The notes beneath the pieces were generated by a model. The model saw only the letters and a program-made list of their open reading frames with translations. It was not told where the DNA came from and did not search any database. A stretch of 46,631 nt of DNA from Desulfobacterales bacterium (GTDB lineage Bacteria > Desulfobacterota > Desulfobacteria > Desulfobacterales > UBA11574): positions 1 to 46,631 of the forward strand of contig JAQYVT010000013.1 of the NCBI GenBank assembly GCA_030145345.1, read 5' to 3'. Position 1 is the first letter of the stretch. Each line of letters starts with the position of its first letter. Below, in pieces: positions 1 to 46,631 of the stretch. The translations under genes were made by a program, and so were the position numbers.

Positions 1-107
1 CAACACTCCAACACCCCATTATTCCAACACTCCAACTGTTTGAGTTGAAGTTTATACTACACCCCTATGGGGTGAAACCAAAGCCTGGTCCTCTGGGCCA
101 GGATTCT
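1..107. repeat. Degenerate short-period repeat and two hairpins at the window edge
   Basis: Positions 1-40 hold a degenerate array of CCAACACTCCA-like units. Two GC-rich inverted repeats follow: CACCCC-TA-TGGGGTG near 60-74 and CCTGG...CCAGG near 86-103. The 107 bases lie directly downstream of the stop of the minus-strand epimerase gene, so the hairpins could act as a terminator or 3' mRNA end. A related arrangement with the same AGTAAAGAATYC stretch (minus-strand reading) is found at about 24,780-24,830. The window edge cuts the element, so its full extent is unknown. Confidence 0.5.
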
Positions 108-1796
108 TTACTCATGTTGATTGATTAATGTAATCATCACGCCGTAATCTTTGAAGATGACATCCACACTCGGGCGGTTTGACAGCGGATCAATATGGAT
201 GTCTTCGAGTTGCCGTACAATTTTCTTAAGATTTTCACTGCTTGTCAGGTGTTCAGTCTTTTTTATTGGCGTTAATCGATACGGCGATTGATTTTGAAGA
301 ATTTCATATATGTCTTCAAATTCATCTGCAGCCAGCTGTGCGGTCAAAATGATGTAGTCATCCACCTTTTGTTTTGAACCTTTCAACTCAGGTTTTAAAA
401 GCAGAGATTCTCTCATGGTTTTTCCAATCAAAAGCATTAAATCCTTTACTTCTTCCGCTTCAAAGCCATAGATATAACGTCTGTAGGCAATTTCTTGAGC
501 ATAGCTCGGTATCATGGCCCTGTCTCTGCTTCTCACTGTGGCTGCTACCAACTGATAGTTTAAGGTAATATACCATTTAAGCATTTCACGATACATCTTC
601 CGGTAATTCGGAAAACGTTGTTCATTTTCCGGCTTCATAACTTCTTCTACGATTTTTTCAACCAGTGATTCTCGCAGTTCTGTTAGAATGTCGTAAATGG
701 TGATACTTTTTCTATAGACAACACGGTGGAGTAAAGCTTCATTGCGGAAGGCCCAATCGTTTGGCCGGCTGGTCATTTTTTCGGTCAAAAACAATAACCG
801 CCGCAATATATGATACCGCGGCGTCGGTTTCCACCCCAGCGAATTGTATGTGGCAGAAGCATTCACGCTAAGCTTTTTGTCAATATAATTCGCCATCCAT
901 GGCTGTTCTAACGTTTTCTGGCTGTTGAGCCGCCCTAAAAAGGAAATTATAGCCAAACCTAAAAAAGCCAGAAACTTCGGAATTCGAATCGGTTTAAAAC
1001 CATGTCCGTAATAGTATCTCGTGACCGCTTCAAAAAGCTCATTGTGTGAAACACTCCCTTGAGGGGTGGCATTGTAGATGGCCAGGCGGGGCAGGATATC
1101 GCTGATTTCAATAATTCTCAGAAATAAATTAATAAGATCCTTAATGTGGATATAAGGCACGGCCGATTCGCCGTAACCTGTTACAATTTTCGAAATGAGT
1201 TTGTTTCCGGACAGCCAGTACTTTAACAACATATACAACATGGGATATTCACACCAGTCGCTGTATACGGCTGCCAGTCGGACAATTGAGCATGGAAAGA
1301 CTTCCGAATATTCCCGAATCATTTTTTCCGCGCTTTTTTTGCTTCGTGCGTAAGGAAAATCAGCATCGGCGGGACTCTCTTCGGTTAATGCCTTACCGGG
1401 GGGCGGAAATTTGCATGCTGCCAGCGAACTTGAAAAAATGAAACGCTTTATTCCCAGGAGCTTTGACATATCAAGAATATATCGTGTGCCGGTTATATTG
1501 ATCTTTTCATAGGCAGGGTTTTCTTCCAGGGTAAAGTCGTAGTACCCGGCCAGATGCAAAACATAATCAGCACCGCCTTGATCCTTGATATAATTAAAGA
1601 CATTCAGCAGGTTTTTCCGGTTTGTTATATCAACCTGGAGCCAATGTATATTGTCATGATACGGTATGCCGATTTCTTTTTGGCCGCGGCGTGCGATACA
1701 GAACAATCGAAATTTTTCGGATACAGCAATGACAAAATGTCTTCCGATAAAACCCGATGCCCCGGTAACAACAATACTGGGTCGTCTTTCATTCAT
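108..1796 (-). CDS. NAD-dependent epimerase/dehydratase (extended SDR) with extra C-terminal helical domain
   Basis: 562 residues. The N-terminus shows the Rossmann NAD(P) motif GASGFIG (residues about 12-18), and a YARSK sequence near 148-152 supplies the SDR Tyr and Lys catalytic residues. This marks an extended short-chain dehydrogenase acting on a nucleotide sugar or a similar substrate, which the sequence does not identify. Typical family members are 300-350 residues. Here about 200 extra residues follow, predicted helical and rich in charged and aromatic residues, loosely resembling the RsbRD-type N-terminal helical domain; that resemblance is an impression only. The gene is last in the minus-strand Hdr series, 96 bp after hdrB. 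The start is ATG with AGG immediately before it, so the ribosome site is weak. The link to electron transfer is unclear. Confidence 0.8.
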   Translation of the reverse strand: MNERRPSIVVTGASGFIGRHFVIAVSEKFRLFCIARRGQKEIGIPYHDNIHWLQVDITNRKNLLNVFNYIKDQGGADYVLHLAGYYDFTLEENPAYEKINITGTRYILDMSKLLGIKRFIFSSSLAACKFPPPGKALTEESPADADFPYARSKKSAEKMIREYSEVFPCSIVRLAAVYSDWCEYPMLYMLLKYWLSGNKLISKIVTGYGESAVPYIHIKDLINLFLRIIEISDILPRLAIYNATPQGSVSHNELFEAVTRYYYGHGFKPIRIPKFLAFLGLAIISFLGRLNSQKTLEQPWMANYIDKKLSVNASATYNSLGWKPTPRYHILRRLLFLTEKMTSRPNDWAFRNEALLHRVVYRKSITIYDILTELRESLVEKIVEEVMKPENEQRFPNYRKMYREMLKWYITLNYQLVAATVRSRDRAMIPSYAQEIAYRRYIYGFEAEEVKDLMLLIGKTMRESLLLKPELKGSKQKVDDYIILTAQLAADEFEDIYEILQNQSPYRLTPIKKTEHLTSSENLKKIVRQLEDIHIDPLSNRPSVDVIFKDYGVMITLINQHE

Positions 1797-1892
1797 CCTG
1801 TATATCTACTACAATGGGTTGTATATTTTTGAACGCGTCCGCCGTATTCGAGCAACACAAAGATTCTCATCGATTTTCATCCAAGATTCAGG

Positions 1893-2756
1893 TTATAGCT
1901 TGGCCCGGAATTCCTTGGTAATGGAAAGATTCAGATCCAATCGCAAGTCCTGTTCCGATAGACCCATAGCAAGCCCAAGAAACTGCGGAAGATAAAGTAT
2001 GGTCATGCGCATATCTTCTTTGGACTTTCCCGAAATTTTTTTCTGATACGCTTCCAGGTTCATCTGGCACATCGGACATACCGTGACGATAGCGTCAGCG
2101 CCTCGAGCCGCCTTTAATATGGCAGCGACGAGCTCCAGAGCCACCTCGGGCTTGGTGGTCATGTGGGATGCGCCGCAACATCTGCCGCCCATGTTCCATG
2201 GATGAATCTTTGCCCCTACAGCCTCTATAAGCGGTTCCATGGAGCGAGGCTCCTCGGGATCATCGAAAACAGCGTAAGGCCGAAGACACTGGCATCCATA
2301 GTAGGGTGCAATATTCAGATCGATAAAGGGGTTTTTCACCCGGGAAACGATCTTTGCAGGACCGACATCACGGGCAACGACGTCAAGGAGGTGCCGGACC
2401 CGCACCTGACCGTGAAAGCGCAGCTCTTTTTCTTTTAATATGGTGTTAATTTTATCAAGAAGCTCCGGCTCTTTACGGCTCTTTTCCTCAACCTTTTTCA
2501 AGTTTAGGTAGCACGCGCTGCACGGAACAAGAATCTCTTTGGTCCCGTCCATCTCTTCGGCCATAGCCAGGTTATACGCCGGCAACGCCAAAGAAAGTAG
2601 ATGGCTGGTGGCCTCCGCAGCACTGGCACCGCAGCAGGTCCAGTCCTCAAGCTCCAACAGATCCACTTCCAGTTCTTGCATGAAGGCCTGGGTGGAGGCG
2701 TTGTATTCAAGGGCCGTCCCCTCCAGAGAACAACCTGGATAATATAGGTACTTCAT
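1893..2756 (-). CDS. hdrB: Heterodisulfide reductase subunit B-like (two CCG domains)
   Basis: 287 residues from the ATG at 2756, chosen because GGAGGG lies about six bases upstream and the protein then begins MKYLYYPGCS, as HdrB proteins do. An in-frame start 30 bases upstream lacks a ribosome site. Two cysteine-rich CCG modules are visible. The first has PGC, then TCCGAS, then CSAC; the second has YGCQC, then GRCCGASH, then CPMC. In HdrB of methanogens these bind the non-cubane [4Fe-4S] clusters that cleave the CoM-S-S-CoB disulfide. Bacteria lack that substrate, so a different disulfide is expected here. It follows hdrC in the same orientation after an unusually long gap of about 580 bases. 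A soluble cytoplasmic protein is expected. Confidence 0.93.
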   Translation of the reverse strand: MKYLYYPGCSLEGTALEYNASTQAFMQELEVDLLELEDWTCCGASAAEATSHLLSLALPAYNLAMAEEMDGTKEILVPCSACYLNLKKVEEKSRKEPELLDKINTILKEKELRFHGQVRVRHLLDVVARDVGPAKIVSRVKNPFIDLNIAPYYGCQCLRPYAVFDDPEEPRSMEPLIEAVGAKIHPWNMGGRCCGASHMTTKPEVALELVAAILKAARGADAIVTVCPMCQMNLEAYQKKISGKSKEDMRMTILYLPQFLGLAMGLSEQDLRLDLNLSITKEFRAKL

Positions 2757-2789
2757 ATCTACCCTCCATAATTCGGAAATGGACAAGCC

Positions 2790-3215
2790 GGAAAAGTTAC
2801 AAGTGAACTAAAGTTTGAAGTGAGCTAAAGTTAAGGAATCGCAACGCTCCGGCTTTAATATAACCCGCAACATCCATAAACTTTAGGCACTTTAGATCAC
2901 TTTAGACACTTCACATTTATTGATTAGAATTCAAAGTTCTTCTCCAATTTAATTGGAGAAGAGGGTCCAAGGATCCAAGGGGTCAAGGATCCAAGGGTTT
3001 CTTTTCTAAAGACTTTATCAGCGCCTTAACATTCTTTCGATTTCTGCGATGTTTTTTTTAGTGGTCCCAATTCACTTTTTTCAATTAAATCTAAATCCCC
3101 TGCTAATAATATCTGTGTTTCCAATTTACAATCAGAACCATAAGATTTGTAGTTCATAAGCATTTCACTCGACCCCTTGACCCCTGGAATCCTTGAACCC
3201 TATATAATCACCCCT
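2790..3215. repeat. Composite of degenerate short-period repeats with inverted arms
   Basis: This gene-free stretch separates hdrC from hdrB. At 2803-2835 units like AAGTGAACTAAAG recur, and their inverse (CACTTTAGATCACTTTAG) recurs at about 2880-2915, so the two arms can pair. A hairpin with stem CTTCTCCAA/TTGGAGAAG lies at 2939-2961. From 2964 to 2998 GGATCCAAGG and GTCAAGG units are repeated, and inverse copies (CCCCTTGACCCC) occur at about 3174-3200. I see no plausible coding sequence. It may act as an mRNA-processing or attenuation element within the operon, or be a dispersed intergenic repeat. Confidence 0.55.
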
Positions 3216-3338
3216 GCTCAATAGGAGATGACACACTTATTTCACCCTAATTAACACCAACTAATCGGGAGATGATCCGAATTTTATTGCAACAAAAAAC
3301 ACACAAATTACAATGAAGGAGTGAGTTCCCCATTCTTC

Positions 3339-3920
3339 TTATTTCTGTTCTAACGCTTCAACCTTACGAAAGATCGACTCTAAAGGACCGCTTCCTTTTG
3401 AAGGGATCTCAAAAGAGACTTTTCCTTTGCCCATGAGTTTCATCCCCAGCGGGGCGAACTGAAGCGGTATGAAAGGGTTTTTCATGGAAAGAAAATAGAG
3501 CGTCATGAACTCCATCTCTCTAACCCGGCCATGGCGGCGTACACTCTCCATAAAGCTTTTGTAAAATCGGATACTTTTCTTATAGGGTGCCAGATTTTCT
3601 TTTGCAGCGATCTGCTTGAGTGCACTCATCGTCTCGGTAAGTGGAAGCCCTCGGGGACATCGCAGTGTACAGAAATAGCAGACGGAGCATAGGGAAAAGG
3701 TCTTGCTGTGAAAAATTGTCTCCTTTTCCCCCATAAGGACATTGTACCACAGCTGGCGCGGCGTGAGATCCATGGCAAAGGCGTTGGGGCAAGAACCGGT
3801 GCAGGTGCCGCATTGGATGCAGGCACTTACCATGTCCCGGATTGTGGCCAAAGAATCAATGACGGGTTCGGGTACGGTTGAAGAAACCTTTTCGATTTCT
3901 ATTTTCTCCGTTGGGTTCAT
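3339..3920 (-). CDS. hdrC: Heterodisulfide reductase subunit C-like iron-sulfur protein
   Basis: 193 residues. Two [4Fe-4S] motifs appear: CIQCGTCTGSCP near residues 34-45 and CSVCYFCTLRCP near 78-89. This is the HdrC arrangement, which relays electrons from the flavin subunit HdrA to the disulfide-cleaving HdrB. The C-terminal 90 residues are helical and lack cysteines, as in other HdrC proteins. The ATG start is supported by AAGGAGGG eight bases upstream. It sits 33 bases after the receiver-containing hdrA and is probably co-transcribed with it. No signal peptide is visible, so a cytoplasmic complex is expected. Confidence 0.93.
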   Translation of the reverse strand: MNPTEKIEIEKVSSTVPEPVIDSLATIRDMVSACIQCGTCTGSCPNAFAMDLTPRQLWYNVLMGEKETIFHSKTFSLCSVCYFCTLRCPRGLPLTETMSALKQIAAKENLAPYKKSIRFYKSFMESVRRHGRVREMEFMTLYFLSMKNPFIPLQFAPLGMKLMGKGKVSFEIPSKGSGPLESIFRKVEALEQK

Positions 3921-3953
3921 GGCGCCCTCCTTTTTAATTGAACATTTTCAATC

Positions 3954-6900
3954 CTATGCCGTTCCTTCAAGCGCCGAATCGATGACGTCGAACATTTGCT
4001 GGTCTAAAAACCCGGCAAGGGTCGATGCGCTGTTCGGGCAAACCGTGGCGCATGATCCGCATCCTTGACACATGGCGGGGCTGACCAGAACTTTTTCCAG
4101 TTCCAGATCGACCCTGCGAGCACCGTATGGACAGGCCTCGATACACCGCTCACATAGACTGCAAAGGCTGTGACGGACCTCTGCCACCACTTTTCCGGCA
4201 GGCATCCGTTCATGTGAAAGAATCCTTAAGGCTCTCTGGGCCGCAGCTTCGGCGGTTGCTATCGATTCCGTGATGTTGCGGGGAGAATGGGCCAGGCCGC
4301 AGGCAAAAATTCCTTCTTTGAGCGAATCGACGGGTCTCCATTTCGATTCCGCCGCCTCAAAAAAGCCGTCCCGATCTACCGTCGCGCCATAGGATTCCGC
4401 CAGATCTTTGGGTAGTCTGGGTACAATACCGGTGGCAAGAACAACAAGGTCGGCATCGATCTGGACCTTTTGTCGGATAATCGGTTCAACGGCCGTCACT
4501 CGAACAGATCCGTCCATGGGCGTGACCCGTGGTTTTTCAGCCAGATCGTACCGGATGAAAATGACACCGGCTTTTCGGGCTTTAGTGTAATAGGACTCGG
4601 TAAAACCATAGGTCATCATGTCCCGATAAAGAATGTAGACATTAATTTCCGGATTTATCTCCTTGAAATTCAGTGCGTGTTTTAAGGCCGTGGTGCAGCA
4701 TATGCGGCTGCAATAATTCCTGGGTTCCTGCCTGGAATCGACACATTGAATCATGACAATCGACTCGAGTCGACTTGGGTCGATTGTATTGGCATGTATT
4801 TTTTTCTCCAGTTCCTTTTGGGTGACAATTGCCTCGCTTGTGCCGTAGTTATAGGATGTCGTAACCGCTTCCACGCCTCCGGCAGCAAGGATCGTCACGC
4901 CATGTTTCAGAGTGAAAGCGTCCTTTTCTTTGGCCTCAACAGTGGTATAAAAACGCCCGACCTGACCATGGGAAGCGCGCACTCGGCTATGGGTGTGGAC
5001 CCGAATGAGTGGGTGTTTTTCCACCTTCAAAAGCGTTTCGTCTAATATGCTCTTTGTTGTGTTGCCGTCCAAGGTTCGTTGTAACCAATTAAGGTTACCC
5101 CCCAACATCTCTTCTTGCTCGATCAGATCGACCTGAAAGCCGTGATCTGCGATGGCAAGCGCTGAGGACATCCCGGCAATTCCGCCGCCCACCACCAGGG
5201 CTTGCTGAAGAATCTTTTCGTAGCTTACAGGATCCGGATCAGCCCACTTAAGCCGGGCAAGTCCTGTGCCCAAAATAGCCAACACGTCGCTGTTGATTTT
5301 TGATATCTCGTCCGCAGACAAAGTTTCAGATTTCAGATTTGAGACTCGAGCCATAAGCATTAAATCGACCACCTCAATAAGAACCGGATTCAGCCCCACC
5401 CGCCGTCCCAGTTCCCTGATTTTTTTGGCATACACATCGGGAAGGCAGGACCCGATCAGAATCCGGTTCGGTGTGTGTTTTTCAACCCGTTCAATAAGGT
5501 TTTCCCATCCCGTAACCGTACAGGTTTGTTCAAGGAAGTCGACCTGATCCACAGCGGGGTCGACCTTGAGATTCCGGACAAGTCGTTGCGTGTCGAGAAG
5601 CTTTGAAAGCAGATCACCGCAGGTGCAGACAGCGATCATGACCTTGGGCGGTTCCTGTGAAATATCGAATAAAGGCGCTTCGGGCGTAGGTTCAGGCGTA
5701 AGGCTGCCGCCGCCGGCATGAATTGCCCGGGATGCAGACAAAGCAGCGGCAGAAGCCTGAATGACAGATTCACTGATATCCTTAAGGCCGGAGAAGGAGC
5801 CCCCCAATACGATCCCCTCTTTATGTATTCGCGTAAGTGAGAAGGGTTCGGTCTGGCCAAACCCCCACTGATTGAGCGGCATTTCCACCATTTCGGCCAA
5901 AGCTGTTGTACCCAAAGCCGGTCTTTGGCCCACGGAGAGTACAACCATGTCAAAGATCTCCTCTCTATAAGTGCCGGAATAATCAACATGCCTGACCATG
6001 AGATCGCCGCTGTTTTCATCATATAAAATGGAATGGACGCGCCCTTTCTCAAATCGAACGTCGTGTTCGGTTTCCGCCCGGTCACGATATCGCTGAAAAG
6101 ATTTCCCGAAAGTCCGCATATCCATATAAAAGATGGCTGCTTCCAGCGCCCCGCCGGCCCTTTCCTTGGCCACAAGGGCTTCTTTGATCGCATGCATGCA
6201 GCAGATGGACGAACAATAGTCGGCGTCGATTTTGATGTCTCGCGATCCCACACACTGAAGCCAGGCCACCTTGCGCAGCGGTTTGCCGTCGGAAAGGCGC
6301 ACCAGTCGACCCTGATTCGGCCCTGTACCACTTAAAATCCTTTCAAACTCAAGGCTTGTGACCACATTCGGATATAACCCGTACCCATACGTGTTCTTGC
6401 CTTCGGCCGGATCGAAATAGGATGTTCCGCCGCAGAGAACCAGGGCGCCGACCTCCATCGGGGGTTCTTTGCTTGCTTCGAGATCCTGATATGTTCGGAT
6501 GATCATCGGAATAAGGGTGTCGGGATCGAACGGTTTGAGGAGATAGTCCAGCGCCCCTATTTTCATGGCTTCTACAGCGGTCTCTACCGTGGCATACGCC
6601 GTCATCATGACAACACTGAGGTCGGGGAAAACCTCTTTGGCCTTCTGAAGGAGTTCCACACCGTCCATTCCCGGCATTTTGATATCTGCGAGCATCAGTT
6701 CGTATGCTTGTTTTGACAAATGATTCAGGGCTTCCGGACCGGATGCAGCCATATCGACGGCAAAACCTTCATCTTCTAACCAGGCCTTGAGGGAATCGCG
6801 CATGATCAATTCATCGTCCACCACCAGGATTCGAAAATCTTTGCGGACTTCTTCTAAAAGCTTGATGGCTCCGGTAGGACATATTGCTTCACATTCCCCA

Positions 6901-7403
6901 CACCGACTGCAAGCATTCGTATCGATAATATACGCGTTGGGGATCGCATGCGGAACCGGAAGGTAGATGGCCTTTCGCCCGGACAGGCCGGCGTTAAAGG
7001 AATCCAAAACCTCTACCGGACAGACCTTCACGCACTCACCGCAACCGATACAACGGGCAGGATCAACGAGATTCGGCGCTTGGCGAAGTGATACCTGAAA
7101 GTTGCCCGGTTCGCCTTCTACGGAGACAAGTTCGGTGGACAAGCGTATTTCGATGTTCTCATGGAAAAGCCCTTTGCGGAGGCAATACTGGGACGATGTA
7201 TCTCGATCCACCATTGGAAGCATTTTGCACATGCCGCAGCGATCGGTGGGAAACTGATAATCGAGCTGGCTGAGAACCCCTCCAATGTGGGGTGAGCGGT
7301 CAACCAGGGTTACACCATAGCCAAATTCCGCCAGATCCAGGGCGGCCCGGATACCGCTGATGCCGGCCCCCACCACCAGTGCTTTGCCGATTTTTTTCTT
7401 CAT
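3954..7403 (-). CDS. hdrA: Tandem HdrA with an internal response-regulator receiver domain
   Basis: 1149 residues, well above the roughly 650 of a single HdrA. Domains in order: FAD-binding Rossmann motif VGAGISG (11-17); two [4Fe-4S] motifs near 118-128 and 165-175; a receiver domain at about 190-310 with acidic pair D196/D197, phosphoacceptor D240 in ADIKMPGMDG, T268 and K290; the remaining HdrA flavoprotein part; an HdrA-type N-terminal domain starting near 588; a second FAD motif VGGGIAG near 733; and a C-terminal two-cluster ferredoxin (CSLCERCIEACP and CQGCGSCATVCP). HdrA is the flavin subunit that splits electron pairs. All receiver residues needed for phosphorylation are present, so activity could respond to a histidine kinase; none was found here. 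An AGAAGG site precedes the ATG. hdrC follows 33 bases later. Confidence 0.92.
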   Translation of the reverse strand: MKKKIGKALVVGAGISGIRAALDLAEFGYGVTLVDRSPHIGGVLSQLDYQFPTDRCGMCKMLPMVDRDTSSQYCLRKGLFHENIEIRLSTELVSVEGEPGNFQVSLRQAPNLVDPARCIGCGECVKVCPVEVLDSFNAGLSGRKAIYLPVPHAIPNAYIIDTNACSRCGECEAICPTGAIKLLEEVRKDFRILVVDDELIMRDSLKAWLEDEGFAVDMAASGPEALNHLSKQAYELMLADIKMPGMDGVELLQKAKEVFPDLSVVMMTAYATVETAVEAMKIGALDYLLKPFDPDTLIPMIIRTYQDLEASKEPPMEVGALVLCGGTSYFDPAEGKNTYGYGLYPNVVTSLEFERILSGTGPNQGRLVRLSDGKPLRKVAWLQCVGSRDIKIDADYCSSICCMHAIKEALVAKERAGGALEAAIFYMDMRTFGKSFQRYRDRAETEHDVRFEKGRVHSILYDENSGDLMVRHVDYSGTYREEIFDMVVLSVGQRPALGTTALAEMVEMPLNQWGFGQTEPFSLTRIHKEGIVLGGSFSGLKDISESVIQASAAALSASRAIHAGGGSLTPEPTPEAPLFDISQEPPKVMIAVCTCGDLLSKLLDTQRLVRNLKVDPAVDQVDFLEQTCTVTGWENLIERVEKHTPNRILIGSCLPDVYAKKIRELGRRVGLNPVLIEVVDLMLMARVSNLKSETLSADEISKINSDVLAILGTGLARLKWADPDPVSYEKILQQALVVGGGIAGMSSALAIADHGFQVDLIEQEEMLGGNLNWLQRTLDGNTTKSILDETLLKVEKHPLIRVHTHSRVRASHGQVGRFYTTVEAKEKDAFTLKHGVTILAAGGVEAVTTSYNYGTSEAIVTQKELEKKIHANTIDPSRLESIVMIQCVDSRQEPRNYCSRICCTTALKHALNFKEINPEINVYILYRDMMTYGFTESYYTKARKAGVIFIRYDLAEKPRVTPMDGSVRVTAVEPIIRQKVQIDADLVVLATGIVPRLPKDLAESYGATVDRDGFFEAAESKWRPVDSLKEGIFACGLAHSPRNITESIATAEAAAQRALRILSHERMPAGKVVAEVRHSLCSLCERCIEACPYGARRVDLELEKVLVSPAMCQGCGSCATVCPNSASTLAGFLDQQMFDVIDSALEGTA

Positions 7404-7430
7404 AACAAAAACCTTCTTTTCCCAGATCTC

Positions 7431-8585
7431 CTAAAGGTTACAATGATTTCCGATGCCGACAACCTCGGCAAGCTCGTCTTCACGGAATACTGACAGCGGA
7501 AGATCATCCTCAATGCTGCGACCCGCTTCGTACTCAAAAGCATTTTGTGTATGATATGAAACGGTTCTAAACAGTTCCATCACCGGAATGTCGTTGGGAC
7601 AGGCATTGGTGCACTGACCGCATCCGACACATGAGGTGCTCATGTGGGCCATCCGAGTCAAGTGGTAAAAGACGGTATCGGTGGGCATTTTGATCACCCC
7701 CTTGCGATTGGCCCATCTAAGGTACTGAACAGGATCATGGTTAAAGACATCCGTAACAAAAACACATTCCTTACAGTAGCAGACCGGACAGGCCACCCTG
7801 CAGTTGTAGCAATTTACACACTCGGCAAAATAGATATTCAGTTTCTCCAGGCTGTTTGTGGCTTCAGCGGTCTCGGCAAACATTTTATCGCGATAGGCGG
7901 TTCGTTCAGCGACCAGAGATTCAACAACCGCAGGACGTTCGGGTGGTTCCTCTGTGTCGGAAAGATCAAGGGTCTCATAAAGCGTCTCTCCTTTCGGCGT
8001 CCGGGCTTGGATCAAAAGTTGATTGTTGGTATCGACCCCGAACAGTCCGATTAAAATATCTGCACCGTCAGGGATCGGGTTTTCACAGGCCTTGCACGCA
8101 GGCGCGAGATCAAATCCTTCAAAAGTCAATTTTTTTCCGGATAAGGCGTCTTTGTAAAAGCTTGAAGTGAATTCTGCTTCTTTTTTTCCAGCGATCTGGA
8201 TATAATCGCCATTCTTGAAAGCACCCAGGCAGTCGATTCCTACCAGCAGCACCTCTTCGATTCGGCCTTGCTTGAGTTTCACGAGTTCGACAAACGCACG
8301 TATCTCGCAGGGACGTAGCACCACCGCAACCTTAGCGCCCATGGGCTTGCGTGTGAGCCGGGAAACGATTTTTGCCGCGTTCAAGGGAAAAACCGGTGCC
8401 AAAGGGTCGGTGCCGTTCAGTTGTTCAGGATCCGTCACCAGCGTCGGCATCACTACGTTTGTCGCAGGGAGATGTTGTGGAACCAGGATTGCACTGATAT
8501 CTTCCAGCTGGAGGATGGATCGAAAAAAATCTCGTAGAGTTGTCAACAGGTCGCCGTCATTTACGTTGATTTTCGCTGTTTTCAC
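7431..8585 (-). CDS. FrhB/FdhB-like iron-sulfur flavoprotein subunit
   Basis: 384 residues starting at a GTG codon at 8585. AGGAGG lies nine bases before it, whereas the longer in-frame ATG version has no ribosome site. The N-terminal 230 residues match the FrhB/FdhB beta-subunit family, including the VLRPCEIRAFVEL segment. The C-terminal part carries two cysteine clusters, CVNCYNCRVACPVCYCKEC and CVGCGQCTNACP. Members bind FAD and iron-sulfur clusters and pass electrons between a pyridine nucleotide, F420 or ferredoxin and a partner complex. The gene lies between mvhD and the receiver-type hdrA, 28 bases from the latter, so it is probably the electron-input module of this Hdr complex. The physiological donor cannot be read from sequence. 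Confidence 0.85.
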   Translation of the reverse strand: MKTAKINVNDGDLLTTLRDFFRSILQLEDISAILVPQHLPATNVVMPTLVTDPEQLNGTDPLAPVFPLNAAKIVSRLTRKPMGAKVAVVLRPCEIRAFVELVKLKQGRIEEVLLVGIDCLGAFKNGDYIQIAGKKEAEFTSSFYKDALSGKKLTFEGFDLAPACKACENPIPDGADILIGLFGVDTNNQLLIQARTPKGETLYETLDLSDTEEPPERPAVVESLVAERTAYRDKMFAETAEATNSLEKLNIYFAECVNCYNCRVACPVCYCKECVFVTDVFNHDPVQYLRWANRKGVIKMPTDTVFYHLTRMAHMSTSCVGCGQCTNACPNDIPVMELFRTVSYHTQNAFEYEAGRSIEDDLPLSVFREDELAEVVGIGNHCNL

Positions 8586-8696
8586 TGTCCGTTTCCTCCT
8601 GATTGAAACCTGAAACTCGCTATTTGTACTGGTTGCCTTCAATTAAAAAAGAATTTTGCTGTTGGTATTTGATCACGGCATCAAAATACCATTAAT

Positions 8697-8744
8697 GGTC
8701 TTCATCCAGCATCCAGTTTCGAGTATCCAGTATCCAGTTTCAAT
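8697..8744. repeat. Short-period CATCCAGTATCCAG repeat
   Basis: Between the FrhB-like gene and mvhD there is a degenerate array of ATCCAG units with interspersed TTTC. On the minus strand it reads ACTGGATACTGGATRCTGG. It begins right after the mvhD stop codon, in the same 3' position as the repeats near 1-107 and 24,780. A small palindrome around 8678-8696 adjoins it. No gene is present. Confidence 0.5.
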
Positions 8745-9167
8745 TTATATTACCATGGTCGCTTTAGCCTCATTGGGACCCAGCGTTTTGATCTGTGCCA
8801 CCATTGAATGAATGGTCTCGGCGAACTGGATGCCGTCACTGGCGCCGATCCAGGTCAACCTGAGCCGCTCCTCTCCAAAGCCGAATTGGGGAAGGATCTC
8901 TTTGAGAAGCTTGATCCGCCGCCGAGCCTTAAAATTTCCGTTGATATAATGGCAGTCTCCGGGGTGACATCCACTGACAAGGACTGCATCGGCCCCCTCA
9001 AGCAGCGCCTTGATCACATATTTGGGGTCAACCATGCCGGTACACATGACCCGAATCAATCTCACATTGGCAGGATATCCCAATCTGGCAGTTCCGGCCA
9101 GATCCGCAGCGGTGTACGTGCACCAGTTGCAAACAAAGGCGATGATCGTGGGTTCGAAGTTAGCCAT
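8745..9167 (-). CDS. mvhD: MvhD-type [2Fe-2S] subunit
   Basis: 140 residues, the usual MvhD length. Conserved cysteines lie in CNWCTYTAAD (residues 13-22), in VMCTG near 41-44, and in SGCHPGDCHY near 65-74. MvhD binds a [2Fe-2S] cluster and docks a donor enzyme onto HdrA; in methanogens it joins the NiFe hydrogenase to HdrABC. No hydrogenase gene is seen here, so the FrhB-like or GltD-containing subunits next to it are the likelier partners. The start has GGAGGG six bases upstream. It lies between the GltD-containing hdrA and the FrhB-like gene. Confidence 0.94.
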   Translation of the reverse strand: MANFEPTIIAFVCNWCTYTAADLAGTARLGYPANVRLIRVMCTGMVDPKYVIKALLEGADAVLVSGCHPGDCHYINGNFKARRRIKLLKEILPQFGFGEERLRLTWIGASDGIQFAETIHSMVAQIKTLGPNEAKATMVI

Positions 9168-9506
9168 GGTCCCTCCAATATATTTTTGATTTCAGATTGA
9201 CGATTTTCATTTTGAATCGCTTGCTGTCACAATTTCAGCAGGCCGCAGGGTGATTTCGTTTAGATCGGGATGCTGTGTGAGCAAATTAGAGCGCGTTAGA
9301 GCGAACAGGATTAAAATGATTAAAATTTTAGACAAAAATCATATTTCCGTAGTGCATTCTTAACACCTTGGCCCGGTTCGCTTTTAGGCGCTTTTATTTG
9401 CGAGTTCTTGCCGATCTCAACGGAATTATCCTGCGGCTGAAACGCACCGTGTCCATTTTGCAATTGTGGATGGTCACGCGTTAACGACGCTAAAATCCTC
9501 AATCAC
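9168..9506. other. Gene-free spacer between hdrA and mvhD
   Basis: These 339 bases separate two genes that read the same way. Visible items are a direct repeat of TTAGAGCG near 9285-9302 and an AT-rich tract near 9308-9345. A 60-codon open frame beginning with TTG lacks a ribosome site and family resemblance, so I do not call it a gene. No clear promoter or terminator was recognised. Confidence 0.5.
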
Positions 9507-12500
9507 TTACATCCCCACTGAATGCAGCGAATCAACGATCCCTTCGAGTTCTGCAAATATCTGCTTCTCGTTGAAATGTTTAACCTGTGCCGCACCGCTT
9601 GGGCAAAATCCTGAACAACTTCCACACCCTTTGCAAAGGGCTTCATTGACCACCGAGACGCCCATGCGGGCATTATATTCTATGGCCGTATATGGACAGA
9701 GCTCGATACAGGTCCGGCACCCGGCACACACATCCGGGTCAATCCAGGATATGATGGGAGCAACCTCCACCTTCCCAAGGGTGGCCAAAGCCAGGGCTTT
9801 GACGGCTGCTCCGGAAGCCTGGGAAACCGCATCCGGAATATCCTTGGGACCTTGACAGGCTCCGGCCAAGAAGACGCCGTCCGTAGCAGTATCCAACGGA
9901 CCCAGTTTGGGGTGTTCCTCCAAAAAAAATCCATCGGCACCCAGGTTGACGCCAAAGATTCTGCCCACCTTGTGAGCATCACTGCGGGCCTGCATGGCCA
10001 CGCAAAGGACAACCATATCGACCGGAACCCTTAAACGTCTTCCCAAAAGGGTGTCTTCTGCAATTGCAATGAGTTTACCCGCCTCTTCCGGTTTGAGAGC
10101 CTGGTCGGTAATCTCTGCCACCTTTCCCCTGATGAAGTGGGTTCCTTCTTTCTGGCACCGGTGATAAAATTCTTCGTAGCCTTTGCCAAAACAGCGCATG
10201 TCGATGTAAAAATTATAAACCCGCGTGTCGTGACCGACCTTCTCATGAATTAAATGGGCATACTTGAGGGCGTACATACAGCAAACCCGGGAGCAGTATT
10301 CGTGATAGTTCACATCCCGGCTGCCGATGCAGTGCAAAATGGCCACGCTTTTTGGGGTTCGGGTCAAATCCTTGTTTTCGTCTCTGATAAAGATCTCGCC
10401 GCCGGTGGGCCCGGTTGCATTACTGAGGCGCTCGAATTCAAGAGAAGTAAAGACATTGGGATATTTACCGTAGCCAAATTGCTTCATGGGTGTGGGATCC
10501 ATGATGTCGTAACCGGTGGCGATGATAATACTCCCAACTTTTACCTCCAGTTCTTCTGCCTGTATATTGTGATCTATGGCCTTGGCCTCGCAGACCTTAA
10601 CGCATTCCATACATTCACAGCAGACACCGCAATTAAGACAGCGACGGGCTTCTTGTTGGGCCGCATTTTCTGAAAATCCGAGGTTCACTTCGTCAAAGCA
10701 GGCAGCACTCATTTTGACGTCCAGATGCTTTGGATGGGCCCGGGTTTTTTGGGGAATCCCTTCCGGAATTTTTTGCCAATCAGTGCCCGGTTTTTTCAGG
10801 GCCTCGAGTTGTTGCGTGTAAAGTTCCAGGTCCTCGCCGCTGATATAGCGATGGATTGCCTCGACAGCCTTGTGACCCGCAGCCACCGCCTGTATCACGG
10901 TGTCCGGGCCGGTAACCGCATCGCCTCCGGCAAAAACATAGGGAATACTGGTTTGCATTGTTTGGGGGTTGACATTCAGTGTGTTTCGTTGGGACCATTT
11001 CAAGTCCGGCACCCGGGCTGCCCAGGATGTATCAATTTTCTGACCAATGGCCGGAATCACCGCATCACAGGGGATTACGAATTCGGAACCGTCCACCGGA
11101 ACCGGGCGACGTCGTCCACTATCGTCCGGCGGTCCAAGTTGGGTTCGGATACATTCAAAGCCGTCCACCATACCCGCTTTTGCAAGAATCCCGACCGGAG
11201 CGGTGAGAAAGGAAAAGCGAATCTCTTCCTTTTTAGCCCCCTCGATCTCTTCTGCATAGGCCGGCATTTCCTGTTCTGAGCGGCGATACACGACAGTGAC
11301 TTCTTGGGCCCCCAGACGTTTTACAACCCTTGCAGCGTCAATGGCCACGTTACCGCCGCCGATGACCACAACCCGGCTGCCGGGGCATGTTTTATTGCCC
11401 AAATTTACGTCTCTTAAAAAGCGAACCGCATCGACAACGCCCTGGGTGTCCTTTTCACCGGGGATTTGCATATCCAAAGAATTATGGGCGCCAATCCCTA
11501 AAAATATAGCGGCAAAACCCTCTTCTTTGAAATCTTCAAATGTGAGATCAATTCCGAATCTGATGCCGGTGCGCGTTTTAACCCCCAGTCTGAGGATGTG
11601 GTCTATCTCCTGATCCAGAACTTCCGGCGGGAGCCGATAATCCGGAATGCCCACCCGGAGCATTCCGCCCAAAACCTCAAGTGCTTCAAAGATGGTTACC
11701 TGGTAGCCCTTTAACCGCAGGTAGTATGCGACGGTCAGCCCCGACGGGCCGGATCCGATCACGGCCACCTTTTCCGTGCGTTCTTCGATTTTGGGCGGCT
11801 CGAGCCCTTTCAAATTCGCATGGTCAGCGGCAAAGCGCTTCAAATCCCTTATGGCAATTGCCTCATCCAACTCCTGCCTTCGACATTCAGATTGACACGG
11901 ATGCGGACAGACGCGGCCCAGGACTCCGGGCAGCGGCAGTCGCTCCATGATGAGTTGCGTTGCCTCCTGATACTTTCCTTGGCCGACAAGTTGCACATAG
12001 CCCTGGATATTGATGCCTGCCGGACAAGCGGTTACACACGGCGGCCGGTCTTTTTTGTCTATACAAAAGGTAATGGGTACGGCCTGTGGAAAGGCTCTGT
12101 AGATGGCCTTTCGATGGTCCAGGCCCTCATCCCATTCACTGGGAACCGATACCGGGCAGACATTAACGCAATCACCACACCCGGTACAGACACCCTCTAT
12201 TACATGCCGCGGTTTGCGACGGATTTTAACGGTATAGCTGCCGATGTATCCCGTTACTTCTTTTACCTCGCTGTACGAAAGCAACTCGATGTTTGCATTC
12301 TGGACCACTTCGACCATTTTTGGGGTTCCAATACATGCGGCACAGTCGAGGGTCGGAAACGTTTTATCGAACTGGAGCATATGGCCGCCAATGGTTGACG
12401 ATTTTTCTACCAGATATACTTTATGTCCCGAATTGCCGATGTCCAGGGCCGCCTGCATGCCGACAATGCCGCCGCCCACAACCATGATATCCGGATGTAC

Positions 12501-12917
12501 ATTGACCTTTCGGGCATCAAGGCGTTCATGATAATTGACCCGGTTAATCGCCGCTGCCGCAAGTGTTTTTGCTTTGCGGGTGGCCTCATCTGCATCCTTG
12601 GTCACCCATGAAACTTGTTCGCGAACCGAAGCCATTTGGAAGAAATAAGGGTTGAGCCCGGCCCGCTGGCAAGCACCTTGAAAGGTCTTCTCGTGGAGTC
12701 TTGGCGAACAGGAGGCAACGACAACCCTGTCAAGGTCAAATTCCTTAATGTCCTTTTCGATCATCTCTTGGCCGGGATCTGAACACATGAACTTGTAGTC
12801 TCTTGCGATCACAACATTTTTTAGTTCTCTGGCAAAAGCCGCCACTTCTTCTACACGGACTTTGCCGGCAATATTGATTCCGCAATGGCAGACATAAAAA
12901 CCTATCCCGATGGACAT
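9507..12917 (-). CDS. hdrA: HdrA with an internal GltD/NfnB-like NAD(P)H oxidoreductase module
   Basis: 1136 residues. The first 280 are a normal HdrA start: CHCG at 10-13, FAD motif VGGGIVG at 147-153, DCAACIGTP at 191-199 and a ferredoxin motif CTGCGDCVNVCP at 244-255. From about 285 to 760 a GltD-like module is inserted. It shows the cysteine-rich CVTACPAGI and CPHPCQSEC segments, a second FAD motif (IGSGPSGL, 387-394), an NAD(P)H motif (IGGGNVAID, 519-527) and the FAGGDAVTGP signature near 662-671. HdrA sequence then resumes at CCECMECVKVC (766-776) and ends with two [4Fe-4S] motifs near 1060-1110. This gives HdrA its own NAD(P)H site and supports flavin-based bifurcation between NAD(P)H, ferredoxin and a disulfide. 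A GGGGGG site precedes the ATG. The stand-alone GltD gene at 14,831 carries a homologous module. Confidence 0.93.
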   Translation of the reverse strand: MSIGIGFYVCHCGINIAGKVRVEEVAAFARELKNVVIARDYKFMCSDPGQEMIEKDIKEFDLDRVVVASCSPRLHEKTFQGACQRAGLNPYFFQMASVREQVSWVTKDADEATRKAKTLAAAAINRVNYHERLDARKVNVHPDIMVVGGGIVGMQAALDIGNSGHKVYLVEKSSTIGGHMLQFDKTFPTLDCAACIGTPKMVEVVQNANIELLSYSEVKEVTGYIGSYTVKIRRKPRHVIEGVCTGCGDCVNVCPVSVPSEWDEGLDHRKAIYRAFPQAVPITFCIDKKDRPPCVTACPAGINIQGYVQLVGQGKYQEATQLIMERLPLPGVLGRVCPHPCQSECRRQELDEAIAIRDLKRFAADHANLKGLEPPKIEERTEKVAVIGSGPSGLTVAYYLRLKGYQVTIFEALEVLGGMLRVGIPDYRLPPEVLDQEIDHILRLGVKTRTGIRFGIDLTFEDFKEEGFAAIFLGIGAHNSLDMQIPGEKDTQGVVDAVRFLRDVNLGNKTCPGSRVVVIGGGNVAIDAARVVKRLGAQEVTVVYRRSEQEMPAYAEEIEGAKKEEIRFSFLTAPVGILAKAGMVDGFECIRTQLGPPDDSGRRRPVPVDGSEFVIPCDAVIPAIGQKIDTSWAARVPDLKWSQRNTLNVNPQTMQTSIPYVFAGGDAVTGPDTVIQAVAAGHKAVEAIHRYISGEDLELYTQQLEALKKPGTDWQKIPEGIPQKTRAHPKHLDVKMSAACFDEVNLGFSENAAQQEARRCLNCGVCCECMECVKVCEAKAIDHNIQAEELEVKVGSIIIATGYDIMDPTPMKQFGYGKYPNVFTSLEFERLSNATGPTGGEIFIRDENKDLTRTPKSVAILHCIGSRDVNYHEYCSRVCCMYALKYAHLIHEKVGHDTRVYNFYIDMRCFGKGYEEFYHRCQKEGTHFIRGKVAEITDQALKPEEAGKLIAIAEDTLLGRRLRVPVDMVVLCVAMQARSDAHKVGRIFGVNLGADGFFLEEHPKLGPLDTATDGVFLAGACQGPKDIPDAVSQASGAAVKALALATLGKVEVAPIISWIDPDVCAGCRTCIELCPYTAIEYNARMGVSVVNEALCKGCGSCSGFCPSGAAQVKHFNEKQIFAELEGIVDSLHSVGM

Positions 12918-12969
12918 GTATGCCCCCCTTTCTTGATTAAAATCTCTTAAGCGCTCCCATCAATTCCGC

Positions 12970-13908
12970 TTAGGCCCCTGTTCTCAGAAAAGTCTTCACC
13001 AGCTGATCCCACTCGAGTTCCGGAAAACTACCGAATACATCGCTAATCGGCTGGGCGCCGGTAGCCGCCAACTGTTCATATTCCGGCCCCACTAGATTCA
13101 ATAGTTGTCTGCTCTCCTGCTCCATCCACCGCATGCTCTCTTTGCCAAAATAGAGCCCTTTCAAATTTTTTTTGGGCATATCCGGCTCTATCATACAAAG
13201 CCAGCCTTCATTATACGGATCTTCGTGTAGAATCTCGGGATGATCGAGGGCTTTGTGGTTTACAGCAATAACAGTCCCGGTGACAGGAGAGAGCGATGCA
13301 GCTTTTCGACCACTTCGACCGATTATCAATCCGGTTTGATCTTTTTTAAGGGTATCCCCAAGGGGCGGGAGGTTCAAAAACTGAAAAGTACCGAACAGCT
13401 TGATGACGAAATCGTCAAATCCGATTCTAACGCGCCCCCCGTGATCGAAACGTACCCAACAATGGCCCGGATGGTAATAATAGCCGGTGGCCATTTTATA
13501 CCCCGACGCTAAATAATAGTTGGGCGAATCACTGAGTTGTGCAAGATCAAAATCGTCCATCATTTGGTCAAAAGCGCAATGATAGCATTCATAGTTGAGT
13601 GGACAGATCTTGGGGGCATCGATACGTCCAGTTAAGGAATAGCGGCAAGGTCGTTCAGAGCCCTGGTAGCGTGTCTTTAAATACTTGACCCACTCAGGTT
13701 CTTTCAATTCGATTTCTGTATGATTCCCGGAACTCATGGCTCGCTGCATCCCTTTGTCGAAAGGACAGGTGCAACAATCATAGACATTATCACAAAATCG
13801 GAAATTGATAACTCCGGCCTTCATCCAGATACATTCATCTTCCACGACCCGAAACCCGACAAGGCGTTTCTTTTTCGATTTTTCTTTTTTTTCCATTTTT
13901 TTCTTCAT
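12970..13908 (-). CDS. GcvH-like lipoyl-domain protein with two cysteine motifs
   Basis: 312 residues from the ATG at 13908, chosen because AAGGAGG lies eight bases upstream; an upstream ATG adding 65 residues lacks a site. After a lysine-rich start come two copies of a C-x5-C-x2-C-x2-D-x2-M motif (C39/C45/C48 and C102/C108/C111). Residues about 148-242 resemble glycine-cleavage H protein, with GHCWVRFD and GTVIAVN. K202 in GRKAASLSPVTG sits where H protein carries lipoyl-lysine. It is first in the Hdr operon, 52 bases before hdrA, with no gcvP or gcvT nearby, so a role in glycine cleavage is unlikely. By analogy with the lipoate-binding proteins of sHdr sulfur oxidation, it may carry a dithiol to HdrB. 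The cysteine motifs may bind a metal or an iron-sulfur cluster. Confidence 0.85.
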   Translation of the reverse strand: MKKKMEKKEKSKKKRLVGFRVVEDECIWMKAGVINFRFCDNVYDCCTCPFDKGMQRAMSSGNHTEIELKEPEWVKYLKTRYQGSERPCRYSLTGRIDAPKICPLNYECYHCAFDQMMDDFDLAQLSDSPNYYLASGYKMATGYYYHPGHCWVRFDHGGRVRIGFDDFVIKLFGTFQFLNLPPLGDTLKKDQTGLIIGRSGRKAASLSPVTGTVIAVNHKALDHPEILHEDPYNEGWLCMIEPDMPKKNLKGLYFGKESMRWMEQESRQLLNLVGPEYEQLAATGAQPISDVFGSFPELEWDQLVKTFLRTGA

Positions 13909-14830
13909 GCCGGCAACCTCCTTTGCTTCTGCATAGCCGCCCCTGGCAGCAAAGGTTCTGTCCGGTATTGAGGGAGATATCTTTTCAATATACTTCTTTA
14001 CCCAGCGGAAGTTGAGACTACGGCGCCACTGATTACCAAAAGGACTTGCATTGTTTCTATAAATTGCAACCTTGGTGCCACAAACCGTTGCACAGATTGT
14101 CAAAAGATCTATTCTATTTGAATCATTGAACTTTTGAAGCGCTTTCTTGCGCCATAGGGGAAAAGGGTGATTTGAAGGGCGTAATGGATGTGATTAAATT
14201 GGCTACGCATGGAACGGATATGGAAAAACAATTTATTATTAATTGAATTAAAACAATTGATTATAGCACTGTAGCTTTTAATGCATCTGCTGTAGCCAAT
14301 GGTTACACCCTATGATCAAATAATTTCTAAGGCATATTTTCAACCATGATAGCGATTGTGAAGCTCCCCGGGAAACCCCGTTCTTTAGGATGGGGCTTGG
14401 GGGGATAAGGCCGGTCAAAACAATATCTTGAAATGGACATTCAGTCATAGAAGCAGCCCATGGGTTTAGCATGAAAATTTGCTTAAATTTATTTAAAAAT
14501 TAATGGGTTATAGATATTCATCTGAAAAATAATTATTGACAAAAAAATGAGGCTGTGGTTTCTAAATTAATAAATTTGTATAATAATAATTTAATGTTTA
14601 TTCAGTTCTGAAGCGGGTCCTCGAAAAATATTTTGCGTTTGGGGGGTATTTATTGCTCCGCTTCCTTTGTGAGGCCTTTGAAAAATGTGCAACGGTGCCC
14701 ACCCCAATGAAGCCCTGAAATGGGAAAAGCTGTTCAATGCAAATATTTTATGGGCTGAATGGCCAGTAGACTGGAGCCCGCGTTTTTATCCAAAACATAA
14801 AAACATAGTAGCAGTTGTTGAGTATTTTAT
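13909..14830. other. Divergent intergenic region between the Hdr and GltD/Nuo operons
   Basis: About 920 bases without a credible gene separate two divergently transcribed operons. The central part is AT-rich. Near 14,358-14,400 is a GC-rich stretch with CCCCG...GGATGGGGC hairpin potential, which on the minus strand resembles the ends of IS200/IS605-type elements; no transposase is present. A promoter candidate for the GltD operon lies at 14,536-14,584. Minus-strand promoters for the Hdr operon must also lie here, but none is convincing by eye. Confidence 0.5.
14536..14584 (+). promoter_or_regulatory. Possible sigma-70 promoter region for the GltD/Nuo operon
   Basis: A perfect TTGACA lies at 14,536-14,541 and a perfect TATAAT at 14,579-14,584, but they are too far apart to form one promoter. 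Each lacks a good partner at 17 bases. The region is AT-rich and faces the GltD-like gene, giving a leader of about 240 bases if TATAAT is used. Confidence 0.3.
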
Positions 14831-16984
14831 ATGACAAGTCCATTATGCCCGGTTAAGAAATTATTTAAAACAATATCAGAAATTCCGCCCGCCCAAATTA
14901 CCCAATCTCAGTGCAAACAGCAGATCGAAAGGCTGTTGGGGCTATTGGACGATACCTGCAATGGAAAGGGACAGACAGACCACCTGACGATCATGAACGA
15001 TCTGGCCGGGCTGCTTGTGAAAGATGGTGCGAATAAGGTTTGCGCTGATTTAGGCCGTGTGATTTTTTCTGCGCTTGAAAAACACAAAGACGTCTTCCTG
15101 AGCCACATAGAATCCCACTATTGCCCAACTGGCGAATGCGTTACCCTCTCTGCCGCGCCATGCCAGCTGGCATGCCCCGCCGGCGTCGACGTACCGAGCT
15201 ATGTGGCGCTTGTGGGCAAAAAACGATATAAAGAAGCCTTGGAAGTGTTACGGGAGGACCTTTCGTTGCCCGGTGTGCTCAGTCGAATCTGCATCCATCC
15301 TTGCGAGAAGGCTTGCCGGCGGGGAACGATGGATGAACCCATCGCCATCTGCCAGCTCAAACGAGTGGCCTTTGACAAGGCGTATGAAGCGGGAATGCCC
15401 CCTCCCAAGGCGGCTCCGCATCAATTCAGAGAAAAAATCGCGATCATCGGTAGCGGTCCGTCAGGCCTTTCCACGGGTTACTTTTTGGCCCAAAAGGGGT
15501 ATCGGCCGACCATTTTTGAATCCGAGCCCAAACCCGGCGGCATGCTCCGGTGGTGGATACCCGCTTACAGGCTGCCTTCTGACATATTGGATCTGGAAAT
15601 TGACTATATCCAGGCAATGGGCGTTGATATTCAAACGGGGCTTACTTTTGGAAAAGATATCACGCTGGAATCTTTAAAAGAACAAGGTTTCAAGGCGATT
15701 TTTCTTGGGATTGGCACGCACAGCCCCATGTATCTTCGCATTCCGGGTGAAAAAGATTTTTCCGGGGTCCAGGACTGCCTGACGTTTCTCTATAAGGCCC
15801 GTCAGGGAAAAGCAGAGGTCGGCAAAAGGGTGATGATCCTCGGCGGAGGCAATGCAGCGGTGGATTGCGCCCGCACCGCCCTCAGGTTGGACATCGACGA
15901 GGTCCATCTGGTGTATCGGCGAACCAAACGGGAAATGCCTGCCCGCGCAAAAGAAGTTCAGGAACTCGAGGAAGAGGGAACGATCTTGGACTTTCTATTG
16001 TCCCCGATTCGAATCCATGGTGAAAATGAAAAGGTGACCGGGCTTGAGTGCATTCGAAATAAACTGAGCAAGCCCGATGCAACCGGTCGCAGACGTCCGA
16101 TTCCTTTGGAAGGGACTGAACATATCTTGCCGGCAGATACCATCATATGTGCCACTGGCCAGGAAGTGGATACTCAAAGCCTGAGACCCGTCAACCATTT
16201 GGACCTAACAAGAAGAAACCTGATTAAAGTCGATCCGGTGACCATGGAGACTTCCATTCCCGGAGTTTTTGCGGGGGGAGATGTGGTCACCGGACCCGCC
16301 ACTGTTGTGGAGGCCGTTGCCTCCGGCAAAAAAGCCGCAGAAGCCATCCACCGTTCTCTGAGAGGACTATCCAATCCCGAATATACACTGATACCGATCA
16401 GACGCCAACACGTAGAGGTCATGAAAATTTCATCCCAAGAAAAATCATTTCCCTTTAGGCCTGTCATGCCCATGGTCGATCTTGAAGCCAGAGCGGGCAG
16501 CTTTCAGGAAGTGGAACTCGGCATGTCGGCCAAAAACGCGATTCAGGAAGCAAAAAGATGTCTGCGATGTGATATTTGTATAAGTTGCGGGCAGTGCATC
16601 GAGGTATGCCATGACCAGATGGGTGTGGATGCTATTCATCTTTCTTATGTTGACAATAACCCTACTGCGGAAACGGATTTCCTTCGTCCTGCCGAGTATT
16701 GTATCGGCTGTGGCGCCTGCGTTGTTAAGTGCCCCACAGCGGCCATAACTATCCAGGAAAAAAATGGGATAAGGACGCTTCGCATGTGCGGTGCGGAGAT
16801 GGCTCGACATCAGTTGATAAAATGTATTTTCTGCGACAACTCTTTTTTACCCGAGAAACAGCTGGATTTTGTCAAGAATCGCCTGGAGGTCAAAAAAAAG
16901 ACTAAATTTTCTGGCAATGTCTGTCCAACCTGTGCCAGAAAGATCGAGGCAAAAAACCTCGTTGGTGAATTCTTTGTTTACTGA
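14831..16984 (+). CDS. GltD-like FAD/NAD(P)-dependent oxidoreductase with extra iron-sulfur domains
   Basis: 717 residues; plain GltD is about 460. Residues 1-105 resemble the helical C-terminus of NuoF/HydB proteins, ending in SHIESHYCPTGEC. The GltD part follows: cysteine segments CQLACPAGVD (111-120) and CIHPCEKACRRG (154-165), FAD motif IGSGPSGL (206-213), NAD(P)H motif LGGGNAAVD (337-345) and a FAGGDVVTGP signature near 481-490. Two ferredoxin-like motifs come after (CDICISCGQCIEVC and CIGCGACVVKCP), then a CxxC...CxxC pair (CIFC, CPTC) like a zinc ribbon near the end. It probably oxidises NAD(P)H and feeds a multi-subunit partner. It is followed within 110 bases by NuoE- and NuoF-like genes. 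It shares its GltD module with the HdrA at 9,507. Confidence 0.88.
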   Translation: MTSPLCPVKKLFKTISEIPPAQITQSQCKQQIERLLGLLDDTCNGKGQTDHLTIMNDLAGLLVKDGANKVCADLGRVIFSALEKHKDVFLSHIESHYCPTGECVTLSAAPCQLACPAGVDVPSYVALVGKKRYKEALEVLREDLSLPGVLSRICIHPCEKACRRGTMDEPIAICQLKRVAFDKAYEAGMPPPKAAPHQFREKIAIIGSGPSGLSTGYFLAQKGYRPTIFESEPKPGGMLRWWIPAYRLPSDILDLEIDYIQAMGVDIQTGLTFGKDITLESLKEQGFKAIFLGIGTHSPMYLRIPGEKDFSGVQDCLTFLYKARQGKAEVGKRVMILGGGNAAVDCARTALRLDIDEVHLVYRRTKREMPARAKEVQELEEEGTILDFLLSPIRIHGENEKVTGLECIRNKLSKPDATGRRRPIPLEGTEHILPADTIICATGQEVDTQSLRPVNHLDLTRRNLIKVDPVTMETSIPGVFAGGDVVTGPATVVEAVASGKKAAEAIHRSLRGLSNPEYTLIPIRRQHVEVMKISSQEKSFPFRPVMPMVDLEARAGSFQEVELGMSAKNAIQEAKRCLRCDICISCGQCIEVCHDQMGVDAIHLSYVDNNPTAETDFLRPAEYCIGCGACVVKCPTAAITIQEKNGIRTLRMCGAEMARHQLIKCIFCDNSFLPEKQLDFVKNRLEVKKKTKFSGNVCPTCARKIEAKNLVGEFFVY

Positions 16985-17090
16985 TGGCTGCCAAAACCAG
17001 AAAATTGTCAGATGGGGTGCCTTTTTCGCACCGCTGAATATCAAGGGAGCCGTTTCGGTATAGCTCTAAGTGAACGAGAAAGGGCGTTAG

Positions 17091-17555
17091 ATGGAAAGGG
17101 AGAAAATAAAAAAAATAGTGGCTAAGCACCGGCATGAAAAGGCTGCGATACTTGCAATTCTTCATGAGATTCAGGAAGAAGACAAACAATTGGGCACGGA
17201 ATCACTCAACTATATTGCACAACTGTTGATGATGCCGGTTGCCAATGTTTATGGGCTGGCTTCGTTTTACAGTGCCTTTAGTCTCAGAAGAAAAGGTAAC
17301 ACGGAGATTAGGGTGTGTACCGGTATTTCTTGCCATATCAAGGGGTCAGATAAAATTATGGGGACCATGAAGTCCCGTTTAAATATTGAAATTGGTGAAA
17401 CAACCTGGGATGAAAAGTTCTCTTTGGAGAAAGTACAATGTTTGGGACTCTGCGCTATAGGTCCCAACGCTTCTTTCAACAGCAAAATCCACGCCCATCT
17501 CGATGAAGATAGAATCCTCGAGATTCTTAAAGAACGGATGGAGGATTCAGAATGA
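17091..17555 (+). CDS. nuoE: NuoE-like [2Fe-2S] subunit
   Basis: 154 residues, matching the 24-kDa NuoE/HydC family. The thioredoxin-like fold carries the four cluster cysteines in CTGISC and in CLGLCAIGP. NuoE pairs with NuoF in NADH dehydrogenases, bifurcating hydrogenases and NAD-dependent formate dehydrogenases. The helical N-terminus, with an LNYIAQLLMMPVANVYGLASFYS segment of family type, is complete. Its stop overlaps the next gene (ATGA), indicating translational coupling. The ATG follows a weak GGGCG-like site. Confidence 0.94.
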   Translation: MEREKIKKIVAKHRHEKAAILAILHEIQEEDKQLGTESLNYIAQLLMMPVANVYGLASFYSAFSLRRKGNTEIRVCTGISCHIKGSDKIMGTMKSRLNIEIGETTWDEKFSLEKVQCLGLCAIGPNASFNSKIHAHLDEDRILEILKERMEDSE

Positions 17556-19246
17556 AGATCCAGAATATTTGGGACTTGAATAAATTAGAGGAAAAGGGGA
17601 TCCGATCTCTTGCTCCAAAAAGACCCAAAATCAGCATAGGATTATCCACCTGCGGAGTGTCCCTTGGTGCAGATAATATATTTGAGAAGATGAACCGAGA
17701 AAAAGAAAAGCATGCTCTGAAGATATCCATAGGCCAGACAGGCTGTTCGGGGTTCTGTGATCTGGAACCCATGGCGATTGTCAGGATGCCCGGCAAACCG
17801 CCGCTCCTTTATACTCAAATGACCGTGAAAAAAATCAAGCAGATGATCCAGGATATCAAACGGAAAAAGATTACCCAGGAAGGATTGCTGTGCAAAATTG
17901 GAGACCCCGCTTTACCCCGCCGACCGGATCCCCTCTTGAATGAGATTCCCGACTATCAAGAAGCATCTCCTTTTAAGGATCAGTACCGACTGCTTCTGGG
18001 GAATTGCGGTGTCATAGACCCTTTGAGTGTGTCGGAATATGTGGCAATGGGAGGATATTCCGCGTTGTATAAAGCGTTCTATCAAATGAGTCCAGGGGAG
18101 GTGGTGGAGGAGGTCATTCGATCCGGACTCAGGGGTAGGGGAGGCGCCTGGTTCCCCACCGGCATCAAATGGGATATGGCACGGAAAACAACCAGTGAAG
18201 AGAAATTTGTTATATGCAATGCTGATGAAGGAGATCCCGGCGCCTATAAAGACAGAACGATTATGGAGGGAAATCCGTTCAAGCTGTTTGAGGGAATCGT
18301 TCTGGCCGGATATGCCATCGGCAGCCATCTGGGGCTCATTTACCTGCGTGAGGAATACCCCCATACCTATCAGTTTCTGAACAAGGCTATCGATATTGCA
18401 AAACGCTACGGTCTTTTAGGGAGAAACGTTTTAGGGTCTAATTTCAACTTCACCTTAAAGGTCATACGAGGGGGCGGATCCTACGTATGCGGTGAAGAAA
18501 CCGCCCTTATGGATTCCCTCGAAGGGGAAGTGGGTGATCCTCGGCTGAGGCCGCCATTTCCGATTGAAAAGGGTTTGTGGGAGCAACCGACCATCGTAAA
18601 TAATGTGGAAACTTTGGCGAATATTCCCCTCATAATAGAGCATGGCGGCGAATGGTATGCCGGCATCGGCACAGAGAAGGCCAAGGGGACGAAGATCTTC
18701 TCTGTCATCGGCCAAGTCCAACAGCCCGGTCTGTATGAGGTCCCTTTGGGAACAAACTTAGAGGATGTAATATTCAAAATGGCCGGCGGTTCTTTGAATG
18801 GAGGCCAAATAAAAGCGGTACAAGTGGGGAGTCCTTTTGGCAGTTTTTTGCCCAGGGAAAAACTGGACATATCTCTTGACCCCGAGACGCTGAGAGATAT
18901 GGGTTCAATGATTGGTTCGGGAGTAATTGTAGTCCTCGATCAGGAGACATGTCTTGTGGATATTCTCCTTCATACACTCTCATTTTTTGTGGAGGAATCC
19001 TGTGGCAAATGCGCCCCCTGTCGAGAGGGCGTTTTCCAAATGAAAGAGATAATGACGGCCATATACGAAGGACGCGCTACAATGAAAGATCTAACCGATT
19101 TGATAGATCTAGGAGAAATGATAAAGGACTTCGCTTTATGTGCACTTGGGGGAGGCGCCCCATTGATCATTCTAAACGGCATAAAAGACTTCAGAAAGGA
19201 TTTTGAGGCGCATATCACAACCGGGAAATGCTCCTGGTCCTCTTGA
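17552..19246 (+). CDS. nuoF: NuoF-like NADH-binding flavoprotein
   Basis: 564 residues. An N-terminal thioredoxin-like [2Fe-2S] domain (STCGVSLG, TGCSGFCDLEP) precedes the FMN/NADH module, as in HydB, HndC and BamH types rather than the shorter complex I NuoF. FMN and NADH motifs include GLRGRGGAWFPTG, NADEGDPGAYKDR and GGGSYVCGEETALMDSLEG. The [4Fe-4S] motif ESCGKCAPCREG lies near residues 485-496. The extra C-terminal ferredoxin found in many HydB/HndC proteins is absent. This is the NAD(H) entry or exit point of the complex. No hydrogenase or formate dehydrogenase gene follows; the next gene is a NuoG-like/GcvH fusion. Confidence 0.94.
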   Translation: MKIQNIWDLNKLEEKGIRSLAPKRPKISIGLSTCGVSLGADNIFEKMNREKEKHALKISIGQTGCSGFCDLEPMAIVRMPGKPPLLYTQMTVKKIKQMIQDIKRKKITQEGLLCKIGDPALPRRPDPLLNEIPDYQEASPFKDQYRLLLGNCGVIDPLSVSEYVAMGGYSALYKAFYQMSPGEVVEEVIRSGLRGRGGAWFPTGIKWDMARKTTSEEKFVICNADEGDPGAYKDRTIMEGNPFKLFEGIVLAGYAIGSHLGLIYLREEYPHTYQFLNKAIDIAKRYGLLGRNVLGSNFNFTLKVIRGGGSYVCGEETALMDSLEGEVGDPRLRPPFPIEKGLWEQPTIVNNVETLANIPLIIEHGGEWYAGIGTEKAKGTKIFSVIGQVQQPGLYEVPLGTNLEDVIFKMAGGSLNGGQIKAVQVGSPFGSFLPREKLDISLDPETLRDMGSMIGSGVIVVLDQETCLVDILLHTLSFFVEESCGKCAPCREGVFQMKEIMTAIYEGRATMKDLTDLIDLGEMIKDFALCALGGGAPLIILNGIKDFRKDFEAHITTGKCSWSS

Positions 19247-19383
19247 TTCTTTTAATTTTCCCCTGTCAAACCACAATGACCTTTTAAACCGGCTCCTGAT
19301 CTGGGGGAACAGGACGACAATAGATTGCATCCTTTTTTAAACCAGGTCAGGTAAAACGTATTTAAACAGGAGAAGATACAGCC

Positions 19384-20736
19384 ATGATCACCTTGGAAAT
19401 AGACGGGAAAAGAGTTGAAGCTGAAAAGGGTAGTACCATTTTGAATGCAGCTCAGCAAGTGGGAATTCAAATTCCCTATTTCTGTTATCACAAGGAGATG
19501 GAACCTTACGGAGGATGTCGCTTGTGCATGGTAGAGGTTACTGAGAATGGTTTCACCCGGCTGCAACCATCATGCGCTTATCCCGTAAAGAACGATATTA
19601 TCGTCAAAACCAGCACGGAGCGACTGATCAAAGGCAGGAAAATTTTAGCCGAGCTGCTACTCGCCCGTTGTCCGAATATCGACTCCGTTATAAACCTCGC
19701 AGATTCTCTTGGCGTCAAAAAAACCCGTTTTCTCCAGACGGACAGCGATTGTGTCCTTTGTGGCCTCTGCGTGAGAGTCTGCCGGAATGTGGCTAAAGTG
19801 GGGGCTATAGATTTTGTAGGCCGGGGAAGAAATCGCCGCCCGGCAACACCTTTTGACATGCCATCAGACGATTGTATCGGGTGCGGCTCATGTGCTTACG
19901 TATGTCCGACCGGCGCAATGAAAATGGAATACGAAAATGTTTTGAGATGGAGAAAGCTTCCCGGCCCGCTTCGAAAATGCCGGTACATGCGTATGGGATT
20001 CATTTCCCACAAAGTATGTGCCAATGATTTCCAGTGCTGGAATTGTGAAGTCGATCAGAGGATGGAGGATCTTAGCACAAGCCATCCTGTTTTTATGTTG
20101 AGAGAGGCCCGGGCAAAAGAGAGAGAAAGGTTCGGTGGGTTCGAGATGCTTTCCGATCGTCTTTATGATGAGGGGCATATCTGGGTAAAGCGCATCAATG
20201 GAACCGTCAGAATAGGAATTGACGACTTTACGCGTCAAATCGTCGGTGTGATAAATGATATAAAACTCCCATCCGTTAATTCTTTTATACGTCAGGGAGA
20301 CCCGCTTTGTATAATATCCGGAAACGAAAAGACCCTCCATATGTATGCACCCCTGGAAGGAAAAATCGTTGATATCAACCCCGATATCATAGACAATCCT
20401 TCTCTTATCAGTATGGCCCCCCATAGAAGGGGATGGATACTAATGGTGGAACCTTCGGATATAGTTCAGGCATCAAAAGAACTCCTTTCAGGTAGATCCG
20501 CAACAGAATGGATGACCCACGAATCTCGGAAATTTTATGATTTTGTCCGGGAAAATACGGAAATGGAACTCTCGCCGGAAAGGCCCATACCCCCGGATTT
20601 TGCGAGAACCCTGGAACCAGATGTCTGGAACAAAATAGACCAGACCTTCTTTATGGTGAGACGAAAAAGAAGGGTAAAGTTGCATAGCATCGGCCAGGCC
20701 TATCCGACGCCCAAAAAAGATTCCAAGAGCAGTTGA
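19384..20736 (+). CDS. NuoG-N-terminus / GcvH-like lipoyl-domain fusion
   Basis: 450 residues. The N-terminus is a NuoG/HydA-type [2Fe-2S] ferredoxin (C34, C45, C48, C64). Two [4Fe-4S] motifs follow (C123-C133 and C164-C174). The His-Cys3 cluster usual in this family is missing. Residues 212-227 carry the same C-x5-C-x2-C-x2-D-x2-M motif found twice in the protein at 12,970. Residues about 264-357 are GcvH-like (GHIWVKR, GTVRIGIDDF, GKIVDIN), with K316 near the lipoyl-lysine position. The molybdopterin or hydrogenase domain expected after such an N-terminus is replaced by the H-protein domain. I infer that the NuoEF unit passes electrons to a lipoyl disulfide or takes them from it. AGGAGA lies 11 bases before the ATG. 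It is last in the operon. Confidence 0.87.
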   Translation: MITLEIDGKRVEAEKGSTILNAAQQVGIQIPYFCYHKEMEPYGGCRLCMVEVTENGFTRLQPSCAYPVKNDIIVKTSTERLIKGRKILAELLLARCPNIDSVINLADSLGVKKTRFLQTDSDCVLCGLCVRVCRNVAKVGAIDFVGRGRNRRPATPFDMPSDDCIGCGSCAYVCPTGAMKMEYENVLRWRKLPGPLRKCRYMRMGFISHKVCANDFQCWNCEVDQRMEDLSTSHPVFMLREARAKERERFGGFEMLSDRLYDEGHIWVKRINGTVRIGIDDFTRQIVGVINDIKLPSVNSFIRQGDPLCIISGNEKTLHMYAPLEGKIVDINPDIIDNPSLISMAPHRRGWILMVEPSDIVQASKELLSGRSATEWMTHESRKFYDFVRENTEMELSPERPIPPDFARTLEPDVWNKIDQTFFMVRRKRRVKLHSIGQAYPTPKKDSKSS

Positions 20737-20794
20737 TTTTGAGTCTCTGTATGCCCTGGAATTGAACGGCGAACCCGGATATGTTCGTAAGAAT

Positions 20795-21295
20795 CTACAG
20801 ATCGGCAACGATCCTGGCGTAACGTTCTCTCCTGATATCCGGCATTTCATCGGCCTTTTCAAAATGTAAACAATGGGTCGTACAGACCGTAACGCAGGCC
20901 GGTTTCAACCCGGCGTCCACCCGATTTATACAGAAATCACACTTGATCACTTTGCCGGTTTCAGAATTCCACTGGGGCGTGCCCCAGGGGCAGGCGGACA
21001 TACAGCTTTTACATCCCACGCAGAGATCAGGAGCCACATGTACAATACCGTCCTGGGGGCGTTTTTGCATGGCCCCGGTCGGGCATGCGGCAACACACCA
21101 GGGATTTTCACAATGAAAGCAGGGCATGAATACATAAGATGCCCGGGGAATTCCATCGATGATTCTGGGTCCTACGGCGATAATCTCCGTCGGCCTGGGC
21201 CCGACCAAGATATTTTTGTTGGTTTTACACGCAATCGTGCAACTGTAACAACCGATACATTTCTTCTTGTCCTGATACAAATAGTAAACGCTCAT
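20795..21295 (-). CDS. Four-cluster ferredoxin-type electron-transfer subunit (DmsB/PhsB-like)
   Basis: 166 residues with the cysteine pattern of the DmsB/PhsB/FdnH family, which holds four [4Fe-4S] clusters: CIGCYSCTIAC (13-23), CFHCENPWCVAACP, CVGCKSCMSACP and CDFCINRVDAGLKPACVTVC. It passes electrons to or from the molybdopterin subunit encoded immediately upstream, 35 bases away. No transmembrane anchor is present and no membrane subunit gene follows, so the pair is probably soluble. GGAGA precedes the ATG. The 3' end converges on the NuoG/GcvH gene with a 58-base gap. Confidence 0.92.
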   Translation of the reverse strand: MSVYYLYQDKKKCIGCYSCTIACKTNKNILVGPRPTEIIAVGPRIIDGIPRASYVFMPCFHCENPWCVAACPTGAMQKRPQDGIVHVAPDLCVGCKSCMSACPWGTPQWNSETGKVIKCDFCINRVDAGLKPACVTVCTTHCLHFEKADEMPDIRRERYARIVADL

Positions 21296-21330
21296 TATTT
21301 TTCTCCATTTTCAACCAAAAATGGTTATTT

Positions 21331-23415
21331 TTAAGCAGGCTTGACCGTTACAAAGGTATGATGCAGGGCCGGACTGCCGCCCACCATATCACTGATATTT
21401 TCTTGCAGAACACTGTCCGCCACGCCTTTATCGAATGATCGGGTGGCCAGTGAGGCTTGATGCCCGAAACCGTGCAGCATGAAAACCGCTTCGGGGTGAA
21501 TAAGGTCGGTGACAAATGCCTTGATTTTCCCGGAGCCGTATTTGGAGGAAACCTCGACCAGGTCACCGTCACGGATTCTCAGCGTGTTCGCCTTTTCGGT
21601 GTTGATCCAGAGAACGTTTTTTGACACGATTTCGTTCAGGAACGGATTGTTCTGAGTGGAAATATGGGTATGCAGTGCACAGCGACCGACGACCAGTCTG
21701 AACTGATTCTCAGGCGGCGACGGCATGGGTTCGTATTCCGGCAAAGACTCGACGCCGGCATCTTCGAACATGGACGAGACAAATTCGATTTTGCCCGAGG
21801 GGGTCTTGAATTTAATTCCGTCTTTGCGGCCCCAAATGATCTGCTTGTCCGTGTAGGACACAAATCCTTTGGCCGCAAAGTCCTCAAGCTTGAAACCCGT
21901 CGGTTCCAGTTGCCAGCGAACGTAATCTTCCATGGAATCGTAAGGAAAATACGCTCCAAGGCCGAGACGTTCGCCGATTTGTTTGAGGATTAGGGTCCCC
22001 TCCCGGGAGTCGTAGCGCGGTTTCACGGCAGGGCTGGAAAGAAACAGCTGGGGTTTGAGTCCGTTGGCCTGTTGAACCGGATCGAGCCGTTCCAGATACG
22101 TCGGTTCCGGCAGGATAACATCCGAATACCAGGCGGTATCACTGTAATTGATTTCAATGGTCACAATTAGATCCAGCTTGTCGAAGGCCTTGCGGGTCAG
22201 GGTGGTGTCCGGCATGGACAAAAGGGGCTCGAAACGGTGGATAAAGAGGGCCTTCAACGGGTTCGGGTCCTCGTTTAAGATGGCGTAGGGGAGCATTTGC
22301 GCAACCCCGAATCTGAGTTCCGGCAGGGGGAATTCCGGAGTTCCCACCTTGTCGAAGCGCGGGATGTCGACCTTGGGCAGGTCCAGATCGGTCAGCTTGC
22401 GCGGGGGAACTCCACCGACCGCTTCGGGGCCTTTTTTGAAATAAAGACCCCCTTTAGATTCGTAGCTCCCCATCAGGGCGTTGAGTATTAGGATGGAACG
22501 GCGCATGTATACTTCGTTGGTGTGGTGGGCGCCCCGATAGCCAAAATGAAAGATGACCGCGGGCTTGTCCCGGCTGACCTCCCGGGCAAAGTCCACAATC
22601 TCCTGAGCCGGAATGCCGGTTTCCTTCTCGGCCCATTGCGGCGTATATGCCCGGACAAAGGACTGAAGCTCCGTCAAGCCTTGGGCCCAGCGATCCACGT
22701 ACTCGATGTCATAGAGTCTCTCGGATAGAATGACATGGATCAACGCATAGTTCAGGGCCAGATCCGTACCCGGTCGAATCCTCCAGTAGCGGTGCGCTTT
22801 TGTGGCCGTCACCGTGACCCGGGGATCAATATAGGTCACCTTGGCGCCGTTCAGCATGGCCTGGGTAAGATTTTTGACACCTTTGACCTCAATCGACTCG
22901 AAAAAATTGCGTCCGTAGAAGACAATCTGCTTGGTATTCTTATAATCCGGGCTCATATCCGTGACCGTATATCCAACCATGGAGTTGGTGGCGGTTCGAA
23001 TGGAGCCCCGGCAAAGAGCGTCATGGCAGAAGTGGTTGGGAGATCCGATCGCCGCCATCAGGGTTTTGGCCACCGGCGTACTGAGCTGTACGCGCTCGCC
23101 AAAGGCCACACTCTCGGGACCGTGTTTGCCGATAATGTCTTTCAGCTTGTCGGCAACATAATCTAGGGCCTCCTCCCAAGAGGCCTTGCGCCACTGGCCG
23201 GCTCCCCGGGGTCCGGTGCGGATCATGGGATGCTGGACCCGTTCATGGTCGTTGACCAGACCGATACCCGCAGCGCCCCTCGGACAGATGCTGCCTTCCA
23301 GACCGGCCACGTGAGGGCTGCCCTCTATGAATTTTACCTGATCATTTTCAACCGTGACCTTAATCGGGCAGCGTACCGAACACATAAAACAAAGGCTATA
23401 GACTTCTTTTTTCAT
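21331..23415 (-). CDS. Molybdopterin oxidoreductase, PhsA/PsrA-like, without export signal
   Basis: 694 residues. The N-terminal [4Fe-4S] site is CFMCSVRC...CPRG. HFCHDALCRGS near residues 127-137 offers a cysteine as the metal ligand. The C-terminus has the molydopterin-dinucleotide-binding domain (HISTQNNPFLNEI and later). Overall it looks closest to thiosulfate/polysulfide reductase catalytic subunits. These are normally exported with a twin-arginine signal, but this one starts directly at MKKEVYSLC and should stay in the cytoplasm. With the ferredoxin subunit it forms a two-gene operon behind a good promoter at 23,473-23,500. The substrate is uncertain: polysulfide or thiosulfate are possible, and formate is less likely. 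GGGAGG lies six bases before the ATG. Confidence 0.88.
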   Translation of the reverse strand: MKKEVYSLCFMCSVRCPIKVTVENDQVKFIEGSPHVAGLEGSICPRGAAGIGLVNDHERVQHPMIRTGPRGAGQWRKASWEEALDYVADKLKDIIGKHGPESVAFGERVQLSTPVAKTLMAAIGSPNHFCHDALCRGSIRTATNSMVGYTVTDMSPDYKNTKQIVFYGRNFFESIEVKGVKNLTQAMLNGAKVTYIDPRVTVTATKAHRYWRIRPGTDLALNYALIHVILSERLYDIEYVDRWAQGLTELQSFVRAYTPQWAEKETGIPAQEIVDFAREVSRDKPAVIFHFGYRGAHHTNEVYMRRSILILNALMGSYESKGGLYFKKGPEAVGGVPPRKLTDLDLPKVDIPRFDKVGTPEFPLPELRFGVAQMLPYAILNEDPNPLKALFIHRFEPLLSMPDTTLTRKAFDKLDLIVTIEINYSDTAWYSDVILPEPTYLERLDPVQQANGLKPQLFLSSPAVKPRYDSREGTLILKQIGERLGLGAYFPYDSMEDYVRWQLEPTGFKLEDFAAKGFVSYTDKQIIWGRKDGIKFKTPSGKIEFVSSMFEDAGVESLPEYEPMPSPPENQFRLVVGRCALHTHISTQNNPFLNEIVSKNVLWINTEKANTLRIRDGDLVEVSSKYGSGKIKAFVTDLIHPEAVFMLHGFGHQASLATRSFDKGVADSVLQENISDMVGGSPALHHTFVTVKPA

Positions 23416-23472
23416 ATTTTTCCTCCCTTTAGAGAGCTGTTAGGTTTTCTATCGGTTTTGGGAACCTATTAT

Positions 23473-23500
23473 ATAATACGAAAACGATAAAGAATGTCAA
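23473..23500 (-). promoter_or_regulatory. Sigma-70-type promoter for the molybdopterin oxidoreductase operon
   Basis: On the minus strand a perfect TTGACA (23,500-23,495) is followed after 16 bases by TATTAT (23,478-23,473), five of six matches to the -10 consensus. The start would lie about 50 bases upstream of the ATG at 23,415. The surrounding DNA is AT-rich and shared with the divergent GTPase gene. Confidence 0.6.
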
Positions 23501-23614
23501 TATGGTAATAAGGTAAAGAACAGTCTTGATCTCTTTGATATTTATGATATCAGTTTAGGCTGTTTTTTTGTACGAGCCATATACGGAAATCATCTGCGGT
23601 CATTTGGAATTTAT

Positions 23615-24604
23615 ATGAATAAAAAAACCAAAATCATTCTCCTGTCGGGTTTTTTGGGGTCCGGCAAAACCACCCTTTTGAAACACATTATGTCCTTTGA
23701 CATCGACATGTCGGACACCGTCATTATTATGAACGAAATCGGCGAGGTGGGCATCGACGGCATGTTGATCAAGAATATGGGCACGGATATTGTGGAACTC
23801 ACCAGCGGCTGTATTTGCTGTTCCATGAGCGACGATTTGCAGGAATCCATTGAAGAACTATTAGAACGGTTCGGACCGCGGTATATTATGATCGAAGCCA
23901 CCGGGGTCGCGGACCCGGAGGCGGTCTCAAGGGCGATTGCAGACGCTGACTTTAAAGACCATGTCGAGATATATAAAACCCTTACGGTGATGGACGCAGA
24001 ATGCTGGACGGTTCGGGATGTTTTCGGAACGCTTTTCTTCCGCCAGCTGAAGCAGGCCGACACCATTATTTTGAACAAAACAGATCTCCTTGAAAAAGAT
24101 GAAATCCCGCGATATCTAAAAGAGATTCACGAAGTGATACCCGGCTCACAGGTGATTCCTGCAGTGAAGTGCAGGATTGAACCGGACGTTGTATGGCTCA
24201 AACCCGAGACCTTGGATAGGGGCAAGAATCCGTCTGACGCAAATCGCCGTGAAATTCAACCCAATGACCTTGGAATTTTTCCCTATTTCGACAGCAAAAC
24301 CGGAACCGGCCGCCACCAGGAAAAAATATATGCAGATACGAACTTTGTGACCTTCTCTTTTTCAGAATCTTCTCCGCTGGATGAAACTGCATTTAACCGG
24401 TTTGTCGAGGAAATGCCCTGGGAGCTTTTTCGCTTGAAAGGGATGGTGAATTTTGGCGACCGGACCCTGATGATCAATTCAGTGGGCGGTAAAACCCAAT
24501 GGGCACCTTGGGAGGGGGTATTCGAAACACGCCTGGCATTTGTGGGATGGAATATCGACCCCGATGAATATCTTGCCCGAATGAAAGCGTGTGTAAAAAA
24601 ATGA
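23615..24604 (+). CDS. G3E-family (CobW-type) GTPase
   Basis: 329 residues. The Walker A motif is GFLGSGKTT (residues 10-18). GCICCSMSD near 68-76 is the metal-binding CxCC motif of CobW/COG0523 proteins, and NKTD near 152-155 is the guanine-specificity motif. These GTPases deliver metal ions or cofactors (cobalt, nickel, zinc) to client proteins. Here the clients could be corrinoid or zinc-dependent methyltransferases encoded in the window, or the divergent molybdoenzyme; position alone does not decide. The ribosome site before the ATG is weak. No other gene is obviously co-transcribed. Confidence 0.9.
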   Translation: MNKKTKIILLSGFLGSGKTTLLKHIMSFDIDMSDTVIIMNEIGEVGIDGMLIKNMGTDIVELTSGCICCSMSDDLQESIEELLERFGPRYIMIEATGVADPEAVSRAIADADFKDHVEIYKTLTVMDAECWTVRDVFGTLFFRQLKQADTIILNKTDLLEKDEIPRYLKEIHEVIPGSQVIPAVKCRIEPDVVWLKPETLDRGKNPSDANRREIQPNDLGIFPYFDSKTGTGRHQEKIYADTNFVTFSFSESSPLDETAFNRFVEEMPWELFRLKGMVNFGDRTLMINSVGGKTQWAPWEGVFETRLAFVGWNIDPDEYLARMKACVKK

Positions 24605-24683
24605 TTTCAATGCCCCGCCCCTGGGGCCGGGCCAGTTCCGTATCTCGTGAGTCAAAAACAACGGTAGTGCCGTCTCTATCGGC

Positions 24684-24865
24684 AAACTGGAATATTGGAG
24701 TAATGGAGTAATGAGAAAACAAATTTTTTCAACCCATTATTCCACTACTCCATCGCTCCATGCTTTTTCCCCACTACTCCAGCACTCCATCATTCCCCGC
24801 GTGGCCGGATCTAAGATGGGTCCGAATTCTTTACTATGATTTTCAATACCCCGCCGATGGGGCAG
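24684..24865. repeat. Inverted-arm short-period repeat downstream of two convergent genes
   Basis: Left arm (about 24,687-24,715) repeats TGGAGTAATGGAGTAATG. Right arm (about 24,733-24,795) carries degenerate inverse units such as CCACTACTCCA and CAGCACTCCATCATTCC, so the arms can pair across a loop rich in A and T. Then comes a small GGCCGG/CCGG-like dyad, GAATTCTTTACT, and a CCCCGCCGATGGGG hairpin at about 24,850-24,863. It fills the gap between the GTPase and the lipoprotein genes, whose 3' ends face each other. A similar set of modules occurs at 1-107. Confidence 0.55.
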
Positions 24866-24871
24866 GGCGTT

Positions 24872-26380
24872 TCATTTTTTATGTTCGACGTGTAGAACCG
24901 CCATCTTCATTTCCGGAATGGCGGCCATGACCTGCCATTCCTTGGATATCTCCACCGGAAAGCGGATGTGGGTTGCGTCGAGGGCGGTTTGTCCCCAGGT
25001 GGGATCCACCGGCACCCATACGCCCCCCATGACCACTTCATTCCAGGCGTGCAGGCCGAAGGCCTGATCATCATCACCCAGGTATACCAATCCACCGACG
25101 GTGCGGCAGGGAATCCCCAATGCCCGGGCCATTGCGGTAAACAATTTGGCATGTTCACTGCAGTCGCCTTTCTTTTTTTCGATAATATCCATCAGGGTCA
25201 TCGGGTTGGCCGTATAGTCGTCTTCGATATATCGTTCGACGAATTCCACCAATCGGGACACTTTTTCGGAAATCGTGTCAGCACCGTCCACCGCATGTTG
25301 GGCCAAACCGATGACGGTGGGATGGTTTGCGGGGATATCGAGGGTGGCCGCCAGATTTTTTTGGATCTCTTCCTCGGTGGCGTTGACGTTAGGACCCCCC
25401 TTGGAGTTTAGAAGTACCCCCATGGATCCGTCGGCCCGGTTCTGTGTAACCGACTGACCCGGGGCATTGCCGAGAAGCGTTCCGGAGGTATTGTCCAGGG
25501 ACAGATTTAAAAGCGTCACCGTTTTGGAATCACCCAAAGGCCGGTCGATGAAAACCGTATTTCTGAAGAACAAATCGATGGTTTTGTCTATCTTGGTTGC
25601 CAGTGCTTGGGGCTCGAGTCGGCATTCAAACAGCCCGCCCAAGACAATGCGATAGGCCCTTCCGTCGGCACCAAATACTTCTTTCACGTCGAGCCCATGG
25701 GCGTCTGTTGTAAGTACGTCGTAAAAGATGGTCTTGACGCCGGCGGTCAAGGATTCGTGAATCCCCATGATGCGGGATGTGTTTGCTTCCAATGTGAGTG
25801 TTTCCAAAACTATATTCGGATATTCAATGTCGGCACCGGCATCGGGATTCCGGGTTATCCATCTTTGTACGGCTGTATAGTCTTTAAGGGTGTAATCAAA
25901 GGCACCCATAAAGCGGGACTGCGTATCTTTGCCTTGCGTAATTTCGGCTTGATAGCCTTCTGAGATGCGCATAATTTTGACTTCAGAAAAATCATCTTTA
26001 TGAATCATTCTGTCTGCGTAAAGTACCAGGGAAAAGGGCGGCAGTGCACTGAATGTCGCAATCGATTCTATTTTTATCTCATCGATTTCAGCGTCAGAGA
26101 GAATCTGGACGGTTCCGGACAGTTGAATTTTATAGAGGGTTCCATGGGGACCGGTTTCACAGGCGGCCGTGCTTTTCAGATAACCGACCTTGTGCTTCTG
26201 GAGATAAACTCCGTACCAGTCGGTCCCGAGGTTTTTCTCCATAAACTGAGCGAAGAGATGATCTTCTTGGGTATGATTCGGCGCCGGTGGTGGCGAAGAT
26301 TCCGCGCTACACCCCATGAGAAACATTCCGGCGCCCAACCACACGGCAATTAAAAAAATGCTTGAACGGGTCATATTCAT
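24872..26380 (-). CDS. Transglutaminase-like lipoprotein
   Basis: 502 residues. The N-terminus is a lipoprotein signal: a short basic start, a hydrophobic core and FLMGC as lipobox, so the mature protein is anchored by the cysteine near residue 24. The C-terminal third has the transglutaminase-like triad: Cys in KKKGDCSEHAKLF near 413, His in FGLHAWNEV and Asp in PVDPTWGQ. This fold covers peptidases and amide-transferring enzymes as well as transglutaminases. The middle part is a beta-rich region without a recognised family. It diverges from the membrane spermidine-synthase-like gene with a 350-base gap; such pairing suggests a shared envelope or surface function, but that is inference. Confidence 0.87.
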   Translation of the reverse strand: MNMTRSSIFLIAVWLGAGMFLMGCSAESSPPPAPNHTQEDHLFAQFMEKNLGTDWYGVYLQKHKVGYLKSTAACETGPHGTLYKIQLSGTVQILSDAEIDEIKIESIATFSALPPFSLVLYADRMIHKDDFSEVKIMRISEGYQAEITQGKDTQSRFMGAFDYTLKDYTAVQRWITRNPDAGADIEYPNIVLETLTLEANTSRIMGIHESLTAGVKTIFYDVLTTDAHGLDVKEVFGADGRAYRIVLGGLFECRLEPQALATKIDKTIDLFFRNTVFIDRPLGDSKTVTLLNLSLDNTSGTLLGNAPGQSVTQNRADGSMGVLLNSKGGPNVNATEEEIQKNLAATLDIPANHPTVIGLAQHAVDGADTISEKVSRLVEFVERYIEDDYTANPMTLMDIIEKKKGDCSEHAKLFTAMARALGIPCRTVGGLVYLGDDDQAFGLHAWNEVVMGGVWVPVDPTWGQTALDATHIRFPVEISKEWQVMAAIPEMKMAVLHVEHKK

Positions 26381-26729
26381 TTTGTAAGTGTCACAGGCCT
26401 AAGCCCGTGGGCATCTACATGCTGCCAGGCAACATTATTTCGACGGCTGATTGTGTTCTTTTGTTAGAAAAAGAAATCGTGATACCTTATTGTATGCTGC
26501 TGGCCCAAATATTGCAATGAAATTAGATTGGCCGATTGGCGAGCACCCGTGTTTGCCCAACGGAACGGATGGAAAAGACCGGTTTAACGACACCTCAAAC
26601 GGCGCGTTTCAAGTCGGGCAAGAAACATATGCCGGCAACTGTCGTGCTATATCGGCATCGTTCCTGAACGGTTGACATTCCGGAAATCTAACAGTATGAA
26701 GTTTATAAAATTTATCGCTGGGGAGTATT
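26381..26729. other. Divergent intergenic region between lipoprotein and membrane-synthase genes
   Basis: About 350 bases without a convincing gene. It holds a GC-rich inverted segment near 26,391-26,412 (CAGGCCTAAGCCCGTGGGC) and a good plus-strand promoter at 26,672-26,700. A 74-codon open frame at 26,451 has no ribosome site and no family resemblance and is not called. Confidence 0.5.
26672..26700 (+). promoter_or_regulatory. Sigma-70-type promoter for the membrane spermidine-synthase-like gene
   Basis: TTGACA at 26,672-26,677, a 17-base spacer, and TATGAA at 26,695-26,700 (four of six matches). Transcription would start about 23 bases before the ATG at 26,730. GGGGAG lies six bases before that ATG. 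Confidence 0.6.
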
Positions 26730-29705
26730 ATGCTAAAAACACTCGTATCCATTTGTATATATTTTTTCATATTCTTGACCGGCGCCGCCGGTTTAATTTA
26801 CCAGGTAACCTGGCAGAAATATCTTAGCAGGCTTCTGGGGAGCGACAGTATGGCCACGGCAATCATACTGGCGACCTTCCTGGGAGGCTTATCGTTGGGG
26901 TATTATCTTTGCGGGAAACTCACCACGAAGATTAAAAGACACTTTATGGGTTACGCGCTTTTGGAAGGCATCATCGGGGTGTGGTGTTTATTGTTCCCGC
27001 ATCTCTTCAAAGGCGTAGCTGTTTTGACCCAACATTGGAGTTTTTCTCCGCCCCTTGTGATCGTTGGCCAGGGAATACTCTGTTCTGCCGTGCTCATGGG
27101 CCTGCCCACCGTCTGTATGGGTGGAACCATTCCCTTTCTGACCCGTGGCATATCAAAAAACATTCGAGAAGCGACCCGGGTCCATGCGCTGGTGTATGCC
27201 GTCAATACCACCGGTGCGTTCATGGGAGCCCTTTTGGCCGGGTTTTATCTGATCCCCAACCACGGGCTGCCGGCGACCATGGTCAAGACTTCATACCTGA
27301 ACCTGGGGGCGTTCTTCTTTTTTCTGATCTTGCCGAAGTTCTTAACCCGGGCCGAACACGCCGAAGAATCCAAAGAAACCATCGAAGAAATAACGCCCGA
27401 ATTTTCTTCAGACGTGGGCAGGTTCCCCCCCGTCCTCTTGTATTCCATCGCCTTTCTGAGCGGTTTCTATGTCATGAGCTTGGAAAATGTTTTGATTCGG
27501 ATCACCAACCTTTCTCTGGGGAGTTCCTCGTATTCCTTTTCCATCATCGTATCGGTTTTTATACTCGCCATCGCTGTGGGGAGCTTCGCAGTGGGCGGTC
27601 TTAAACACATTTCAAGATGGCTGTTGTATGTCAATCAGATGCTTATATCGATATTTCTGCTGATAATTTTTATCACGCTGGATCAATGGCCCTACTGGGC
27701 CCATCTGATACGGATATCGTTTCAGTCGAATGTTTCCGGTTTCTGGGGCTATTACCTCTATGTGTTCTTAGGGCTGGCTTCCCTTTTGATTCTACCCATA
27801 GGCCTTATGGGCGCCACCATCCCGATAATCTTTCATGAATTGAAACGGGATTTGACCAGCACCGGCAAGCACTCGGGCATGCTCCTTTCGTGGAATACCG
27901 CCGGCAACCTCATGGGAAGCCTCATTGGCGGAATCGTTCTGTACTACCTTCTTAACAACCGGGGCGTATTTTTGACGGCGACGTTTTTAGCGGCCGTGTC
28001 GGCGGGGGTGGCCGGGTGGCATCTATCTAAAAAATATGTCATCCCCACCGCGGTATTGTTCGTTGTTATCGGTTTCATGGGATTGTCTTCTGATTTCTAC
28101 CATCAAAAAAATTTCACCACCGGTACGTTTCGCCTTCGGGAGCCTTTGCCGTTTTCTTTCACCGACAGCGACCGTTTTTTTGACAAAATTCATGAGGGAT
28201 TCGAGTTGAAATATTACAATGATGGGCCCACCGCTACCGTAGCGGTGACGGAAGACAAGTATACATTCCCCCTGTTCAACAAAAAGTCCATGGCCTTGTT
28301 CGTCAACGGCAAATCCGACTCCTCCACCATCGGAGACATTTATACCATAAAACTCCTTGCCCACATCCCGGCCCTGCTGGCGGAAAAGAGAACCAACGTC
28401 ATGGTGGTGGGCCTCGGAACCGGCGTCACCGCCGGTGAACTCACCCTCTACCCGGATGTTGAACGTATCGACGTTGCGGAAATTTCACCATCGGTGGTGG
28501 AGGCGCTACCCTTTTTTCATGGGTTCACTCACGATGTTGAAAAGGATCCAAGGGTCAACATACACCTTGGCGATGCGTTTCGTATTATCGGCCGTAGTCA
28601 GAAAAAATGGGACATCGTCATCTCCGAACCCAGCAACCCATGGGTTACCGGCGTCGATTCGCTGTTCACCCGGGAATTTTACCGTCTGGTTAAAAACCAT
28701 CTTACCGATACCGGGGTTTTGATGCAGTGGGTTCATACCATCGTCGCCAGTCCGGACATGATTGAAATGGTTCTTAACACCGTTCAGCAGGAATTTAAAA
28801 CCGCCCACATCTTTATTGGGGGTTCGGATCTGCTGATTCTGGCCTCGAACCAGCCCATATCCTGTCCAAATTTGTTGGCCGCCGAAGCAACGCTCAAAAC
28901 CAATGACCGCGTGAAACAGTCCCTTCAGGAAATCAACGTGACAACACTGGCTTCCCTTCTCATCAAGGAACACTGGACCACGTCATACATTTCTGACTAT
29001 TATTCGGATTCGGGGGTTCAGACTCTGGATTTTCCCAAACTCCATTACCTGGCCGGCAAAGATTTCTTTTTTGGAAAGAACTTGCCGTTGAAACACTTTT
29101 TAACCTCGGAAACCACCCCATACATCGACGAGTATCTGTTTTATAAGCAGTGTGAAAACTGGACCATTGCTCCGGATACCAAGGAGGCGTTTTATTCTCT
29201 GATCGAATCCACAAGATCCAGAATCGATTACGAAACCCTGCTGCCCATCACCAAAGCGTTGCTTCACAGAGCGTATTTGAGCAATCCGAAAGACTATCCG
29301 CTGTCGAAAAACCTGCTCACTGAATTCAGGGATGATTTCGTGGCCTTTATTGCAAAGTATCCCGAAACCGAAAAAGAATGGGGAATCGTGGGACTTGAAT
29401 ACGCGTCGTTTCGGACCAAGGCCGAACCCCTTCTGGCCCACATCGACAATTTTAGAAACTGGATGGTTCCCTATCCCCTGGACGGCATTATAACGTTGCT
29501 TCAGAACGGAATTTTCCAAGGCAAGGATGCCTATGAAAAGAACTGGTGCGCCCTTCAACTGGCGGCGCTTCTATCGAAAGAAAGAGTCGAACAGAGTCTG
29601 ATCGATCAAATTCTTGATAAAACCGTCCGGGACGACCATGGCAAAATTATTTTAAAACCCAAAGATCAATATTTATTGAAGGGTATCGAACCCAACGAAA
29701 AATAA
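26730..29705 (+). CDS. Multi-pass membrane protein fused to a spermidine-synthase-like domain
   Basis: 991 residues. The first 460 are strongly hydrophobic with about a dozen predicted membrane segments; GLIYQVTWQKYLSRLLGS near 21-38 is typical of fused MFS/spermidine-synthase proteins. From about residue 550 a Rossmann methyltransferase-like domain follows, with the nucleotide motif VVGLGTGVTAG, acidic VAEISPSVVEAL, and the catalytic-type segment DIVISEPSNPWVTG. The last 250 residues are helical and unassigned. Family members are often annotated as polyamine aminopropyltransferases, but the integral-membrane forms are mostly uncharacterised, so aminopropyl transfer is not assured. The next gene starts 20 bases downstream and is probably co-transcribed. 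Confidence 0.85.
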   Translation: MLKTLVSICIYFFIFLTGAAGLIYQVTWQKYLSRLLGSDSMATAIILATFLGGLSLGYYLCGKLTTKIKRHFMGYALLEGIIGVWCLLFPHLFKGVAVLTQHWSFSPPLVIVGQGILCSAVLMGLPTVCMGGTIPFLTRGISKNIREATRVHALVYAVNTTGAFMGALLAGFYLIPNHGLPATMVKTSYLNLGAFFFFLILPKFLTRAEHAEESKETIEEITPEFSSDVGRFPPVLLYSIAFLSGFYVMSLENVLIRITNLSLGSSSYSFSIIVSVFILAIAVGSFAVGGLKHISRWLLYVNQMLISIFLLIIFITLDQWPYWAHLIRISFQSNVSGFWGYYLYVFLGLASLLILPIGLMGATIPIIFHELKRDLTSTGKHSGMLLSWNTAGNLMGSLIGGIVLYYLLNNRGVFLTATFLAAVSAGVAGWHLSKKYVIPTAVLFVVIGFMGLSSDFYHQKNFTTGTFRLREPLPFSFTDSDRFFDKIHEGFELKYYNDGPTATVAVTEDKYTFPLFNKKSMALFVNGKSDSSTIGDIYTIKLLAHIPALLAEKRTNVMVVGLGTGVTAGELTLYPDVERIDVAEISPSVVEALPFFHGFTHDVEKDPRVNIHLGDAFRIIGRSQKKWDIVISEPSNPWVTGVDSLFTREFYRLVKNHLTDTGVLMQWVHTIVASPDMIEMVLNTVQQEFKTAHIFIGGSDLLILASNQPISCPNLLAAEATLKTNDRVKQSLQEINVTTLASLLIKEHWTTSYISDYYSDSGVQTLDFPKLHYLAGKDFFFGKNLPLKHFLTSETTPYIDEYLFYKQCENWTIAPDTKEAFYSLIESTRSRIDYETLLPITKALLHRAYLSNPKDYPLSKNLLTEFRDDFVAFIAKYPETEKEWGIVGLEYASFRTKAEPLLAHIDNFRNWMVPYPLDGIITLLQNGIFQGKDAYEKNWCALQLAALLSKERVEQSLIDQILDKTVRDDHGKIILKPKDQYLLKGIEPNEK

Positions 29706-29725
29706 GCGTTTATCCGGATGAAAAC

Positions 29726-30292
29726 ATGAGTCATACTGCGGAAACCGTCGAACCGATACTGAGAACTACAAAAGGAATCCTGGATGTGATGTGGCTGGAC
29801 CCGGAGGCCCGGACCCAAGTCGCTGCCATCGAGAATAAAGCCCATAACGAGGTGCTTTCGGGAAGCGGGGGCTATTATAATGAAGGGGTTATAAACGTCC
29901 TTGATAGAGAGTGCGTTTGTGTGGTGCTGAACAATAATGCGTTCAGACACGCCACTGCGCCGTCCCTTTTCTGGGTTGCCGGCGATGTCGTCATCGGGGA
30001 AGAGGTGACGGATCCTGAACGTTTGCGGGCGCTGGTCAAACAGGATAACGTCAAAATTCTCAAAAAAAACTTTGTGTTATATTTTGACCGGATGAAATCA
30101 ACTCGCGGCCAAGTCCCGGTCTTTATCATTCGTGGGCTTCCTTTCCCTGAAATCGAAGGGATCACCGGCGTCCGGGATGTTCTTTCGGCCTCTCCCATCG
30201 GTTCGGTGGACATCTATCTCAAGGAGCGGTTCGGTTGGAGCACCGAAGCCCAAGATCTTGGCACTATTCTGATCGGATTCAATCTGGCGTGA
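29726..30292 (+). CDS. Unrecognised 188-residue protein
   Basis: I do not recognise the family. The protein is soluble-looking, with no signal peptide, membrane segment or paired cysteine motif; its only cysteines are two in RECVCVV near residues 62-66. The region FWVAGDVVIGEEVTDPERLRALV looks like a folded alpha/beta domain. It begins 20 bases after the membrane spermidine-synthase-like gene and is probably in its operon. Its 3' end converges on the corrinoid-activator gene with only nine bases between them, leaving no room for a terminator. Codon use looks like that of its neighbours. Confidence 0.7.
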   Translation: MSHTAETVEPILRTTKGILDVMWLDPEARTQVAAIENKAHNEVLSGSGGYYNEGVINVLDRECVCVVLNNNAFRHATAPSLFWVAGDVVIGEEVTDPERLRALVKQDNVKILKKNFVLYFDRMKSTRGQVPVFIIRGLPFPEIEGITGVRDVLSASPIGSVDIYLKERFGWSTEAQDLGTILIGFNLA

Positions 30293-30301
30293 AGGGTCTT
30301 C

Positions 30302-32380
30302 TTACTTCTGGAAAAGAATTTCCGGCGGTAAAATCGGCTCCAGGTGCGGAAAAGAATCTTTCTTGTGAGGGATATGGAGCGCTTCAATGAATTCATCATT
30401 AAACTCCTGTAATAACGCCAGATCGACATGTTCGACCATCTGCGCCACCCAATCGGATTCGGATCTTTTTTCTCTGTTCAACAGGGTGATAAGGGCGCCG
30501 GTACCGGCAGCATTTCCTACGGGGACGATCTGTTTAGGATCGCAGTCGGGGATCATTCCCATGATCAGTGTTTTAACCGGATCGATGTGAAGCCCGAAAC
30601 CACCGGCGATTTTGATCACATCGACGCGATCCGTTCCCCACTCCCGCATGAGCAGTTTGCAACCGGCATAAATGGCCGCCTTGCCAAGCTGGATATGACG
30701 AATATCCTTTTGGGTGATGGTGATGTCCCTGCCGATGGTCGTCTCATCGGCCCATGCGATTACAAATTCCTTCAGCCGGGTCTCAGGATTGACCCGATAG
30801 CGGGACGATATTTGTTTTTTTTGGAACGCGCCGCTTTTGTTGATAATCCCCGTTCGGTAAAGCTCGGCCAGTGTGTCCATAATTCCCGAGCCGCAGATGC
30901 CGTGGGTTTTTAGCTCGCCGGTCTTCACATAATTAGACCAAGCGTCGTTTCCCACCACCTTATACGTAACCTCATGGGTTTCAGGATCGACGGCGATACG
31001 CTCGATGGCACCGGGTGCGGCACGCATCCCGTAGGTGATTTCAGCGCCTTCAAAAACCGGACCTGTGGCGCAGGACGTGGACAGAAGACGTTCTCTGTTT
31101 CCCAGAACCAGTTCGCCGTTGGTGCCGATGTCGATAATCAGCTGAATCTGATCGCTTTTATACGGGGCTTCGGCGGTTAGAACGGCAACATTGTCGGCGC
31201 CCACAAATCCGGCCTCATTGGGAAGGAAGTGGACATAGGCCGAAGGGCAAATGCTGATGCCAAGATTTCTGGCCTTGATATTCAGGCTTTTCTGAACAAC
31301 CGGCGGGAAAGGTGAAAGTGCAACATGTCGAGGATCCAGCTGCAGCAAGATATGGTGCATGATGGTATTGCCGACGATAACGGCATCCTCAATATCTTCA
31401 GGAACCAGACATAAGAATTCGCCGTCTGTTTTTCCCCGCTGCTTTTGGACGTCAGAATAATCGGATGTTTCCGCTGTTTCGGTCCAATGGGTATCCTCCG
31501 GCCATGTGGACCGCAACATCGCTTCGATCATACGGTTGAGCGCTTCGCCCATGTCCATACTCATCTGCCGGAGGCCCTCTTTATTTCGCAGGTGGTAATT
31601 GATACGAGAAATTACGTCCTCCCCGTACTTGACCTGGGGATTCATGATATATTGGGTGTCGAGGATTCGCGCGGATTTCAAATGCACCAGAGAAGCGACA
31701 ACGGTTGTGGTTCCGATGTCGATGGCAATGCCATACGTGTCCGGCACGCTTCCGGGGAGGATGCGAATGATTTCTTGGTTCATCCAGACACTGACGGTTA
31801 CATGCCAGTTCTGCTCCCGGATCCGTATGGGCAGATGCCTTAACACATCGATATCGCAGGAGTACAAGTTGTCGATATCGCAGCCGAGATCTTTTAGACC
31901 GTATTGCACGTTTAACGCACTCAAGATGCGTTCCAAATCCCCTCTGGCGTCGCCCGCCGATGGTGGGTCCATGATTAAATCGTATTTTTTTACCACCGGA
32001 TCGCAATCTACGGGGAGCAGGCGGGGACGCTTGGAGACGATTTGTTTGGAAGCCCTGGACTCTTCCGGTACGAAAACCAGGGCGTCATTTTTGATTTCAG
32101 CACAGCAGGCCAGACGCAATCCTTTTTTTCTCTGCGTCGTGTTAATAAAGTTCGCTTCTTTTTTCCGCCACCGGGAAAGGTTTTTGAGGTGGGAAGTTAC
32201 GCCATATTTTGGATAGTTCCCCTCAGCAATCAGCACCTTGCACTTTCCGCATGACCCTTTTCCACCGCACAGCGATTCAATATTCTCTCCGAGCTCTCGA
32301 GCAGCATCGAGAATGTTCTTCCCTTTAGTGATCTTGCCTCGACGACCCGATGGCTGGAAAATAATGGTGGCCTTTTCCAT
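30302..32380 (-). CDS. Reductive activator of corrinoid proteins (RamA/RACE type, ASKHA fold)
   Basis: 692 residues. The N-terminal 100 form a plant-type [2Fe-2S] ferredoxin with C38, C44, C47 and C92 or C93. The larger C-terminal part contains ASKHA ATPase motifs, including AIDIGTTTVVASLV near residue 220 and DIGTNGELVLG with STSCATGPVFEGAEI further on. Proteins with this layout use ATP to drive reduction of inactive Co(II) corrinoid to Co(I) in methyltransferase systems. The acetogen-type [2Fe-2S] N-terminus, not the C-terminal [4Fe-4S] pair of archaeal RamA, is present. It follows the pterin methyltransferase by 29 bases, and its client is probably the corrinoid protein at 45,484. The ribosome site (AAGGA) is 15 bases from the ATG, rather far. 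Confidence 0.9.
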   Translation of the reverse strand: MEKATIIFQPSGRRGKITKGKNILDAARELGENIESLCGGKGSCGKCKVLIAEGNYPKYGVTSHLKNLSRWRKKEANFINTTQRKKGLRLACCAEIKNDALVFVPEESRASKQIVSKRPRLLPVDCDPVVKKYDLIMDPPSAGDARGDLERILSALNVQYGLKDLGCDIDNLYSCDIDVLRHLPIRIREQNWHVTVSVWMNQEIIRILPGSVPDTYGIAIDIGTTTVVASLVHLKSARILDTQYIMNPQVKYGEDVISRINYHLRNKEGLRQMSMDMGEALNRMIEAMLRSTWPEDTHWTETAETSDYSDVQKQRGKTDGEFLCLVPEDIEDAVIVGNTIMHHILLQLDPRHVALSPFPPVVQKSLNIKARNLGISICPSAYVHFLPNEAGFVGADNVAVLTAEAPYKSDQIQLIIDIGTNGELVLGNRERLLSTSCATGPVFEGAEITYGMRAAPGAIERIAVDPETHEVTYKVVGNDAWSNYVKTGELKTHGICGSGIMDTLAELYRTGIINKSGAFQKKQISSRYRVNPETRLKEFVIAWADETTIGRDITITQKDIRHIQLGKAAIYAGCKLLMREWGTDRVDVIKIAGGFGLHIDPVKTLIMGMIPDCDPKQIVPVGNAAGTGALITLLNREKRSESDWVAQMVEHVDLALLQEFNDEFIEALHIPHKKDSFPHLEPILPPEILFQK

Positions 32381-32409
32381 GGTTTTTCATTCCGGTCCTT
32401 TGCCGGCCT

Positions 32410-33285
32410 TTATCCGCTCTGTCGAGCCCTGAACCCCTTTATCCATTTCATAGCATGGGGATCTCTGGCCATAATCAGATTCGCAGCTTGGAGACTGATA
32501 ACTTCTTGAGTCTTCATGGGGTTGCATATGGGACAGGACAATCCGGCAAATGCAGAGATGGCCATAAAAAATGAAGTGAGATTCTCTCTGTCCGGCAATC
32601 CAAAGGATATATTGCTTGCACCCATGGTAATGTTAACACCGTATTTTTCTACAATCATTGCGATGGCCTCCAGGGCGATCTTTCCTGCTTCCCATTTTGC
32701 ACCCAGGGTCAAGACCAGACAGTCGATAATGACATCTTCCGCCGGTATACCCACTTTGGCCGCCGCGTCCATAATTATATCCGTGTTTCTCAGCCGGTCT
32801 TCAGCGGTTTCCGGGATGCCGGAATCACTGCTGCACAATCCGATAACAGCCGCCCCATACTCTTTGATCATGGGGAGTATATTCGTCAAACTTTCGGCTT
32901 CCGCAGTCACGGAGTTTACCAGAGGCTTGGCACCGTCTTTACAGTAATAACTCAGGGCCGCTTCCAAGGCTTTCGGGTTGGGCGTGTCGATACAGATGGG
33001 GGGGTCGTCGGCAGCTTCCTGGACCGCCTGAATCATCTGTACCAAAAGTGTGGGTTCGTCGGCCCTGGGGAGACCGGAATTAATGTCAAGGATGGTCGCG
33101 CCGGCCTGTAATTGGGCGACGGCGTCCTTTTGGACCATATCGAATTTTCCGGCTTTGAGTTCAGCCTGCAGACTGTTCCTGCCGGTGGGGTTGATCCGTT
33201 CGCCGATGATCGCTATGCCCGTATCGCGGCAGATACGGGCTTCGTGTTTTGATGATTTTACGATTGTTGTTAGATTTTTAGCCAT
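32410..33285 (-). CDS. Pterin-binding methyltransferase (methylcorrinoid:tetrahydrofolate type)
   Basis: 291 residues, a single pterin-binding TIM barrel. Family motifs are IGERINPTGR near residue 26, LDINSGLP near 67 and NSVTAE near 123. It belongs with AcsE, MtgA and MtvA, which move methyl groups between a corrinoid protein and tetrahydrofolate. With the activator behind it and the UroD-family methyltransferase plus corrinoid protein 11 kb away, it completes a four-part methyl-transfer set that would feed methyl-H4folate into the Wood-Ljungdahl pathway. A strong sigma-54 promoter lies about 85 bases upstream. The ATG is preceded by AAAGGA. Confidence 0.9.
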   Translation of the reverse strand: MAKNLTTIVKSSKHEARICRDTGIAIIGERINPTGRNSLQAELKAGKFDMVQKDAVAQLQAGATILDINSGLPRADEPTLLVQMIQAVQEAADDPPICIDTPNPKALEAALSYYCKDGAKPLVNSVTAEAESLTNILPMIKEYGAAVIGLCSSDSGIPETAEDRLRNTDIIMDAAAKVGIPAEDVIIDCLVLTLGAKWEAGKIALEAIAMIVEKYGVNITMGASNISFGLPDRENLTSFFMAISAFAGLSCPICNPMKTQEVISLQAANLIMARDPHAMKWIKGFRARQSG

Positions 33286-33369
33286 TCTGTTCTTTTCCTT
33301 TCTTTCGATCGATTTTTAATTTCAACGTGCGGATAGTATATTACATCCGATGCATTTTACAATAGGTTA

Positions 33370-33385
33370 TACAATTTGCGTGCCA
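33370..33385 (-). promoter_or_regulatory. Sigma-54 promoter for the methyltransferase/activator operon
   Basis: On the minus strand the bases read TGGCACGCAAATTGTA, matching the -24/-12 consensus TGGCACR-N4-TTGCW at all but one defined position, with correct spacing and a T before it. Transcription would begin near 33,358, about 70 bases before the ATG at 33,285. The -24 box abuts the T-tract of the upstream terminator. Confidence 0.65.
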
Positions 33386-33387
33386 AA

Positions 33388-33444
33388 AAAACCCCGTGAT
33401 GAACCCTCCACTAAAAGTAAAGATCGGTTCAACCACGGGGTTTT
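33388..33444 (-). terminator. Rho-independent terminator of the rhodanese gene
   Basis: An 11-bp stem (AAAACCCCGTG with CACGGGGTTTT) is extended by TGAACC/GGTTCA near its tip. On the minus strand it is followed by seven T residues, so it ends transcripts coming from the rhodanese gene at 33,511. The T-run continues straight into the sigma-54 promoter of the next operon. Confidence 0.8.
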
Positions 33445-33510
33445 ATGGATCGAGGTGCGCCAGTTCTTTAAATCGTCACCGCCGCACGGTACATTTTACT
33501 GCATTTTCCG

Positions 33511-34260
33511 CTATGGTTGCGGGGAAAACTTTAATGTTTTTGGATACTTATCCTTAGTGAAATAGGGATCGGGTTTCTGGAATGTACCCGGAACCAGCGT
33601 GAACTGGCCGTGACGGTTGATGACCGGGTAGCCGTTTTCCAGCCAACCTCTGAACCCGTCGGTGAGGTTGTAAATTTCACCTGTATATCCCATCATTCTC
33701 ATGTGTCTGGCAACCAGTGCTCCGCGAATACCACCGTCACCCGGGGCGCCGCTTTTGCACTGGAGGTAGTAGGTGGCTTTCTGATCCGGTGCCAGTCCTG
33801 GGAGATACCAGAAATCGAGACCCGTATCCAAACGGATGGCTCCCGGGACATGGCCCTGGAGAAATTCGGACTCCATGCGTATATCAAGAAGTTTGTGCTT
33901 GGGGTCTTTCCATTTCCCTTCGTCGATCCACAGTTTTTTGAAGGTTTTCATGTTCATGCCGATGCCGTACTGCATCATGATCGGCATCCAGACGGCTTTG
34001 CCGTTTTGATAGAGCTGTTTGGCCGTCAAATCGCCGGTAAGTTTTTCCAATGGAAAACTTTTTTTGTCGAGTATGTATCCCATATCGGAACCGCCCATTT
34101 TGGCTTTTTCGACGGCGGTCCAGGGCTTGTTTACATAAGCCCGGATCTGATCCGGTGTCCAGTCCTTTGAATAAACAGCGCCGAGGTCACCGGCAAATGA
34201 GATGCTTGCAAAGGCCACCGTCAAAAATAGCGCGAAGGCACACCTTTTAAAATTTTTCAT
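33511..34260 (-). CDS. Exported rhodanese-domain protein
   Basis: 249 residues with a classical signal peptide (MKNFKRCAFALFLTVAF..., cleavage near the ASISFAG segment), so it is periplasmic. The C-terminal half is a rhodanese domain with LLDIRMESEFLQGHVPGAIRLD and an active-site loop beginning YLQCKSGAPGDGG, where the cysteine would carry a persulfide. The N-terminal 100 residues after the signal have no recognised family. Rhodaneses transfer sulfane sulfur; next to YeeE, TusA and DsrE-like genes it probably supplies or receives periplasmic sulfur. A GGGGGC site precedes the ATG. A sigma-54-like promoter and a paired dyad lie upstream. Confidence 0.88.
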   Translation of the reverse strand: MKNFKRCAFALFLTVAFASISFAGDLGAVYSKDWTPDQIRAYVNKPWTAVEKAKMGGSDMGYILDKKSFPLEKLTGDLTAKQLYQNGKAVWMPIMMQYGIGMNMKTFKKLWIDEGKWKDPKHKLLDIRMESEFLQGHVPGAIRLDTGLDFWYLPGLAPDQKATYYLQCKSGAPGDGGIRGALVARHMRMMGYTGEIYNLTDGFRGWLENGYPVINRHGQFTLVPGTFQKPDPYFTKDKYPKTLKFSPQP

Positions 34261-34463
34261 ACTTGCCCCCTTTTAGAGTGTTTGTTTCCAAAAAATTAAA
34301 TAAGTTACGAAAATAGTGTCAGAACTACGTATTGTTCGATTCACCCCCTTTCCGTGTGCTAAAAAATTAAAGGTTAAAGCAAAAATCTTTAGCCGACTGA
34401 AAGTATCCGCTGCAAATATCCGGAATATCTACCTGTTAATATCCAGATCGCATGCTCGGCTCT

Positions 34464-34479
34464 TTCAAGAATTATGCCA
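34464..34479 (-). promoter_or_regulatory. Candidate sigma-54 promoter for the rhodanese gene
   Basis: The minus strand reads TGGCATAATTCTTGAA. It matches TGGCACR-N4-TTGCW except at two positions, one of which is the usually conserved C of the -12 GC. It lies about 205 bases upstream of the rhodanese ATG and 100 bases downstream of the paired dyad at 34,579-34,609. The element at 44,126 deviates in the same two positions. Confidence 0.4.
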
Positions 34480-34578
34480 AATTCACTAAAGTGCCGGATG
34501 ATACAAATAAACTGCATTTTTCCTCGGTATATTCATCAATATATTCTATGTATATTTATTTTTTAGGTTGACGGGCAT

Positions 34579-34609
34579 TCCATTTTGGATTATTATATTC
34601 CAAATTGGA
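34579..34609. promoter_or_regulatory. Paired TCCA-N3-TGGA dyads (putative activator site)
   Basis: TCCATTTTGGA at 34,579-34,589 and TCCAAATTGGA at 34,599-34,609 are each inverted repeats and start exactly 20 bp apart, two helical turns. They lie between the divergent rhodanese and activator genes. This layout is typical of upstream activating sites for sigma-54 activators. Confidence 0.5.
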
Positions 34610-34676
34610 GCTTCAATCGGTCCTGTTCCTTTCCATAGATCGTTTGTTGCTTCCAAAATTGATTTTCGCCAAAAAC

Positions 34677-34785
34677 CGGGTGCTTTGCACCCGATAGCAA
34701 ATGCAACGATTAAAGCACTAACGTGCTTTTGCATTTTCGGCCTATGACCGAAAATGCAAGCCGCCCGTTTTACGGGTGGTCGTTG
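34677..34785 (+). other. Cloverleaf-like hairpin cluster before the sigma-54 activator gene
   Basis: A perfect hairpin CGGGTGC-TTT-GCACCCG lies at 34,677-34,693. Then a closing stem CAACGA (34,704-34,709)/TCGTTG (34,780-34,785) encloses three adjoining hairpins: AAAGCAC/GTGCTTT (34,712-34,729, 4-base loop), a 12-bp stem TTGCATTTTCGG/CCGAAAATGCAA (34,729-34,759, 7-base loop) and CCGCCCGT/ACGGGTGG (34,761-34,779, one G-T pair). It ends a few bases before the ribosome site of the activator gene. It could be a structured 5' leader or a dispersed palindromic repeat. Arm lengths rule out a normal tRNA. Confidence 0.55.
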
Positions 34786-34804
34786 ACTATTAGGAGAGTT
34801 TGCA

Positions 34805-36421
34805 ATGAAACCGTCAGACCTTTCAATCATCGATGTGCTCGATTTTAAGCCGGATCGAGGATTGGTCGAACTAGAGAACCGGCGCGTCTTGATATTCGAT
34901 GGCAGTATATTAATGGAACTTCGTCGAATGATCGTCGAAAATATCGGCTGGGAACAGTGCCAGCCCGTCATCTTTCACTACGGATATGAGGTGGGAAGCC
35001 TGGACGCCAAAAACCTGGGGCAGATGTACCGGTGGGATACCCCGGAAGAGTGGTTTAAGGCGGGGGCTGCAATGCTAACCCAGCGGGGATATTGTAAAAC
35101 GGTTCTGAATCATCTTTCACTGAATCCGGATACGGATCAGCTTCTTTTCCGTGGCCGTTGGTTCAATTCATACGAAGTCGAATCCCACAAACACCTTAAA
35201 TTAACAGACACCGGGCCGGTATGCTTTGTTCTCTGCGGCTATCTCAGCGGATTTGCTTCGGTCTGTTTCGATCGGGAGGTTCTGGTTCAGGAGCAAGAAT
35301 GTTTTCACCGGCAGCACTGTTCGTTCGAGGGCAGATTCGTAGAATCCTGGGGGAAACAGGGGGGTCGGTTCATGGAGGCCAGCAAGGATCATGACCTCCA
35401 GCACAAGTATGCGCTGCTCAATAAAAAACTATTGGCCAGCCGCGTCAAGTCCGTTCCCCAAAAGGACGAACCTCCGAGTATCGACGATACGCCTCGTAAG
35501 AGCACCGAGTGGCTGCCGTATCGAAGCAAAAGTATGTCCAGGGTTGTGGAGATGGCGCAGCAAGTGGCCAAAACTTCGGCAAACATTTTGATCACGGGGG
35601 GCACCGGCGTGGGCAAGGAAGTGGTCGCCAATTACATTCACTCCCTGTCGCCCATGTCGAAATCCCAATTTATAGCCATAAACTGCACGGCACTCCCATT
35701 GGCATTGCTGGAATCCGAGTTGTTCGGTCATTGCAAAGGGGCGTTCACAGGGGCGGATCGGGACAAAAAAGGATTGATGATCGAAGCCGGGTCCGGGACC
35801 ATTTTCCTTGACGAGATTGGAGACGTGCCGCTTTCGATTCAGGTTAAGCTTCTCAGGGCCTTACAGGAGAGAAAAGTCCGTCCCGTTGGCTGCAACAAAG
35901 AAGTTGCCATCAAGGCTCGCGTAATCGCAAGCACCAACAGAGACCTTGAACAGATGATGAAAGAGGGAAAATTCAGAGCCGACCTTTACTACCGACTGAA
36001 CGTTTTTCCCATACATATCAAGCCTTTGCGGGAGCGCCAGGATGATATTCTACCCATAGCCCGATATTTTCTGAACAAGTACGCACCGGCATCCAAGGGG
36101 TTCTCCCCCCGGGTTGCCTATGTTCTCGAAAACCACGACTGGCCGGGCAATGTAAGGGAACTGGGCAATGCCATCGAACGGGCCGGGATTCTGGCCGGTA
36201 ATAAAAAAATACGGATTGAACACCTGCCGCCGGCGCTCACCGCCGGTGAGGAGGTGTCCGCACTTGAGCAGGTAAAGGAGGGATGGCCGTCGTTGGGCGA
36301 ATTGGAAGAAAAGTATATTTTAAGCGTGTTGGATTACTGCGAGGGCAAGAAAATGAAAGCGTCCAAAATTCTCGGCATCGGGTCCAACACCCTGTGGCGG
36401 AAACTTAAAAAATATCAGTAA
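34805..36421 (+). CDS. XylR/DmpR-type sigma-54-dependent transcriptional activator
   Basis: 538 residues. The N-terminal 220 match the XylR_N plus V4R effector-binding arrangement, with a cysteine-rich EQECFHRQHCSFEG near 161-174 that probably binds zinc. The AAA+ domain has Walker A GGTGVGKE near 260-267, ELFGHCKGAFTGADR containing the GAFTGA sigma-54 contact, and the FLDEIGD Walker B. The C-terminus carries a Fis-type helix-turn-helix (MKASKILGIGSNTLWRKLKKYQ). Relatives sense aromatic compounds directly, so an aromatic or other small ligand is likely. AGGAGAG lies seven bases before the ATG. Paired dyads at three nearby loci are candidate binding sites. Confidence 0.93.
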   Translation: MKPSDLSIIDVLDFKPDRGLVELENRRVLIFDGSILMELRRMIVENIGWEQCQPVIFHYGYEVGSLDAKNLGQMYRWDTPEEWFKAGAAMLTQRGYCKTVLNHLSLNPDTDQLLFRGRWFNSYEVESHKHLKLTDTGPVCFVLCGYLSGFASVCFDREVLVQEQECFHRQHCSFEGRFVESWGKQGGRFMEASKDHDLQHKYALLNKKLLASRVKSVPQKDEPPSIDDTPRKSTEWLPYRSKSMSRVVEMAQQVAKTSANILITGGTGVGKEVVANYIHSLSPMSKSQFIAINCTALPLALLESELFGHCKGAFTGADRDKKGLMIEAGSGTIFLDEIGDVPLSIQVKLLRALQERKVRPVGCNKEVAIKARVIASTNRDLEQMMKEGKFRADLYYRLNVFPIHIKPLRERQDDILPIARYFLNKYAPASKGFSPRVAYVLENHDWPGNVRELGNAIERAGILAGNKKIRIEHLPPALTAGEEVSALEQVKEGWPSLGELEEKYILSVLDYCEGKKMKASKILGIGSNTLWRKLKKYQ

Positions 36422-36575
36422 ACCCAGGTCGAATTTATCACAATCCGATATACATTCTTCATGGTAAATCGAGGCCATGAAAAATGCGGGAAGGAATCGT
36501 TCAAACCCAAAAGCGTCCAAGCCGGCACGACCGACTTGGGCGCTCATAACTTCCAGATTTAAAAGAAAATACGTC

Positions 36576-36911
36576 TTAACCGCACCCCCGGGGAACCTTT
36601 GAATCCGCGGCACCTGCTTTCAGGTACGACAACATGTCGAGAAGATCCTGTTCGGAGAGCTTTTCCCATTCAGCCTTACAGGCGAATTCCTTGTATTTGT
36701 CTTTGGCAAAAATTCCATCCCATTCTTTAATCTTTTTCTGGTATGGACCCAGCTCTTGCGCTTTGCCGCCATTATGGCAGGTACGGCAATTTTTTCGGAA
36801 TAGAAGCTTGCCCTTTCGGCTATTTCCGACCTTATCTCCGGCAATGCTCAGCCCGAGAAAGCCTAATACCAATGTCACTGTTAAAAAAATGAGGATCCAT
36901 TTTCTATTCAC
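36576..36911 (-). CDS. Small monohaem cytochrome c
   Basis: 111 residues from a GTG at 36,911, preceded by AAGGAGG; the longer ATG version adds nine residues without a ribosome site. The N-terminus is a signal peptide or anchor (NRKWILIFLTVTLVLGFLGLSIAG). One haem motif, CRTCH, lies near residue 42. A later segment with SEQDLLDMLSYLKAG resembles class I cytochrome c. It should be periplasmic and could accept electrons from the Rieske/cytochrome b complex or from sulfur oxidation. It stands alone between the activator and the DsrE-type genes. Confidence 0.88.
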   Translation of the reverse strand: MNRKWILIFLTVTLVLGFLGLSIAGDKVGNSRKGKLLFRKNCRTCHNGGKAQELGPYQKKIKEWDGIFAKDKYKEFACKAEWEKLSEQDLLDMLSYLKAGAADSKVPRGCG

Positions 36912-37087
36912 GTTATTCCTCCTTAATTGTGTTGGCAATTACCAATGGGGTTTAAAGCCCTCGACATTGAGTGGATTCCCTGAAGCGTCCAAATGAGGTG
37001 CCCGCCGATGAAGGGAATTTGTTCAATGTCGGATCATTAATGAACTCCTTAGCAAGATGTTCAATCCGCAGTATTTCGGCAGATTGT

Positions 37088-37393
37088 CTAAAAAACCAGA
37101 TAACGGTCACATTCTTTGATCATCTCTGCATTTCTTGCCTGTGTGGCGAAATCCTTGAACCCGACCCCCGGCACATCCCCTTCAAGACCGTTGGCACGGA
37201 AACTTACGTCACAAACCGCCAGCTTGGCCATTCCTTGCAGTTCTGCAAATTCCGGCTTTTGGGTGAGAAGCACCCCCTGGCCGGAAAAAAATATCTGAAC
37301 TTTCTTGCCTTTCTCATGGGCGGCCTTTGTCAAGGCGATGACATAATCGAGATGTTTGTCCGAACTAACCATAATCCCTAATCTATCAGCCAT
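37088..37393 (-). CDS. DsrE-family sulfur-relay protein
   Basis: 101 residues, the size of DsrE/DsrF-like proteins. It starts LGIMVSSDKHLDYVIALTKAA and has a conserved-type cysteine in LAVCDVSFRANG near residue 61. Such proteins carry persulfide on cysteine. An AAGG site lies 11 bases upstream. It is the last of the sulfur-relay genes that follow the YeeE transporter on the minus strand, though a gap of 284 bases separates it from the preceding gene. Confidence 0.83.
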   Translation of the reverse strand: MADRLGIMVSSDKHLDYVIALTKAAHEKGKKVQIFFSGQGVLLTQKPEFAELQGMAKLAVCDVSFRANGLEGDVPGVGFKDFATQARNAEMIKECDRYLVF

Positions 37394-37677
37394 AGCATAA
37401 ATACCTTTTTTAAATTAATGTTGACGTCTACTTTTCAACTTCAGACGATTTTAATGTCGAGGAGGCGAGAAAAATTGGCCGTAACTGAGTATTGCCAAAT
37501 CATAGATGCACCCTCAAGACAAAATAGTTTCTAATTCAAAAATGAGAAGTTTTCCACAGGGTCCCGGATATCAAAAAATGTGCGGAGGCATTCAGAGTCT
37601 ATGCCAAAAAATCCGCAATCAATTCGGAAGATTGACCCCGAGATGGTGAAAAAAGGTCATTCCCGGATAGGGACGAC

Positions 37678-37851
37678 TTACCACCAGCATATGGTCTTGT
37701 CATATAAAAAAATATCATCCACAAGAGCCGACCAGTCCACATCTCCTTCATACAGGGTGATCACTTTGTTCTCTTCGCCCTCGGCAAAAGTCTCTATGAA
37801 TCTCTTTTCCAAATCATCGGGCGCTGATCGAACAATATTTAGAACTTTCAT
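37678..37851 (-). CDS. 57-residue small protein in the sulfur-relay operon
   Basis: The ATG at 37,851 has AGAGGG eight bases upstream and gives a compact protein starting MKVLNIVRSAPDD and ending TICWW. Its position and beta-strand-like start suggest a short DsrH/TusB-type protein, but it lacks the full family length, so the family is uncertain. A single cysteine sits three residues from the end. The preceding DsrE-like gene ends 13 bases before it, which supports co-transcription. Confidence 0.65.
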   Translation of the reverse strand: MKVLNIVRSAPDDLEKRFIETFAEGEENKVITLYEGDVDWSALVDDIFLYDKTICWW

Positions 37852-37864
37852 GGTTAATTGCCCT

Positions 37865-38161
37865 CTAAAAGGGAATAATAAGGTCAACATCTTTGAGCTT
37901 GACCAATAATTCCTCAGTGGTTATCGGCTGAAAGCCGTATTTTTCGATGTTGGCCGGATGGTTGGAAAAACGTTCTCCCTCCATCTCATCGATAAATTCC
38001 ATGTTATCCAGGTAGGCTTCGTCCGGGTTCGCAATTTCATGACCCAAAACATACATTTGAACCGAACCGGCTTCAAGGAGCAAACCCAGGCTGGTGCGCA
38101 ACCCTTCATACTGTTGGTCGACGTCTTTAATCAGGACGGCAACTTTGTCAACATTATCCAA
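37865..38161 (-). CDS. DsrE-like protein without the usual cysteine
   Basis: 98 residues. The start is a TTG codon at 38,161 with GGGGGA five bases upstream; it begins four bases past the end of tusA's stop region, so translation is probably coupled. The sequence VAVLIKDVDQQYEGLRTSLGLLLEAG and VQMYVLGHEI fits the DsrE/DsrF fold. No cysteine is present, so it cannot carry persulfide itself and may be a structural partner of the DsrE protein at 37,088. Confidence 0.78.
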   Translation of the reverse strand: MDNVDKVAVLIKDVDQQYEGLRTSLGLLLEAGSVQMYVLGHEIANPDEAYLDNMEFIDEMEGERFSNHPANIEKYGFQPITTEELLVKLKDVDLIIPF

Positions 38162-38162
38162 G

Positions 38163-38411
38163 TTATCCCCCTTTTTTAATTAAATATCTTGTATATCCCG
38201 CCTCATCAACGTAACCCAAAAATTCATCACCTTGCTTTTTGGCAAAATCCGGCATGTCTTTTTTTGAGCCGGGATCCGTGCTCCAGACCTCGACTATTTT
38301 ACCGGGCTCAGTGGTTTTCATCTCTTTTTTAAGCCTTAGAATCGGCATGGGACAGCTCAATCCACGCGTATCCAATACGATGTCCGCTTTAACGTTTTCT
38401 AAATTATCCAT
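38163..38411 (-). CDS. tusA: TusA-family sulfur-carrier protein
   Basis: 82 residues, the TusA size. The motif DTRGLSCPMPILRLKKEM near residues 14-31 holds the CPxP active cysteine that carries persulfide. It sits 19 bases after the YeeE/YedE transporter, a common partnership in which the transporter imports thiosulfate-derived sulfur and TusA receives it. An AAGGAG site lies somewhat far (about 13 bases) from the ATG. Confidence 0.93.
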   Translation of the reverse strand: MDNLENVKADIVLDTRGLSCPMPILRLKKEMKTTEPGKIVEVWSTDPGSKKDMPDFAKKQGDEFLGYVDEAGYTRYLIKKGG

Positions 38412-38429
38412 ATTCTCATTCTCACTCCT

Positions 38430-39644
38430 TTAAAGTGAAATAACGAATTTCTCCGTTTTTTCATTGTATACTGCCAAAAAGTACCAGGCAAGAAAAAAGG
38501 CCAGATAAAACACCGGCGTCCATGTCCAGGTCAGCACATCGACCAGATAGACACCCTTACCCAGAAACGGTCCCAGTGCGGTGCTTTTTACAGCATTTTT
38601 GGTGAACGGATATACGGTACAAAAACCGACAATGGCCAGCCAGACTTTTGTGTTGCCTTCGCCGGCTCGCCACAATCCGGAACTGGCGCAAGCACCTGCA
38701 ATCACCATCCCAAGGCCGAATATACCGCCGCCTAACAAACTCCCCATCCAGAACCGGTGGTCGATACCATGAGTTTCCGGCTGGAAGAAACCGTACTTGA
38801 TGACCGCAGAACCGGCGCTGTAGATGATCAGGCTCAAAATTACCGCCTTGACCATTTCGTAATCGCCGGTCATGAACGGATTTCGAAAGGTGCGCTGCAG
38901 GCAAAAGCGGGACCGCTGCATGAAAAACCCGACCCAGAGACCAAAAAAGGCCATCCCGCCGACGACAGTTTTATCAAAAGCCGAATAAACATAAAAAGAA
39001 AGGCAGATCAAGATATAAATGCCTCCTCCGATATAGGGATACACCTTGCACCAGTTGATCCAGGGGGTTTTTTTGCAGTCCAGCGGTTTTTGAGTGGGTA
39101 TTTTAACCGGCCAGTTCAGCATCTCCCAGATCAAGTATTTAACGCCCAGAATCGAGCCGAGTGCCAGACCGATCATCATCATGAAACCGCCCGTGGAAAA
39201 TACGCCTACAGCAGTGTAAAAACCGCCTTCGATACATCCGTTCGCAAAAGAAGAGCCTATACCCATTAAGGCGCCTCCGATGAACCCTTTAACATACTCA
39301 CGGGGCGGCGCAAGGTAGGTACTGAACTGTCCTTTCATCATTGAAGCACCCGTTGCACCGAATATCATTGCAAGGTTCATAACGGAAACCGGATGGATCC
39401 AGGGGGTCAGCGGCGCCTCGGCCAGTCCGGCCAATTTTCCGATACCCAAGTAGTAGTACAATTGGTTGCCCCAGTTGCCGTATCCTGAAGAAATTCCCCA
39501 GGGGTATCGCCAGAGAAAAATCAGTATTGCCAGAATCCCTATTCCGATGCCGGCCACCCACAGGGGCATGTCCCGTATGAAAATAAAATGGTAACCTCTT
39601 TTGATTTCTTTCCCAATTTGACTCCGCAAACTCGTTTTTTCCAA
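38430..39644 (-). CDS. YeeE/YedE-family sulfur-compound transporter
   Basis: 404 residues from a TTG at 39,644, chosen because AAGGAGG lies eight bases before it; an in-frame ATG six codons earlier overlaps that site and has none of its own. About ten membrane segments are predicted. Two conserved sulfur-transport motifs are present: GSSFANGCIEGG and AGACASSGLWRAGEG, each with a cysteine in the presumed pore as in the thiosulfate transporter TsuA. It heads an operon with tusA, a DsrE-like gene and a small protein. Thiosulfate or a similar sulfur compound is the probable substrate. Confidence 0.9.
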   Translation of the reverse strand: MEKTSLRSQIGKEIKRGYHFIFIRDMPLWVAGIGIGILAILIFLWRYPWGISSGYGNWGNQLYYYLGIGKLAGLAEAPLTPWIHPVSVMNLAMIFGATGASMMKGQFSTYLAPPREYVKGFIGGALMGIGSSFANGCIEGGFYTAVGVFSTGGFMMMIGLALGSILGVKYLIWEMLNWPVKIPTQKPLDCKKTPWINWCKVYPYIGGGIYILICLSFYVYSAFDKTVVGGMAFFGLWVGFFMQRSRFCLQRTFRNPFMTGDYEMVKAVILSLIIYSAGSAVIKYGFFQPETHGIDHRFWMGSLLGGGIFGLGMVIAGACASSGLWRAGEGNTKVWLAIVGFCTVYPFTKNAVKSTALGPFLGKGVYLVDVLTWTWTPVFYLAFFLAWYFLAVYNEKTEKFVISL

Positions 39645-39872
39645 TGCCCAAACCTCCTTCATGTTTTTCGTTCCATCCTGATCGGGTGGGAATTTTTATT
39701 TTTGCGGGTGATTTTTTTAAATTGAAACCCACCGGAGTCCCGCAAGGCATGATTTCCGTTGAACTCCAACAAGCTGCTAGGGCAGCGAGCGCTGTTGCTT
39801 TAAAAATCGAACTGATTTTTACAGAAGCTTTTATGCATTTTTTATACCATTTTTGTTTTCATAATTTATTTC

Positions 39873-39890
39873 ATGCTTGATCCTGTGCCA
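39873..39890 (-). promoter_or_regulatory. Weak sigma-54-like element upstream of the YeeE operon
   Basis: The minus strand shows a perfect -24 half (TGGCACA), but the GC of the -12 half is 11 rather than 10 bases away, so the fit is imperfect. It lies about 230 bases before the TTG start and 118 bases from the dyad at 40,009. Reported only because of that geometry. Confidence 0.25.
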
Positions 39891-40008
39891 AATATGTTTT
39901 TGTGAAATTTTTATGATCAATAATGTCAAGTGGTTTTAAGCCTTCAACTCATCAGGTCATCCAGTCGCGTTGCATCAGACAAAAAATGTGTCGGTTGCCG
40001 GTATATAT

Positions 40009-40039
40009 TCCAAAATGGAATCTTAAATTCCATCCTTCT
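40009..40039. promoter_or_regulatory. TCCA-N3-TGGA dyad with a half site 20 bp away
   Basis: TCCAAAATGGA at 40,009-40,019 is a near-perfect dyad identical to one arm of the pair at 43,986-44,018. A second TCCA half site begins at 40,029, exactly 20 bp on. It lies between the divergent YeeE operon and the multihaem cytochrome operon and could serve either. Confidence 0.4.
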
Positions 40040-40529
40040 TTTTTGGGCGACACAACCCTCGACGAAGCCGTCGTCGCCGGCTGCAAGCCCTTGATACCCC
40101 GCCGGAGGCCGACAAGCTCCGGATATGGGATGTCATCAGCTTGGAGGGCTATCCCGAAGGGTAAACAAAATGGGATGGTATTAAAAAGTTTGTAACTCAT
40201 CTATAGTAGCGCTATGAAAATACATTGGTATCTGCAAAATATATAAAAAAACTAAACCCTTATAATATTTCTCCCAGTTTGTTTGCGATCAATCGGGGTG
40301 TTACAATGTACTTGGGCAAAGGTCTAAATCGAACGTTGCAAAAGACGTGCAAACCGACTTTAAAGAGACGATTCGTTTCAGCGGCATCGGCTTGTTTTCG
40401 GTCTTGACATGGGGACATGCCATGCGTTACGAAGAACAGCCGCACAATTTTAAACAGATTTCCGGTTACCGGATGACGGCTGATCCAGGATGTTTTCCCT
40501 GACCTTTTTAAACGCGTTTTCTTTCCAAA
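40040..40529. other. Intergenic region upstream of the cytochrome operon with a GC-rich island
   Basis: From about 40,045 to 40,170 a GC-rich island interrupts AT-rich DNA. It contains a CGACGA/TCGTCG hairpin and lies within an uninterrupted 82-codon minus-strand frame that has no ribosome site and no recognised family. A TTGACA at 40,404 faces the cytochrome gene but lacks a convincing -10. I see no gene here. The island might be a dispersed repeat. Confidence 0.4.
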
Positions 40530-42452
40530 ATGTTACGAAAAAGACCCGGCACCATAAGCTCCTACTTGAACAAAAAGGTTATCCTGCTTCTTGTTTTGCA
40601 GGCCGGTATCATTGTCTCGTTTTCCGGCTATTATGCCTGGAACCAGAGTTCAGCCGAGTGCGTTCGATGCCATTCGGACCGAGAAAAACTGACGGAACTC
40701 GGCCATCCTGAATTTTACGTTACGCCGGAAATGGTCTCCGAACAGAGCAAACACACCACCGCCGAATGCAGGGATTGCCATCTGGGTAAAGGCCGCGCAA
40801 CGGATAAAGACAAGGCCCATAAAGGCATGCTGAAAATGCTGGTGATCGGTGATGAGGCCGAGCTCAAACAAAGAAAAATTTTCTATCCATACCCCTTACA
40901 ACCCACCGGTGGGGACCGATTGTTCGAATTGATTCCCAAAATGGCCACCGATGACGGGTTTCGGTATCCATATGAAGTTCGGACCGTCCTCTGGCATGAC
41001 CGGAATCCGGAGACCTATAATTTCGATCCAAAACTGGCCCTCAAGACCTGTGCCAAATCCGGTTGTCATCCAGAGCAGTTAAAGCAATTCAACACCACGC
41101 TGATGGCCACCAATTTTCGTCAACGCACCATGAAAACATGGATGGATCCTTACGGTCCGCACAACTGCGGTCCTTCGTTTGCCGATCTCCCACCGCAAGA
41201 GATCCTGAAATCTTCCGGGTTTGATTATCTAAATACCGAAAAAATTCGTCAAAACCTTAATGTTACGTTCACCCGAAAGCAGGCCGAAGACAAACAGAGG
41301 ATCTGCAATACCTGCCATGCCGGCTGTCTCGATTGTCACTTTACCCCCCAGGCGGATCAGCCGCACCGGTTCAGTAAAACACCCAAATCCGAAAGTTGCA
41401 GCGGATTCGGCCGCAGCAGCATGTGCCATTCGGGCTCCATGGAGAGCCGGAGAGGCGAGACGTATGTGGGTGGAGATTACGCAATCCCTTCGGGAATGGC
41501 ATCCGATGTGCATTATAAAAATAATATCCATTGCATAGACTGCCATGCTACGGGTAAGAAAGGGATGGGAGATATGCAAAGGAAGGCCGATTGCCAGGAT
41601 TGCCACACCGGTATTGTGGCGGCGCACGCCAAGGGTGTCCATAAAAATCTTGATTGCGCCGCCTGCCATGTGAATGCCCTGGGAGGGTATCAGGTCACCA
41701 TCTGGGGTCCAGGATTTTTTGCGGATACCAAAAATCCATTCTATAAATACGGCCTTTATTACGGCATCCAAAAGCCGCCGATCCTGATGAAAGATCAGCA
41801 GGGGATTTGGATGCCGGTAAAAATAATGCCCCATGCCGTTGGAAACATTAAGCAAGAAGTGCCGCCTTCTTCCCGAGTGAATTTCAGATGGCCGGCCGGA
41901 GAAACCAGAGACGCCTATTACATCGTGGGCACTTTTGACGGACTGCCGGAGAACAACAACCAGCTGTTATGGCTGGAAATACAGCAAGCTTCTCATCCTT
42001 TTGGCAAGGGACGATCGTGTGAGAGTTGCCACCGGGAACAACAGACCTCGGTATCGACCTGGGAGTTTCTTGACGGCCAGGGAACGGAAGAGACCTTCAC
42101 CGGTGCATATGAAATCGTGGCAGACGAAACCGCCCTCCGTATACAGAATATGCGCAACACTTCACCGATACGCACTTTTGAGGATTATAATCTGAGTGAT
42201 TTTGCCTCCTGGATGTTTCTAAAAGATAAATGGAGAATGAAAGGAGATTTCGGTATCAAGACCGATGAAACCAAATACCGACTTTATCTGGATAAATACC
42301 AGACCCTTGTCGGAAAACTGAAAAAACTCGACCCAAAAGCCGAGACCCTGGATCCGAAAACACGCCGCCGCTATCAAAATATCAAAGGGGCGGCCCTTCA
42401 CAATATGTCGGATGAAACGGTTGTTTCGCGTCTGAATGCCTTCTCTAACTGA
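40530..42452 (+). CDS. Membrane-anchored multihaem cytochrome c
   Basis: 640 residues. An uncleaved signal anchor (VILLLVLQAGIIVSFSGYYAW) places the rest in the periplasm. Eight CXXCH haem sites begin at residues 44, 80, 259, 266, 335, 355, 376 and 497. A CX4CH site at 174 (CAKSGCH) and a CX8CH arrangement at 290-300 could add one or two haems with unusual spacing. It is followed by Rieske and cytochrome b genes, so it probably takes electrons from quinol through that complex. It replaces the usual cytochrome c1. The ATG has no visible ribosome site, and an in-frame stop 18 bases upstream rules out a longer form. Confidence 0.9.
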   Translation: MLRKRPGTISSYLNKKVILLLVLQAGIIVSFSGYYAWNQSSAECVRCHSDREKLTELGHPEFYVTPEMVSEQSKHTTAECRDCHLGKGRATDKDKAHKGMLKMLVIGDEAELKQRKIFYPYPLQPTGGDRLFELIPKMATDDGFRYPYEVRTVLWHDRNPETYNFDPKLALKTCAKSGCHPEQLKQFNTTLMATNFRQRTMKTWMDPYGPHNCGPSFADLPPQEILKSSGFDYLNTEKIRQNLNVTFTRKQAEDKQRICNTCHAGCLDCHFTPQADQPHRFSKTPKSESCSGFGRSSMCHSGSMESRRGETYVGGDYAIPSGMASDVHYKNNIHCIDCHATGKKGMGDMQRKADCQDCHTGIVAAHAKGVHKNLDCAACHVNALGGYQVTIWGPGFFADTKNPFYKYGLYYGIQKPPILMKDQQGIWMPVKIMPHAVGNIKQEVPPSSRVNFRWPAGETRDAYYIVGTFDGLPENNNQLLWLEIQQASHPFGKGRSCESCHREQQTSVSTWEFLDGQGTEETFTGAYEIVADETALRIQNMRNTSPIRTFEDYNLSDFASWMFLKDKWRMKGDFGIKTDETKYRLYLDKYQTLVGKLKKLDPKAETLDPKTRRRYQNIKGAALHNMSDETVVSRLNAFSN

Positions 42453-42457
42453 AGTAA

Positions 42458-42925
42458 ATGTCAGAAATCACATCAAAAATTGATAGAAGATCTTTTTTGA
42501 AGAAGATTTGCAATCTGTTTTCTTTTATCGGTTTATGTATAATGGCCGGCGTGTATTTACTCTTTGCCTTTCCAAGTCGAATGCGGAAAAAGAAGGACCT
42601 GTATGTCTTTGCCTGTGACGAGGCGGAACTGCCGGTTCAAGGGGTTCGGCAATATTATATCGATTATCCGCTGCGGGGCAGAACCGTCACCAAGAAATTT
42701 TTCATCGTAAACACGGGTAAAGAATTGCTCGTCTTTTCATCGGTTTGCACACATCTGGGCTGTCTGATAAACTGGCACCGAACCGAAAACAGATTTATGT
42801 GTCCCTGCCACGGCGGACAGTACGACAACCAAGGGAATGTGGTGGCGGGGCCGCCTCCGGCACCTTTGAACCGCCTGCCCCTGAAAATTGAACGGCAGAA
42901 GGTATATATCGGTTTGCGGGTATGA
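42458..42925 (+). CDS. Rieske [2Fe-2S] protein
   Basis: 155 residues. The N-terminus has a twin-arginine motif (DRRSFLKK) followed by a hydrophobic stretch, typical of Rieske proteins exported folded by Tat and kept as an anchor. The cluster ligands are in CTHLGC near 93-98 and CPCHGG near 112-117. It begins five bases after the cytochrome gene's stop region and ends 11 bases before cytochrome b. It carries electrons from the quinol site to the multihaem cytochrome. Confidence 0.95.
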   Translation: MSEITSKIDRRSFLKKICNLFSFIGLCIMAGVYLLFAFPSRMRKKKDLYVFACDEAELPVQGVRQYYIDYPLRGRTVTKKFFIVNTGKELLVFSSVCTHLGCLINWHRTENRFMCPCHGGQYDNQGNVVAGPPPAPLNRLPLKIERQKVYIGLRV

Positions 42926-42935
42926 GGAAGATCCT

Positions 42936-43583
42936 ATGGGGAAATTTTTTGAATGGCTCGATCGTAACTTCCGAATAAAAAAGCCGCACCGCCGGTTCCT
43001 GTATCGGTCCATTCCGGAAGGGGTCAATTATTTCTTTTGTTTGGGCGGAATTGCATTTGCGCTGTTTATCCTGCTGTTTATCAGCGGTATGATGCTTGCC
43101 ATTTATTACGTGCCTTCGGAGAACGAAGCATTTGCCAGTATTTTACGCATCGATAATGAGGTGCGCTTCGGCTGGTTTATCCGGTCATTTCACAAATGGT
43201 CGGCCAATTTATTTATTGTGGCGATTGTTCTTCATACCATCAGGGTCTTTGTTTATAAAGCCTATCGTCATCCCCGGGAGCTGAACTGGATCGCAGGATC
43301 GTTGATTCTGATTCTGGCATTCGCCTCTGGTTTCACCGGTTATTTATTGCCCTGGGATCAGAAGGCGTACTGGGCCACTGAAGTCGGCACCACCATGGCG
43401 CGAACCGTGCCGTTACTGGGTCCGTATCTTTGCTATTTCCTCCGGGGCGGCCAGGACGTCACCGGTGCCACCCTGATTCGATTCTATGTCATCCATGTTC
43501 TCTATATCCCGCTATTCATGTGTCTGTTGTTGTGGGCACATTTCCATTTGGTCAAGCACCAGGGTGTAAAAGGAGGTTTGTAG
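42936..43583 (+). CDS. Cytochrome b (b6-type N-terminal half)
   Basis: 215 residues from the ATG at 42,936, where GAGGAAG lies six bases upstream; an earlier in-frame ATG lies inside the Rieske gene and lacks a site. Four membrane helices carry the haem-ligating histidines, in SFHKWSANLFIVAIVLHT and in VIHVLYIPLFMCLLLWAHFH. The size matches cytochrome b6 rather than full-length cytochrome b; the rest is the next gene. Confidence 0.94.
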   Translation: MGKFFEWLDRNFRIKKPHRRFLYRSIPEGVNYFFCLGGIAFALFILLFISGMMLAIYYVPSENEAFASILRIDNEVRFGWFIRSFHKWSANLFIVAIVLHTIRVFVYKAYRHPRELNWIAGSLILILAFASGFTGYLLPWDQKAYWATEVGTTMARTVPLLGPYLCYFLRGGQDVTGATLIRFYVIHVLYIPLFMCLLLWAHFHLVKHQGVKGGL

Positions 43584-43584
43584 C

Positions 43585-43956
43585 GTGAATCGACAAAAGG
43601 ACTTTTACCCCGATTACCTCATCGAAATCCTTTTGGTGATCTTTTTAATTGTCGAGTTGATCGTTACCCTCGCCCTGCTGTACCCGCCGGCCATCGGCCG
43701 CCAAATCGACTTTTCCACACCGTTTAGCCCCAGGCCCGAGTGGTATTTTCTCTGGCTGTATCAACTCATCCGTTATTTTCCCGGTAGCCGGATCGTAATC
43801 GGTACGACGGTGATTCCGCTGACGGCTGTATTGGTGCTTATTTTAATTCCTTTTATTGACAAAGGCAAGTTGGGCAGGCTAAAGGTCGTGATTGTCGGCG
43901 TGCTTTTGCTGCTTTCTATTGTGATACTCACCAGCATCGCGGTGCTGATCCCCTAG
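43585..43956 (+). CDS. Cytochrome b C-terminal half (subunit IV-like)
   Basis: 123 residues starting at GTG, with AAAGGAGG ten bases upstream. It contains the Qo-site motif PEWYFLWLYQ (residues about 50-59) and three predicted membrane helices. Together with the previous gene it makes a split cytochrome b as in b6f-type complexes. It is the last gene of the complex; the methyltransferase gene 350 bases later has its own putative promoter. Confidence 0.93.
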   Translation: MNRQKDFYPDYLIEILLVIFLIVELIVTLALLYPPAIGRQIDFSTPFSPRPEWYFLWLYQLIRYFPGSRIVIGTTVIPLTAVLVLILIPFIDKGKLGRLKVVIVGVLLLLSIVILTSIAVLIP

Positions 43957-43985
43957 CGGTTTGTAAATACCCCATTGCCCCAAAG

Positions 43986-44018
43986 TCCATTTTGGAATTA
44001 TAAGCATTCCAAAATGGA
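43986..44018. promoter_or_regulatory. Paired TCCA-N3-TGGA dyads upstream of the methyltransferase
   Basis: TCCATTTTGGA (43,986-43,996) and TCCAAAATGGA (44,008-44,018) start 22 bp apart and together form a 13-bp perfect inverted repeat with a short centre. They lie about 110 bp upstream of the sigma-54-like element at 44,126. The pair matches the one at 34,579-34,609. As an inverted repeat beyond the cytochrome b stop it could also act as a terminator, but it lacks a T-tract. Confidence 0.5.
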
Positions 44019-44125
44019 AAGATATTGATCTCGATCATCCGTTTGAAACGTATCGGCAAGTTGAATATCCCTGTGGACACCTATATTTCGGGCTAAAACT
44101 GATAATTGAAAAATATGGCAAGAAT

Positions 44126-44141
44126 TGGCATAGATTTTGAT
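44126..44141 (+). promoter_or_regulatory. Candidate sigma-54 promoter for the methyltransferase/corrinoid operon
   Basis: The bases TGGCATAGATTTTGAT match TGGCACR-N4-TTGCW except at two positions, the same two as in the element at 34,464. It would start transcription near 44,153, about 160 bases before the ATG at 44,311. Confidence 0.4.
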
Positions 44142-44310
44142 AGACTATCCTCAATGTCTGTAATTTCTCAAATTATTTTTGCGACCGCTTGGTTAAAAAA
44201 CCGGCGGGTAAAATCGGAAAAAATTGTGAAATACGTTACTTGAATCGGAAAAACAGTTTTAAAAGGTGTTTGTGTTTATTAATTTTTATTTGTTCTAAGG
44301 AGGAGAATCT

Positions 44311-45459
44311 ATGTCCTATTATATGTACAGCAACACCCAAGAAGTAACCCCTTATGAGAGAATGATGGGCTCGTTGAATGGCGAGAAAACCGACCGGGTT
44401 CCGGTCAACTATTACCCCCGTTGGGCCGCTTTGGAATATATCGGTGCCACTTTTAAGCAGACCTGGGATGATCCGGATCTGTATGTCAAGGCCCAAATTC
44501 TGGGTCAGGAACGGTTTCAATATGACTGCGTCATCGATTACGACATGATGGGTCCTGTAGAGGAAGCCATGGGCGCAAAACTCAAGTACCCGGAAAACGA
44601 CGTTCCCCAGATTGCCGAACCCCTGATCAAGACCAAAGAAGACATGGAAAAGGTAAAATGGAAACTGGATCCCCGCAAAGACGGCAATATGCCCAAAGTG
44701 CTTTACGTGGTTCGGCGCCTTAAAGAAGAGTTGATCAAACGCGGCCGGGGAACCCAGCATGTGCCCATCATGACCTGGGGGAGCTGTCCTTCCCGAACCG
44801 CGGCCTGCCTGACCGGGTTCAAAGAGTGGTTTCTAATCGTCGCCAGAGACCCTGACTGGGCGGTGGAACTGATGGAACGGGCCCTTGACGGATGGCTCCA
44901 GATGGTTGTTGCGGCATGGGAAGCCGGTGTCGACTGTGTGTGGGTCAACGATCCGGTCTCTTCCAGGGACTGCATCTCCCGGGACCACTACGAAAAGCTG
45001 ACCCAGCCGTATGAGCGAAAATTCATTGAAGCCATTCGAAGAGAGACCGGAATGAAAGTTACCATGCACCCCTGCGGCAACTGGCATGATCGAATGGATC
45101 TTGTCTACCAGAATCAGGCGGACAGCTATTTCCTCGGGCCCATGGATGTCGAAATGTGTACGCAAAAAGCGGTTGAAACCAACGAAAAGGGGCTGTCCCG
45201 GGTAACATCTTTAAACGGTAACGTCGGTGCAGCCACCAAAAGTACCACAGACGGCCAAACAGCCGTTCCCTACGCCACGACCATGAAAAGAGGAAAACCC
45301 GAAGACATCGAAAAAGAGTCCAAGGCGGTCATCGATATTGTCGAAGCTGCCGATCTTCGCTGCATTCTGGGAACCAACTGCTGGGATGTCAAGGGTTCTT
45401 CTTTTGCCAACCGCGATGCAATGGTTTACGCTGCAAGAAAATACGGACAGTATAAATAG
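44311..45459 (+). CDS. UroD-family corrinoid-dependent methyltransferase
   Basis: 382 residues of the uroporphyrinogen-decarboxylase fold, which includes MtaA, MtbA, CmuA and methyltransferases for methoxylated aromatics. HPCG near residue 252 and GTNCWD near 350 supply the His-x-Cys...Cys zinc ligands of the methyltransferase branch; true UroD enzymes lack them. It should move a methyl group between a substrate and the corrinoid protein encoded 24 bases downstream. The substrate is not readable. The nearby XylR/DmpR-type activator favours an aryl methyl ether, and the sulfur genes leave a methyl-sulfur compound possible. AAGGAGGAG precedes the ATG. Confidence 0.9.
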   Translation: MSYYMYSNTQEVTPYERMMGSLNGEKTDRVPVNYYPRWAALEYIGATFKQTWDDPDLYVKAQILGQERFQYDCVIDYDMMGPVEEAMGAKLKYPENDVPQIAEPLIKTKEDMEKVKWKLDPRKDGNMPKVLYVVRRLKEELIKRGRGTQHVPIMTWGSCPSRTAACLTGFKEWFLIVARDPDWAVELMERALDGWLQMVVAAWEAGVDCVWVNDPVSSRDCISRDHYEKLTQPYERKFIEAIRRETGMKVTMHPCGNWHDRMDLVYQNQADSYFLGPMDVEMCTQKAVETNEKGLSRVTSLNGNVGAATKSTTDGQTAVPYATTMKRGKPEDIEKESKAVIDIVEAADLRCILGTNCWDVKGSSFANRDAMVYAARKYGQYK

Positions 45460-45483
45460 GGTTAACATAAGGAGATCAACGAA

Positions 45484-46131
45484 ATGAGCATTTTAGAAGA
45501 AATCAGGAAGAACGTTTTTGATGGAGACGAAAACAATACGGTCGAACTGGTAAAAAAAGCTTTGGATGAAGGTAAAACGGCCCAAGAAATTCTGGACGAG
45601 AGTCTTGTTGCCGGCCTCCGTGACTGCGGCGCAGGCTTTGAAAAAGGTGAAAAATTCATACCCGAGATGCTGCTGTCGTCCGAATCCATGAAGGTCGCCA
45701 TGGTTGTTCTCAAACCGCTTCTGCTGGAGGGCTCCGGTATCGGCGGGGCCGGGAAGGCTGTGCTGGCCACCGTGGAGGGCGATGTTCACGATATCGGCCT
45801 GGAGCTGGTGGGCACCATGTTCGAAACCGCAGGTTTTGAAGTTCGGAATATGGGTCCGGATGTACCGACCGAAGATATCGTGGAAGCCGTAAAAGAAGAC
45901 AAACCGCACATCGTCGGGCTTTCCGCGCTCCTGTCCAACACCATGGATGTCATGCCCGATGTCATTGAGGCCCTGGCAGATGCCGGACTCAGAGACTCGG
46001 TGAAAGTGATGGTGGGCGGTGCCCCGGTCAAGCAGGATTTCGCCGATGAAATCGGTGCGGACGGCTGGGCTTACGATGCCGCCAGCGCTGTTCCCAAAGC
46101 CAAGGAACTGCGTGCCCAGCTGCCGGATTAA
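45484..46131 (+). CDS. Corrinoid (B12-binding) methyl-carrier protein
   Basis: 215 residues. A helical cap domain (about 1-90) is followed by the B12-binding Rossmann domain. The lower cobalt ligand histidine is in EGDVHDIGLELVG (DxHxxG), with SALLSNTMDV and GGAPV as the other cofactor motifs. This is the size and layout of MtaC/MttC/MtvC proteins. It shuttles the methyl group from the UroD-family enzyme to the pterin methyltransferase at 32,410 and is reactivated by the RamA-type protein at 30,302. AAGGAG precedes the ATG. Confidence 0.95.
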   Translation: MSILEEIRKNVFDGDENNTVELVKKALDEGKTAQEILDESLVAGLRDCGAGFEKGEKFIPEMLLSSESMKVAMVVLKPLLLEGSGIGGAGKAVLATVEGDVHDIGLELVGTMFETAGFEVRNMGPDVPTEDIVEAVKEDKPHIVGLSALLSNTMDVMPDVIEALADAGLRDSVKVMVGGAPVKQDFADEIGADGWAYDAASAVPKAKELRAQLPD

Positions 46132-46158
46132 ATTGAACATGGTGCTGAAACCGAATAC

Positions 46159-46188
46159 GGCCGTGAGCCGGAAAACCGGCTCACGGCC
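46159..46188 (+). terminator. Strong hairpin after the corrinoid protein gene
   Basis: A perfect 13-bp GC-rich stem (GGCCGTGAGCCGG with its complement) closes an AAAA loop. The following bases, ATTACTGATA, are not a clear T-tract, so it may stabilise the 3' end or attenuate transcription into the next gene rather than fully stop it. Confidence 0.65.
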
Positions 46189-46379
46189 ATTACTGATAAT
46201 GGGTTCACCTCCATTAGGTCGATCATAAAGTCGTGTCAAGGTGATTTTGTGGTTGTTATTGGTTCGCTATTTAGATGACGTAAGAGTATGGGCGGTTTTT
46301 ATTGAAAAATTAAAAACGCATTGTTCTGAGTTGTCGGTGATGTTTGGTAGGTAACCCCAATTTAAAAAGGAGGAACACC

Positions 46380-46631
46380 ATGCAGGAAAAGGACGGGAAA
46401 AAGAAAGAAAAACAGTCTCTCATGGAAAGGCCCCTTTCCCGTAGAGATTTTTCGCGGATTGCCATGACATTCGGCGTTACGTCCACACTGTTTGCCTGGC
46501 AGAGCTTTGCCGATGCCGGCGTGAACCCGGACGGCCATATGCTGGCCCAGAAGGCCAAGAATATCCAGGACGCACGTTACAAGGCCAAACCCAAGTACAA
46601 ATTCCGTTATGGGGCTGCCGGGCACAGTGTC
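46380..46631 (+). CDS. Tat-exported protein, 5' part only (possibly a TRAP-type binding protein)
   Basis: The window contains 84 codons and no stop; the gene continues beyond the end. AAAAAGGAGG lies five bases before the ATG at 46,380. A twin-arginine signal (SRRDFSRIA, then a moderately hydrophobic stretch to about residue 45) shows export in folded form. The mature start, KPKYKFRYGAAGHSV, resembles the first strand of a substrate-binding protein of the TRAP DctP type, but too little is present to be sure. Next to the methyltransferase pair, it could bind the methylated substrate for uptake. Confidence 0.7.
   Translation, partial: MQEKDGKKKEKQSLMERPLSRRDFSRIAMTFGVTSTLFAWQSFADAGVNPDGHMLAQKAKNIQDARYKAKPKYKFRYGAAGHSV

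Follow-up and report, generated by a model that had tools for sequence, protein, structure and literature searches.

The window analysed, a stretch of 46,631 nucleotides from a draft genome of a Desulfobacterales bacterium, carried a run of hdr-type genes on its minus strand (Table 1). They included hdrA(REC), which encodes a tandem HdrA with a response-regulator receiver domain. HdrB, hdrC and mvhD were encoded together with hdrA(REC), as is expected of the genomic context of an HdrA, and the position of hdrL upstream of it was conserved in relatives. Judging from the protein families, the complex would act on ferredoxin, with NAD(P)H as the substrate of HdrL and a disulfide as that of HdrB. 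After hdrB, here and in locus L044, an Epimerase-type SDR was encoded (108-1796), with a long C-terminal stretch that no Pfam model matched. A gene at 12970-14103 encoded a GcvH-like domain and approximately 200 aa of N-terminal sequence without assignment; its paralogues occurred as pairs adjoining a GAF kinase in loci L043 and L167.

Table 1. Features of the hdr-type gene cluster and of hdrA(REC), with window positions. Residue numbers (res) refer to hdrA(REC), except in the hdrL row; TrxR, thioredoxin reductase.
Feature	Position	Strand	Basis
hdrB-like, two CCG domains	1893-2786	minus	Pfam, NCBIfam
hdrC-like	3339-3920	minus	NCBIfam
hdrA(REC), tandem HdrA with receiver, 1149 aa	3954-7403	minus	ORF, Pfam, NCBIfam, PDB
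C-terminal 2x[4Fe-4S] ferredoxin domain, res 1079-1124	4032-4169	minus	Pfam, alignment; Cys invariant
Unit 2 FAD/TrxR-like domain, res 734-1060, GGGIAG, without inserted ferredoxin	4224-5204	minus	Pfam, alignment to 5ODC_A
Unit 2 HdrA N-terminal domain, res 584-681	5361-5654	minus	Alignment to 5ODC_A
Unit 1 FAD/TrxR-like part 2, res 316-570	5694-6458	minus	Alignment to 5ODC_A
Receiver (REC), res 190 to about 303-304	6495-6836	minus	PF00072, fold, conservation
K290	6534-6536	minus	K in 82/82 fusions
T268, switch residue	6600-6602	minus	T in 81/82 fusions
D240, predicted phosphoacceptor	6684-6686	minus	D in 82/82 fusions
D197, acidic pocket	6813-6815	minus	D in 80/81 fusions
D196, acidic pocket	6816-6818	minus	D in 80/81 fusions
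Inserted ferredoxin, res 113-183, two [4Fe-4S] motifs	6855-7067	minus	Pfam, alignment to 5ODC_A
Unit 1 FAD/TrxR-like part 1, res 1-110, GAGISG	7074-7403	minus	Pfam, alignment to 5ODC_A
FdhB/FrhB-like electron-transfer subunit	7431-8642	minus	PF04432
mvhD/FlpD-like	8745-9167	minus	PF02662, E = 7.8e-53
hdrL, HdrA with inserted GltD/NfnB-like NAD(P)H domain (res about 285-695)	9507-12917	minus	Pfam, NCBIfam

Architecture of the receiver-bearing HdrA

An earlier note on this DNA had claimed the open reading frame of hdrA(REC), which was recovered at the same place, on the minus strand and 1149 aa long, with an ATG start and a Shine-Dalgarno-like AGGAG 5' of the gene. In the PDB, the protein matched HdrA (5odc_A, E = 1.1e-110). 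The NCBIfam model hetero_SS_HdrA2 (NF040770) scored it at 669 bits against a curated cut-off of 1100, so it is a homologue rather than an equivalog of archaeal HdrA/HdrA2. The constituents of an HdrA, namely the FAD/TrxR-like domain, the inserted and C-terminal ferredoxins and the Fe-S cysteines, were all present, spread across two units. The domain order was FAD/TrxR part 1, inserted 2x[4Fe-4S] ferredoxin, receiver, FAD/TrxR part 2 and a second HdrA unit consisting of an N-terminal domain, a FAD domain and a C-terminal 2x[4Fe-4S] domain. In an alignment of relatives, C56 and C59 of unit 1, all eight cysteines of the inserted ferredoxin (C118/121/124/128 and C165/168/171/175) and C384, C397, C401 and C402 of unit 1 part 2 were invariant; C59 aligned to Cys197 of archaeal HdrA.

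Four blocks of the protein aligned to 5odc_A: residues 7-183 (TrxR-like part 1 and inserted ferredoxin), 316-498 (TrxR-like part 2), 584-681 (N-terminal domain) and 980-1148 (end of the TrxR-like domain and C-terminal ferredoxin). Unit 1 thus lacks the N-terminal domain but has C59, the equivalent of Cys197, and unit 2 has the N-terminal domain. The inserted ferredoxin domain was the only one in the whole chain, and the receiver followed directly after it. Since residues 183 and 316 align to residues 311 and 319 of HdrA in 5ODC_A, the receiver occupies a connector that measures only about 7 residues in archaeal HdrA, which agrees with its placement between the ferredoxin and flavin parts in the earlier note.

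The receiver, of CheY/NtrC type, was matched by Pfam Response_reg (PF00072) at residues 192-301 over model positions 1-110 of 111 (E = 6.5e-31). A (beta-alpha)5 fold was accompanied by a D-D/D/T/K site, and the claim of an intact receiver held for each of the five residues named. No DNA-binding output domain was detected in hdrA(REC) with Pfam, which sets it apart from two-component transcription regulators. An AlphaFold2 model based on a 26-sequence alignment (mean pLDDT 77.9, pTM 0.78) contained all five beta-alpha units of the receiver (block pLDDT 71-92), and its top Foldseek matches were HdrA structures.

Both the PDB sequence search and Foldseek gave as best matches HdrA of the HdrABC-MvhADG, Fdh-Hdr and Elp-Hdr complexes (PDB 5ODC, 7BKB, 8RVU), in which domains, cofactor cysteines and fold are as in hdrA(REC). 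Whereas those complexes contain a dimer of single units, hdrA(REC) is a tandem protein with a receiver after the inserted ferredoxin, and it is encoded in a bacterial operon with HdrL. The second HdrA unit predicted in the earlier note was borne out, but the tandem layout is not special, being common without a receiver (see also PMC9012536). ANME HdrA3/4 and the Moorella MetFV-HdrABC-MvhD complex also have two units per chain, which complement each other in N-terminal domain and Cys197 (PMC9012536). In hdrA(REC) the unit order is reversed relative to these fused HdrA, and a receiver of approximately 125 aa, not reported for them, is inserted.

The GltD/NfnB-like domain of HdrL (9507-12917) sat at the inserted ferredoxin of that protein. 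Comparable GltD/NfnB-like insertions are found in an ANME-1 HdrA (PMC9012536) and in HdrL of Desulfobacterium autotrophicum (PMC2702500). From the positions of this domain and of the receiver, one HdrA region took two different inserts in neighbouring genes.

Distribution, conservation and origin of the fusion

All or part of the fusion was encoded by 29 relatives in a sample of 60 genomes. When relatives with the same insertion were sought, as the earlier note had proposed, the fusion region was matched in 148 of the 390 sampled genomes of the order, representing 69 of 150 genera, and in 10 of 297 genomes of a phylum-wide sample. Many genomes encoded the fusion at 50-92% full-length identity, and viral contigs gave just two weak, partial matches. 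It was also encoded at locus L221, which we take to belong to the D. autotrophicum HRM2 genome. The gene neighbourhood matches that of HdrA4 at locus VIII of this strain (tandem hdrL/hdrA copy, fdhB, hdrBC; PMC2702500); the main text of that paper makes no mention of a receiver in HdrA4.

A scan was made with one genome per species, taking identity over the HdrA part after the receiver. Among the matches listed, the receiver was present in all 16 homologues that were at least 46% identical and in none of the 64 tandem HdrAs that were at most 42% identical, which had the same tandem layout. The simplest reading would be a single insertion in the ancestor of the subfamily, followed by constant retention. 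The source draft genome is fragmented (188 contigs), which would favour a chimeric assembly or an annotation artefact; this reading is refuted because many independent genomes, some of them single-contig, encode the fusion as well. The single open frame and the uniform codon composition (third-codon G+C of 0.58 within the receiver and 0.55-0.58 outside) also speak against it, and its probability is negligible. The receiver-bearing HdrA is real and conserved; it is apparently undescribed in the literature searched, in which no paper linking HdrA with a receiver domain was found.

The receiver was better conserved than the HdrA part that follows it (mean pairwise identity 0.66 vs 0.48), and its alpha4-beta5-alpha5 face was among the most conserved stretches. 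A comparison of 82 distinct fusions yielded the residue counts in Table 1, with L187 as the exception to intact receiver residues. Degenerate phosphorylation residues in homologues, which the earlier note had regarded as evidence against its proposal, were confined to a single family of two genomes. The receivers of this family, at L186 (7415-10960) and L187 (9624-13208), carried D197P and T268A, and that of L187 also D196T; the kinase HK1, described below, did not adjoin hdrA in either. These fusions would be natural loss-of-phosphorylation controls. In a single-contig genome (L227:1566-5018), an in-frame TGA after the receiver splits hdrA(REC), for which a sequencing error, a pseudogene and readthrough are candidate causes.

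In a receiver tree of 124 columns, the HdrA receivers formed one group (89/96), with weak support inside it. The nearest receivers were of NtrC-type and lay beside this group, suggesting that the HdrA receiver was captured from an NtrC-type regulator. hdrA(REC) differs from the NtrC/AtoC-type response regulators in its redox-enzyme output and in having neither an AAA+ nor a DNA-binding domain. The DVU0259-family regulator (NF045717) is a stand-alone single domain that shares about 26-32% identity with the HdrA receiver. Genes for Usp-REC-Usp proteins adjoined hdrA(REC) at L050:14656-15987, L048:4283-5608, L212:6535-8046 and L213:6695-8017. Their receivers shared 67-74% identity with the HdrA receiver and fell, with weak support, inside the HdrA group; later copying of the receiver into these nearby-encoded proteins is possible.

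Histidine kinases at the fusion loci

The commonest neighbourhood was hdrL-mvhD-fdhB-hdrA(REC)-hdrC-hdrB-HK1-HK2 on one strand (e.g., L059, L082, L084 and L179), where HK1 and HK2 are histidine kinases; in L056, L066, L209 and L232, HK1 came directly after hdrA(REC). The earlier note had advised looking for neighbouring kinases in relatives, and among the 63 fusion loci for which 5.5 kb or more of downstream sequence was available, 55 encoded a histidine kinase no more than 6 kb downstream, 46 of them on the same strand. HK1 was present in 46 and HK2 in 44 of these 63 loci. Among the matches listed in the scan of one genome per species, with the receiver-less loci as control, kinases were more frequent near HdrA with than without a receiver (1.03 vs 0.13 per 10 kb), as were loci with a kinase (10/16 vs 5/64; Fisher p = 1e-5 by locus). 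Across the 60 relatives, relatedness being ignored, HK1 was encoded by 25 of 30 genomes with the fusion and by 13 of 30 without it.

The architecture of HK1 was that of a membrane kinase (transmembrane, HAMP, PAS, HisKA and HATPase); in 44 of 46 cases, the part predicted to be periplasmic held a CxxCH motif. HK2 consisted of a receiver and a HATPase domain with a conserved His. The catalytic His was found in every HK1 (56/56) and HK2 (53/53). The CxxCH sensor is a lead only: the Pfam search gave just a sub-threshold PF21563 match and none to PF11845 (sCache_heme), and the PDB search returned no heme sensor, so that these searches do not support HK1 as a proven sCache_heme sensor. Cache sensors with covalent heme do exist (PMC12889525).

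No second non-kinase receiver lay near HK1 in 38 of 51 HK1-bearing loci. NtrC-type regulators occurred near some fusion loci, and a DVU0259-family regulator adjoined HK1/HK2 in six receiver-bearing loci and in the receiver-less L093 (6913-16228). The latter is a syntenic operon in which hdrA has no receiver and the stand-alone receiver lies beside HK1/HK2, as if hdrA and kinase were connected in trans. Genus g8 has no HK1; there, the neighbouring place was taken by a PAS kinase, either alone or together with a Usp-REC-Usp protein. Within the window, hdrA(REC) had no adjoining kinase on its contig, base 1 being the contig end. The HK1 orthologue of this genome (62%) was on contig C51, in a different Hdr locus. 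A GAF kinase adjoins hdrA(REC) in a sister species, and its orthologue here (77%) was on contig C179. HK1 was also away from hdrA(REC) in genomes taken to be those of D. autotrophicum and Desulfonema magnum.

Distances between HK1 kinase cores, corrected for overall divergence, correlated with those of the HK2 receiver (partial r 0.40), whereas no co-evolution signal with the HdrA receiver was detected in this weak test (partial r 0.08). HK1 may thus mainly serve HK2. The correlations would fit a relay from HK1 through HK2 to HdrA, a shared target, or no link between HK1 and HdrA.

Possible control of HdrA by phosphorylation

As the receiver is intact, conserved and kinase-linked in most relatives, direct post-translational control of HdrA by a two-component system is the most likely reading and best explains the data, with phosphorylation and gating as predicted steps. 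To this extent the earlier note's idea of direct phospho-control stands, whilst its gating of bifurcation is kept as a proposal.

We lean towards a model in which hdrA(REC) is a flavin subunit that acts as its own response regulator, and phosphorylation of D240 gates the exit of electrons to ferredoxin. It would serve as the flavin subunit of a complex transferring electrons through HdrL-MvhD-FdhB-HdrA-HdrC-HdrB. A histidine kinase, HK1 and/or HK2, encoded directly downstream in most relatives, would phosphorylate D240 and so rearrange the alpha4-beta5-alpha5 face of the receiver. Because the receiver connects the chain's only inserted ferredoxin to the bifurcating flavin domain, this change would move or lock the ferredoxin domain. 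Reduction of ferredoxin (or its oxidation, when the enzyme confurcates) would then go up or down, or partner docking would change, within seconds and without transcription. In known HdrA, the inserted ferredoxin is the low-potential electron exit and the docking site of polyferredoxin, and electron transfer is conformationally gated (PMC12350162, PMC9012536). The receiver, at the root of this domain, appears well placed to gate it. What the sequences show directly is an intact receiver, where it sits, how well it is kept and its linkage to kinases; we infer phosphorylation, the identity of the kinase, gating of the ferredoxin exit, the direction of the effect and bifurcating activity. A more specific version, in which HK1 with a c-type-heme-like sensor phosphorylates the bifurcating enzyme at its low-potential exit, possibly via HK2, is conceivable and put forward tentatively. 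Such HK1-driven gating of HdrA would be the first case known to us in which a two-component system gates electron bifurcation by phosphorylation.

The alpha4-beta5-alpha5 face, among the best conserved parts of the receiver, is the usual dimer or partner face, and the inserted ferredoxin domain is a docking site too in archaeal HdrA (PMC12350162). Both would suit a phosphorylated receiver that governs assembly or location, through docking of HdrL, MvhD or FdhB, dimerisation, or a ferredoxin or membrane partner, instead of electron transfer. A receiver set into the short connector seen in 5ODC would, however, also move the ferredoxin domain, and we consider control of assembly without an effect on electron transfer unlikely. 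The receiver might also have a purely structural role, as an inherited fold that is retained for stability and not phosphorylated. Pseudo-receivers occur in other proteins, and in the family of L186 and L187 (f81) a degenerate receiver was kept at the same position. Such a role is made quite improbable by catalytic residues that are intact in 80/81 fusions or better and by the strong enrichment of kinase genes at receiver-bearing loci.

Signals could also run in the reverse direction, the redox state of HdrA setting (de)phosphorylation of a receiver that acts as a phosphate sink or reporter, tuning HK1/HK2 and thereby transcription. That HK1 distances follow the HK2 receiver and not the HdrA receiver would be in line with this, as would the NtrC-type regulators near some loci, but in most loci no transcription-type regulator adjoins HK1. 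We know of no precedent for such reverse flow and give it very little credence.

If direct control through the receiver holds, many Desulfobacterales-like organisms would switch their core energy metabolism within seconds by phosphorylation, and a signalling pathway may act on an enzyme of that metabolism itself rather than on genes. An oxidoreductase would also be a rare kind of response-regulator output. With enzyme, switch and sensor kinases then coming from one operon, the proposal could be tested in vitro with a single gene cluster.

The source genome also encoded HdrA-like N-terminal genes at L166:10986-11414 (contig C51) and L169:4127-4570 (contig C29), with one TGA stop near the Cys194/Cys197 motif. 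The TGA probably encodes selenocysteine, which is reported in HdrA of other sulfate reducers (PMC5109826).
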